NCBI GenBank assembly: GCA_018417955.1
Contig: JACTVC010000012.1
Coordinates: 1,240,001 to 1,304,000 of the forward strand
Origin: Laccaria trichodermophora
Lineage: Eukaryota > Basidiomycota > Agaricomycetes > Agaricales > Hydnangiaceae
Direction of reading: 5' to 3'
DNA: 64,000 nucleotides
Shown: positions 1 to 64,000 of the stretch, one piece after another
How the letters are laid out: each line of letters starts with the position of its first letter
How positions within the stretch are numbered: the first letter of the stretch is position 1
Position numbers and translations under genes: made by a program
The notes under the pieces: generated by a model
What the model was told of the DNA's origin: nothing
The model's input: the letters and a program-made list of their open reading frames with translations, nothing else
Database searches by the model: none

Positions 1-1555
1 CGCGAAATTCCTGTAAGAGGCGATCCAAGAAGGCTAAGAAGTCATCCAGTTTTGTCTGCAAACGTATTTTTCCTTGAGCCAGATGGTCTCTGTCCCGTTG
101 AGCAATGTCGCTCTCGACACGCTTCACTTGAGAGAGGAAGAGCCTGCTCATTGCGATCAATAAACCAGGGTCACCAACGACAGCACTGCCGTCTTCGGAG
201 GCCGCGAATTTCTCCCAGAGCGCCCGAGCTAAGGTCGAATGTCCAAATTCGGCGATGGTAGCAATGAACCGGGCGACATACTGAGTAGGGAATGACAAGT
301 CCAATTCGACGACTTCTCTAGCTAGTCGTTTGCACAAATGAACGCTTTTGCTACGCTTTGTGAGGTAGTGCACGAGCCACGACAGGTCTAGTCCTTGAGG
401 TGGCGGATAACGGTGAACCCGCATAACTTCAGGCTGTCTAGAGTAGGCATAAAGTATCTCCGCAACCTCCCCGTGCGACACCTCCCTAGCACAGCGATAG
501 ATTTGAGACACCAGGGGGTCGGGAATCGGGGACGCGGGGTCCGTCGAACGGATCAGACGACCACAAATGTCAAGCTCCGCGGGGGTTGCATCCTCCAATA
601 GCGAGCGAATGGTTTCAGCAGCGAGGACGGCACAAAGGCTGGCAGGTGCATTCTCCCGCTCCATGAACTCAATAAGATAGCTGGATGCGAGGGGCGCCCA
701 CCCCCAGTGGAGGCATGTTCTCGTCAACGCTGGGAATACGACAGAATCAAAAGTGAGAGATCCATTGTCCTCAGGTAGAGTTTCTGCTGGGATATAGCCT
801 GAATTCACCAAGGCACCAAAAATCTCCAGTGCGCTCTCCTGCAGTTCAGATTGCTGCAAAATCCACTGGAGAAGCGCAATTGTAGATTGGATAACTGGAG
901 GGGGGGTATATGGTATGACGAAGTCTTGGGGGAGCTGTAGTTGTTGTAGGAAGGGGAGCAATAATCGCATAATATGATGAAACGTATTCCCGTGCCCTAA
1001 TTCATATATATTATTGCGAGCCCATGTCAATAGTTTATCGAAAGCTTCTGGAGAAGAGCCTTCGATGTCGCCGGGCGTCCGGTCGAGATATTCGAGCAAT
1101 GATCGCATAGATTCTTTTTCTATGATTTTGAGCCTCCCGTCACGTACAATAGTCCAGAGAAGATTCCTTCGTTCCGACTCATCTCCGGGATGGGAGTCTA
1201 TCTCGCTGACGAGGTGGTCCACCATTTGATGTGACCTAATCTCCAAGGCCTCATTCAGGACATCCAGCCAATATTCCGCAGGAAAGGTGGCAAGCTCGCC
1301 TTTCCTTCGCGCAGTTTTGAACCGCGCCAAAATGCTTGGTGCCGGCCGCATGTTATGGGGTTTGGGAGGAATTCTAGAGAGCACGCCCGCTACGGGGACT
1401 ACGACATGGCTCAAATTTGATCGTGGAGTCAGTGTTATTTGGGACTTCCGAGAAGATGTCCGAGGGTGAGATGCAATACGAGCGATGTTTGATACACTGC
1501 TTCGCAAAGAAAGGGAATGTGTGATGCAAGCAGGTACGCGACTACACAGGGACAT
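1..1555 (-). CDS. Unrecognised protein with mitochondrial-type N-terminus, 3' end beyond window
   Basis: Reading the minus strand from an ATG at 1555 gives a frame that stays open for 518 codons to the first base of the window, with no intron needed, so the C-terminus is missing. The N-terminus (MSLCSRVPACITHSLSLRSS) is rich in Ser and Arg and nearly free of acidic residues, as in mitochondrial presequences. The rest is Leu-rich and apparently helical, with stretches such as YWLDVLNEALEIRSHQMVDH, which suggests a helical-repeat protein. I cannot assign PPR motifs. It diverges from another probable mitochondrial gene 229 bp away. That the frame is coding is well supported; the location is inferred and the function unknown. 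Confidence 0.8.
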   Translation of the reverse strand, partial: MSLCSRVPACITHSLSLRSSVSNIARIASHPRTSSRKSQITLTPRSNLSHVVVPVAGVLSRIPPKPHNMRPAPSILARFKTARRKGELATFPAEYWLDVLNEALEIRSHQMVDHLVSEIDSHPGDESERRNLLWTIVRDGRLKIIEKESMRSLLEYLDRTPGDIEGSSPEAFDKLLTWARNNIYELGHGNTFHHIMRLLLPFLQQLQLPQDFVIPYTPPPVIQSTIALLQWILQQSELQESALEIFGALVNSGYIPAETLPEDNGSLTFDSVVFPALTRTCLHWGWAPLASSYLIEFMERENAPASLCAVLAAETIRSLLEDATPAELDICGRLIRSTDPASPIPDPLVSQIYRCAREVSHGEVAEILYAYSRQPEVMRVHRYPPPQGLDLSWLVHYLTKRSKSVHLCKRLAREVVELDLSFPTQYVARFIATIAEFGHSTLARALWEKFAASEDGSAVVGDPGLLIAMSRLFLSQVKRVESDIAQRDRDHLAQGKIRLQTKLDDFLAFLDRLLQEFR

Positions 1556-1784
1556 AGATCAGCTAGATGAGAGTAATTGTCAGTCTGGCGAGCACAATAT
1601 GCTGAATAAAATAAAATAAACCGACCGCATCTGAACTGTGGAGGTAAACGTTGGGTAAACGTTCCGAGTTCCAGTTGAGTGGAAGGGAAACAGCAGTCCA
1701 AAATTTGAGGACCCACGTGACCAAACATGTTTGATCCGATTCTGACGGACCGTTGTTTTCTCACTATGACTGCCCACTTGCTTC
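1556..1784. promoter_or_regulatory. Divergent promoter between two probable mitochondrial-protein genes
   Basis: This 229-bp gap separates the starts of two divergent genes, both with presequence-like N-termini. It holds a palindromic CACGTG at 1714-1719, a typical bHLH binding core, and an A/T-rich stretch of repeated AAAATAAA type near 1604-1620. Co-regulation is an inference from the arrangement. Confidence 0.45.
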
Positions 1785-3368
1785 ATGCTTGCTGCTTTTA
1801 TCAAAGCTCCTTTTCTACTCAAACGGCCGCCATTATATCCATCTTTCTCCACTCGTCTTGCCCACTCCACAGATCCAACTTCATCGTCGACGACCTCTCC
1901 ATACATCTTCAGGAAATATGCATGCGATCTCCGTAACGCAGCTCTTGAGCTACAACCCCGGCCTTTCGAGGAGTTCAACGATAGCAAGCGATTCAGCGGA
2001 AAATTCAAATACCTCGTTTATTCCTCTATCATAAAGGACCTTCTGAACGCGTCATACTTTCCTGCAGCCAGCTTTGCATTCAAGACAATGCAACCTATAT
2101 TCCATTCGCCAAGCATGAAGGCTAGGATGCTCGCATCGGCCATCGCGAAATCCTTCGGAGATCCTCATGAACGTCTCATTATACCTTTCGTCTTTCTTTC
2201 CTCACACAAGGATATGACTGAAGATATTTTTACGGAGATCATGCAAATGTTAGCCAGGCGCAAGGTCAAACCCAAGGTCTTGCTGCAACTAACCAACTAC
2301 TACATAACAGCCCGAAATGACGGTTTTGTACCCGGTCCAGACTTAGCAGCGATTTGGCTTCGTGCCAAGTTTTTAACCGAGGGCGCGGACGCTGCTTTGG
2401 TTGCTCTGAAGGAGTATAGCATGTGCTCCACCAACAGGGACCTCCTGCCATATACCACCCTGTTGTCGACTATAAACGATGTTTCACTCGACGATGCTGG
2501 CTCCGTTGAGCAAATTTTGCTCATCATGGATCACGCTCAGCTCACCTTAGACATCACCGTCTTCAATGCTCTTTTGCGCAGAGAACACAGACTCAAGCAC
2601 AGCTCATCTGCTTTCACGGTGTATGCCTCTCTCAAAGAAATGGCTGACAGTGGAATTCTACCAAACGAGGAAACCTACGCTATGCTATTCAGCTTACTCA
2701 GAAGTCGTCGTCCAAGAGTCTTGAAGAGACCACCATCTGGATTCTACCCCCCTCGCTCCCTATTTCGCGACATGGTCGATACAACGATGCACCCAGAACA
2801 CCCCCTGATGCTCAGCTCATCGCTGTTAACCGTCGCGCTCCGCGCTTTCCTCCAACATCGTGATTATCCTGCTGCTCTAGTCGCGGTCAACACATTCGAT
2901 CAGCACCGCATAGATGTACCCATAGAAGCTTACTATGTCACTGTTAAACATATTGTTCACCGAATCTGGGCTGAAGTTCGGGAAAAACGAGTACTTGGTT
3001 CGAAATTGTGGTGCGATCACTTCTTGGGCGCCAGCGCACCGACCAGTACAAAAGATGTGGAGGCTTTAGGGGAGCAGCTCTCAGAGGGTCTCGTGGATAA
3101 AATTCTGAATTTTACTCGGCAGGACAAAATGAGTATCTTGAACGTCCGCTTTCTTGAAAGCATTCCAACTGAGGTCTCAATATACTCGGCGCCCAAATTG
3201 GCGGAACTAGAGCAGGTGAAGGATCCGCTTCCGGAGGTCAAGTATCATTCGAAGCCTCTGGAACGGTTGTTGGAAAGAGCCATCGTTGCGACATTTATTC
3301 CCCAACATCGAAAGGGTTTGGAAGACGCTGTGCAGGCTGCCAGGGCAGAGATGACTCCGCCCACATAA
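1785..3368 (+). CDS. PPR-like mitochondrial protein
   Basis: A single 527-codon exon starting at ATG 1785. The first 35 residues (MLAAFIKAPFLLKRPPLYPS onward) are basic, hydroxylated and free of acidic residues, typical of a mitochondrial presequence. The body has helical pairs resembling degenerate pentatricopeptide repeats, for example DITVFNALLRREHRL and LKEMADSGILPNEETYAMLF at about residues 255-300. The second contains the classic PPR ending in which a residue such as NEETY follows G-I-L-P. Fungal PPR proteins of this kind act in mitochondrial RNA processing, stability or translation. The exact role cannot be told. The gene is intronless, unlike most of its neighbours. Confidence 0.75.
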   Translation: MLAAFIKAPFLLKRPPLYPSFSTRLAHSTDPTSSSTTSPYIFRKYACDLRNAALELQPRPFEEFNDSKRFSGKFKYLVYSSIIKDLLNASYFPAASFAFKTMQPIFHSPSMKARMLASAIAKSFGDPHERLIIPFVFLSSHKDMTEDIFTEIMQMLARRKVKPKVLLQLTNYYITARNDGFVPGPDLAAIWLRAKFLTEGADAALVALKEYSMCSTNRDLLPYTTLLSTINDVSLDDAGSVEQILLIMDHAQLTLDITVFNALLRREHRLKHSSSAFTVYASLKEMADSGILPNEETYAMLFSLLRSRRPRVLKRPPSGFYPPRSLFRDMVDTTMHPEHPLMLSSSLLTVALRAFLQHRDYPAALVAVNTFDQHRIDVPIEAYYVTVKHIVHRIWAEVREKRVLGSKLWCDHFLGASAPTSTKDVEALGEQLSEGLVDKILNFTRQDKMSILNVRFLESIPTEVSIYSAPKLAELEQVKDPLPEVKYHSKPLERLLERAIVATFIPQHRKGLEDAVQAARAEMTPPT

Positions 3369-3739
3369 TTTGAACGCCAGTCCCTTGTAACCCCGATTCG
3401 CTTCTGCAGATGATGAAAGTTTTTCCTTGGGTGTAGTTATTCGGACGTAGTAATCTCGTGGGTGTCAGTGGGACTAGGTGGGACTGCTACTAAGCAATGG
3501 ATATTCTGTCGTTGAGCGTACCGATATTCGGTATCTAGCCGGCTACTACATAGGTAATAAAGATTTCAAGAAAATCAGAATTTCTTGAATGGCGGCCCGT
3601 GGAAGACGGTGTTGTCGTGTCAAGTGTGTTTACGAAGTATTCATACAACAGATGCACACAGGGTTGTCGGCAAGAATCACCACAGTTATCTCAACGGTTG
3701 TTCAAACTTGGTCCAGTCCCTTTCCTCCCTGGTACGACA
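3369..3739. other. Intergenic, no gene seen
   Basis: 371 bp between the PPR-like gene and GRH1, both on the plus strand. Overlapping short frames here run in several phases and none joins convincingly to GRH1, whose myristoylation-type start is at 3740. It presumably holds a terminator and the GRH1 promoter and 5' UTR. Confidence 0.4.
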
Positions 3740-5280
3740 ATGGGGGCCGGCCAGTCAACGTCTCAGGCTCACCCACCCAAGCGAGGCTTACACGTCCTCA
3801 GAGTTACGCCATCATCTCCGGCTTCTCAAACAAACATCGAACCTTTCTTTGATTTCGTGGTCGGATTCGAGGGAAACTCGCTGTCTTCCGAGAATAGCAT
3901 AGATGTTGCGCAGCTAGAGAAGATTGTCGAAGGTCATGAAGGCCGTATTCTAAATCTGCTAGTTTGGAATGCCAAAAATCAACGTACGAGAGGTGTGTAC
4001 GTCATATGCTGGACTTTTGCCTGCTAATTGCCACCTATGTAGTCGTTCCCATTACACCTTCGAAGGTGTGGTCACAATCTCATTTTGACGCCAACCACAT
4101 ACCACTATCAGCCTCAACGCAACCGTCATTGTTAGGGCTGAGCATGCGGATATGTGAGCCAGAAATCGCAACTGACAACGTATGGCATGTTCTGGATGTG
4201 ATGGAAGGTAGTCCAGCAGAAAGTGCTGGTCTCGTCCCAATGGGTGATTGGATTCTAGGTTCATCTTTATTATACCTCTCCACATCATTGCGCTGATACC
4301 ATTGAAAGGCTGGTCAGGAGGAGTGCTCAGTGCAGAAAATGATTTCTATGACCTCGTAGAAGCTGTGAGTCCGTTTCAGGAGCAAGTTTTTTGGCGCTAA
4401 CACCACCCGCAGCATGTTGATAAACCCTTGAGAGTTTATGTGTACTCGCACGATTTTGAGTGCGTTTTACCATCGTTTCAGAGTAACTGCCTTTCTGACG
4501 CCTTGATAGTACCTTAAGAGAGGTAGTTCTGATTCCCAATCGTCATTGGGGGGGAGAAGGGCTGCTTGGCTGCGTTTTTGGGTAAGGCTGGTCGTGTCCT
4601 TGGCTAATTTTTTTAACTGATCATCACCACTTTACAAGATTCGGGCTCTTGCATAGAATACCACCACAAGCGGAAGATCGGATTCCTGGAACAATTCCAG
4701 CAGTACTTTATGAAGATAAGGAGGAATACGAGCAACAGGAACTCTTCGTCCCGGCAGATGTTCAAACAGAACACAGTCCACATCAACTTGCCGAGTGGAG
4801 AAGACAAGAGCAAGAACAGTGGAACAGAGAGGTCCATGCTCGGTCAATTCATGAACACGGTGAAGAAACACACTCCCATGATGAGCACGATGACCATCAC
4901 CACCACCACCACCACCATGGTCATCACACTCACACAATGCAACCCCAACGCATCCTGTCACCGAGGGTGACTGCAGCCACACCAAATCAAGCTCGGACAC
5001 CCCTCAGCCACTTGGTGAATGGTAGCTCGTCATCGTCATCATAATTTCTGCAGACTCAAAGGGGAACTTCAAAGGTCAAGTCCCTCAGCTCCAGGGATCG
5101 CCGTCAACGCTCTCAGAATATTCACCTCGGTTGAACGGGCACAGCACTTCTACACAACTCCGAACCTATTCCTCGCAGACGGATCAAGAGTCTGTTTTTG
5201 ATGATGATGCCCATGACGGAGAGGCCAGCGTGGCTGGAACGGAGGAGACGTCCCTGGGGAGCCTCACCAGCGTTGAGTAA
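3740..5280 (+). CDS. GRH1: Golgi reassembly stacking protein (GRASP55/65, Grh1)
   Basis: Exons 3740-3992, 4043-4258, 4309-4364, 4413-4459, 4510-4581, 4639-5021 and 5075-5280 join in frame to 410 residues. GRASPs tether Golgi and ER-exit membranes through two PDZ-like domains and a lipidated N-terminus. The protein begins MGAGQST, a classic N-myristoylation start. The first PDZ carries VVPITPSKVW, the second SWSGGVLS-type and LIPNRHWGGEGLLG motifs, followed by GFGLLHRIP, the family signature close to the animal GYGYLHRIP. The tail from about residue 280 is hydrophilic and includes a His run (HHHHHHHHGHHTH), then an acidic Ser/Thr-rich end. If the last intron (5022-5074) were retained, the protein would stop at 5044. 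A 32-nt version of that intron is possible but shorter than the others here. Confidence 0.93.
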
Positions 5281-5653
5281 TCTACTCTCGTGTTGGTATT
5301 CGCATCCACACGTGCGGAGGAATCATCAGCTTTCATTACATGGATATGTCAGATGCGTATATCCAGCAAAAGTTCCGGAGTAGATATAACACTATCACAT
5401 TAGAATGGAGCTCAGTGCACTACTACATATGCACAGCCCTCGTCACTCCCAGCAGCTTGTAAGCGTGATGGCGAACGGCAATGGGTCCCTTTGGCAAGCC
5501 TGAAGCAATCAGCATCAACAGGGATGGCTAGAATCGCTAACCCTTGGAGAGTGCGGCGTCGGACCAGACGGCTTAAACTCCAGGCTCTGAGCAATGAGAG
5601 GCCAGACTGAAAGGGGGATCAGAAATCACAGAAAGGATACGATTTTAATTCAA
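5281..5653. other. Intergenic between convergent genes
   Basis: 373 bp between the stop of GRH1 (plus) and the stop of the MATH-BTB gene (minus). Only short unsupported frames are seen. It presumably contains both 3' UTRs. Confidence 0.4.
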
Positions 5654-7870
5654 TCAACCTTCTTCGAACCCAGGATGCCTGCCGTTCCTGATTTGCTGCC
5701 AAACGTCTCGCATTGATTCTGATGCTCGGATTTCCTGCCAGTGTGTCAAGAAAAAGTCGATCTCCACCTGACAAAAAAATGGTAACTTGGCTCTTTTGTG
5801 TAAATTCCGAACATACCTTGCGTATTTCGTCAAATGCAGCCGCAAACGGAGAGAAGACTTCCAAAGCAATATTGTCGACCGTAAGTGATTTGAAAATATG
5901 CTAACCAGAATGAGATCTTTGTGTCGTTGAGACAATTAAAAATGATGATCACCTGTGCTGCCCGCTCTTTCAACTCTCCAAGATCCAACCCTGTGGTAAA
6001 TGTCAGGCCAGAAATATGCAAAAGAAAATGCTCTGAAGCATACGGTCGGCTACTCGGTAAGCAGCTTTAGCGGAACAAGGCGCAGGTCGCCCAGGATTGT
6101 TCTTCATCCAATCTGAAATCCACTCCGACCTGGTAGACGCAGAATCCTGCTGTGCAACGCGCTTCGCCCCGGGTACTTGCCCTGAGCCTTCTGGAGGCGT
6201 ACTCGGCAGGCTGACAACAGACGAACTCGCTGCCCGCGCGGTTCCAGAATTGTTTCCCATAAACGATGACGAGAGTGGTGCAAATACGATGCTGTCCGTG
6301 TAAAGCTATCGAAAAAGGTGCGTCAAAGAGGCTTCGGTGTACACAGCTTGAATGCCTACATAGTATAGCATGGCACGATATGTAGTGTAGGCGACATCTC
6401 TGACGACGACTGTCATCTTTGATGAGCCATGGAAAGAGTCGAGCGGCCGTTGAGTCATTGAACGGGGAGACATTTGACTTTGTGAGATTGGCGGGCACAC
6501 TACTTCCTCGCCTCGTTTTCTGTCTGCGTGTTCTGTTGGGCTGTCGGGCTGTCAACCACATAAATTGAACTGGCTTCCAGATTGGTAGACGTAGTAGGTG
6601 GTAAATCCTGCTCCGAAGATATCGAAGACGTGTCAAAAATGTCGTCATCCTCATCGTCGGAATCTTCAAACTCATGCATGATGGTACCAGAATCTGTGCC
6701 GCCCGGGCTCGTCAAATCACGGGAAGCAGATTTCGGCGTTGCAGTTGTACCTTCCAACGTCTCCGCAAAGCTCGAGTTGAACACTACAACCCATCACTGA
6801 CCACTGAAGCAATAACGCAACAAGTTCACTCACTCGTTCCAAAATATTCAGCTCGTTCGAGCATTCGCCTAGATGCCCATATCCTGCGCGCGTATCTAAA
6901 ATCTTGATGCCGCCGCGGAATGATGAATTGTACGTCGGAATAGAGGGGATCGTCAAGCAGGGCTCCTACGGTATCCAAGAGAACTTTCGGTACTGGCTGG
7001 CGAGGGAGTGTTGGGATGGGTCTTGGGCTTGCAGGCGACGATGTGATCGTGCATATGATCACGAAGGCATCTTGAGCTTTCACGGGCGTTGATTGATAAT
7101 AAACAGCATCTCTGCGTGCAAATTGCGCCCTGCATTCAAATCAGTCGGCAATGTGATTAACGTTTAGTAAAGCCGCTCACCATCCCCAGTTCGCGGTCTA
7201 AACATACATAAGCACCTGAGAAGCAAATCAGACGCGATATTACTTCACCTTGTACGAGAATGAATGGTTATGAGCTTCCTTCAGGTTGTACACAACTGTT
7301 TTTCCAATACTTTGAACAACAAATTGAGATCCAGTCAAGTAAGACAAATCGCGATCTACGCACTTTCGAAGCTCGAAACTGAACTTGTATATTCCTTCTC
7401 GATTCCACCTAACAGTAAGGTGAACCCAACACGAAAGTAGCCTCGTGGAATAGGATCTTGCCTTCCAGAATCCCCCAACGCTGCTTCCTTTTCCTCCGTC
7501 GTTGGCTATCAAGTATCGATACACATTTAACCAACAACTTGTCATGAAAATCAACTCGACAAACCTCGCAGGACAGGTACAAGCTTACAAACCCACCAGT
7601 GTCGCTGCTTCCCTCTTTCGTTGTTCCAGCGTTTGCGTAGAACAGAATCTGTACATGGGAAGCGTCATCAAGATAGGCAGAGCAGCGAAAGCGGCCATGT
7701 ATATGCACTTGCCAACTTCCTCCCCCGAACCGTGCCGACTTTGTGACTTTTGACTTTGTGTCTCCCTTGGTCGAATCAAAAAGGTTCTTGAGGCCCCTCA
7801 AGGTCCACTCAAAGGTGATAGAGGTCGATTCTTGGAATTCCGTGTTGGAATCAGCGTTCTGTGTATTCAT
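5654..7870 (-). CDS. MATH-BTB domain protein, candidate Cul3 adaptor
   Basis: Minus-strand multi-exon gene, ATG at 7870 (MNTQNADSNTEF), stop at 5654-5656. The N-terminal part is MATH/TRAF-like: SITFEWTLRGLKNLFD, then FGGGSWQVHIHG, then KEAHNHSFSYK joined to GAQFARRDAVYY across an intron near 7135-7250. This last motif is common in fungal MATH-BTB proteins. The BTB domain begins near 7000 (LLDDPLYSDVQFIIP, then ASRRMLERAEYF) and ends near 6310-6450 with KMTVVVRDVAYTTYRAMLYY. Between the two BTB halves lies an acidic, Ser/Thr-rich insert (EDSDDEDDDIFD, about 6500-6780). The C-terminus has a BACK-like helix (CSAKAAYRVAD) and ends RNGRHPGFEEG. Family members recruit substrates to cullin-3 ligases; the substrate here is unknown. 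Internal exon limits are approximate. Confidence 0.85.
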
Positions 7871-7984
7871 TCCCTCGATGTTTAGTAAAGTTGCAATTGT
7901 ACAAGATGATATGTTGTCGCGGAAGCAACAATGCAGCACGTGTAGCATGTATGTATTCTAATAATAGTGACGTCAGCGACTCTA

Positions 7985-10900
7985 CTACCCAAGCATTTTG
8001 CGAAAATCATCCTGTCCTTTCCCTGATGCTGCCTTTGAACTTGACGCCTGAGAAGCTGCTCCCCGGTCTTGTATCGTACTTTTGTTAGCCACAGCAGCTC
8101 TTGCGTGCCCCAACCCCGCCCGTGGTCGTGACACTGCTGCCCGCCTCGGCACAAACAACCCTCCGGCCTTTGGCGGCGGTGCAGAAGCACGAGTTGACGA
8201 TCCATCTCGACCCTCCTCCGTCAATTCTAATGTGTGACCATTAAATACCACAGCCTCCGTTCGTAGCAGCAGCTTTCCAGCTTCCTAATATCACAGTTAA
8301 TTTTGCATGAACGAAAAAACAAAAACAAGAAGACGACGACGAACTGCTGGGTTTTCCAACTCCACAACGGCCTCTTGTTTATCCACAAACACCTCAACGC
8401 GCTTCACAAGTGCAATTTTTTCTAAAACTTGCTGCAACAAGCCTTCCTGTGTCGCAGGCGGAAGGTTGCGGATCCGTACCGATCGACTTCGTATTTCCGC
8501 AACTCGGCTCAGTCCAATCTCAGACCTAATTTAACGTTGAGAAACTCTACAAGGAGTATTTTGCCTTGAGTGAAACTTGCCGATGTCGTGCTCGTACTCG
8601 AGAATCAGACAGCGTCACAGCAATTCTACGCTTTTTCAATTCGTAGTTATTGGCAGCTAGTGCGGTCTGCGCATCTTTCTGAAAAACGAACAACTTGAGA
8701 CTGAGGCAAGGTAATTGAAGGTATAAGTGACGCACCGCCTCCTCATATTCAATGAAGGCGTATCCTTTTGCAACGCCGTCCGGTTCCGTAGCTATCCGGA
8801 CTTCCTTCAACCTGCCATACTATTGAAACTCATCAGAACCTTTCCACCGAAACGACGAAAACAGCCATACCGTAGAGAAAAGTTTTTCAAGATCTGCTTT
8901 TGTCGTATACTTACTCAAACCAGCCACATAAACCTCCCGCTCGTTGGCGTCTTGATCAGTTCTCTCTTTCTTGCGTTCAGGATTTGAGAGATAGACGTTT
9001 AGCGGAAGATTGGGCTCCAGCTCGCGTCCGTGAAGCTCTAGTGCGCGTTCGGCGGAATTCTGACAAAGGAAAACATTGAATCACTCCGCAAAATCGACGG
9101 AGGAAAAAAAAAACATGCTGGAGAGGTATATTGTATATAACAGAAACGACGAGTCGTTTTGAATTTCTTGCTTGGCCATCGTACATCAAAGATAACGCCA
9201 TACTGACAAGCGTCATCAATCAAACCCAACAAGCAGTAAGTGTGTCCTACCTTTCCAAACAGATTCCTCATGTATGGATCATCCGCCGACTCAGGGAAGT
9301 TGGTCACGTAAAGAGTCGACTTCCACGCTAGATGCACAGCGATTTCTTGGTCACGTAGACGTTTTTTATCCTTTGTCAACGCAGCTGGTACGCTATCCTG
9401 GGGAAGAAAAAGTTTGGCTTGTTGAAGGGGAACACAAATTGAAAACAACTTACCCGCTGGAAGAACTCGACAGTAGCCACAAGTTCACCAGGAAGTTGTG
9501 TGATCTTGACTTCTCGGACACTTCCACACTACAGGCACGTCATCAACACTTAATTGTCGGTTAATAACTGGTTGAAACGTACATCTTTGAACAACTCCTT
9601 CAACTCATCCTCAGTAACTCCGGTCGGCAGCTCGGCAACGAAAACGGTGCTGTTCTCTCGGTCCCTGATGCACTTCATCAGCAGATTACATCAACCCCGC
9701 CGGGGGGACGAACCTCTTTAGCGGTGGGGGCTTTTGTTCTACTCGATTTCCATCAGCCCTAGTATGTACGTGAGAGCATGAGATAACGAACCGAATCTTG
9801 CCTTCTTATGTCCCTCTGAAGGAGATTCTTCCTCCGCACCTCGTTTCTTTCCACGTTCAAGAGCCTCCACGTCGACGTTCATGGCCACGTCATCTTGTGT
9901 TACTTCTGGGCCAGGAACCACCGGTACATTAGACTGCGCCTCTGCAGCGGCCTGCATTGCCTGGTACGCAGCCCTTTCTGCTTCCTGTAGATTGGCAAGA
10001 CTTCAGAAATATGTCCAAGTAACAGCAAAAATGTACAAACGAACCTTGGCCCGTCTGGAATATGTCTGGTATTGAGCTTTTTCAATTTTGTCCATCGCAG
10101 ATTCGACATCATCAACGGAGCCATGGGCGTGTCCGAAAGACACCCATGCTTCCCAGATAGCTTCTGGCCAGTCTAATTGTTTTGTATGAATGTCATCGAA
10201 TACTTGACGAGCTTCTTCGTATCGCTCTAATTTTCTGATTGAACGCGTGAAATGATGAAATGTGGATTTGAAGGAGGAGAGACGCACATTAGGGTGTCAG
10301 TGAGCTGAGTCCACACTAGATAACTTGATTTGGATTTCTTGGATGCATTTTGCCACACGCTCAATTCGTTGTTGAAGAGCCCTGTGGCATTATACTACTT
10401 CGTGTTAGGTATACCACTTCATCCATAGGGCAGATGCAACAAACCACAGATGCAAGAAACTTTTCAAGACGAAATTTGGCATCGCCGGTTTTGGAAGCTA
10501 TAACTGAGCGTTGAGTGAATTGTGAGGGAGTTATTGGGTAAAAAAAAAACCTTTATGGACCATCTCGATACCACTTTCCAGGACTCCAATAACAGTAGCG
10601 AGGCTATCCTCATCTGTTGGCAATCGCGTCAATGGCGATGGAATTATTTGGCGAGTTGTAGATTACCGCCGCCGCCAGCTTCCCGCCACCTCTTCTCGAA
10701 ACCTGCACGAGCAAGTATAACGGGTATTATTTGCTCTGTGTCAGCTTGCAATAGGTTAGTGCTCAAAGCCTTTGTGTAGATGTCTATCATGTTTATCAAG
10801 ATGACGGGTATGAAAAAGGAAAGAGGAAGATACCGGAGACTGTATCCAAATCATCTTCATGCCATGCACCTGGATATGAGAGATGCTCCTTTTTACAGCC

Positions 10901-12271
10901 ATTAGGTTCGGTTTTATGAGTGTGGTTAATACGCACCGAAAGCCGGATGTATCTGGCCCAGACCTCTCCTGATTCTGGTACACTTCTTATGGCGCGTCGA
11001 AACGTGGACAATTGGACATTCTTTTCTGCGCCGAGGATCCTCTAGTATTGTGTCAATAGTAACCATCACCTCATAAAGAGACGCCAACATACCAAGGCAT
11101 CACAGTAACCAATCCAAAACGCCCTTAAAAACTCTTCTGATCCCTCGATGCCGTTGAACCGCCTTTTTGCTGCCTCCGCAATGGCACGTTCGTATGTCGC
11201 CTGCGTAACTGACATGTCTGGATGTTTGGCTTGCCGTTCGTATCTGATGTAATCCGCATATGATTCCAGTGAGTAATTGGATTGAACCTGCAGCACATTA
11301 GATTCTTCGAGTAACCTCCAACATGGAAGAAAGCTTACGAGAGAGGACTCTAATCGCTCCCTGCGATTGTAGGCTTTCACGACTTGAGTACGTATCTTGG
11401 AAGCGGCCACCATGAGTTGCTCATAATCTTGTGGAGGTTGATAGTTTGTGGTGAAGGAAGAGTAGGATTGGAAGGTTTCATCAGAATCTTGAGGAGTGCT
11501 AGTGAGAGATTGTATGAGGAGGAGAGGAAAGCAATTTACTTGAATGTGGTTGACGCAATCGATCCAAATGTAGCTGTTTTACGTGCTCTACAAAAATTGC
11601 CCTGGTTGAGGGTCAGGGTTGCGATTTGAATGAATTTATCGTAACTTACTTTTCTGGTCCTGAGGCTCCTTCCAAGGCCTGCAATTCCCAGTCACGTTGA
11701 ACGTCCCATAGCAAATGGCTCTAAGCGGCAAGAATTAGCACAAATCGGATATGGGTGGGGGTAATGACCTGTGTTAAATGGCCAAGACCCTTGTTGACGA
11801 CATTAGCTATCGCACTACGCGTCCACTCAGTCGAAAATACGTCTTCGAGGTCGGCTGGCTTGAGTTCTTCTCCTGAATACCGTGCATGGTTATCGACCAG
11901 AAACTGGAGATGTTTCTGCAGAATCGGAATTGCTGTTTAATTGTTAGATTCAAGTAACGTGTGAGCACGACAAACGTACAGAGGTAATCTGCTTCTGCAA
12001 GGTCATACAAAGTGAGCAGCTCGTCGACGCCGTCTGGGGATTGCAAGTTGACAGAGGATTCTTTCGCTTGAATGAGAGGCAGCCATACGTCATCGCCTAC
12101 AGCTAGGAATTCAGACATCATTTCCAAGGCTGACTGTGCCTCTGCTTCCATGCCCTGGAGAGACTGAGCCAAACGAATGTGCTGCGCATGGAGAGAAGCA
12201 TTATACGAGTCCTCTGCGATCTGGTTGAGGATGTTCGCGTAGGCTTCCAGGGCCTGTGATTCGTCGTCCAT
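7985..12271 (-). CDS. PRP24: Prp24/SART3-type U6 snRNP recycling factor
   Basis: ATG at 12271 (MDDESQALEAYANILNQIAE), stop at 7985-7987. Exon 1 is 12271-11980 and exon 2 is 11932-11769; exon 3 starts at 11720, with about ten or more exons in all. The N-terminal half carries HAT (half-a-TPR) repeats, e.g. SHLLWDVQRDWELQALEG and LESYADYIRYERQAKHPD. The C-terminal half has four RRMs. RRM1 starts STVFVAELPTGVTEDELKEL, RRM2 starts STLYVTNFPESADDPYMRNL, RRM3 has GVAKGYAFIEYEEA, and RRM4 starts RSVRIRNLPPATQE. The last residues, GKGQDDFRKMLG, match the Lsm-interaction motif of Prp24/SART3. The protein anneals U4 and U6 snRNAs during spliceosome recycling. It thus combines the HAT region of SART3 with the four RRMs of yeast Prp24. 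The gene ends 115 bp upstream of the MATH-BTB start. Confidence 0.92.
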
Positions 12272-12643
12272 GGTAGAGTCGCGTTTGTCACGTGAGTGCT
12301 ATAATGCCCTTGCAAGCCAATCTAAGCTTGAACCTCTCTTGGACTACACTTCCAATGTCGTATACCTCTCTCACACACAGGCAACGTCTCTCCTCTCTCG
12401 GAGACTCTTCCAAACTACCTCTCCTGCTAGTTGCATCACTTATTGTGATTTATGGATGTCTCAGGCTGATCTACCCGGTCCTTGCACAGCCAACGTTATA
12501 CTGCTTGTCCCTACTTTTGTTCAGTTCCGCTTCTCCGACATGTCGGATCCGTTTTCTCTCCATTATCACTTCCTTCTATTCTGGTGGCGACCCCCTTTAT
12601 AAGGTTGGTGTCCTGAGAAATTCCGGAGGTCTTCCTCCTTGCC
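12272..12643. promoter_or_regulatory. Divergent promoter region, PRP24 / F-box gene
   Basis: 372 bp between two divergent starts. A CACGTG palindrome lies at 12289-12294, 18 bp upstream of the PRP24 ATG. A pyrimidine-rich stretch (12360-12430 and 12540-12580) precedes the F-box gene, as is usual in fungal core promoters. No coding frame is convincing. Confidence 0.4.
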
Positions 12644-14085
12644 ATGCCGTCCACTCTTAGGCGGTCTCAGCAGCGTGCGCTGACCTTTAGTCGTTCTTTA
12701 GCAAACACGATCAAGTCTAAATTATTATCCTCCTCTTTGTGCGTTCCCTGCAATATCGTTTCTTTGTTGAGTCACTCAATCGTCTCTTCAGCTTCCATCA
12801 CACTTCCAAACCCCCTGTGGCTCCTGATCACCTCCGCCACTCTAACGATATCAGCCGACCAAGACACCTTCGACGTACCCAATATCATACTGACATATCC
12901 CATTCTCACCAACCTACTCACTTTATCCGTCGACTCCCCGTCGAAATCCTCGCCCACATCTTCGTACTTGGTTCACAACAAGATGCTGCGTTTCCCATTG
13001 CAATCTCACATGTGTGCAGGGCATGGCGCTATATTGCTCTTCGTACACCTTCATTGTGGCGTTGTATTATCCTCAGTCCCCATGAACAGATGTGGCGAGA
13101 GCGAATACACCGTGCGCGTGCCTGCACCTTGGATATACGGCTCATCACCCGCACCTCATCTAGGCTAGGTCAGCCACGGACGGTCGATGTCGATCCATTT
13201 ACGGTCCAGTGGCACATGCATATCGTCTTACCTCATATTCAGCGGTGGCGTTCTCTCGACATTGAGTTCCCAGAGTATGCACCGTTTCTCTGGAAAGCGG
13301 CTCTTTCCAATCTGTCATATGGGGCTCCAGCAGCGGCTCCCTTTTTGGAAGATCTTTCATTTGTATATCGTGATAACGATGATGTGGATGAGTTTTGCTT
13401 GTTTTCGGGATACGCTCCTCGACTCCGTCGAGTTACTTTGGACGGAATCAGGCTCACCTGGCTTCCCTCGCTTTTCAGCAACCTCACCTTTCTCGATTAT
13501 ACCCATCACGGATTTACGACAGGTTATCAAGCAGTTCACGACGTCATTTCCATCCTTCAGGTCTCTTCCCGCCTTGTCGAGCTCAGACTGGCATTTCCCC
13601 CAAAGCGCACTGCATCCTTACCATCCTGGATGGACTCCGTCACACAACGCGTGGCTCTGCCCCTTCTAGCCTCCCTCCACCTCCGAGTGGAAGGTGGGGA
13701 AATCCCTTTTGAACTGGCCCATCTCGTGACGCTCTTGTCAACACCCTCACTCACCTCTCTGCGACTCTTCGATCCGAGCCGCGGACATCATCCCTTTCCC
13801 CAATTAAAGTCCTTTTTCTACGTTTATGCTTTACCACCCTCTCTAAGGACTCTGCGCATTGAGCATGGGTGGTACGATCATCGCATGATATCGCCCATGG
13901 CTCACGCTTTGCCTAGGATACGACAGATCATTGTGAAGAGGGCACATGCGCCTGAGCAGGTACTTAATATCAATCGAGCGGCGAGTAAGCCGAGCGATGA
14001 TATGAATTTTGGGCGGGCAGGCAGTGCTTATAGTAACAAACATTTACGAATCCATCGGTTGGACGTTCGCTACCTCTCCAAGTGA
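12644..14085 (+). CDS. F-box / leucine-rich-repeat-like protein
   Basis: The main frame is open from about 12739 to the stop at 14083-14085. It contains a clear F-box, IRRLPVEILAHIFVLGSQQD followed by ISHVCRAWRYIALRTPSLWR. This is the form seen in the large basidiomycete F-box families. Downstream are spaced leucine motifs (APRLRRVTLDGIRLTWLPSL, SRLVELRLAFP, LPPSLRTLRIEHGW) suggesting a divergent LRR region. The main frame has no early ATG. A plausible start is ATG 12644 (MPSTLRRSQQRAL) with a 77-nt intron 12715-12791, whose donor is weak. F-box proteins deliver substrates to SCF ubiquitin ligases. The substrate cannot be inferred. Confidence 0.82.
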
Positions 14086-14880
14086 ATTCAATCCATTTTC
14101 ATTCGTTTCATACGAACGCTTTCTTTTATTTACTTAACATTGTATCGATTCCCCCTTCTTTTATTTACTTACACTGTATCAATCCATCCCCCCCTTTTGT
14201 AGCTACGGCATTTTGCCACTTTGAAGTTGTATATTGAGCACATCTGTATTTTTACGACTCTAGTACATTAATGAGCCCTTTTAATTGTACGTCTGTGCGT
14301 AAGATCCAAGATCCGCCAAAGAAATACGGTACCTCGAGATATCAGAACCCTTCCAATTCGTGAATGTCGGCAACTGAAGCTTGAAGTCTCGCGGTAGGAC
14401 GACTTGGCTTGCTACAAGCAATGATCAAATTTGAGGCTCTTACCTTTGCAGATCTTGAACACTAAGCACGAATGGTCTCAAGCCAAGTGTTGTGATTTCG
14501 GAGTTCGAATCACACCCAGATCACGCTTGCCCGCGCCAACACTTGTCCTGCGAATCACACCAAATCACACTTTTTGCAGCGCGTCCCACGCCAAATCACA
14601 GTTTTTTCCAGGACAAGTCACAAAATGGACCTGCCAAATCACAGTTTGGATCACACTTTTTGGCGGGTGGGAGAGTCGACTTGTCCTGGAATCACGCCTC
14701 CCACCCAACACTTGTCCTGGACCCTGACTGTTTTCTCTCGTGCCTCATACCCCCTCCATTGCGGCCGCTCGTACTTAGCTCTCCTCTCCCTTACCTTGTA
14801 AAATAGATTACCAGGTAGAAGCCTCGTTATTTAAATAAATGAACTTCACTTCCACTCAGCTCACAAATTATTTCCAGCAT
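14086..14880. other. Gene-poor stretch with ATCACA-rich patch
   Basis: No convincing gene. From about 14485 to 14730 the short word ATCAC recurs at least nine times on the plus strand (AATCACACC, AAATCACAC, AAATCACAG and similar), with ACTTGTCCTGG or its complement repeated near 14550, 14612, 14680 and 14710. A similar but shorter patch lies at about 31438-31495, on the other side of the recombinase gene. Confidence 0.5.
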
Positions 14881-16208
14881 CAAGTTTTGGTAAGCCCACC
14901 TCCCGGAAGACCTACAAAATTTACTCTGTGAGTTCTGGCTCAAATTTTATGATCTTGGGCTTTACTTGATGCTGACTACTACAGGGAGCGCCTCCCGAGT
15001 TTACGAAAGGGAACGCCCCTCCGTTCAATTTTGGCATTCGGTTTTGTGGTGAAACCATGCCCATAAGCAGAACTTGAGATAGCAAAGTAAGTTCTTGATC
15101 GATTCTTACGTTCTTAGGCTCTACTTGACCGGAACTGCTTCAGGAACCACCTCCCGAGTTTTCGAAACATAGCGCCTAGCCGTTCAAAGTCGGCGTTCGG
15201 TTCTGCAAAGCAATGAGGTCTATTACCAGAAATTGAGACTTACAGGTAAGTTCTTTCTCGATTCTTACGTTATTGGGCTTTACTTGACCGGAATTGCTCC
15301 AGGAACAACCTCCCGAGTTTGCGAAACATAGCGCCGCACCGTTCAAAGTCGGCGTTCGGTTCTGCAAAGCACTGAGGTCTATTACCAGAAATTGAGACTT
15401 ACAGGTAAGTTCTTTCTCGATTCTTACGTTATTGGGCTTTACTTGACCGGAATTGCTCCAGGAACAACCTCCCGAGTTTGCGAAACATAGCGCCACACCG
15501 TTCAAAGTCGGCGTTCGGTTCTGCAAAGCACTGAGGTCTATTACCAGAAATTGAGACTTACAGGTAAGTTCTTTCTCGATTTTTACGTTCTTGAGCTCTA
15601 CTTGACTGGAATTGCTTCAGGAACAACCTCCCGAGTTTGCGAAACATATCGCCTCACCGTTCAAAGTCGGCGTTCGGTTCTGCAGAGCAATGAGGTCTCT
15701 TACCCTAAATTGAGGCTTACAGGTAAGTTCTTTCTCGATTTTTACGTTGTTGGACTCTACTTGACCAAAATTGCATCAGGAACAACCTCCCGAGTTTGCG
15801 AAACGTATCGCCTTACCGTTCAAAGTCGGTGTTCGGTTCTGCAGAGCAATAAGGTCTCTTATCCTAAATTGAGGCTTACAGGTAAGTTCTTGCTCGATTT
15901 TTACGCTCTTAGGCTCTACCTGACCGAAATTGCTACAGGAACAACCTCCCAAGTTTGTGAAACATGGCGCCCAACCGTTCAAGTTCAGTGTTTGGTTCTG
16001 TGGGGAAATAAGGTCTCTTGCTGGAAATTGCGGCTCACACGGAAGTTCTTACTCGTATTCTATGTTCTTGGGCTCAATTTAACAGGAATTGCTTCAGGAG
16101 TGATCTGCCAAATTAACGAAATGTGGGACACCCTTGTTCAACTTTAGCATTCAGTTTTGTGGAGAAGTATGGTACATATTACTAATGTGGCTGAGTACAG
16201 TATGTGTG
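14881..16208. repeat. Tandem array of ~159-bp units with intron-like segments
   Basis: About eight head-to-tail units. A GTAAGTTC-type word recurs at 15087, 15246, 15405, 15564, 15723 and 15882, exactly 159 bp apart, with diverged copies at 14938, 16041 and 16200. The three units from about 15246 to 15560 are nearly identical and the edges are diverged. Each unit splits into a 57-bp part that starts GTAAGT, contains TACTTGAC and ends CAG, and a 102-bp part beginning GAACAACCTCCCGAGTTT. The period is a multiple of three, so long frames appear on both strands. The exon-like part reads PPEFAK...PF...GVRFC but has a TGA near its end in the central copies. I do not regard it as an active gene. Confidence 0.9.
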
Positions 16209-16372
16209 TATGACCAAGTAACTGGGAACGATTATAAGACGACGCAATAGAGATTATTCTTGAAGATATTTGTATGCTACAGTGGATGAGAGGCTCGACA
16301 AAAAAAATGAAGAAAATAGAAAGAAAAGACAAAGAAAAGAAGTTAATGATACAACGAAAGCATGATTAATCT

Positions 16373-19300
16373 TTAAGTGGCCATGATGACATCCCCAGAG
16401 GAGGGAGCACTAGACTCAGGGCAAGGGCCACCTACCTTGCCCTTCTTCTGCCGCTTTGTTTGGAGTTTGCGATGAAGCTGTGGCATTGAGAACGTAAGAC
16501 GTGTATCTTCAAGAACTTGGACAGCTTGTGAGGCCGTAAGCCCAGTGCTTATGGAGGTCTCTATTTGACTGATGAAAAACTGAAATTGAGACCATTTTTG
16601 ACGGGCCTGAAGAGGCAGATTAATGTTGCATTGAGAGGTGAACAATGTGAAAAAAGACATACAGTGGTGTTTTGGCGAGGACGCCATGCAGCATGGTGTC
16701 CCTTGTTTGACCGCTTGTCCTTGCGAGAACCCCATTCAGTCTCCACCATCCGCAATGGAGGCTTGCGACCAACTCCCTCAATAGCCGTGCCCTCATCCCA
16801 GCACTTCCAGAGAGAGCTGACATCAGAAAATTCACCCAAATTGCCTGGGCCCCAACAATCCCAAAGAAAATCGGGATGGACAACCAGACTGAACAGAGCC
16901 TGCCATCCACATGATGACATAGAAAAGTCAGGGTAAGCAGTCATTGTAGTCTGGTCAGATGCAAATGCTGCTGCTGGGGGAAGAATGATGTCGAAGGGGG
17001 TGGGTGGCGCCAAGGGACCAGGCGAGAGCCGTAGCACATGATACTTACTGCCTTTATGGTTCACAGACACCACATATCGTGACGCAGCTCCCTTGGAGTG
17101 AACAGAAAGCAGCTCTGGATCGACTACAGGAGGTGGTAGAATAACACTTTGCAGTGGTGAGGTTGGTGGGATTTGACTTGGACTGGCTGCAGTGGCAGCA
17201 TGGAGTGGGGTACCTGCACTTGCCACCATACTAGTCTCCATCGAGGGAGGCTGCGGTGACGAAAAGTTGGAATGTGGCCCTGTTGGGCTGGGGGTAGCTG
17301 AACGAGAGCCAACAACAGCCACATGAGTTTTTACACTATGTGATGGAGAGAGCGGCTCAGTTCGACGTGCAAGAACTTCAAGCAATGAGTGGGATGACTT
17401 GACAGCTTCCGACAGCTCTCTTTGTGATGTTGAAAGGGAGAGGAAGGCGCTCTGTGTTGCGACCTCCTTAAAGTTCGCTGCAATCTCAGTATCTACTTGG
17501 AAGTGGGCCTCAACTTCTTTCCGAGCATGAGGCCATTGTGAAATGAACTTGGAAGCCAGGGACGACTTAAAAATTGGCATGCGGCTAAATAGCGGTGAGT
17601 CAGGAAACTTTTCGTGGATGGCAGCACTAGCCTAGCAAAGATTGAGACAGTGAGAATCAGTAAAAACTAAACGGAGCGATGAGATGTAGACACACCCGCC
17701 AGAAGAAAGGGCGAAGTTGTTGCAACAGCTCAACAAAATTGACCAAGCCCTGGTTGACGCGTGCCTTCCCTTTGAGCTCAACAAGTACCCTCTCCGCAAA
17801 AGGGAACAATTGGGTTTGGAGCTCATCAGGAACAGCAACGGTGGCCCAGGGAACATGATAAGCCTCCCCAACATAGAAACCTGCCAACGCTGTAACCGCC
17901 TAATGACTAAATGAGTTTCCCTCAAGGAACAATTGGCCTAAAGAAAACTTACAGACTTCGGAATCTTGGCAGAATAAACCTCACGTTGAATGGTACTTGC
18001 CCAGTGTCCGATGGCACCAATTTCATCCATTGTAACACTAGAAATGATGAGCAGCGGCTGGCACACAAATAAGTCATGACATACCCCATCTCTTCAAGGT
18101 GGGTAGGGATAGTCTTGCGGGCAAGGTGGAGCTTCTTTTTCGATTTGATGGATGTCGATTCAAGGAATTTTGTGTACATTTTTCGGAGGGCATCATCACC
18201 ACAGGCCTTCCCCACTGTTTTTCCAAACATAAGCTTTACCTGATAGTTTGGTTTAGTAAGTGTAACGGTGTGCTAGTATAAGCTACTCTTGCGTGACCTA
18301 GGATCATCGTATTTACTTCTGTTTACTTCTCACTATATAGTGTCGCTTACAAAATAAATAACACACTTTGCAACCACATCATATATTACATGTGGACGGA
18401 GTCACCCCTTTTCTGTACGGCTAGGCAGCCTTATGCCTCCCCTCCGGGATACAAGAGTCCTGCGCCGGGTGACCGCGCCCCAGTTCCTGGGTCACAGGAT
18501 AAACTACACGTGGTACCGCTTTGCGGCACCACGTTACGAACTCTTTCACGCGTACCACGAATATTCTCCGCCGCCATCTCGCACTCGCGCCTTCGTCAAG
18601 AAGTCCCGAATCGCCCTACGGTTTCACAATGGTGGGGGCACCGCGGACTTCATCAAGATGAAGTCCCAGAGTGCAAAGACTCGGAGAAACTACATAAGGC
18701 AAGTCTGATTGACAGATCCTGTCAACTCATGACACCTTCCAGAATTCCCAACTCCCAAGTAAACCTAAACCCTAACACAGGCGAGAAAACCGTTGTCCAC
18801 GCCTCGCATGATGCTCCCACATCCTCGTTAGCGCGAATATCCGCTGCTTTCGAGGGCAACAACTCTGCCTCTCCCTTCCCCACATTAGCGTGGATACCCG
18901 CTGCGTTCGAGGAACATGACTCGGTTACGACAGACAACGGCTCACAGCCTCCAAAAACCCTAACGACACCAAAGAAGCAACCTCTCCCACCCGACACGAG
19001 CTATGCCCACTGCAGTTGTGCGAGGAACTGCCCTCGCCAGGTCCTTGAAAGCCAAACGATCGTACCCCTAGAGAAATTTCCATTCCGTCAATGCCCTATC
19101 GACTACACAAACCCTCGATCGTGCAAAGACACCAACCCAGTCAGCCAATCCACTCTGGAGACCTCGTTAGCGCGAATAATCGCTGCTTCTGAGGGCAATG
19201 ATTCAGCTATGACAGACGACGCCTCTTCACTTCCCCTATCCATGTTAGCACGTACATCTGTAGCTTTCGAAGATAACACCTTAGCCATGACAGACGTCGA

Positions 19301-22300
19301 CCCTACACCGTCTCTACCCACGTTAGCGCGTACATCCGCTGCTTCCGAGGGTAACCACCCAAATCCGATGGATGACCTCTTCGTGCCTCTTACATCCAAC
19401 ATTTTGGAGGGTGATGAAGTAGCTATGAGGAACTATGACTCGGTGCCTCCCATGCTCGCCACAGCATTCTTATCGACGGCTGTATCACTGGAGGAATTCC
19501 CTTCCCGTCATCGCCCTAATCACCAATTGCCACCATTTAAACCAGGCGTCTGCGGGCAGATCACTTCGTTGTCCTATTCGACGAAATGGACAATCTACCC
19601 TTCCGATGGCGACCGCCATAAGATCGAATTCCGCAATACCAACCGTTCTACTAGTCACGAAATCGTAGCGTCAATAAGGTCTAGGGAAAGGGGGAAGGGA
19701 ATGTCGATGACAGAAGAGCCTGGTATTGAAGTCGATTCTCCCTCTTGTAGTAACCCCATACTCTCGAAAGCGCGAACACCCGCTGCTTTCAAGAGCAATA
19801 GTTTGACTACGATGGACAACGACTATACTCTTTCCATACCCATGTTAGCGCATATGCCCGCTGCTTTCGGGGATAACGACCCAACCATAATACCCTTTAA
19901 GGAATCCTCACTCTATCAATACCCGAGCATTGACCCAGCCAACCAATTCATCCCGGAAAGCTCGTTAGCGCGAAACCCGGCAGCCTCCAAGGACGAGACG
20001 ACAGACTATCAAACTACCCTAGCCATTCCTAGACCCTTGGTAGCGCGACTGCCCGCAGCTTATGAGGGTAATCACCCAGTTACAAAGGACGACCACCCCA
20101 TACCCTCCATACCTGCGATAGCGCGACTACCCATTGCTTTCGAGAGTAATCTCTCTGTTACAATGGATGACAACTTTACGGCTTCCTGCCCCGTGATAGC
20201 GCGATTGCTCGCTGCTCTCGAGAGCGACAATCTGACTAGGATAAATGACGGCTCTTCAACCTCCATATCTACAATAACACGAACATTCGCCATTTCCGAG
20301 GGTAACGATGTGGCTACGACAGACCGTGGTTCCAGCTCTTCTGTAACCATGGCGTCATCAGAGCGACTGGAGAGTAGTCCTCCAAATTCTCTGGAACTAT
20401 CAAGCATGGAAGACATCACTAATGGATGCTCAATGAATCCGGCTCTCCCCATCAACTCAAGCTCCGCCCGTTGCGATTACTGGTCCTGCTGCCGCCTGCA
20501 AAGCCCTGTTAACAAGAATTTACCCGTGCTGGCGACCCAAGTAATGGTGGCGTCGAAGGAATTTCCACCCTGTCAACGCCCTCATCACCAATCGCCTCCT
20601 GTTAAACCTGGCGGCCACCAAACCAGTGTGATTACCCTCTTGGATCAAGCCGCCTCTAAAAGGGCGAACTCATTACCTGTGCTCATAGAGAAAGGTGCGA
20701 ACAAAGTGTTCGCCACTCGTAAGGGCGCAGACAACCTGAGCAACAGCGTCAGTGTCTCATACTATCCAGCTAATCATGATTTCGTGATGCTGTCAATGCC
20801 TAGAAGAGAAAAGAGAAAGGGAGCAGCAATGAAAGAGGAACATGTTTCTGATGCCGCTTACCTCTGGGACAATAGTCCTTCATCTCCATCTGACCATACA
20901 CTTTTGGAATGGCGCTCGCTGTTCAAGCTCGGTCAGGCAGATCTATCCTCGAATTCCGCAGCTGTCCAATACGTGAATATGTTGTCTGTGCTCAGTAAAG
21001 ACACGACTAAGATTCTCGCTATTCTGGAGAGCGCGAACAACTCTAAAATGATTGCTCCCCGCAAGATGACGCGAAGGCCCTGGTCCACCAATGTGAACCT
21101 ACTCATTATCCTCCATGCAGCATCCCAATTTAAGATTAGGTTCAACAAAAATCAGTCGTCTTTACGGAGCCGAACTGATAAAAAGGACGAGCTGGAAATA
21201 ACGTCGGTAGAACACAAGAGCACAACTGAATCTCATGCGGCTCCACAGGATTCTAAACTCACTTCCCCTTTCAATAACAATTCTATGTGCATATCCCAGC
21301 CCGAGTCGACGAGTTCCCACGTCCTAGACGATATGGGAATGTGCCCGAACCCCGTCGCTCCGCTAAGCATGAATTACTTACCTGTCCTCGGCAAGGGTGC
21401 AATTAATCTACTTGCTGCTTTCACTAGCGCAGTCAATCATAGTCCCAAACCGACCACCTCGAGTAAGATGAATCAAAGGTCTTCGGCTATGGGCGCGACG
21501 CAGCTCGCTGCCTTGAGACGAAGTCCATGGAGACTAACGTTAGACCTTGCTCGAACAACCATGAAGAACGATAACAATCAGAAGAAGTTCACGGAATTGA
21601 GATTCAAGGGGGATGAAAACCAGATGCTCCCCTTTTGTCAGACCAGAGCGAGAAATGAGCCTTACAACACTCGACGAAAGCATGAGAGTTCATTCAAGTT
21701 TAGTGCGGTCCTCGAGGACAATGAGGAGGTCAAGGATCTATTCGACTTGGCGAATCCTACTACCGCTCCAGTGAAACACTCTCCTGGACTCTTTGGCTCC
21801 ACCATGAATGATAATGTTCTGTTTTCATCAAGCTTGTTGAACGAATCACTCCTAAATCAAATGAAAGACGAATGTGATCGGTCAAGAAATACTATTGAGT
21901 TAGTATACGTAGCTTTGGAGGTACACTGTTGGGAACACTTGGACGTAACTAAACGAAATTCAGCCAGCCAAGACATCAGTTTGGAGATCCTAGCCAGATG
22001 TATCAACCTGATCTTCTCTTATGAAGTCGAACATAACCAACTGCTAGAACCTTCCCAAGTAGTTGCGACCATTCATGTAGTCCTACGAGCCCTAGAAGAA
22101 TTCGTTCCGGATCATCAGATTACCTCTTCGCAGTCGCTGACTACTCAAACAAGTCGAGCCAGAACTCCCCCACTCAACCTAGTGTTACGAAATTATCCGG
22201 CTAAGACCTCCAAACGCTTAGTACAGGAAACCAACACACTTTCATGGATGCATGAAGTGAATTCCGATCAGAGGACCACCGGCTTCCACGAACCGACAAG

Positions 22301-25300
22301 AGTACTATGGCTATTCATCCCTGGTAGCAGAACTATTAGGAGACAAGTTGGGAAGCTCTTCGCCAAACTGGAGTACTCCGATGAAATACTGAAGGACTTG
22401 CAAATCCTGAGAAAGCTTACTACTCACCAACCATGCCGAACACAGAATTCGAACAAGGGAGCCGAATTAGACACTACTAGAAAATCGCCAACCCGCTCCG
22501 CGAAACTGAATTTTACACGAAGTTTTACTTTGAGTAAAGGACAAGGCGTCAGGAGGGCTCCAACACAGTGGCCGGAAGTAACGATGGCAAAAGAATCTGT
22601 CGTGAGGAGGCTTCCGGTGTGGACGGCAACCTCGAATGACAGCTCGAGGACGGTAGCTCCTCGTGACAATGATAATGAGCTCAGGGTGCCTGCTGCGTAC
22701 AGAACGCGCATATCAAGCCCTAAGACATGCAGTCGCTCTTATCAGTTTGAAAGTGATCTATCGCGCATCCTACTTGCTGCGAAGATAGTCCCAAGGGTAA
22801 CAAAAGAAGCGAACCTTATTCGTGAAACCAAAACCAATACTAGAGCTTGGCGAGCTGGGGGGATAAAAGCTAGGAACCTTAAATCTAGTCTCAATCGGCC
22901 GTTCGAAGATAGCTTCTTACACGATAACCCCAAGTGTTCCCCTCGAAATCACCCTCGTTTTCGGAGTACTCTTCCGAAGGCTCCTAATGCACCGTTAAAT
23001 TGGGGCCCCAAGGAGGTAGAAGTAGTCGATACCCCATGCTCAGAGAAGTGGGCGGAGGCGGAGCCCTATATTCCTGTTTATGAAGAAGACGAGGTAGCGA
23101 AAACGTCTGCCCCTCTTTCGTCGAGAGAGGACTTTGAAACTGCATGGGATCGAAACGTCCTCAGTTACCCTACCAGATACGGCAGAAAGTTAATAGGAGG
23201 GTCCATGGGGCGCGAGTTATCCGCAGCCTCGGTCCAGAATATCCATAGAGAATTTGTAATTCAGATCATACCTGCCAAGATGCGAACCGTCGACTACGAG
23301 AAGGCAGTAAGCTCTACAAAGCCGAATAAAATTAGCAAAAAGGAATACGTAAGAGATAGAGCCTTGGACGACTCCTTTGATCAACCCTATCCCTTGCAAA
23401 ACGTGGCGGTTCGCGTGACTTTCAATGGTATAGGCAAAAGGATAGTAAAAAAAACTGTTGTAACCCATACTATTCCATCCCATCGATGCGTAAGAGCGGT
23501 CAAGGTTATCAGATTCCTGCATGCCATCATTGTAATGGACGACGACTCACCCCTAGACGAAGAAATTCTCGACAACATAATTCAAGGTTTAGCGGCCATG
23601 AAGAATCTAATGGCGGCTACTCCTAAGTATGACGTCGGCTTTGAAAGCGAACATAACGAATCTCGAGAACCTAAGACGTCGGTGGGTTCAAGAGATCTGT
23701 TAAGTGATGACAAGAGTGGGACAATAGATCTTGAACCCAGAACTCCTGAGGAGTATCGAGAAGGGTTATCGGAGAGGTTACGCAGCAATGCTACAACTTT
23801 CGGAGTTAGCCGTCACATAGGGTACATAGACGCGCGAGTCCTCATACTGCTGCTCCTCAACGCCCAACCAATCCCTGAACCAAAATGCGGTGCCTCACTC
23901 GCAAGAGAAGAAATCATAGATCGACAGCGTGGGACTTGGATTGGAAGAGGAGTAATCAGACCATCCACCCACTCCGAGTCAGGGAAATGCTTAGAGCCTA
24001 GCACAAAACCTGTGCTCGATGAACTCTCTATGTCTCGACAGTCGGAGATCACGCAGGTGTTATTGAGGGCACGGACAGCGCCACCTTCCTTGGACCATTC
24101 AGCTGACACTCAGTTGGCTTTGCGTTACCCGTCAAGACTACAAGTTCTGACCCCGTTTCTATTGCTCGTCGCATTCGGATTTCGCAAAAACCGGCTTGAA
24201 ATCAAATCATTAAATGAACGGGGGGCTACTCTGGATGAGGATTCTGTCCGACTAATCACCTACTGGAGCAGAACGGCGTTGAGATCGACTGAATGCAATT
24301 ACGACGCCATAGGTCATGAAACCCTTGCCATGAAAAGGAATCTCGTGGAATACGCTGCCCTACTAGTCGGGGCGCGAGCTCACGAACACGCCAATCGTCG
24401 AGAGGCAGCGTGGGGGGCAGTGATTACCGCTCACCCAGACCTCAGGATTGTACGCCGAGCAAGTCGGGTCTGCTCTATTGATAATCCTCTATCATGGCTA
24501 ATACGAAGCAACTATCAAATAGCAACGTGGAGAGTGGTGCCTAGGATTGTACGCCAAGCAGAACAAAAAGAAGTCGCCGTACCAACTAACCCCGCTGCCC
24601 TAGCTGCAAATAGGGCGCGAGTTCACGGGAGCCCCAGACGTCAAATTGAAGTACGGGGGGCAACACCTGTCATTCACCACAATGTTAGGCCTGTACGTCG
24701 AGCTGTGGCGGGACGAGAGGCTGTATACCGAAGCATTGCTCAAGGATTAGATGATTTAAAGCTTGTCGAAACAACGGTCGAAGCTCATACTCACCTCAAT
24801 CCTGAGACTACACCTGACACAAGATGTCCAACCGCACAGGCTTCGGCACATTTGCACTTGGACCGTCACGATCCTGCAGTAAAAAACGGATGGAAGTATC
24901 AATATACGACCATATTGCCTGAATTCGACTCGGACGGGATTGCTCCGTTAGAGTACGATACAACGGCGGAGAACATTGCTCGAAACCCAGCGTACTCAAT
25001 CGGTACCCGCATTTCTGATGAATCTCAGGCCAATTCGATCACGGCGTCTAAACCTACGTTCCGTGCCATGCAACAGGAAACCATTCACGAACCGAGTAGT
25101 CATACGAGTTGCAAGCTCGCAGCTGAAGCGAAGCGCGAAGCCTGGATAAGAACCATGAGTGAGAGTCTCAGTGGAAGTTCGAGCTCCGGCGAGACAAAGG
25201 ACGATACTGTCGTAAATGATCTCGAAGATATTCCAACGCGCTCCAAGGTCGACTCTAGGACTCACCAGATAGGAGTCAGACCTTATGAATTTCCGCGGGA

Positions 25301-28300
25301 CGAGGATTATGCAAGACAATGGCAACAGCGCACCCCAGTAGACCTGAAAATCCACAAGGAGATTACGAAAGGCAATAGGACGAATGAACCTTGCCCCACT
25401 CCTCATTATACTAGGGAGTTATTCTATGAGAAACTCTCAAACCCCACGAGCTATCATCATGGAGGACAAAATGAGCCTCCATATCTCATCTACGATGGAT
25501 GGGAAATATGTCCATATGTACCCGAGTTAGAAGTTGACTATATATTATGTTATATGCTTAGATCTCAGGCTTCATATGGGAGAACTCCCTCTGGATCTCG
25601 CCGCTTTATAGCGCGACTACAAAGGTTGTTTTTCTGTGTGCTCGAGTCAGTAGTCAACTCTATGGCACGACGGAAACATGGATCTCCATATGAGAATACA
25701 CACGCAGGTCCCCGCCGCTTCACAGCGCGATCACAAGAATGGTTATCCCAGCCATTCAATAGGAAGAATGTTGAAACTTGCACGCCTACTTTTGAGGCTC
25801 AGTGGAAGATTAACTCTGATCCCTCTGATCTAACGGGCGTGTTACCGTTCATGCGTAGTATTCCATCGCAGACCTTCCCATTAGTAGTAATGAAAGCCAT
25901 GTTGACGGAGCTACCAGCCGCAGGTCCCAGGGAGCGAAAAGAATTCGCCAGACCTTCTATTGAAGGAGTTGTTAACGTATTTGGATTACCTGGAACTGTC
26001 GCTTCAAGCCAAGACAATCTTGCGCTTGCATCAACAAACCACCCGCTAACGGAGGGACAAGTGGAAATTTGCAATACGACTACGGAGCAGACGTTTCGCG
26101 TTTACGATTCCCCTGCTGAGAAGAGCGAGTCGAATGGGCTCCGAGCCCTGATTTATGCGTACTACCACGGCTTACAGTCTTCCACCAAATGGTTTCGGAA
26201 TCATACCCTATCGACGAGATGTAATCGAATAACATCCACTGTGAGCGTGACAATGTCAAAGAACAAACCTCCACACAGACCCTCTCTGCTTAGTCAACTT
26301 ACAGAAGACCATATCGAAGCCTTGGTAACTATTCAACTCGTCATCGAAGGGAGTGCTATCACCCTGTTTCAAGATCAGCTAGTAGCTAAAGCCCGCATCG
26401 AAGAGGGACGATCCTTTCAAGAGTTAAGAGATAGTAGAAACTACACCTTATTCAAATTTAACCTTCACTCTCTCAAACCTCTAAAGGATCGTAACACTGG
26501 CAAGAAAAGTTTGAAGTACGGATCTACCTTTGATTATCAGAGGAGTGACAAAACCTCGCCCTTTGACCCTGAAGGAAATCATGACTATCATACCAGCAAG
26601 TTAATTCGGCTGAATCAAGTACCAGACAATACGAGGAAAGAAATTCTATGCGAACTCCCTAACGACTTCCGCTCCTTCGGCAGAGCGCACGGAGCTCTAT
26701 GGAGTGTTGTAAGCCAATCTGGTGTACTGGTTCTTAAGTTCATCAAATCCCTACGAAGCCGCGAACAAGCTCCATCAGCCGTTGCAAATATTGAGGACCA
26801 AAGAGGAGCCCCATTCTGGATACTGGATCCCGAGGCGAGGATGAAGGAAGCTGGGGACCGCTACATAGGAATATGGACAAATAACACAGAAGAACAACCT
26901 ACTCAATGGTTCCTGAAGGAGGGTCTCCATCACGTCACGGCGCGAGAAATTTGGTCCTCTAAGCGCGTACAACTCGCTGCTCTAAAATCAGTAATCGTCT
27001 TTGCGATAAGGGTTGCCGCCGTGTCTATTTGTCACACTCCAACCTTCGACAACTCAGAACGGACCCGAACACGATCAGAAGCTGGCATGGACAACTCATT
27101 CATCATCGCCATCAGTGAAGGTAGACAACTTCGGATCAACGTGCTCTCTTCAGCAAGGAAAGCGGATCTAGCTCATCTTAGTGCTCTCTCGTATGAACCG
27201 AGGCGAGGGAACGGATATAGCAGGAAATTCTGCTTGGAAAGAATCTTACTGGAGGGGTCCGCGAAGAACAGTGGAGATCACCATGCTTGCTCTATGTACT
27301 ACCGAAATGAGCGTTATCAGATTCCGTCCCTTCAAACTCTCATAGTCCCTGATGGATGTGAAGCGGAACCCGACGAATACGAATGGCAGCGCCCCAGAGA
27401 TGCCCAGGAGGACTTAATCAGAACGCGAGGGCAATGTATTCAACTTTGCGGGACCTACGAACACTCACAACTTGAGACGTTAGCTGTGTCAAAGGTAACT
27501 CCCTGCTCCCTCGTGGAACCAGAACCCCTCAGGAAGTTTTCTCCTTTGACTCCGGGTGACGTTAGGGACAGCGACACCGATTGTTATCTGGGTACAAATA
27601 ATGCGGAGGAGTCTGCCAGAAATGACCCCAAGAAAATCGATGGTTCGATTAAAAGCGCGACAGACTACTTGCACGCTGCTCAGAGCCCCGAGCGAGAATC
27701 CGTTGTCAACGACACGAACACGAATTCTAGGGCCGTTCACGAACGGACTCCCCTCTCCGTCATTCAAGCTGATTCAGCTATGGTAACTCATGTGATCCGG
27801 CTGAACGATAAATTTCTACCGGAGGAGGAAGATTCTAATACTAGGACGAAGAGCCCAGACATTCCCTTAACCACACTCTTCAAGGATTTCAAGGTTAGAA
27901 CGAGAAGAATCGCGACCACCAACCCATTAGTATTCGCTGCGTCGAACTTTATGTTTCACAGGACACCCTTACGGTTGACCGTTAAACAAGTATACAGAGC
28001 CACTCGTATAAGACAAAAGCAAGATTACTACCAAGAGTTTTTTATAGTAATCCTTGAACAAGCACGTCAATGGGGAATCTACAAGCATCACCAGCAGCAA
28101 AATAAGATGGAGCCTTTGGGATCCTCCGATGACTATGGAGACTCTGTAGGAGCTCTCGGACGGCCTACTGATACGTGGCACGATCAAGTTCGTCGGTGTG
28201 GAACGGGATCCAAACACCATTGCATCCATAACTCAACCACCTATGATCCACCCCATTACGCGGGGACTGCATAATCGGGAATGACGCCTTTCGAGTAAAC

Positions 28301-31300
28301 GTCGTAGATCTACACCGCCAAAACATTATCAAGAACTTCGGTTCGACACGTAAACCCCCAAAGACATCAGTGGTCGCCCATTCTCCTTCCTCACCAGATA
28401 ATTCACTTGCTGCTCACCATACGAGTCTCACTCCTACCTCCTATCTTCTGCGCCCCAGTCATCACAGACTTACTATCCAACTCCCCATGGCCTTACGGCG
28501 CGAAGGGTATCTCTACCTGACTCTGTTACATTGAGTTCTACCTGGCCATGAACGGCGCGACAACGCTACCTTTCTCAGAACCCGATGAGTATCATTGCCT
28601 CCATTATTTCACATCGACCCTGCCGATGACTGTCTGATGTCTAACTGCCCGGCTAAGCTGTTCAAGTCAAAGCGAAACGACGGGATGAACGTAGTATGAG
28701 GCTGTCAACAGGTCAAAGAAGATACCACAAGAAACTCAGTGGAAAGGGAACGATTGCGCCCATGGTCGATGCTCCAATCTCACGGGGGGGCTTTGTAACG
28801 GTGTGCTAGTATAAGCTACTCTTGCGTGACCTAGGATCATCGTATTTACTTCTGTTTACTTCTCACTATATAGTGTCGCTTACAAAATAAATAACACACT
28901 TTGCAACCACATCATATATTACATGTGGACGGAGTCACCCCTTTTCTGTACGGCTAGGCAGCCTTATGCCTCCCCTCCGGGATACAAGAGTCCTGCGCCG
29001 GGTGACCGCGCCCCAGTTCCTGGGTCACAGGATAAACTACACGTGGTACCGCTTTGCGGCACCACGTTACGAACTCTTTCACGCGTACCACGAATATTCT
29101 CCGCCGCCATCTCGCACTCGCGCCTTCGTCAAGAAGTCCCGAATCGCCCTACGGTTTCACAGTAAGGAACAACATTGATTTCGGATGAGGGCAGACTTGC
29201 CTTGCGCCAGGTCAATGGGTAAGACCAGTCCCAACCCTCAATCTTCTCGCACACATTCTCCTGGTCAAATATGTAATGCAAAAGGATAGCAAGAGCTCCA
29301 ACAGAGCAACGAAGCGGATTGCGGTGTGGCAGCACGAAGTTGTAGTCCGGTTCCTGCTTCTGTTATCCTCATCTCAGCAAGATATAAAACCAACAATACA
29401 AGTAAACTACAGACTCCTGGCTTCGAGACCTTTGTCTCATGATAAAGGGAAAGTACACCAAAATAATATTTACCGACACCGCAGTGTCGCCCGTCAGGTG
29501 TTGTATAGTTAGGAACAAGCAGGGAGTGGGGTTGAAGGCAGCTGAGCAGCAGATTGATGAGCTCGTCGCCACGGTTGAGAGTGGTGCACTGCCAAGTCCA
29601 GCTAAAATGTGCTTTGATGACTGATGGGACTAGTGAGATAATGTTGTTAGTGATGGTAGAGAAGACATGTAATGGAACTCACGTTGATCGAGCTTTGTGA
29701 AGATAGCGGATGTGATCTCCTCGAAGTGCACAGCGTGCAGCTGTGAGTCCAGTATCGTGTTTTCGCTGATGTCGAAAAACTCATCTCTGGAAAGTATAGT
29801 TATGAGAAATGGAAGATGTAGGTGGGGAAAACTGACTTACTCAAGGCGCAAGCGTTGGGATTCTACCATAAGAGCCTTGTAAAAATCCTGGCTCCTCGAT
29901 GTAGATGTGGGCCGACGTGCTTGCAGGGTAGGGTCATCGTCGCACTGTCGCCGCCGAACGCGGCCGAGCATGGTCATATTCTTTTTCAATGACGACTATG
30001 GCACGAATATGTCAGTTAATGAGGCTCAAACAAAGACGGGGGTCACCGACCGATGATAAGCGTGCCGGGCCCTCCTTTGGGTGACCTCGGGTTGTAAGGA
30101 GGCTCCTTGTTGCAGCATACTTGAGGTATTCCATGGTGTGGTTGGCATCGACGATGTGGTCAGGGATCGTGCCCGCGGCGATCGCTATGGGTACCCAGCG
30201 CTGCCGTGCAGGCGTTAGTGATGTCCCCTTGCATAAAAACTGATAAAAAACATACCCGCCACAGAGAGAGCACGCTCTTCTCTGTTTGCCGCCCACTTTT
30301 TCGCCTTGTGTCCATGATGTATGCATCAATCTAAAAACTGGTCATGATCGGCAGGTAGAAGCTTGAGGCGGAAAGCGCGTACCCAAGCTTTCGAGCTTTC
30401 TGTGCCTGTGATGAAAGGGGATGTTACTCAAGACATTGTGCTGGATGAAACTGAACTCACCCAACGTATCGATCTCCATAGAATCCTCGCGTGGCCCATC
30501 GTCGCCTTCGTCGTCACCATGGTCATCCTCATCGTTGCTCTCTTCACCCGGACCATCGTCTGCGTTCTCGAATCCGTGGTTGAAGGACTCTTGCATTGCT
30601 TTTGCGACGTCGACCATTTGGTCCGTCCCAGCGACGACGGCGCCCGCAGCTGACAGACTGGGGGTCTCTCTTTCTGTCTGTTGGCTCTCGTTACTGCTTG
30701 GTATTCTTCGTTAGCGTGAATTGACTCCTGCACGGAAGGCCGAGACGACGTACCTGGGTTTGGGCAAGCATTGCTGGTCATGCTTTTCAAGCCGCTCAAC
30801 AAGCTCGCCCTTCTTCCCACCGACCTTGAGGTTCTGCTCACGGCATAGGCTCTTTAGAGCAGGGACATTCAAAGAATAGCTGTAGAAAGTAAATAAATCA
30901 GCAAACGTTCAGTACTAGCCATTGCGGTGCTTACTAGAGTTTTTTTGTGCTCTTCTCATTTGAAACCCGGCCTGCATGAAAACGAGATGTGAGCTCCCAC
31001 TGAACAATGTACCACGGCACATTGAAGGTTCTTGCCTTGTCCTTTTGAGGTTCTTGCTGGTCCACTGGCAGGCTGTCTCGATGGCAAAAGCGGGGCTGAG
31101 GGGAAGGAACAAGGTTCGAATGTGTTCAAAGAGTGCTGATGCCCAACACACCTTCTGCTTCGGGAACGGCTGTGGCGACGCTTTGGGAAGGTGCGGCTAC
31201 AGACGCCGATTTTTGATGGGCAGACTCCGGAAAAAGCGCTGGATCGATGCTGAAGTTGTCCGTCTGCTGAGGGGTGTCGTTGTCTGGAAAGCGGAACGAG

Positions 31301-31311
31301 GGCGCGCTCAT
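16373..31311 (-). CDS. Crypton-type tyrosine recombinase (SAP + Tyr-recombinase + GCR1_C-like), split by an LTR element
   Basis: Minus-strand gene from ATG 31311 (MSAPSFRFPDNDTPQQTD) to stop 16373-16375, interrupted by the 10.9-kb element at 18261-29161. A SAP domain (YSLNVPALKSLCREQNLKVG, about 30760-30880) is followed by an acidic linker near 30460-30600. The catalytic domain shows Arg in TLNRGDEL (29571-29573), HxxR in KLHLARK (18117-18128), GHW, and Tyr in QREVY (17974-17976). The C-terminal region after about 16870 (LWKCWDEGTAIEG, then VETEWGSRKDKR and QFQFFISQIETS) resembles the GCR1_C DNA-binding domain. Cryptons are DNA transposons using such recombinases. The catalytic set is complete, and I saw no stop within the exons. 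Whether it can still be expressed depends on splicing across the insertion. Internal exon limits are approximate. Confidence 0.82.
18256..18260. repeat. Target-site duplication, left copy (GTAAG)
   Basis: GTAAG immediately before the 5' LTR, matched by GTAAG at 29162-29166 after the 3' LTR. On the minus strand it reads CTTAC, part of the branch-site motif CTTACTAAAC of the recombinase intron. Confidence 0.9.
18261..18628 (+). repeat. 5' LTR
   Basis: 368 bp, TG...CA ends. It contains a TATA-like TATATAG at 18333-18340 and an AATAAATAA word at 18353-18360, candidates for core promoter and poly(A) signal. The ATG of the giant ORF (18390) lies inside it, 30 bp after the AATAAA-type word. No difference from the 3' copy was found on direct reading. 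Confidence 0.95.
18390..28274 (+). CDS. Giant protein of an LTR element, no recognised domain
   Basis: 3,294 codons without a stop, starting at ATG 18390 inside the 5' LTR (MWTESPLFCTARQPYASPPG). A frame this long cannot be chance in DNA of near-even base composition, and minus-strand frames in the same span are at most 136 codons. I looked for and did not find an aspartic protease D[ST]G, RT YxDD block, RNase H, integrase HHCC or DDE spacing, chromodomain or CCHC knuckle. Residues about 145-640 contain roughly 12 copies of a unit like LARxxAAFEGNxxxxTDD. Other internal duplications occur near residues 430/810, 770-1020 and 2000-2110. The protein is rich in Ser, Thr, Asn and Arg. It could be a structural (gag-like) polyprotein, a captured host gene or a new replication protein. 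The sequence does not decide. Confidence 0.85.
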   Translation: MWTESPLFCTARQPYASPPGYKSPAPGDRAPVPGSQDKLHVVPLCGTTLRTLSRVPRIFSAAISHSRLRQEVPNRPTVSQWWGHRGLHQDEVPECKDSEKLHKASLIDRSCQLMTPSRIPNSQVNLNPNTGEKTVVHASHDAPTSSLARISAAFEGNNSASPFPTLAWIPAAFEEHDSVTTDNGSQPPKTLTTPKKQPLPPDTSYAHCSCARNCPRQVLESQTIVPLEKFPFRQCPIDYTNPRSCKDTNPVSQSTLETSLARIIAASEGNDSAMTDDASSLPLSMLARTSVAFEDNTLAMTDVDPTPSLPTLARTSAASEGNHPNPMDDLFVPLTSNILEGDEVAMRNYDSVPPMLATAFLSTAVSLEEFPSRHRPNHQLPPFKPGVCGQITSLSYSTKWTIYPSDGDRHKIEFRNTNRSTSHEIVASIRSRERGKGMSMTEEPGIEVDSPSCSNPILSKARTPAAFKSNSLTTMDNDYTLSIPMLAHMPAAFGDNDPTIIPFKESSLYQYPSIDPANQFIPESSLARNPAASKDETTDYQTTLAIPRPLVARLPAAYEGNHPVTKDDHPIPSIPAIARLPIAFESNLSVTMDDNFTASCPVIARLLAALESDNLTRINDGSSTSISTITRTFAISEGNDVATTDRGSSSSVTMASSERLESSPPNSLELSSMEDITNGCSMNPALPINSSSARCDYWSCCRLQSPVNKNLPVLATQVMVASKEFPPCQRPHHQSPPVKPGGHQTSVITLLDQAASKRANSLPVLIEKGANKVFATRKGADNLSNSVSVSYYPANHDFVMLSMPRREKRKGAAMKEEHVSDAAYLWDNSPSSPSDHTLLEWRSLFKLGQADLSSNSAAVQYVNMLSVLSKDTTKILAILESANNSKMIAPRKMTRRPWSTNVNLLIILHAASQFKIRFNKNQSSLRSRTDKKDELEITSVEHKSTTESHAAPQDSKLTSPFNNNSMCISQPESTSSHVLDDMGMCPNPVAPLSMNYLPVLGKGAINLLAAFTSAVNHSPKPTTSSKMNQRSSAMGATQLAALRRSPWRLTLDLARTTMKNDNNQKKFTELRFKGDENQMLPFCQTRARNEPYNTRRKHESSFKFSAVLEDNEEVKDLFDLANPTTAPVKHSPGLFGSTMNDNVLFSSSLLNESLLNQMKDECDRSRNTIELVYVALEVHCWEHLDVTKRNSASQDISLEILARCINLIFSYEVEHNQLLEPSQVVATIHVVLRALEEFVPDHQITSSQSLTTQTSRARTPPLNLVLRNYPAKTSKRLVQETNTLSWMHEVNSDQRTTGFHEPTRVLWLFIPGSRTIRRQVGKLFAKLEYSDEILKDLQILRKLTTHQPCRTQNSNKGAELDTTRKSPTRSAKLNFTRSFTLSKGQGVRRAPTQWPEVTMAKESVVRRLPVWTATSNDSSRTVAPRDNDNELRVPAAYRTRISSPKTCSRSYQFESDLSRILLAAKIVPRVTKEANLIRETKTNTRAWRAGGIKARNLKSSLNRPFEDSFLHDNPKCSPRNHPRFRSTLPKAPNAPLNWGPKEVEVVDTPCSEKWAEAEPYIPVYEEDEVAKTSAPLSSREDFETAWDRNVLSYPTRYGRKLIGGSMGRELSAASVQNIHREFVIQIIPAKMRTVDYEKAVSSTKPNKISKKEYVRDRALDDSFDQPYPLQNVAVRVTFNGIGKRIVKKTVVTHTIPSHRCVRAVKVIRFLHAIIVMDDDSPLDEEILDNIIQGLAAMKNLMAATPKYDVGFESEHNESREPKTSVGSRDLLSDDKSGTIDLEPRTPEEYREGLSERLRSNATTFGVSRHIGYIDARVLILLLLNAQPIPEPKCGASLAREEIIDRQRGTWIGRGVIRPSTHSESGKCLEPSTKPVLDELSMSRQSEITQVLLRARTAPPSLDHSADTQLALRYPSRLQVLTPFLLLVAFGFRKNRLEIKSLNERGATLDEDSVRLITYWSRTALRSTECNYDAIGHETLAMKRNLVEYAALLVGARAHEHANRREAAWGAVITAHPDLRIVRRASRVCSIDNPLSWLIRSNYQIATWRVVPRIVRQAEQKEVAVPTNPAALAANRARVHGSPRRQIEVRGATPVIHHNVRPVRRAVAGREAVYRSIAQGLDDLKLVETTVEAHTHLNPETTPDTRCPTAQASAHLHLDRHDPAVKNGWKYQYTTILPEFDSDGIAPLEYDTTAENIARNPAYSIGTRISDESQANSITASKPTFRAMQQETIHEPSSHTSCKLAAEAKREAWIRTMSESLSGSSSSGETKDDTVVNDLEDIPTRSKVDSRTHQIGVRPYEFPRDEDYARQWQQRTPVDLKIHKEITKGNRTNEPCPTPHYTRELFYEKLSNPTSYHHGGQNEPPYLIYDGWEICPYVPELEVDYILCYMLRSQASYGRTPSGSRRFIARLQRLFFCVLESVVNSMARRKHGSPYENTHAGPRRFTARSQEWLSQPFNRKNVETCTPTFEAQWKINSDPSDLTGVLPFMRSIPSQTFPLVVMKAMLTELPAAGPRERKEFARPSIEGVVNVFGLPGTVASSQDNLALASTNHPLTEGQVEICNTTTEQTFRVYDSPAEKSESNGLRALIYAYYHGLQSSTKWFRNHTLSTRCNRITSTVSVTMSKNKPPHRPSLLSQLTEDHIEALVTIQLVIEGSAITLFQDQLVAKARIEEGRSFQELRDSRNYTLFKFNLHSLKPLKDRNTGKKSLKYGSTFDYQRSDKTSPFDPEGNHDYHTSKLIRLNQVPDNTRKEILCELPNDFRSFGRAHGALWSVVSQSGVLVLKFIKSLRSREQAPSAVANIEDQRGAPFWILDPEARMKEAGDRYIGIWTNNTEEQPTQWFLKEGLHHVTAREIWSSKRVQLAALKSVIVFAIRVAAVSICHTPTFDNSERTRTRSEAGMDNSFIIAISEGRQLRINVLSSARKADLAHLSALSYEPRRGNGYSRKFCLERILLEGSAKNSGDHHACSMYYRNERYQIPSLQTLIVPDGCEAEPDEYEWQRPRDAQEDLIRTRGQCIQLCGTYEHSQLETLAVSKVTPCSLVEPEPLRKFSPLTPGDVRDSDTDCYLGTNNAEESARNDPKKIDGSIKSATDYLHAAQSPERESVVNDTNTNSRAVHERTPLSVIQADSAMVTHVIRLNDKFLPEEEDSNTRTKSPDIPLTTLFKDFKVRTRRIATTNPLVFAASNFMFHRTPLRLTVKQVYRATRIRQKQDYYQEFFIVILEQARQWGIYKHHQQQNKMEPLGSSDDYGDSVGALGRPTDTWHDQVRRCGTGSKHHCIHNSTTYDPPHYAGTA
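18630..18642 (+). other. Candidate primer-binding site
   Basis: TGGTGGGGGCACC begins one base after the 5' LTR. It starts TGG, as needed to pair with a tRNA 3' CCA end. The priming tRNA was not identified. The site lies within the giant ORF. Confidence 0.6.
18829..20310 (+). repeat. Degenerate coding repeat, ~12 copies
   Basis: A unit beginning TTAGCGCGAATATCCGCTGC recurs near 18829, 18888, 19166, 19246, 19323, 19771, 19845, 19965, 20038, 20117, 20196 and 20272. It encodes LARxPAAFEGN followed by a Thr/Asp-rich linker. Within clusters the spacing is about 60-80 bp. Copies differ at many positions yet all keep the reading frame. Confidence 0.8.
28275..28793 (+). other. Non-coding 3' segment of the LTR element
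   Basis: 519 bp between the stop of the giant ORF and the 3' LTR. I see no coding frame or clear structure apart from the terminal G-run. Confidence 0.5.
28782..28793 (+). other. Candidate polypurine tract
   Basis: A run of seven G followed by CTT lies directly before the 3' LTR, the expected place for the plus-strand primer of an LTR element. It is short and not purely purine. Confidence 0.45.
28794..29161 (+). repeat. 3' LTR
   Basis: Copy of the 5' LTR offset by 10,533 bp, same length and ends. It repeats the first 80 codons of the giant ORF (28923 onward), which run out at a stop just past the LTR at 29163-29165. Confidence 0.95.
29162..29166. repeat. Target-site duplication, right copy (GTAAG)
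   Basis: GTAAG directly after the 3' LTR. It pairs with 18256-18260 and fits the 5-bp duplication common to Gypsy- and Copia-type integrases. Confidence 0.9.
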
Positions 31312-32040
31312 GAGCGTACGACACGACGATGAGGACCTTGGAGTGGAGAATACTAACGATAATATTTATTGAATTATCTACATAGTATGCTAAGTCAGCG
31401 GGAGGACTTGGCCTGGTGTTTTCCAGACCCTAATCCAAGTCACAATTTGATTGTGATCTGCCAGCGAGATCACACACCCGAATTGTGATCTCCGGCCAAG
31501 TACTTCGCTTAGGGTTCTTTGTTCTGACATGACGTTCCGAAACCAAGAATGATTCCGTCATGATCGACGAGATACATCCAAGATTTGTCCAAGATACATC
31601 CGCAAATCTCTGCCTCGCGGTTTCAACCAAGTTTCAACGCGCTCGCGGAACGTTCCACATAATTGGCTCGACTTTCGATGCTTTGGGCGAGGATTGAGAA
31701 GGTTTTCGTCAATGTTTCGAACAGTAAACCGCAGCCACGGACAGTTTGGACCGAGTTCGTCACGTCCCTTTCAAACCTGAGCGTGACCGTTGAAACGTTG
31801 AGCTGCCTTGAGGGAGAGCATCAGACGTCGTAGATATGATATGTCTACGCGTCAATGTGAAAATAAGAGTGTTCTTTGCAGAGTATTCTTTGTACTCGCC
31901 TGTCGTTGAAAGGCAGCGGAGGACGCGTCGACGCGTCGATGTCAGGAGCCGTGAGAAGTTGAGGTAGTTAGCCGCCAAGGGCAGCCTAGTTTAGTCTCAT
32001 CCATGGTGGGACTTTTCACGACATTTCCATCTTCTCTCTC
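31312..32040. promoter_or_regulatory. Divergent intergenic region with ACGCGT boxes
   Basis: 729 bp between the start of the recombinase gene and that of the Skn1-like gene. Three ACGCGT boxes lie at 31847-31852, 31923-31928 and 31931-31936. The last two form a 14-bp perfect palindrome (31923-31936), 105 bp before the Skn1-like ATG. ACGCGT is the MluI cell-cycle box bound by Mbp1-type factors in yeasts. Near 31438-31495 an ATCACA/TGTGAT patch recalls the one at 14485-14730. A short frame at 31760-31978 (minus) is not supported. Confidence 0.45.
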
Positions 32041-34418
32041 ATGTCCCGCCCTTCCCGCCGACAAGTTCAGCAGCAGCAACCTCCACCTCAGCAGTATGCG
32101 GCAGTCCCACAAAGCCCTTCTCGCGTACCAGGTGGTTCAGCCACATCCCACACCAGCCACCACCACTACACTACCCCACATCCGAGTGGTCCACGTCCTG
32201 TGCGGACATCGTCGGCCAGCAGCAGTAGACAAGGTCATAGAACATCAGGAAGAGGTGCCATGGTCATGGGTGTTGCAAGTGGGGCTATAGGGTCGGGTTA
32301 TGGACCATATTCAGTACGTTGTGCGCTCTGCTTTTGTCCTTAAACATACTGACCTCTCTCCGCAGTACAATCCGAATCAAGGCAGGGATAATGGAGTTTA
32401 CGCCAACTCAAGATTTAGTGCTACGCCCTCGGAAAACTCTGTCGCAACGCCGCCACAGCATGAGCAACGGGCTCCACCCGCCGCTCCTACAACAACGTTG
32501 CCTCAATATATGTGGGACAAAGACCCTGATCTCGACGATGCTCTGCATAACCCCGATCAAAGTCGAGACCGGAATTTTACCCTGTTTTCGCTACGGGGTT
32601 GGGTAAACGCCATAGCAATCGTCGTTCTCATAGCGGGCCTTGTTACCCTCTTCGTTGGATATCCCGTCATCAATTATTACAGCCATCTTCCATCTGCTAT
32701 CAAAGGCTATAATTTGGGCGGAATTAACGGGACAGGACAAATTCCCGATCTTCCCAACCTTCCAGGACTGATCGACCCCGACACACCAGCATCAGCCATG
32801 ACTCGTACAGGTTCAGACGGCAAGACATACAACCTTGTGTTTAGTGACGAGTTTAATACGGATGGCCGCACGTTTTATCCGGGAGAAGATCCTTTTTGGG
32901 AAGCAGTCGATTTACATTATTGGTGAGCGCTGGACACGTTGACCGGGTGTGTGTTTTTCTCATTCCCGATAGGCCAACAGGTGACCTTGAATGGTATGAC
33001 CCAGGTGTAGGCTCTACTCTTTTTTGACAGGATCGACTCTCCCTCACTTATTTGCACTTAGGCTGTTACGACGAAAGATGGGAAGCTGGTCATCACCTTA
33101 CAGGAAGTAAAGAACCACGACCTTAATTTTATGAGCGGTAAGTCCGCCCACCCACTGGTACTGCTCACCAGTTGATCTCGTGTCAGGCATGTTAACGTCT
33201 TGGAATAAGCTATGTTTTAATACTGGCTATGTAGAGGTGTCAATCAGTATGCCTGGGTCCCCAACTGCTCCAGGGTTATGGCCAGGTAAGGCTTTATTTC
33301 ACGCTGCCGATTAAAAACAGAGCCAACGAAACTATCTTGCAGGTGCCTGGACACTGGGAAATCTGGTTTGTCCTGCCATCTGTTTCTCAAATCCTAATAC
33401 TCAACTGTTTTTTTCTAGGGAAGGGCGGGATACGGCGCGACTACCGAAGGAATGTGGCCTTACAGTTATGATTCTTGCGATCTTGGTACCTTCATCAACC
33501 AAACCAGCAAGACTGGCGTACCCGCAGCAGCTGCGACCGGCGGTGCCGGAGGTTCGCAACTAAGCGGACTTCCTGGACAGCGTTTATCTGCGTGTACATG
33601 CCCAGGCTCTGACCACCCCGGTCCGAAGTATAACGTCGGAAGGGGTGTTCCCGAAGTCGACATCATTGAAACCCAGATAGACGTTAGCCGCTTTGTGGGC
33701 CAGGTTTCCCAAAGTTATCAATGCGCTCCCTACAATTACCAATATAATTTCGACGGAACCTCGCCAGCAACGACTATCTACGACAGTTCTGTCACGACAC
33801 TTAACTCTTACAAGGGTGGTCCACTCCAGCAGGCGGTTTCGGCCCTGACAGACATCAGTTCATCGGCCTACGGTGGAAACGGCTACGCAACGTATGGCTA
33901 TGAGCTTTGGGCGGACCCGAACCACAGGAGTAACAGTTATATTACGTGGTACAGTAATGGGAAGCCTAGTTGGCAAATCACATCTGCGACAGTAGGGCCC
34001 GACTCAACTTCTCAAGTGAGTCAGAGACTTATCCCGGAGGAACCCATGGTGAGATTCAGTTGTCTTTTTTGGGGGGACTGGGACTGAAGCATTGGGATAT
34101 GCAGTACCTTATTCTCAATCTCGGCCTTTCCCCGTCGTTCCAAAAGCAAGATTTCAAGCATCTGGTATTTCCCAGCCAAATGTTTGTTGATTATGTCCGC
34201 ATATATCAACGGCAAGGAATTCAGAACGGAATCACCTGTGACCCTTCGAACCGCCCCACAGCAAAGTATATCTCACAGTAAGTGGATCGTTTAGTGGCGT
34301 TATGTATTGTCTTGACGAATCTTCTAGGCACCTAACGGCATACAGTAATCCCAATCTCACGACATGGGGAGCAGCGAACTTTTCTTTCCCAAGAAATTCC
34401 CTTTACGATGGCTGCTAA
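32041..34418 (+). CDS. SKN1: Skn1/Kre6-family GH16 protein, beta-1,6-glucan synthesis
   Basis: Exons 32041-32313, 32366-32922, 32973-33006, 33062-33137, 33187-33285, 33343-33365, 33419-34048, 34105-34277 and 34328-34418 join to 651 residues. This is a type II membrane protein: a cytosolic Gln/Pro/Ser-rich tail, then one transmembrane segment ([20 protein letters not shown], about residue 170-190), then a luminal GH16-like domain. Family motifs are [73 protein letters not shown] (the GH16 ExDxxE-like catalytic region) and [13 protein letters not shown]. Kre6/Skn1 proteins act in the Golgi or at the plasma membrane in assembly of wall beta-1,6-glucan. Kre6 and Skn1 cannot be told apart here. 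Confidence 0.95.
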
Positions 34419-34863
34419 TTATCACGACTCACGACCACCACACGACTACGACTACCATCATGATCCAGCCAAGCTGGCCATGCCTCAGACCTTGTCTCAA
34501 ATACCTTGGGAAAAACTTTGTTATTGTAGCTCACGCACCACAGTCTGCTATCCGCTCCTGCATAGCCCTTCATACATTATCATCCGGCACGCACAGTTTT
34601 TTTTTATCAGCTTTGGACTATTTATTATCTATCTTCTGGGGGACTAGGGTTATACTTTTTTCTTCATCGCAGTTTTTTATATCCCGAGCATTATATAGAC
34701 ATTGATTGGAAGGACGTCAGTGTTGAGGGGAGCAGAGTACTTGATTGTACATATATCTGTAATGTATGACCCACTCATTGACCAATACTGATAATGAGCT
34801 GCCATTTCGGGTCGTGCCGACCGCCCCTTGCATGTCTTCACACCTTTTGCAACGACCTCACTC
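34419..34863. other. Intergenic, no gene seen
   Basis: 445 bp between two plus-strand genes. It has an ACGACTACGAC-type low-complexity stretch at 34425-34465 (part of the SKN1 3' UTR) and T-rich runs at 34590-34680. Nothing else is supported. Confidence 0.4.
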
Positions 34864-37800
34864 ATGACAACCAAAACTGAACGTTCGGAGATCAAAGGGC
34901 TTCACGGAATAGAATCCTCCTCGAGATCGTCGTACAACAACAATTACCGAGACGCGTCGAACGGGGCTCCAGTGTAAGTGCTGCTCTTCTATGCAGAAGC
35001 GCTGCTCGAACAAATCAACATTTTCGTCAGATGGAAGAAAAACCCTACTCTTATCCAAACACCTGTGAATGATGTGAGTTTGAGGGTATCATTACCTGCC
35101 TTGATTCTCAGCACCTTCTGTAGAGGAGTAGACAACAGACGTCGGCCGCTCAAGTGCTTAGTCAAGGAGGGAACCCCAGGGGGGGTGGCTACACCAAAGC
35201 AGTGGGGAATACGACGTCACGTAGAACAATGACGGCGTGTCCACCTCGAAAGAAGATGAAAATCGACGAAGATACCACATTCGGGGGGAATGTTCGGCGG
35301 AAACAACCTAAAGGTAAGCCTTTGCATATATTTTTCTTGTTCGCAATCTGTTTAACATTTCTGTTACACTGTCGCGTAGCGGAGCGCCCCGTGTTGGCCC
35401 CAGAAATTATTGAAGTCGACGACGAAGACCTCCATGACTCCTCGCACCCTTCTACAGATGATATGCTCCTGCGTTCTCCCAGCACGTCAGGACTTCGTTC
35501 TACGATCCAGAATCACGACACCCATTCATATAATCACGCTGAGTCCAGCCGCGTCTCGATGTCACGACCACCACGCTCGGGGAATGGTGTTGTACCAGAT
35601 GGGAAGGATACGGAATGGTTAGAACGCAAGATAGACCCACGAGACGACGACCCCATTGCCCTATTTTCAGACGAGGAAACGAACCTACCCAAAGGGAAGG
35701 TGAAAAGTATTGTCAACACGATTGAAGCCAAGTCAATACCTCAAATTGATTTGCGAAAGGTAAAATCACATATGAAACCAAGAACTCAGTTGAAAGTTAT
35801 GGTGCGTAAAAGAACTTCCTTTGGTGCTGGTATTTCTCCTAACAAAGACTTCCTATTTTCAGAATTCGGAATCGACCACCTCACGCGACCAGATAGCGAC
35901 ATCGTCAACAAATTTCTTCAATCGCAAGGATTCCAAACAAACCAGGGCCACTCCAAGAACTTTGCCCGTCAAGGAATTCTTCATTGGCACTAAGCTTTGG
36001 GACGATAAACCCTCCGTTTTATCCTGGACAACAACAGACTGTATCGACATTTCGCATGGCGGAATACCACAGCTTAAAGCTTTTGATGTTCGAAGCAATT
36101 GCAGTTCAGTGACCGTACGTCGCGTTCACATCCGCCGAACAACGTCTCATATCACACACAGTATACAGTGAAGTCAACTCCGTTCTCTGGAAATGAAGCT
36201 CCAGTCGTCAAACTGGATACCTTCAACGCGTTGAAACGGATCAATCACAAAGCTGGCGACGCATTCAAATCAGGCATGTATAATTTCACCATAGATTGGC
36301 TTTCGCTCACCTGAAACCCGCTAGGAGCACCGTTTTCGGGATCTATCGTTGTTAAGTTTGATACCAGCCACCCCGACTGGGCGCCGTCTTCATATCAAGC
36401 CTTCACTCAATGGTTGAGCAAACATATAAACAAATCTGAGAAATTATCGTGGGTAATATTTCTACGTTGTCCGTGACTGATGCTGGAACACAATCAACTA
36501 TAAGGGGACAAAAACCAACTGACTCAGTATGGGAACAGCAATCCAATCACAGTGGTCTATTTTTTAGGCCTACCGGTTCAAGAAAAACCAGTAACGCGAC
36601 AAGAAAAGCCGTTGCGACCACTTCTAAGAAGCGTGCAGCGCCAGATGAGTTTGCTAGCGAAGACGAGTTTGCTACACCGCCGCGGGCAGTGGAATCCAGG
36701 GCAGCTTCACGGACATCTCGTCGCCCAACTACACCTATTGAAATTGCTTCTCCACCTGGGTCGGTGCACATTTTTGCTCCAGTCATTGTTTCGTGCTCAT
36801 CTTTTCATAAAGCAATGTGGTCGAAGTCTCAGAAGCAGGGCCTTCAAATTTACGTCGCTCAACGCGGCGTTCTACAGCTGCTGCGCAGGCTCCGCAAGTT
36901 GATCCAGATGAAGTGTATGCAATCTTTTCATTTCACTCATTCCAGCTCACATTATCTCAAGTATCCTCGTCTATCCTCATGGCGTTCCTGGCGCCGTCAA
37001 TATCACCAACGCCGACATGGGACGTTTAGATCCAGGGGAGTTCCTTAACGATACCCTGATTGAATTTGGATTGAAGTGGGTTTATCCTTCGGATTTTGAC
37101 GCACCGTGATAACCCCCTTGCATAGGCTCTGGCTGAAAGAGTTGGAGGACGCCGATCCCGAACTAGCAAAACAAATTCATGTCTTCAGTTCTTTCTTTTA
37201 CAAGAAGTTGAACAAGAAAAAGTATGTGTCGGTCCTTACGTTGTTAGACACGCAGTGACGATCTTGTCAGCTTCCAAGAAGGTTACAACAGTGTTCGTAA
37301 ATGGACCTCGAGGTTTGATTTGTTTCAAAAGAAATACATCATCGTGCCAATCAATGAAAAGTTCGTGGCTAACTTTTCGCAAACTCAAATACTAATTCTT
37401 GCGCCAGTCTCCATTGGTACTTCGCCATCATCTACGAACCCGAGCACGTGCTCCTATCGCCTGCAGCTCAGCGTCAAACAAGGAGCCACTCAGCTCCAAA
37501 ACCTCTTAGTAAAACCGTGGAAACGATCCCTAATCGGAGCAACTCCCCTATAGCGGACGGTGATGGCCAGAGAGGGCAGACTATGAGTGAGACTGAAGTT
37601 GAGGAGGGCCTACATGACTTTCAAAGTTCCTGTTCAATAACAGCCACCAGCGGGGACTCTTCGACGACTACAACAACTCCCAGGGAAGAACAATCCACGA
37701 CAGCAACTATCCAGGGCGCAAATCGCGAAACCCCCTCCTCCGATGTAATTGACATCGAGATGGACAACCCTCTTGTCGAAGAAGTCACAGATGGTATGGA

Positions 37801-38765
37801 TCATACGCCAAGTTCCTCGAAAGCCCGCTCTCCTTCCCCCATGAAAGAAGACGACTCCCGACAACCAACCTCTGACAGGGAAATTGAGGATGTCCAAGAT
37901 GCCCCAGGTTCCAATGGTGGTTTCAACTTCCCACCCAGGGACGTCTCGGCGTACTTTCCAGGAATTGCGCCAAGCAAGTTCTATGCGTCATCGAAGAATG
38001 TTAAGGATAAACCGAAAGAGATTGATCTTGTTCCGATGGAAATACATGACGATGCTGAAGAACTGTCCGAATCTTCGGCTGGACAACCACAGTAAGAAAA
38101 GCTCATCAACTTCATGGTTTGATTTATGTTGTTATCCCAGGACATATATAATCACTCTGGATTCTCTGGGTGGCCCTCACAAGCAAGCGGTAAATCAACT
38201 CGCCAAATATCTGAAACTAGAGGCCAAAGACAAGAAAGGCATTGACCAGCCTAGCAGTGCTACTGGCCTCGTAGCTGCAGTGGGTACCAACCAATATGCT
38301 CTGCAGTGGTGCGCTGACATCGGCGAAGGTTCCTACACAACCAAACTTCTGTGACTGTGGCGTGTATCTACTGCACCTAGCGCAAACATTCATGAAAAAC
38401 CCGCAACATTATTTCCAAATGACCCTTGTACGCTTTTCTTTGTTTATACCTCGCGTCGCTCATGCGCGTTGCCATAGGCGTCCTCTAACAAGAAGGCTGC
38501 GCATTCTGCACGTCGACTCGACTGGAATGATTCTGAAGTCGGCCAGTTCCGTGAAAATATGACCCGTCGCATTCGGGAGTTGTCTGGGGAGTGGAAACAA
38601 CTGAAGGAGGAAGTTCGCAAAAAGGAAGCAGAGCAAGGCAAAGGCGACGCAGAAGCTGCTTCAGAGTCCGACTCGGAGGTCGATATCGTTGAGGTGGAGA
38701 CAATTCCTCCGAGAGTTCGGCCTCGAACAGCTCGACATGGACCGGCAGCCCGAGTGAGAGGATGA
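34864..38765 (+). CDS. ULP2: Ulp2/SENP6-7-like SUMO protease (C48)
   Basis: Multi-exon gene. The probable start is ATG 34864 (MTTKTERSEIKGLHGIESSS); the stop is at 38763-38765. The N-terminal ~600 residues are low-complexity with a basic patch (PPRKKMKIDED). The protease domain starts near 37015 with DPGEFLNDTLIEFGLKLWLK. The catalytic triad is visible: His in NLHWYFAIIYEP (37412-37414), Asp in YIITLDSLGG (38160-38162) and Cys in NFCDCGVYLLHL (38356-38358). An approximately 215-residue Ser/Thr/acidic insert (37440-38095) splits the domain between His and Asp, as in SENP6/7 and Ulp2 rather than Ulp1. The C-terminus is a charged coiled coil with a DIVEVE segment that may be a SUMO-interacting motif. 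The role is removal of poly-SUMO chains. Upstream exon limits are approximate. Confidence 0.9.
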
Positions 38766-38982
38766 CGCTGTTAGAAGGTTACTGTATTTACTGTATTAAT
38801 ATCCTTATTTCGCCTTGGGCATTGTGACAAGTACTTATAGATTACTCATATCAACTCCTACTTACTGCATCTGGAATCACATTGTCATATGGTTCCTACT
38901 TTTATCGTGTTCAGGCCCTGAGAAAAGATGCATAGAAGGGGGCTCATGTCGGACACAGTGTCAGAGGCACAGAAGTTGCACT

Positions 38983-41226
38983 TCAAACACCTCCAAGAGA
39001 GTTACAGCCTAGCAGCGACATCCACACAGGCGCAACCCCATCCTCCTCGCATCCAACTTGCATTCCATTGTCCTTCAAGATGTAATACTCTCTTCCAGGT
39101 GTTTGAACGACGGCCAAAGCGGGATGAAGTGCTTTGCCGCCACTTGTCGTAAAGTGGACGCTTTCGACATGATGATGCCTGCGGTGCGATAATATCAGTG
39201 AATCATAGCAAAAAGTGGAGTGATGCGTGTGGCCATTACGCGGGCAGAAATAGATTGATTCTTTGGTGTTTTTGCTGCCGCGGATGTTGCGCTGGCAGAC
39301 CGTCGAACTCTTGCGCCATCTCTGTCGAAGTTAACCATGAACCACTAACGCTGAAATATACAGGGGAGGATTAGAGGTATCAAAAAATGTTTGCTGTTTG
39401 AAGATTTTTTCCCTACCTGTTGCTGACAATGCAAGCGAAAGTATAACACCTGGCGACAACTTCTTTGTAAATTCCTAGTTGTCCTTCATCGCGTATTCTC
39501 GACAACCACAGTTTACTGATTCCCCGGTCGTATTCCTCGTGGTTTGTCCATTGTAAATGCTCAAGCAGTGTCTTAGGGGGTTCCACAAAGTTTTCTAACC
39601 GCTGTGAAATGTAGGTTGACCAGTCAACACGAAGAGAGCTCGATTGACGGGTTGGAGCGAATGACGTTCGAATGGATTCCTCCGGGACTTGGGGAAGACC
39701 AATAACTTCACAGGTAGACTCTAGAACATAAAACAGACTTGTGGATGACGATGAACGGATTTTGATTGACCATATTTCGTTCGGAATAGCCTCTTGTACG
39801 TCCGTGATTGTTCCCCAGTTGTCCGGCAAGTCGCGGCTGTCCTCTTGCCCGATGGAAACGAAAAAGAAAAATCGTGTCATGAGGAATCTGAAATTTCTCG
39901 TGAACAAAATAGCTAAAAACTCGAAACTAATGCTACCTGATTGCGATAACGATCTGTTTATCATGGTCAGGGCTAGACCATAGACGATCCGAGATGGTGG
40001 CCTCTTTCAAAGCTTTTCCGAGGAAAGAGGCGCGATATGCTGTCTTTCTCGCCATGACCTCCTCTTCGCGAGAATAAAGATATGGCCAAAAATTAGTCAT
40101 GTTTGCAGGATGTTGCTTGAACAGTGCGTCCAGTCGACGTCCAGGAAAATATAGCAAAAGATGATGTTTAGCAGCCATGTACGCTTAGCCCCGAAGGTCT
40201 AGTTTAATGCCCCGTTTGGTGAGAATCTGCAAAGTAATTCAACTTACCAGAATATCGGAAGAGACGCGAAACCTGGGCACATAGTTGGAGATCACCCTTT
40301 GAAATCGCACAGAGTGCCAGTGAGAGTGTTGGGACACGTCTCCGTTGTGACACTGAAGGCGGAAGAGAAATAGGATAAAGTTTTAGAAATTGTGGTCTTG
40401 GAAAGTCCAGATGGCTGATAACTGCAGCGGATGTGGAAGTCGGGCGCTTGGGTTGGAGCTGTCCTACTTCAAGAGACCGAGTTGGAGCCGCTTTGACAAC
40501 TTCAGATCGTTGGGGTTTCAATAACAACGGCTTGAAGCGTTTCCCAGGTACACAAGCAGCAGAGACAGAAGTATTTCTTTCTACGAAACTTGTAAGCGCC
40601 AAGCTTTGGGGAGCCACTACGGCGATGACGGTATTCGAAGGCTTCCGGGGTATATCGGGGACCTTGAAGATAGGGTCGACTGAAGTGCGCGAGGACGCAT
40701 TCTTGGCTTTCTTAGAAGGGAGTAGTGGTTCACATAAACTCAAAGGACGTTTCGAAGTGGCCGCCGAGATTCCGCGCCCATCCGAGTCGGCGGAGTCAGT
40801 GAAATGAACGGCAGGTCCCTCAGAGACGGAAATTCGCGCCAGGGTGTCGTGGGCCACGCCCTGAAATGAGGGTAGCGACGCAAGAAGCCTGTCCGCATCA
40901 CTATGGTTGCTTGGGATTGTCGCAATTTCCGATATCACTGGAGCAGCTTTCTTTGCGGCGATAGAGGGATTGTTCGCAGACGTATCAAGAGGTTTTCCAC
41001 AAGGGGATGTTGATGCGATATTCGTGGGTTTCCCGTTTGTAATTGGTGGTACAGCACTAGAAATTGCATCGCAGGTAGTCCCTAGGTTCTGATGGTCAAG
41101 CAGTTTCTGGATGATTGCGTCCTTGGGTAACTTTGAATAGCCAGTGATATGCTGTTCTTTGCAAAGTGCTTTCAACTGTGGTACGGTCAATTTCTTGAGT
41201 GACCCTAAAGAGAGCGGTAAAGACAT
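38983..41226 (-). CDS. SAP-domain protein of unknown function
   Basis: Exons 41226-40248, 40183-39937, 39887-39417, 39350-39240 and 39178-38983 join in frame to 667 residues. An in-frame upstream ATG exists at 41289. The start MSLPLSLGSLKKLTVPQLKA leads straight into a SAP domain, LCKEQHITGYSKLPKDAIIQ, a DNA/RNA-binding helix-extended-loop-helix. The middle is disordered (Ser/Pro/Lys), with a basic LLPSKKAKN that may be a nuclear signal. The C-terminal half is folded and ends with VESVHFTTSGGKALHPALAV and REYYILKDNGMQVG. I do not recognise that half. Nuclear localisation is an inference. Stops are convergent with ULP2 217 bp away. Confidence 0.8.
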
Positions 41227-41466
41227 CTTGAGTGCAGACGGTTGCTTGGATGGGAAGTTGTGGGGAAGGCTGGCAAAAAGATTCATCACGGCAACGGGCC
41301 GGGGTCAATTTCCCAATGTAGATGATGTTCACAGCGCTTTGCCACCTCTTGACCAGCTTGGTGAACCTTGGTCCAAGGCATTGGCTGCTGCCATTGGCAG
41401 ACAGGCTTACTTTTTCACGACTTCCAGATCCGACTTGGGTATCCTCATAAAACGCTACGCTCAGCC
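41227..41466. promoter_or_regulatory. Short divergent promoter, SAP gene / coiled-coil gene
   Basis: 240 bp between two divergent ATGs. No strong known motif is visible. The in-frame ATG at 41289 would shorten it to about 177 bp. Confidence 0.35.
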
Positions 41467-42568
41467 ATGGCCGTCCTCGAAGGGAATGAATCTGACCTCA
41501 TGCAATTGTGGGGTTTAATCACTCAGTTGGGTGAACAGCTCAGTCAGAATCAACACAAGTCGGTTTCACTATATAGCCTGACTGGGAAGATGAAGGTTTG
41601 GTTGTACCCTCAACAAATGTTCAGCTTGCTCAAAGTGTGTTAGGCACAGGCCACCAACGTGAAGACGGGTTTCGTTCTTCGTCGGTGCGTCACCTTTACG
41701 TCCGCGTTTTATGTTTGAGACGAGCAGCGATTGCCGTAGGTTTAACACGGATAAGACAAAAGGTATTCTCTCCCATCTTTAGTTGCGCGAAGTAGTTGAC
41801 GGTGGTCTGTAGAGGAATACGAAATGGAATTGGAACGCATGAACGCCACGATGATGACGGAAAATTTAGGTTTACAACACGACAATAAGCAGCTCAACGC
41901 TCTAATTAAAGATTTTGAGCAAACGCTGGAGACCCTCATGAGTTAAGGATCCAGTTCCATGGCTTTGATTTGTACTACTAACGATAGACTTTTCGTGAAC
42001 AGGTACCTTTCGCAATCGTGCCGTAAGTTAAACATTTTAACCTATTGGATACTGACGCTCACTTCGATTTCAGCGTGACGTCCAAGAACGCGAACTTTCA
42101 TTGATTCGGGAATATGAAAGCAAATTGATAGCACGCGAGGAAGAGCATAGCAAAGCAGAACTGCTCTCCAATACAGCTATCTCTGCATCCATCGCTCACC
42201 TTTCCCATCTGTTGCGGCAACTGCTACGTTCCGTGGGTGGAGAAGATGCTGAATCGCCAGATACCCGCGTCGATGACGACGAAGATCGAGAACCATGGTC
42301 AGCGGTGACTGCTGCTGACTATGCGCTGGAAAGAGATATTGAACTGGCTCGCCTAGAAAAGGAGAACGAAGAGCTGAAGAGAATGATGGGATTGACGCCG
42401 CCACAACCTCGCCGTCCCAGTGCAGACCCCATTCGTTCGAGTTCAGCAATTGAAATTCGACCTGTTGTGGAGGCCGTACGCGCTCCTGGTATGCCGAAGC
42501 CTTTGGGCGTTCTCAACAACAGTTTAGGCCCATTTGGGACTTACAAACGAATGCGTTCTCCAGGATGA
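41467..42568 (+). CDS. Coiled-coil protein resembling SIKE/FGFR1OP2 (STRIPAK-associated)
   Basis: Exons 41467-41595, 41644-41684, 41740-41762, 41813-41941, 42003-42022 and 42074-42568 join to 278 residues. From about residue 60 the protein is a long coiled coil: MTENLGLQHDNKQLNALIKD, FEQTLETLMSTFRNRARDVQ, then REYESKLIAREEE. The pattern of an ENxQLxxLxxxFEQTLExxM block followed by a basic R-x-R-x-R stretch resembles animal SIKE/FGFR1OP2 and fungal SCI1, small coiled-coil partners of striatin complexes. A Pro/Arg-rich tail ends KRMRSPG. The assignment is by pattern only. A generic coiled-coil protein remains possible. Confidence 0.6.
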
Positions 42569-43252
42569 CTGCTTTGATCAGTCTGAGAGAGGTGTGCACA
42601 TATTTCTTTTGTTTTCGGGGTGTTTAAGAATCAGTGTTCACATTGTTTTGATAGATGCATGGTGATGTACTTTGACAAGAACTGAAACCTGTGAGCGTGG
42701 AGGGGAGATCGGTCTGGTCAAGGTCTGGCTACGTCTGGTCAGGTTCTGTGGCAATGAACTTCACAACCAAGCATCAATTTGATGTACCTTCCCAAGCAAA
42801 CCTGGGGAGGTTGTACGCAGTTGAACATGTAGTTGAGCTGTTCATGAGCAGGTTGTACGCAGTTGAATATGTAGTTGAGCTGTTTATGAGCAGGTAGCAC
42901 TTCAAACGTTCATTAGAGAGCATTCAGGGTCTCGGTGCTAACCGATATTGGTGAAGGCACCAAAAATTATGCCCAGGTCATGTGTAATTGAAGTTGAGCA
43001 AGGCGTGCACGTTGTTCTCTGTTCGTTTTTTTTCTTTCTCTCCAGAGCCTCTTGAGGCTGCCTCCCCTATTACCGCGGTGACAACGGGATAATGTCAGGA
43101 GAATCGACTGTGTGGCGTGATGAAAGAGAAGGAACCACGGTCAGTGACCATCACTTGGATTTGAGAATTGCTATCAAAGGACTGCTATCGGGCGCTGCTA
43201 TTTCTAACCTTCTATATTATAGGGCTTGACTCGTATTCCATACCCCACTGAA
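42569..43252. other. Intergenic with a 42-bp tandem duplication
   Basis: 684 bp. At 42809-42892 a 42-bp unit starting GGTTGTACGCAGTTGAA occurs twice in tandem with three base differences or fewer. Upstream at 42707-42740 GGTCTGGTCAGG-like words repeat. T-rich runs at 43020-43040 may belong to the promoter of the next gene. Confidence 0.55.
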
Positions 43253-46200
43253 ATGTCCTCCCCTGTCTCTCGAGCCACTTCACCCGGTCTCTTTTCTATT
43301 CGTTTCGGTTCCGTTTCACAGCCAGATGGGCAGCAGGCTTCCCAAAAAGCAAAGGGTGGTGATTCACAACCCAGTTTAAAGAACGGCAGAGCCTCAAAGT
43401 CGAGCGACAAGGGAAAAGAGCCTTTGAGGGGCGACTCCGTATCGCTTGACGAGTCCGTAACTTCCAGTAAGTACGGTTCCTGGGACGTTCTACATTTAAC
43501 GCTAACTATGATGTAGAATCCACAAATGGCGGCCCATCTAATTCCCATTATCACACTTCGTCCCCTTTCACGTTGCATGACCGGTCACGACCCGCAGAGA
43601 GTTCTATTCACGGAGCTAGGAAAACTCGGGGGAGTCTTCTAATAGCTGCGTCGGATGCATTTAGTTTCAAATTTGGGAGACGGAGACCTTCTATCCGACA
43701 AACGCCTATGCCCATCATTCTCCCAGATGTCATTGAAATCTGTGCACCACGGCCAGACGAGGAGGTGGAAGAACGAAACAGGCTACGTGAGATGGCGGCA
43801 CAGGCCATTGGTCTCGGACCCTTTATGGTCCAGCCGGAAACACATTCTCACGAAGGAAGCACTGAGGAGGACGAAGGTAGCAGTGAGGTACCGAATCCAA
43901 GGTTCGATACCCCAGAGATTCGGCGGCTGGGTGATGTGAGAAGCTCGGAGTCTACGCCGAACATAAGCGGGAGGTCTCCACATGGCTCCAGCCTCTCTGT
44001 TGCTGTTCCCTCAGCTCTTTCTCCGGGTCGATATCGCTCTGGGTCAATGCTTGCGCATGCACGAACGAATTCCACGACAATGGCCCCTATCCCTCCATTC
44101 CCAACCAAGGCATCATCCTTGACTTCCTTTCGGCAGTCCACCGCCATGCTTCCGAAGTATTACCCGCCTTCATCTCTCCGAATCTTCGCGTTGTCGAAGA
44201 GCTGGAAGAGTCGATTTCTCGTTCTATCGTCACCCACCACTTTATTGACCAGAGGCCAGACCCCTGCTGTTTCCTACTTGCATTTGTTCAAATCATCAAA
44301 TACGGAAGAAAGAGAACTGGAAAGGCTGGAAATCAATGAAGATAGTGTTGTGTTTGTGGCTGAAGATGAAGTTGGGGGCCGTCGAAATGTGATCAAGATT
44401 GGAGGGGTCGATGTAGGTGCGATGAAAAAAGAGTGGAATTATGAAGAGGGGGGCCGTACGATGTGGCTTCTTCAAATAACAGACCCAGTGGAATCGCAGA
44501 AGTGGATCTCGACCATAAAGAATGCTATTCTGGGCCAGAGGTAAGCCAAATTGACAATGTCCAATCCTCACACTAAGCGCGATATGATAGAACTGTACGA
44601 GCTGGCTTGCTTCCAGGTACCAGTTACGGAGGTATCGAACCTCGGGGTGATATGGATGTGATGCTTTCTATTCGTGCACAGGGATTGGTGACCTCGCCAA
44701 GTGCAAGCCCTCGTCCAGGTCCTGATACTCCACCACAGACGATATCACAAGGAGACCACCATTATGCCTCGTCAATATCCTCCCATTCTGTTCGCTCCCA
44801 GGGCACTGTTCCAAAAATGTCTCCGCCTGGTGCAGTATCAACTCTGAAGGGTTTGTTCACAGCATCCCGGCCACGCTCCGCTTCGCGAGCGGCCTCTATC
44901 GAGTCAGAACGCCAGCAGGTCGATCGCGAAGTCAATGATGATTCTTTCACTCGTATGGGAAGCAGTCTCCTCAACATGATGCGGTCAAACACACCCGATA
45001 GTCAGTCAGTAACGCCTCCAGCGAATGGAGGGGCCAATCGACACACCCTACCGTTTGCTCCCACTCCGCCTATTGGCCGCCCTATTGACCGCAAGATCCT
45101 TTCTGAGCGCCAGCCCCTCCAATGGGTGACAAAGGATCCTCCAATTGCCCCCAAGGATCGAGCAAACAGGACCTTGTCTTTGGGAGCCATGTCCCTCCAA
45201 CCTCCTCCAAGAAAGCGCTGGACATCAGTTGGTCCAACAATTATCACAACGACACCCGAGGAATCTACTGCCAAGACACAGGTCAATGGTATAAGTGGCT
45301 TTGCTAATACTTTCGGTCACAAGTCTTCGTATGGTCGATCTTCGCAAGAAAGGTCTTCATACGAGAGAGCCGAGACTGAGCCATCTGGCAGTCCAACAGA
45401 TCTTTCGGGGTTTTCATTTGGAACGCCCGAACAAAGGCCTCGCGCGCCGTCATTACAATCAGTTTCGACATATGCATCAGGGGAAAATGCTTTGAGTGCA
45501 GAACGGTCAAGTTCAAGTACAAAGAGGAGTTCGAATGGAAAGCGATTGTCACGGCAGGGCTTACCACACAGATTAACGCCGCCTAGTGGCCCTCCTCCAG
45601 CTATTCCACCCACTCACTCGGTGACGAGACTCCATGTTCATCCGTATGCGGCCGAAATACCTCCTAGTCAAACTTCCTCGTCACACTCCGTCAATAGCCA
45701 AAGGAGTATTGTCTCTAGCCTCCCCTCTTTCTCGAAAAGAGCCTCGGGGTCATCTTTCCGCAGTGTCAACACATCTAGCACCACTCAATCCCACAGCAGT
45801 TATCACAATACCTCTGCAGCCCGACCCATGAGTAGTCACAGAACATCAATGCCTCCCCCTCCTCGCCCTGCCCCTACAACCGCTCTTCCACCAGCACCTG
45901 ACCAAGATTCCCTCAAGCCCCCCGAGTCGGCTGCAACAGCAACTAAATCACCATTCCGTAGTAACTCTGTCGCACATCGTACATTCAGGCTATCGATGAT
46001 TGCACCCAAACCACCACCATCCAGTGTCTTGCCTCCTCGCCCCGATGAACCTGATTATAAAACCCATCGCAGGTCTTCCAGTGGCAGTAATACCCGCTCT
46101 CAGCTGGATTCTATTCCAGCATCCCCAATACCCCCACTGACTGTATCACCCTTTCCCCCTCCTGTCGGGCCTCTGCCGCCGACACCCGCCAATGCACCCT

Positions 46201-46658
46201 CGGATGCATTACCAGCACCAACGTCTCGACATACTTCATTCAAACAACGGTTGCGCATTCTCAGTGCGCCTTCACCCTCCGCAAACGTTGCACCAACGCA
46301 AATTTCACGACCAACAACGGCCTCTTCCATATCACCGATGTTTACGACCTCACCCCCCACCACGCCGATAGCTGAAAAGATCACGTTGTTTCAAAATGAT
46401 CCGAGCTTCCTGCAAATGCATACGCCTGTCCTGCCCTCCATGCCACCTCCTCGAGTATTCACCCCTCCGTCAGAGCAATATGCTGAGCTTATATCCTTAT
46501 CGCCTCCTCCACGGAGAGGTTCCAAGCAAGTTCTAGAAATCGGATTAGAGAGTCCAGAATTGCTTTGTACACCAACCGAGAAGCTGGAAGGGGAACCTCG
46601 GTTGTTGTCTCTTTCACGCCCTGGCTCGGTTATCTCTCTTGGAGTTGTGAGTATGTAG
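43253..46658 (+). CDS. PH-domain protein with long disordered tail
   Basis: Exons 43253-43466, 43517-44540 and 44591-46658 join to 1,101 residues. Around residues 285-410 is a PH domain: LPKYYPPSSLRIFALSKSWK, FLVLSS, SYLHLFKSS and the C-terminal helix with the conserved Trp, TDPVESQKWISTIKNAILGQ. The rest is disordered: Ser/Pro-rich with many PPxP and PPPxP stretches (e.g. PAPTTALPPAPDQD), candidate SH3-binding sites. This layout suggests a membrane- or polarity-associated scaffold. I do not recognise a named orthologue. The last exon is a single 2-kb block. Confidence 0.85.
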
Positions 46659-46888
46659 ATGTCACTCATGTTCCTCATTCATACTGCCTTTCTTTCTCAT
46701 CTCGTGAACCTTGTCTTTGGGATGGGATGGATTATTCTCGATGTATAATCAGTGGTTTTCGTATCTAAATTACCTCAGTTGTTCTACAAATATATGCGGT
46801 TTATCATAACGTGTGCCCAGAAAAATGAGATGAAAGCCTTCAATGAATAAGTATACAGCGTCGATACTAGATACAAAGCAACAAGAAA
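46659..46888. other. Short convergent intergenic region
   Basis: 230 bp between the stops of the PH gene (plus) and PRP8 (minus). AATAAGTAT near 46846 could belong to a poly(A) signal. No gene is seen. Confidence 0.35.
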
Positions 46889-56057
<9,169 letters not shown>

Positions 56058-56223
56058 CCTGTGATGGTGTCGACGAAAGAGTTGGTTGCTGATGTAATGC
56101 AAAATTCGGATCCGTTGACGCGTGTGCACGGACCGACAACAACTTGGGAATTTCTTACTGCGCGTTTAGCAGCTCGATTCCGTGAACAGTAATTACAAGT
56201 AGTGGTGATGACACATTTGATAT

Positions 56224-57471
56224 CTATGAATTACCAAACATCCCTTTGCTCGATGACAGCTCTGCTCCAAGCTTGTATCCCAAAACCTTGAACACATATC
56301 ATCAGACCTTTCAAACAAAACAACGAAACCATCTCGCACCTTATCCCAATCTATCTTCTGACGTGTAAGAGGCAAAGCACGACGAAGGCCCTTGAATGTT
56401 TTCTCCCCCATCTCCTGATAGGTATCGTTCAACGAAATTTGATATTTTCCTTCTTCATCTTCAATGAGCGCAATAATCTTGGATGCCGCCGTGTTGGAAG
56501 GGGCTGAAACGATGGCAGGAGGAAGGGCGAAGGAAATATTGTGTGTCGTCGACAGTTGCACCTACTTCCAGTTAGTACTGGGCATCCAAACGACACTACA
56601 TGAGGAACTTACATTCCCTTGTTCATAATAGTGAACGTTCACTAGTATTTTCCCGACCACTGTGTTCTCCGTCAAGTTAACGACGTATTCTGATCGCCAT
56701 CTCCCAGACCTGTTGGCTAATGAGCCTCAAGGATGCGATTTCTCACAGATGAACTTACCAAAAATTGGTGGGGTTGTACTTATTGGCAACAACCTGAACG
56801 ACGAACTCGGGGCCCTCATCTGAGGTTGAGGAGAAAACGGATGCCACGCCATCCTGGAAATGCGATGATAGATACGACAGAGCGGAGGTCTGTAAGGCAA
56901 CCCTGAGAGGATTTTCATGAATAAACTGTGATGAAGATTGACATCCTCATACCGGAATGATTCATGCTCAGCATCTGGTTCAAACGATTGAGGATTAGAT
57001 GCTTCCTGTGAATCATCATGAATCAAGAGCCTTGGCAAGCGTTGTACGACAACATACCAGACTGAGATGGTCAAACACAAAGCTCGTTTTAGATCTTGGA
57101 TCTAAAAATCTCTCCTGAGTTTCATCCGAATTCTCTGCCGGAAGTCTAGCGGCTTCGCTGATGATGGACTATTCTTCAGCTTGTCAACAGGCTTAAGCTT
57201 GTCAACGCAGCCCATTTTCACCTGATGACCTGTTCCAGGAACGTCCACGGTAGTAAATTGGCCAATGTTGTACTCTCTCAACGCGGGATGTATGCCTTCT
57301 TGCAGGAGATCATCGTCTCCAATAATGTTACGGACATCTGGGGCTTCTAATCAGTTGACAAACTTTGGAACAGCGAAGCCTGAACAAACCATTGAGCACG
57401 TCGTTGATCTCACCAGGTGGTGACTGCAGCAAGAAAGTTGAAGCTATTTGAACGCGCTCAGTCGTGTCCAT
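56224..57471 (-). CDS. CAP1: F-actin capping protein, alpha subunit
   Basis: ATG 57471 (MDTTERVQIASTFLLQSPPG), stop 56224-56226. The start contains the alpha-subunit signature LLQSPPGEINDVLNDV, continuing IIGDDDLLQEGIHPALREYN and, after an intron, LDPRSKTSFVFDHLSL. The second half has WRSEYVVNLTENTVVGKILV, VHYYEQGNVQLSTTHNISF and the C-terminal actin-binding region GEKTFKGLRRALPLTRQKID, WDKVLGYKLGAEL, ending GMFGNS. Several introns of about 50 nt. With the beta subunit (not in this window) it caps barbed ends of actin filaments. It lies 166 bp upstream of the PRP8 start on the same strand. Confidence 0.95.
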
Positions 57472-57595
57472 TAGATATTAGAATTGTGTTGGAAGCAGGT
57501 TTGTGCCATTCGGAGTTTGCCGATCATATCACTCAACAGCCAATCTTTGACAAATTCTTATGCTATTTTTTTATCCATACATTTATACTGTTCCC

Positions 57596-59462
57596 TCAAA
57601 GCTTTGAGCCAAACTGCGATTCTGTCACACCAGCACCCATGGCAGCTGTTGACGAAACTCCTCCAGTGACTGTCTTGATCAAATTGTCGGCATAATCAGC
57701 GCCGCTCCACTGTGGAAATTCTTATCAGTATGTGCCAATGCCACGTAGAGAGTCGCATACCTTTTGATGAGTAAGAACATCAGTGCCCAACTCGCGCTCT
57801 TTACGCTGGACGAGCTCAACGTAAGCCTTCATGCCAGTCTTCGCAAAATTTTGGGCGAAGAGGTCCGAGATGTAGGCATTCGAATGCAGACCACCAAGCT
57901 AATCGGAAGCTTGTTAGACGAAAGAGACTTCAAGAGAGATGATAACGCACAGTGATGAATTGCCAGACGAATCCAAGCTTGCCCAGCTCCCAGACATAGC
58001 CTTGCATATCTTTGTCGTTCAAACCTGCAGCCTCCCAGTTGAAGGATGGACTCAAGTTGTACGCCAACCAATGACCTGGGCGAGCCGCATGAACACCATG
58101 AGCGAACTCTTGAGCTTGCTCCAAAATCGGCTTCTTCGTTTCCATCCAGAGAAGGTCAGCGTACGGGGCGAAGGCAATGGCGCGATGGATAGCACACTGG
58201 GTACCACCTTGGTACCTGTAGTAACCCTCGCGAGTCCTTGGGCTGTCCCAATTCCAGTATGGAATGGTTCGCAGGCCAAATTCCTTCTGCGCAATGGCAA
58301 CGGCTTCTGGGTGGGAAACCCGCGAAACGCGCGCCACTAACTTATCTAGGGTAGCCTTGGTCGCACCCTGCTTCCCAAGCGCCTTTGCCAACGTTGTGGA
58401 GAACAACTCCAGGTTAGCACTGGAGATCCATTGATCCTCGATCGCTTGGAGTTGGTCGCCACTTTTGCCAGCAAGCTCGGCCTCCACCATGACATCGTTC
58501 AGAGGGGGTTGCGACGGATTTGTAGCTCCCAGAATAAAAGCATGATCCCGGCCGTCAATGTTCGAGGTGATGAGGGTGGCCGCCTCGGAGTCCGTTCTGG
58601 CGATGACCAAATTATCAACCCCCATGATGTCATATTGCAGACGAATAGCAACGAGACGGTTAATATGCTCCTGGATAGGCACCAAAACTTTGCCCGCCAT
58701 GTGGCCACACTTTTTGGTTCCTGGTGCTTGATCCTCAACATGAATGCCGGCGGCACCCTTTTCGACGAACATCTTGGTTAATTTCATTACAGCAGTGAGA
58801 CCACCGTGGCCGGTATCGGCGTCAGCGACTATGGGGCGAAGATAATCAACGAAAGGAGTTTTGGCGAGCTCAGCCTCGGACAGCGAAGAGCGTGCCTCTC
58901 TTTGCTTTCGGTCGTGGAATAGCTGAGCCATGAATAAATGTTCAACTTTGTTCGGGACAGTGTTCGACGGATAATCTAACATCGGAATCAGTTCCGTTCA
59001 TTCATCGGAGGGATAACATCAAACGCTACCGGCAAGATCAGGACCCGGCTCGTTTGTGCTCGAAGCCGTGCTTGACGACTGCCAACCTGAGACATAAACA
59101 GTCTCGAGATACTTCGCCATTTGCGTTACCTGGACAGGATCCAACCTACATCGAATAAGGTTTTTAGCAAAGGTGACGATGCTAGTCACTTACGCTCCAT
59201 ATGTGTGGGATGGAGTGCCGCGCTTGGCGTGCTCGCTGAGCAGTTTCCAAAGCTTCTTGCCCTGCACGTTTGAAGGATATTGGATTGCAAGTGTGCCCCT
59301 CTTAGCGACGACATCCGCGGCAGTATAGGGACGCTTTACTCGTGCAAAACGGGGGTTCTAGATTTCGTGAGCTCAACGAATGTCTGAAGAGATATTTGTT
59401 ACCTTCCACCACTGCTCGACCTGAGCAACTTCGTGTGCAAAACGGGCTCTCTCGCTAGACAT
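57596..59462 (-). CDS. ICL1: Isocitrate lyase
   Basis: ATG 59462 ([20 protein letters not shown]), stop 57596-57598. The large exon (58982 down to about 57955) contains ADADTGHGG and [19 protein letters not shown], with KKCGH the catalytic signature of isocitrate lyase. It also contains NLSPSFNW and WQFITLGGLHS-type segments. The protein ends FGSKL, so it carries a canonical SKL peroxisomal targeting signal. The enzyme splits isocitrate into succinate and glyoxylate in the glyoxylate cycle, used on acetate, ethanol or fatty acids. The length is normal for fungal enzymes (about 540 residues). Malic enzyme, 4 kb away, is a metabolic neighbour, perhaps by chance. Confidence 0.97.
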
Positions 59463-59700
59463 TGTAGTAGATTGTAGTATAGGGTGAAGATTGACTCCAG
59501 GCTGTATATAAATATCAGGCGCTTTACAGATGACGCACATGTGATTCCGGTCAAAATGGAATGTGCCGCGCGTGAGAACATCCAAATTACAGTAAAGCCG
59601 TCGGCCGTCCGATCTTCGAATGAACTTCAATGAAAAAAGTGAGAACCTTCGAGCTGGCCGAAAATACTGCTTGATTTTTGGATAGAACACATTTACATGA
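59463..59700. promoter_or_regulatory. ICL1 upstream region and ALG7 3' end
   Basis: 238 bp between the ICL1 start and the ALG7 stop, both on the minus strand. A C/G-rich CCGTCGGCCGTCCGATC at 59598-59614 could bind zinc-cluster factors, as expected for a gluconeogenic gene, but no site is proven. Confidence 0.3.
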
Positions 59701-61444
59701 CTACCTCCTATCGCCATCATACACAAGTCCCGCGAGGCCGTATCTCACGAAAAACGCGAAAAGGCTTCCGGCAACCTAAGTAAGCAGCAAATCAGTAAGA
59801 TAAAATGTAAAAGATTCACGTGGCTAACCTGGGAGAGCATCAACACCTTCACCAGACTTTTCTCGTTCATTGGCCCAAGTCTCAACAAAAAGAAGTTCAA
59901 TATCGTGAGATTATTAGCTTCTAGAATGTTGCCAGTGTTCGGGTGGATTGTCAGCTCTGTAAGCCCCAGCGTCGACAGTGTGTGCAGGACAAGAGCCGAA
60001 ATCTTTGATGGTGGACCACGTTCGAACATCGTCTTTGAAGGATGTAAAAGGTTAGTGTTTGGATCAAATCTGTGGTGCGCTTGAGCTACAACATTGCAGG
60101 ATCGGGGGTTCAGCTTACCTTGGTACCCTATGCCGAGGGCAAGGAACAAGCCCAAAAAGTTGCGGACAAGAAAGTAGGAAATTAAAGATTTGAGGGATGA
60201 AAAATAGCAGTAAAGTCTTTGAAAAGTGCGCTTGAATCCCGACTACAGCAAATGCCATTCCGGTGACATAACAGAGGGTGTCCCCAGGAAAGACTCGAGC
60301 TGGATACCTATGGGGAAAAAGATAAGAAACAAGCGTCAAAAGGAGTATACAGTTAGCACACCAGTTATGATACATGAAGCCAACACACACGGCGACCAAG
60401 GGCAGCATAAAATACAAACTGAAGAGATGCCTCTCGACGAGTTCTCGACTTCCATAGGACATACCAGCGCTCCAAACGCCGCCGAACCCAAGTTCCGCTT
60501 TGTTTCCAAGGAGGTGAAGGGGTATCCGGAAATCCACTGGCCAAGGTAGATACAACAAGTCGTTGATAATTACGGATATGGAAATTATCAAGGCCTGGCT
60601 GACTTCAGATCCATTTATGCCAGCTAGAATATTGATGCTGTTCGTTGCAAATGTCGATAATAGCGACATGTACACGTAGTAGAGCGGTCCTAAGTTGAGA
60701 TTAGATGTGTTACAAGCTTAGGCTGAAAATCAGACTCACCTAGATTGACAAGCGTTCCGAAAATGAATCGAAACGGCAGCGGAACGACGATGGTGGTGTT
60801 TCCACGTTCAGCGTAGTAAACCATCAATACTGGAATAGAAGCTATTATCGGGATCGGAACCTTATGCCGCCAACGGATGTCGAACACGTCATCCAGGAAA
60901 CCCAGTATTGTCGCTATCAAAAGTGACAAGAGAGAGGAGAGGTAGACAGAGAGCTAAACCACCGAGTGTTAGCGAACAATGATTTTAGACGTGTTGGTTC
61001 CAACCTGGTAATGAGGAAATTCTTTAACAATTAAGCCTTCACGCGATCTCTTTAAATATGCTTGCTGCGAGATGGGGTTGGAGAACGCAAAAGGTATAAA
61101 TAAGATCAAGAGAATGATATATATGGAGGCGCAGACAAGCCCCATGCTTTCTGGACTAGCAAAACGATGAGATATGCCAACAATCATTAAAATTATACGC
61201 ACATGGGCGTCTGGTAGGTCTTGAGCAAATCCCTCCCCTTCAAGTTAGCCTTGACGAAGGCTGGGCCGAGCGCAGGCACCAGAAACACTGATGCAAGAAA
61301 TGCAACGATGGAGAACCCAATGGATGAGTACAACGCCGGCAAAGACGGGACGGGATCTATGAACGGTCGCAAGATAAACCATGCTGCCACTGGTACTAGA
61401 CTGAACAGAAGTACGGGGGATAGAGGTCGCGGTGTGAGCGCCAT
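59701..61444 (-). CDS. ALG7: UDP-GlcNAc:dolichyl-phosphate GlcNAc-1-phosphate transferase (Alg7/DPAGT1)
   Basis: ATG 61444 ([20 protein letters not shown]), stop 59701-59703. A polytopic ER membrane protein with about ten hydrophobic segments. Family motifs are [29 protein letters not shown] substrate region (61205-61150), [20 protein letters not shown] with the metal-binding [22 protein letters not shown], and [20 protein letters not shown], followed by [20 protein letters not shown]. The catalysed step is the first in dolichol-linked oligosaccharide assembly and is the tunicamycin target. Introns of about 50-60 nt. It is divergent from the SET-TAD3 gene with only 71 bp between the ATGs. Confidence 0.97.
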
Positions 61445-61515
61445 AGCTGTCGTGTCCTGAGTTGACGCGTCGACCCAAAGCCCGGCAAGCCGGCCCGCTA
61501 GCCGCCTCCCTTTCC
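61445..61515. promoter_or_regulatory. 71-bp bidirectional promoter with ACGCGT box
   Basis: This is the whole space between the ATGs of ALG7 and SET-TAD3. It contains ACGCGT at 61465-61470 in a near-palindrome TTGACGCGTCGA. At this length the 5' UTRs and core promoters must overlap or be very short. Confidence 0.5.
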
Positions 61516-63286
61516 ATGTCTACTCCCGGTCCTGAGCATCTAAACAGCTCAGGCTGCACCATCAGAGTCACCGAAGAGAAGGGGCGTTGCGTTCATGGTA
61601 ATGTCATTGCATCTCCTTGCTAGCGACGAGCTGACATTCTTCTAGCATCTCGCTTCATTCCAAAGCATACCACCATCGAGATCAGTCCTGTCCTCCTCTT
61701 TTCAAAGGAAGAATACGAATCGCACGGCAAGCAAGCAATTTATCCTACAATGTTTCACTAAACCTCCACTCATAATAGGAAAACACACCGTCCTTGACCA
61801 TTACACCTTCAAATGGCCAAACAATCGCATGGCCCTCGCGCTTGGCCTCGGTATTGTACATTAAGCGATGTACCCCACTGCTAAACTGAAAGGTTGAAAA
61901 GGATCGTTATTCAACCATTCGGAAACCCCAAACGTCTCCTACACCCTCGACAAAACCACAGACTCCATCCGATATGTCACCGTGCGTGATGTGCAACCAG
62001 AAGAAGAGCTCAATATTTTTTACGGTCACAATCTTTGGTTCTCCCCCGCTGGTGTGCTCGAGAATAAGTTTGTAGAAGAGGTCAATGACGATGGCTGGGA
62101 TGGGTTGCTTGGCGTCGTTGAAGAGAGTAATACGATACCATCGAGTGACCCATTTCAAAACCTGGATGAACCTGTGAAAGAGGAAGATCTTCCCTTCACG
62201 CGGTATAAGCTACCACCAGAGGAGGAGGAGCCCGGTTCTATCAGAACAAGTTTGTTTGACACGTCCGATTTACAATCGACACGCTCATCTTTGTTTTCAC
62301 AGTGCAAGCCTGGGTTACCGATATCCTTGACCAAAAACACATCGCCACGCTTCTGAAGTGAGTTCATAAACGTGGTAACCAATTGTAATATTCTAACAAC
62401 GAAAAGATGGTTAAAGCAAACCGGTTTAGACACTCCAGACCTGAGCCACCTCAAACGCATCCGGAAACAAGATGATTTGACAACTCTCCTCCTCACAACC
62501 TCACCTCAGCCTCCCCAACTTCCTGAAAACGTATCTTTATCTGCACCATATCCACTCGATGTTCCGGCGTCTTCTGCACTGACGTTACCTTCCCTCGCCT
62601 TGAAATCAGCTCTTTGGCCGACCCTATACACACCCAGTCGGAAGGACGAGCCGGAGACATGGACGCGAGGCAAAGTTCACTGGGCTCGTGAGGCCATGAA
62701 ACGGGCGATAGAAGCTGCCATCGAAGCTCATGTTCGCGGAGAGGTAAGCATATCTTCCTTGTCAACGTCATCGATTTCTAAAATAGCTCATTCTCCTTAG
62801 CTTCCCATCGCTGCTCACGTACCAGCGCCTTACGAAAACAAGGAAGATATTGCGCATTTTGAAACCTTCATTGCATGCGATACGCGGACATCAACGCAAC
62901 ATCCCCTTCGGCACGCTGCTATAAACGTTGTGCGACAGATGGCAGACCACCGTGCTAGTCAATCTGGTAATTCGAAAATTTCAAAAAATGGCGAGAATGA
63001 AGGTTCAGAGTCCTCACGCAATGGGACCAACTATCTCCTAACCAACCTGACCCTGTTTATGACACACGAACCTTGCGTTATGTGTAGTATGGCTTTGCTT
63101 CATTCCAGGGTAAAAGATGTGGTATTTCTATATTCCATGGAAGAGACTGGGGGGTGCGGCAGTCTGACCTGTTTACCAACACTCAAAGGAGTCAACCACC
63201 GTTTCAACATTATGCAATGGGATTCTAATGACTGTCTAGACATTCCTTGTAGAAAGCTTTTCTTAGATAAAAAATTGGACGCCTGA
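61516..63286 (+). CDS. TAD3: SET domain fused to Tad3, tRNA adenosine deaminase non-catalytic subunit
   Basis: Exons 61516-61597, 61646-61726, 61779-61850, 61902-62249, 62303-62357, 62407-62743 and 62801-63286 join to 486 residues. Residues 1-~150 form a small SET domain: the lead-in [20 protein letters not shown], then [14 protein letters not shown] (NHSxxPN) and [10 protein letters not shown]. Residues ~200-486 are Tad3/ADAT3: [23 protein letters not shown], the zinc site [11 protein letters not shown] in which the usual catalytic Glu is missing, [20 protein letters not shown] and [20 protein letters not shown]. Tad2-Tad3 converts A34 to inosine in tRNAs. One intron (61727-61778) seems to use a GC donor. 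Splicing of 62250-62302 makes a Met codon at the junction, so a separate TAD3 start there is not available from unspliced RNA. Confidence 0.88.
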
Positions 63287-63400
63287 AAAAAATATTCCCG
63301 ATCCTGGTCTACGTGCAGATGCTTGGAAGGTGACGTAGCCAAGTCCTTGACGATATACAGATATTATACATGAATTGAGGAAATCATCAAGGGTGACCCG

Positions 63401-64000
63401 TCAGAGACGAGGAATGTTTGTCGGTTGCCATTGCTTCGCCTTGATATACTCCAACAAAGCATCGTTAGATAGACCTCGGAAGAGAGCGTTTTCGTCGACA
63501 TTCTGATTTTATAAATTAGATTTGATACAGTCTTCAAGGATCAAGGTAACTTACGTCCTTTTGAGCAGCCCGGATGACAGCCAATGCAATGTGGGCGCTG
63601 ATATCACGGATGCGGGTGAGACGCGGGTAGACCAAATCACAATCTTTTTCCTCGTTTGTGAGAGACGAGGCCAATGAGATCGCGGCCTGCTCCACCATTG
63701 CGTCCGTGACATGCCTCGCTTTGGAAAGGATGGAACCCAACCCAATACCGGGGAAGATGTACATGTTGTTTCCCTGTCCAGGCTCATATATCTTGCCTTC
63801 AAACTCCACAGGCTTGTACGGGCTGCCAGAAGCGAAGATGACGGAGCCATTTGTCCTGCGGGGTCAGTGAGTAAATGAAACCAAGAAGCGTCCGTCGAAA
63901 ACTAACCAGCGAATGGCATCGGAATAGTCTAGTTCGCACAGAGACACCGGGTTTGACAGAGGGAAAATAATCGGACGGACATTGGTTTTAGCCAACAGTT
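63401..64000 (-). CDS. Malic enzyme, C-terminal part (N-terminus beyond window)
   Basis: The minus-strand frame enters at 64000 and stops at 63401-63403. Exons are about 64000-63908, 63857-63553 and 63504-63401. Sequence: NVRPIIFPLSNPVSLCELDY, then FASGSPYKPVEFEGKIYEPG and GQGNNMYIFPGIGLGSILSK, all strong malic enzyme signatures (NADP-binding and C-terminal domains). The end is KQWQPTNIPRL with no targeting signal. The enzyme decarboxylates malate to pyruvate. NAD or NADP use and location depend on the part outside the window. Confidence 0.95.

What the first reader, a model, noticed from the sequence alone, without database searches (positions are those of the whole stretch)
18261..29161. 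A fresh LTR element whose only gene is a 3,294-codon ORF with no recognisable pol
Seen: 368-bp LTRs I could not tell apart, TG/CA ends, GTAAG duplication, TGG primer site, G-run, and one uninterrupted 9.9-kb frame. Known: autonomous LTR elements encode gag, protease, RT, RNase H and integrase, while large non-autonomous derivatives usually have no long ORF. Inference: a non-autonomous family that keeps a huge intact protein, which implies selection on that protein or very recent capture. It may be an undescribed class of element.
Basis: partly seen in the sequence, partly recalled or inferred. Interest (0 to 1): 0.95.

Follow-up and report, generated by a model that had tools for sequence, protein, structure and literature searches.

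The report
Dead polyprotein kept as open frame
A mobile element in a mushroom-type fungus carries a huge gene that is the worn-out remains of its ancestors' copying machinery; its enzymes look dead and its letters drift almost freely, yet stop signals are kept out, as if being translated matters more than the protein made.

Summary
In detail: a 10,901-bp LTR element with identical 368-bp LTRs, GTAAG duplication, 18-nt primer site, G-run and one 3,294-codon frame. It is not a gene without pol ancestry. About two thirds of the frame is collinear with an autonomous Ty3/Gypsy element of the same genome (AUT12, 13.0 kb): decayed gag-pol and a second ORF fused into one frame, with gag core, protease and RT core missing and integrase damaged. 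Primer site and polypurine tract match AUT12, so movement in trans is likely. Eight diverged copies also have frames of 2,446-3,728 codons (one stop each in two). Outside the repeats dN/dS among them is 0.70-0.88, against 0.04 for an autonomous pair; over the same lengths neutral decay would have put in 28-58 stops per lineage. Best reading: selection keeps the frame open rather than the sequence, because the RNA must be translated; that mechanism is inferred, and weak selection on the protein is not excluded. Reader: right on non-autonomous and intact frame, wrong on the protein's origin. My nine paper searches showed no report of this pattern.

The parts
18256..18260 (.). target-site duplication GTAAG, left copy
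18261..18628 (+). 5' LTR (368 bp); holds the start codon and first ~80 codons of the ORF
   Evidence: about 69-71% identical to the LTR of AUT12 where blastn aligns them
18630..18647 (+). primer-binding site, 18-nt match to the 3' end of a tRNA-like gene of this genome
   Evidence: the 26-base pattern LTR end + PBS occurs 185 times in the genome at up to 2 mismatches, 0 for the reversed control
18645..18666 (+). hairpin/near-palindrome GGACTTCATC-AA-GATGAAGTCC directly after the PBS, in AUT12 with one change; possible dimerisation or packaging signal (inference)
   Evidence: fold z -2.1 here, -4.3 in AUT12
18390..28274 (+). single 3,294-codon ORF: fused remnant of gag-pol and ORF2
18823..20314 (+). 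12 degenerate in-frame repeats (often 78 nt = 26 codons apart, 'LARIPAAFEGN'); all 11 spacings are multiples of 3
   Evidence: by one fixed motif 6-10 units in 8 of 9 non-autonomous ORFs, 3 in C34, 2 in AUT12
21249..22748 (+). ORF residues 954-1453, homologous to the N-terminal gag side of AUT12 (27% id, E 1e-30)
23094..24077 (+). ORF residues 1569-1896, homologous to the stretch before RT and the start of RT (34% id, E 5e-40); the RT core with YIDD has no counterpart after it
24180..24506 (+). ORF residues 1931-2039, remnant of the C-terminal RNase H part (46% id, E 2e-21)
24915..26516 (+). ORF residues 2176-2709, remnant of integrase (30% id, E 7e-40); about 25 residues of the core deleted, the D of MDMITGLP reads K and the first D of SDRD reads S (catalytic positions assigned from recalled family knowledge)
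26541..28190 (+). ORF residues 2718-3267, homologous to ORF2 of AUT12 (27% id, E 2e-40), fused in frame to the integrase remnant
28784..28793 (+). polypurine tract GGGGGGGCTT within CAATCTCACGGGGGGGCTTTGT, identical in AUT12
28794..29161 (+). 3' LTR (368 bp)
29162..29166 (.). target-site duplication GTAAG, right copy

Best explanation
It is a young copy of a non-autonomous Ty3/Gypsy (chromodomain) family that moves with enzymes supplied by autonomous relatives such as AUT12. Its one ORF is the decayed gag-pol and ORF2 of that lineage, joined by in-frame loss of the stretch that held the stop between gag-pol and ORF2. Shown: homology to AUT12, damage to the enzyme regions, shared primer site and polypurine tract, long open frames in several diverged lineages, near-neutral amino-acid change. 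Inferred: the genomic RNA of this family must be translated along most of its length to survive or be packaged (for example to escape RNA decay, or for translation-coupled delivery to particle assembly sites), so copies with a stop leave few descendants while amino-acid changes cost little. The protein itself would be largely a by-product.
For: Homology of about two thirds of the ORF to AUT12 ORF1 and ORF2, in order. Pfam finds RT, RNase H, integrase zinc-binding, Tf2-1-like SH3 and chromodomain over cut-off in AUT12 and in a second autonomous relative (integrase core under cut-off in both, E 8e-4 and 4e-4); none over cut-off in the window ORF or in E11. In 8 of 8 non-autonomous ORFs mapped to AUT12 the protease and RT YIDD motifs are altered or have no aligned counterpart; for C9 no motif aligns at all. 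dN/dS outside the repeats 0.70-0.88 in 6 of 6 deep pairs; the one autonomous pair 0.040 over 1,566 codons. Over the same frame lengths 28-58 stops would be expected per lineage. Shifted frames of the same alignments give 0.88-1.29. E1, E11 and C76 share a 25-27-codon deletion in the integrase core, so their frames were kept after that damage. The indels of 213, 60, 540 and 6 bp between close copies are multiples of 3. The stops in E2, E8, E9 and E10 and the 1-bp shifts in E6 and E7 are each seen in one fetched copy only. For Ty1, one passage suggests that some translation of the RNA, rather than stable Gag, may be needed for RNA stability (PMC3945221, passages read). Coronavirus defective RNAs are a precedent in another system (van der Most 1995, title seen in reference lists, one describing sentence in PMC8255065).
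Against: dN/dS is significantly below 1 in 5 of 6 deep pairs (2dlnL 5.4-17.8; 3.2 in the sixth) and below the shifted-frame control, so weak amino-acid constraint, or bias from protein-guided alignment, remains. Radical replacements are somewhat less accepted than conservative ones in part of the tests (ratio 0.63-1.52 in non-autonomous pairs, about 0.4 in the autonomous pair). Single gaps in blastn alignments of eight deep pairs are multiples of 3 no more often than chance (35 of 126), although the register of aligned bases is kept. Mini-Ty1 and mini-Ty3 RNAs with most coding sequence removed transpose with a helper (PMC4974528, passages read), so an open frame is not a general need. PMC3945221 also says that nonsense-mediated-decay factors tested are required for Ty1 transposition, which speaks against simple decay escape there. 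AUT12 has about 3.7 kb between its ORF1 stop and its 3' LTR. Frames of E8 and E12 end 0.9-1.05 kb before the 3' LTR. No RNA or protein data.
Confidence: 0.55

Rival explanations
1. The protein works, but its function tolerates almost any sequence: for example a long disordered, RNA-binding or Gag-like chain that helps particle assembly or competes with the autonomous Gag.
For: dN/dS 0.70-0.88, mostly significantly below 1 and below shifted frames. In-frame repeat expansion in 8 of 9 copies looks like upkeep of a long chain. Composition is similar among the non-autonomous ORFs. Radical changes somewhat less accepted in part of the tests.
Against: No strongly conserved 500-codon window in the four pairs scanned (0.57-1.79; first windows affected by mispaired repeats). 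Little penalty on radical changes. The gag core and zinc-knuckle stretch of AUT12 has no counterpart in the window copy (115 residues where AUT12 has 660).
Confidence: 0.28
2. Mere recency: the copies look open only because they were born recently from an intact master and have had no time to decay.
For: LTR pairs are identical in 12 of 15 pairs measured; six copies are nearly identical. Other relatives in the genome have short frames and stops.
Against: Representatives of several lineages, 32-62% identical in amino acids outside the repeats, all have long open frames although the enzyme regions are damaged; 28-58 stops would be expected per lineage.
Confidence: 0.07
3. A host gene or foreign protein captured between LTRs.
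For: No Pfam family over cut-off, no PDB match, no relative in the protein search.
Against: Collinear homology with gag, pol and ORF2 of AUT12 along about two thirds of the ORF.
Confidence: 0.02

Closest known systems
Autonomous Ty3/Gypsy chromodomain element AUT12 of the same genome (C12:3356993-3370026)
   Same: LTR length (368 bp), start codon inside the LTR, LTR ends, PBS, polypurine tract, order of gag-pol-ORF2 homology
   Different: AUT12 has RT, RNase H, integrase and chromodomain and two separate ORFs; the window copy has one fused ORF with damaged enzyme regions. LTRs only about 70% identical, so AUT12 need not be its actual helper
Non-autonomous Athila families of Arabidopsis (2008, PMC2410132; passages read, abstract among them)
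   Same: LTR elements without pol that keep intact ORFs and are thought to move in trans
   Different: Athila gag/env ORFs are reported under purifying selection; here dN/dS is near neutral and mainly the frame is kept
LARDs (definition recalled)
   Same: Large non-autonomous LTR derivatives with conserved ends
   Different: LARDs are non-coding inside; this has a 3,294-codon frame
TR-GAG elements (definition recalled; name seen only in search listings)
   Same: Non-autonomous LTR element with an ORF
   Different: No recognisable Gag domain, and the gag core of AUT12 has no counterpart here
[quoted passage not shown] title in reference lists and one describing sentence)
   Same: Helper-dependent RNA with a long fused frame whose sequence seems to matter little
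   Different: RNA virus, not a retrotransposon; an analogy of mechanism, not kinship

Membership tests
LTR retrotransposon | paired LTRs with TG..CA ends and target-site duplication | tested here: met
   nine different 5-bp duplications at 9 of 12 copies read end to end, ends not set for the other 3
LTR retrotransposon | tRNA primer site and polypurine tract | tested here: met
Ty3/Gypsy chromovirus (descent) | homology to gag-pol with RT, RNase H, integrase, chromodomain in that order | tested here: met
   blastp to AUT12, whose domains Pfam finds; homology only, and the chromodomain itself has no counterpart in the window ORF
Autonomous Ty3/Gypsy element | intact protease, RT and integrase active sites | tested here: not met
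Non-autonomous LTR element mobilised in trans | recent copies without own enzymes, cis signals shared with an autonomous partner | tested here: met
   actual mobilisation by AUT12 or a relative is inferred
LARD | no long ORF in the internal region | tested here: not met
TR-GAG | ORF with a Gag domain | tested here: not met
   blastp leaves residues 878-1537 of AUT12 ORF1 uncovered
Athila-type non-autonomous element | retained ORF under purifying selection | tested here: inconclusive
   dN/dS 0.70-0.88: weak constraint at most, far from the 0.04 of the autonomous pair, but significantly below 1 in 5 of 6 deep pairs
Translation-dependent, sequence-independent replicon (as coronavirus DI RNA) | early stop abolishes propagation, unrelated open frame does not | not testable with these tools
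   evolutionary pattern only

The most novel reading that the evidence does not exclude
A class of retrotransposon selected for being translated and not for what it encodes: the element keeps thousands of codons open for the sake of RNA survival or packaging, while the polyprotein decays to a nearly free-drifting chain.
Probability: 0.5. Interest if true: 0.85.

Novelty: new variant of a known kind. Interest (0 to 1): 0.72.

Why it matters
Non-autonomous elements are usually sorted into those with a useful ORF and those with none. This family suggests a third state in which reading-frame integrity is selected with little selection on the product. It is a natural experiment on why retrotransposon RNA needs ribosomes, warns that a long intact ORF is not proof of a functional protein, and shows that annotation could count such frames as giant genes.

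Tried and rejected
Pfam, PDB sequence and large protein searches with the ORF gave nothing usable (second half of E11). Structure prediction of ORF residues 1750-2709 gave pLDDT 30, but the control on the homologous AUT12 piece gave 33 with the same five sequences, so it says nothing. My first dN/dS figures for close pairs were distorted because BLASTP paired different units of the repeat array: E9 and E11 differ by a few substitutions plus one 540-bp gap. I replaced them; its pooled close-pair value 1.05 (0.81-1.36) rests mostly on E11-C76, whose repeat region aligns badly, so I lean on the deep pairs outside the repeats. The whole-frame stop expectations used the older dS values and are superseded. 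still include the repeat region. The stop test compares the length of a frame, which is stop-free by definition (read-through only in E8 and E9), with what neutral decay would put into it; stops that may have ended a frame early are not counted. Beyond the frame ends of E1, E8, E12, C5 and C9 no further homologous protein was found. In one search and in my notes I called the shared integrase deletion the loss of the first catalytic D; on checking, that D is the one in MDMITGLP, which is substituted (K in E1, V in E11), and the deletion lies next to it. The primer tRNA: ARAGORN prints Asn(GTT) with a non-canonical intron site; read with the usual intron site it would be Phe(GAA); left open. Simple recency, capture and assembly error were considered and rejected as above.
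Full report
What is there. The window is C4:1240001-1304000 of a 59.0-Mb assembly in 77 contigs. The element runs 18261-29161 with two identical 368-bp LTRs, GTAAG duplications, a primer site of 18 nt complementary to the 3' end of a tRNA-like gene of this genome, a G-run, and one ORF of 3,294 codons that begins inside the 5' LTR. Six copies in the genome have exactly these LTRs (12 LTRs at 100%). The 5-bp duplications are all different in the nine copies where both ends were read; the ends of E9, E10 and E11 were set wrongly by the partial LTR match and were not read. Names: E1 window copy; E2, E3 (C7), E4 (C13), E5 (C14), E6 (C40), E7 (C43) its close kin; E8 (C11), E12 (C37), E9 (C67), E10 (C6), E11 (C11), C5, C34, C76, C9 diverged copies. 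C34 and C76 are cut by the end of the fetched DNA, C5 lacks its first codons.

What the ORF is. No Pfam family passes its cut-off, and searches of the PDB and of the large protein collection returned nothing (half of E11). The integrase family search of the own genome listed frames of up to 2,956 codons. I fetched one element, AUT12: C12:3356993-3370026, 13,034 bp, identical 368-bp LTRs, ORF1 of 2,954 codons from its first ATG, and a second open frame, ORF2, of 1,162 codons (1,135 from its first ATG). Pfam finds RVT_1, RNase H, integrase zinc-binding, Tf2-1-like SH3 and chromodomain over cut-off, and the integrase core under cut-off, in AUT12 and in a second relative from C76. The window ORF matches AUT12 in order: residues 1-206 (start), 954-1453 (gag side), 1569-1896 (before and into RT), 1931-2039 (RNase H end), 2176-2709 (integrase), 2718-3267 (ORF2 170-792), with E-values from 2e-21 to 2e-40 for the last five blocks; together about two thirds of the ORF. 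The gag core to protease stretch and the RT core have no counterpart. ORF2-derived sequence lies in frame after pol remnants in 7 of the 8 non-autonomous ORFs compared; the eighth, C9, has a frame that ends earlier, with nothing homologous in the next 2.1 kb.

Cis signals. LTRs of the window copy and AUT12 are about 70% identical where aligned, but the 46 bases after the 5' LTR, with primer site and hairpin, differ at two positions, and the 22-base polypurine stretch is identical. The primer pattern occurs 185 times and the polypurine pattern 96 times (up to 2 mismatches), controls 0. Copy E7 has LTRs 6% different from those of E1 but an inside with one substitution and one 1-bp gap, best explained by template switching between co-packaged RNAs (inference).

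How the frame evolves. A search with the first 1,500 residues scored 31 loci; by my count of the listing 19 of 31 have a frame of 3,000 codons or more (the tool reads through stops in matches), 15 of 31 of these without a stop in any matched stretch; the others are shorter or broken. The second half of the ORF could not be searched. For diverged pairs outside the repeat region dN/dS is: E8-C9 0.80, C5-E8 0.78, E1-E11 0.70, E8-C34 0.84, C5-C34 0.88, E1-C76 0.77, with dS 0.34-1.04 and amino-acid identity 32-62%. Over the frame of the first-named copy neutral decay on half the distance would give 28, 50, 53, 57, 58 and 48 stops; those stretches of E8, C5 and E1 have none. Such a frame is stop-free by definition; the point is its length. 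Over whole frames E8, E9 and E10 have one stop each. The autonomous control pair gives 0.040 at dS 1.58 over 1,566 codons. In frames shifted by one or two bases the non-autonomous pairs give 0.88-1.29 and the autonomous pair 4-5 (repeat region included). With separate rates, radical and conservative changes are similar: ratio 0.63-1.52 over five non-autonomous pairs and two classifications, about 0.4 in the autonomous pair (repeat region included). Aligned bases sit in the same frame in 96-100% of positions in 11 of 11 pairs, although single gaps are multiples of 3 only as often as chance in the eight deep pairs (35 of 126), which means compensating gaps, real or from alignment noise. E1, E11 and C76 share a 25-27-codon deletion in the integrase core, and E1 and E11 align in one stretch across the RT gap and the integrase-ORF2 junction, so the frames stayed open after loss of function. 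The disabling changes in E2, E6, E7, E8, E9 and E10 are each seen in one fetched copy only; those of E9 and E10 are CGA to TGA at different codons.

How it may work. The RNA of an LTR element is both message and genome. Frames kept open while amino acids drift is what one expects if the RNA has to be translated along its length but the product is of little use. Possible reasons are escape from RNA decay and translation-coupled delivery to assembly sites. For Ty1, a passage in PMC3945221 (passages read) says that a minimal level of translation rather than stable Gag may be required for RNA stability; the same paper says that decay factors tested are required for Ty1 transposition, which does not favour simple decay escape. 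Mini-Ty1 and mini-Ty3 RNAs without most coding sequence are mobilised by helpers (PMC4974528, passages read), and AUT12 has a long stretch after its ORF1 stop. A sequence-tolerant protein remains possible, since dN/dS is significantly below 1 in 5 of 6 deep pairs.

What is known. Athila families in Arabidopsis lack pol and keep gag/env ORFs reported under purifying selection (PMC2410132, passages). [quoted passage not shown] My nine paper searches, judged from listings and the five papers in which I read passages, showed no retrotransposon with the pattern found here; most subscription papers are outside that library. The host is probably an Agaricomycete: the best hit of the autonomous pol that names an organism is Hypsizygus marmoreus at 69%; the species was not identified.

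Noticed in passing
C43:16452-27351 (E7) and C37/C11 copies (E12/E8): LTRs differ by 5-6% between copies whose insides are 99-100% identical, while the two LTRs of each copy agree: sign of LTR exchange by template switching.
   Followed up: partly
L051:8514-9899 and L054:2-2098 (AUT12 ORF2): Second open frame of 1,162 codons after pol, no Pfam match at E 0.01, with an RS-rich stretch; unknown function. A different family (L052) also has a large frame after pol, with no blastp match to it.
   Followed up: partly
28923 onward: The start codon lies inside the LTR, so the 3' LTR also carries one that points into the flanking host DNA and could make fusion transcripts.
   Followed up: no
18823-20314 and AUT12 just before the first ATG of ORF2: By eye, the repeat unit DNA (..CCCGCTGCTTTCGAG..) also occurs upstream of the ORF2 start of AUT12, so it may have a role as DNA or RNA.
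   Followed up: no
C12:3262587-3280242 and C1:3243565-3259507: LTR pairs of the same family 17.7 and 15.9 kb apart with no integrase hit between them in the capped list; nested insertions or larger insides.
   Followed up: no
C67:93384-105064, C6:109689-121369: Private CGA to TGA stops, as from deamination at CpG after insertion; 11 of 12 stops in the listing are TGA.
   Followed up: partly
C34:1668577-1668658 and three more loci: The likely primer tRNA genes carry a short intron; ARAGORN's Asn(GTT) call (one of the four tested) conflicts with a Phe(GAA) reading.
   Followed up: partly
window 33452-34087, 54324-55718, 57930-58982: Host gene pieces near the element: KRE6/SKN1-like, PRP8-like and isocitrate lyase (Pfam).
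   Followed up: no
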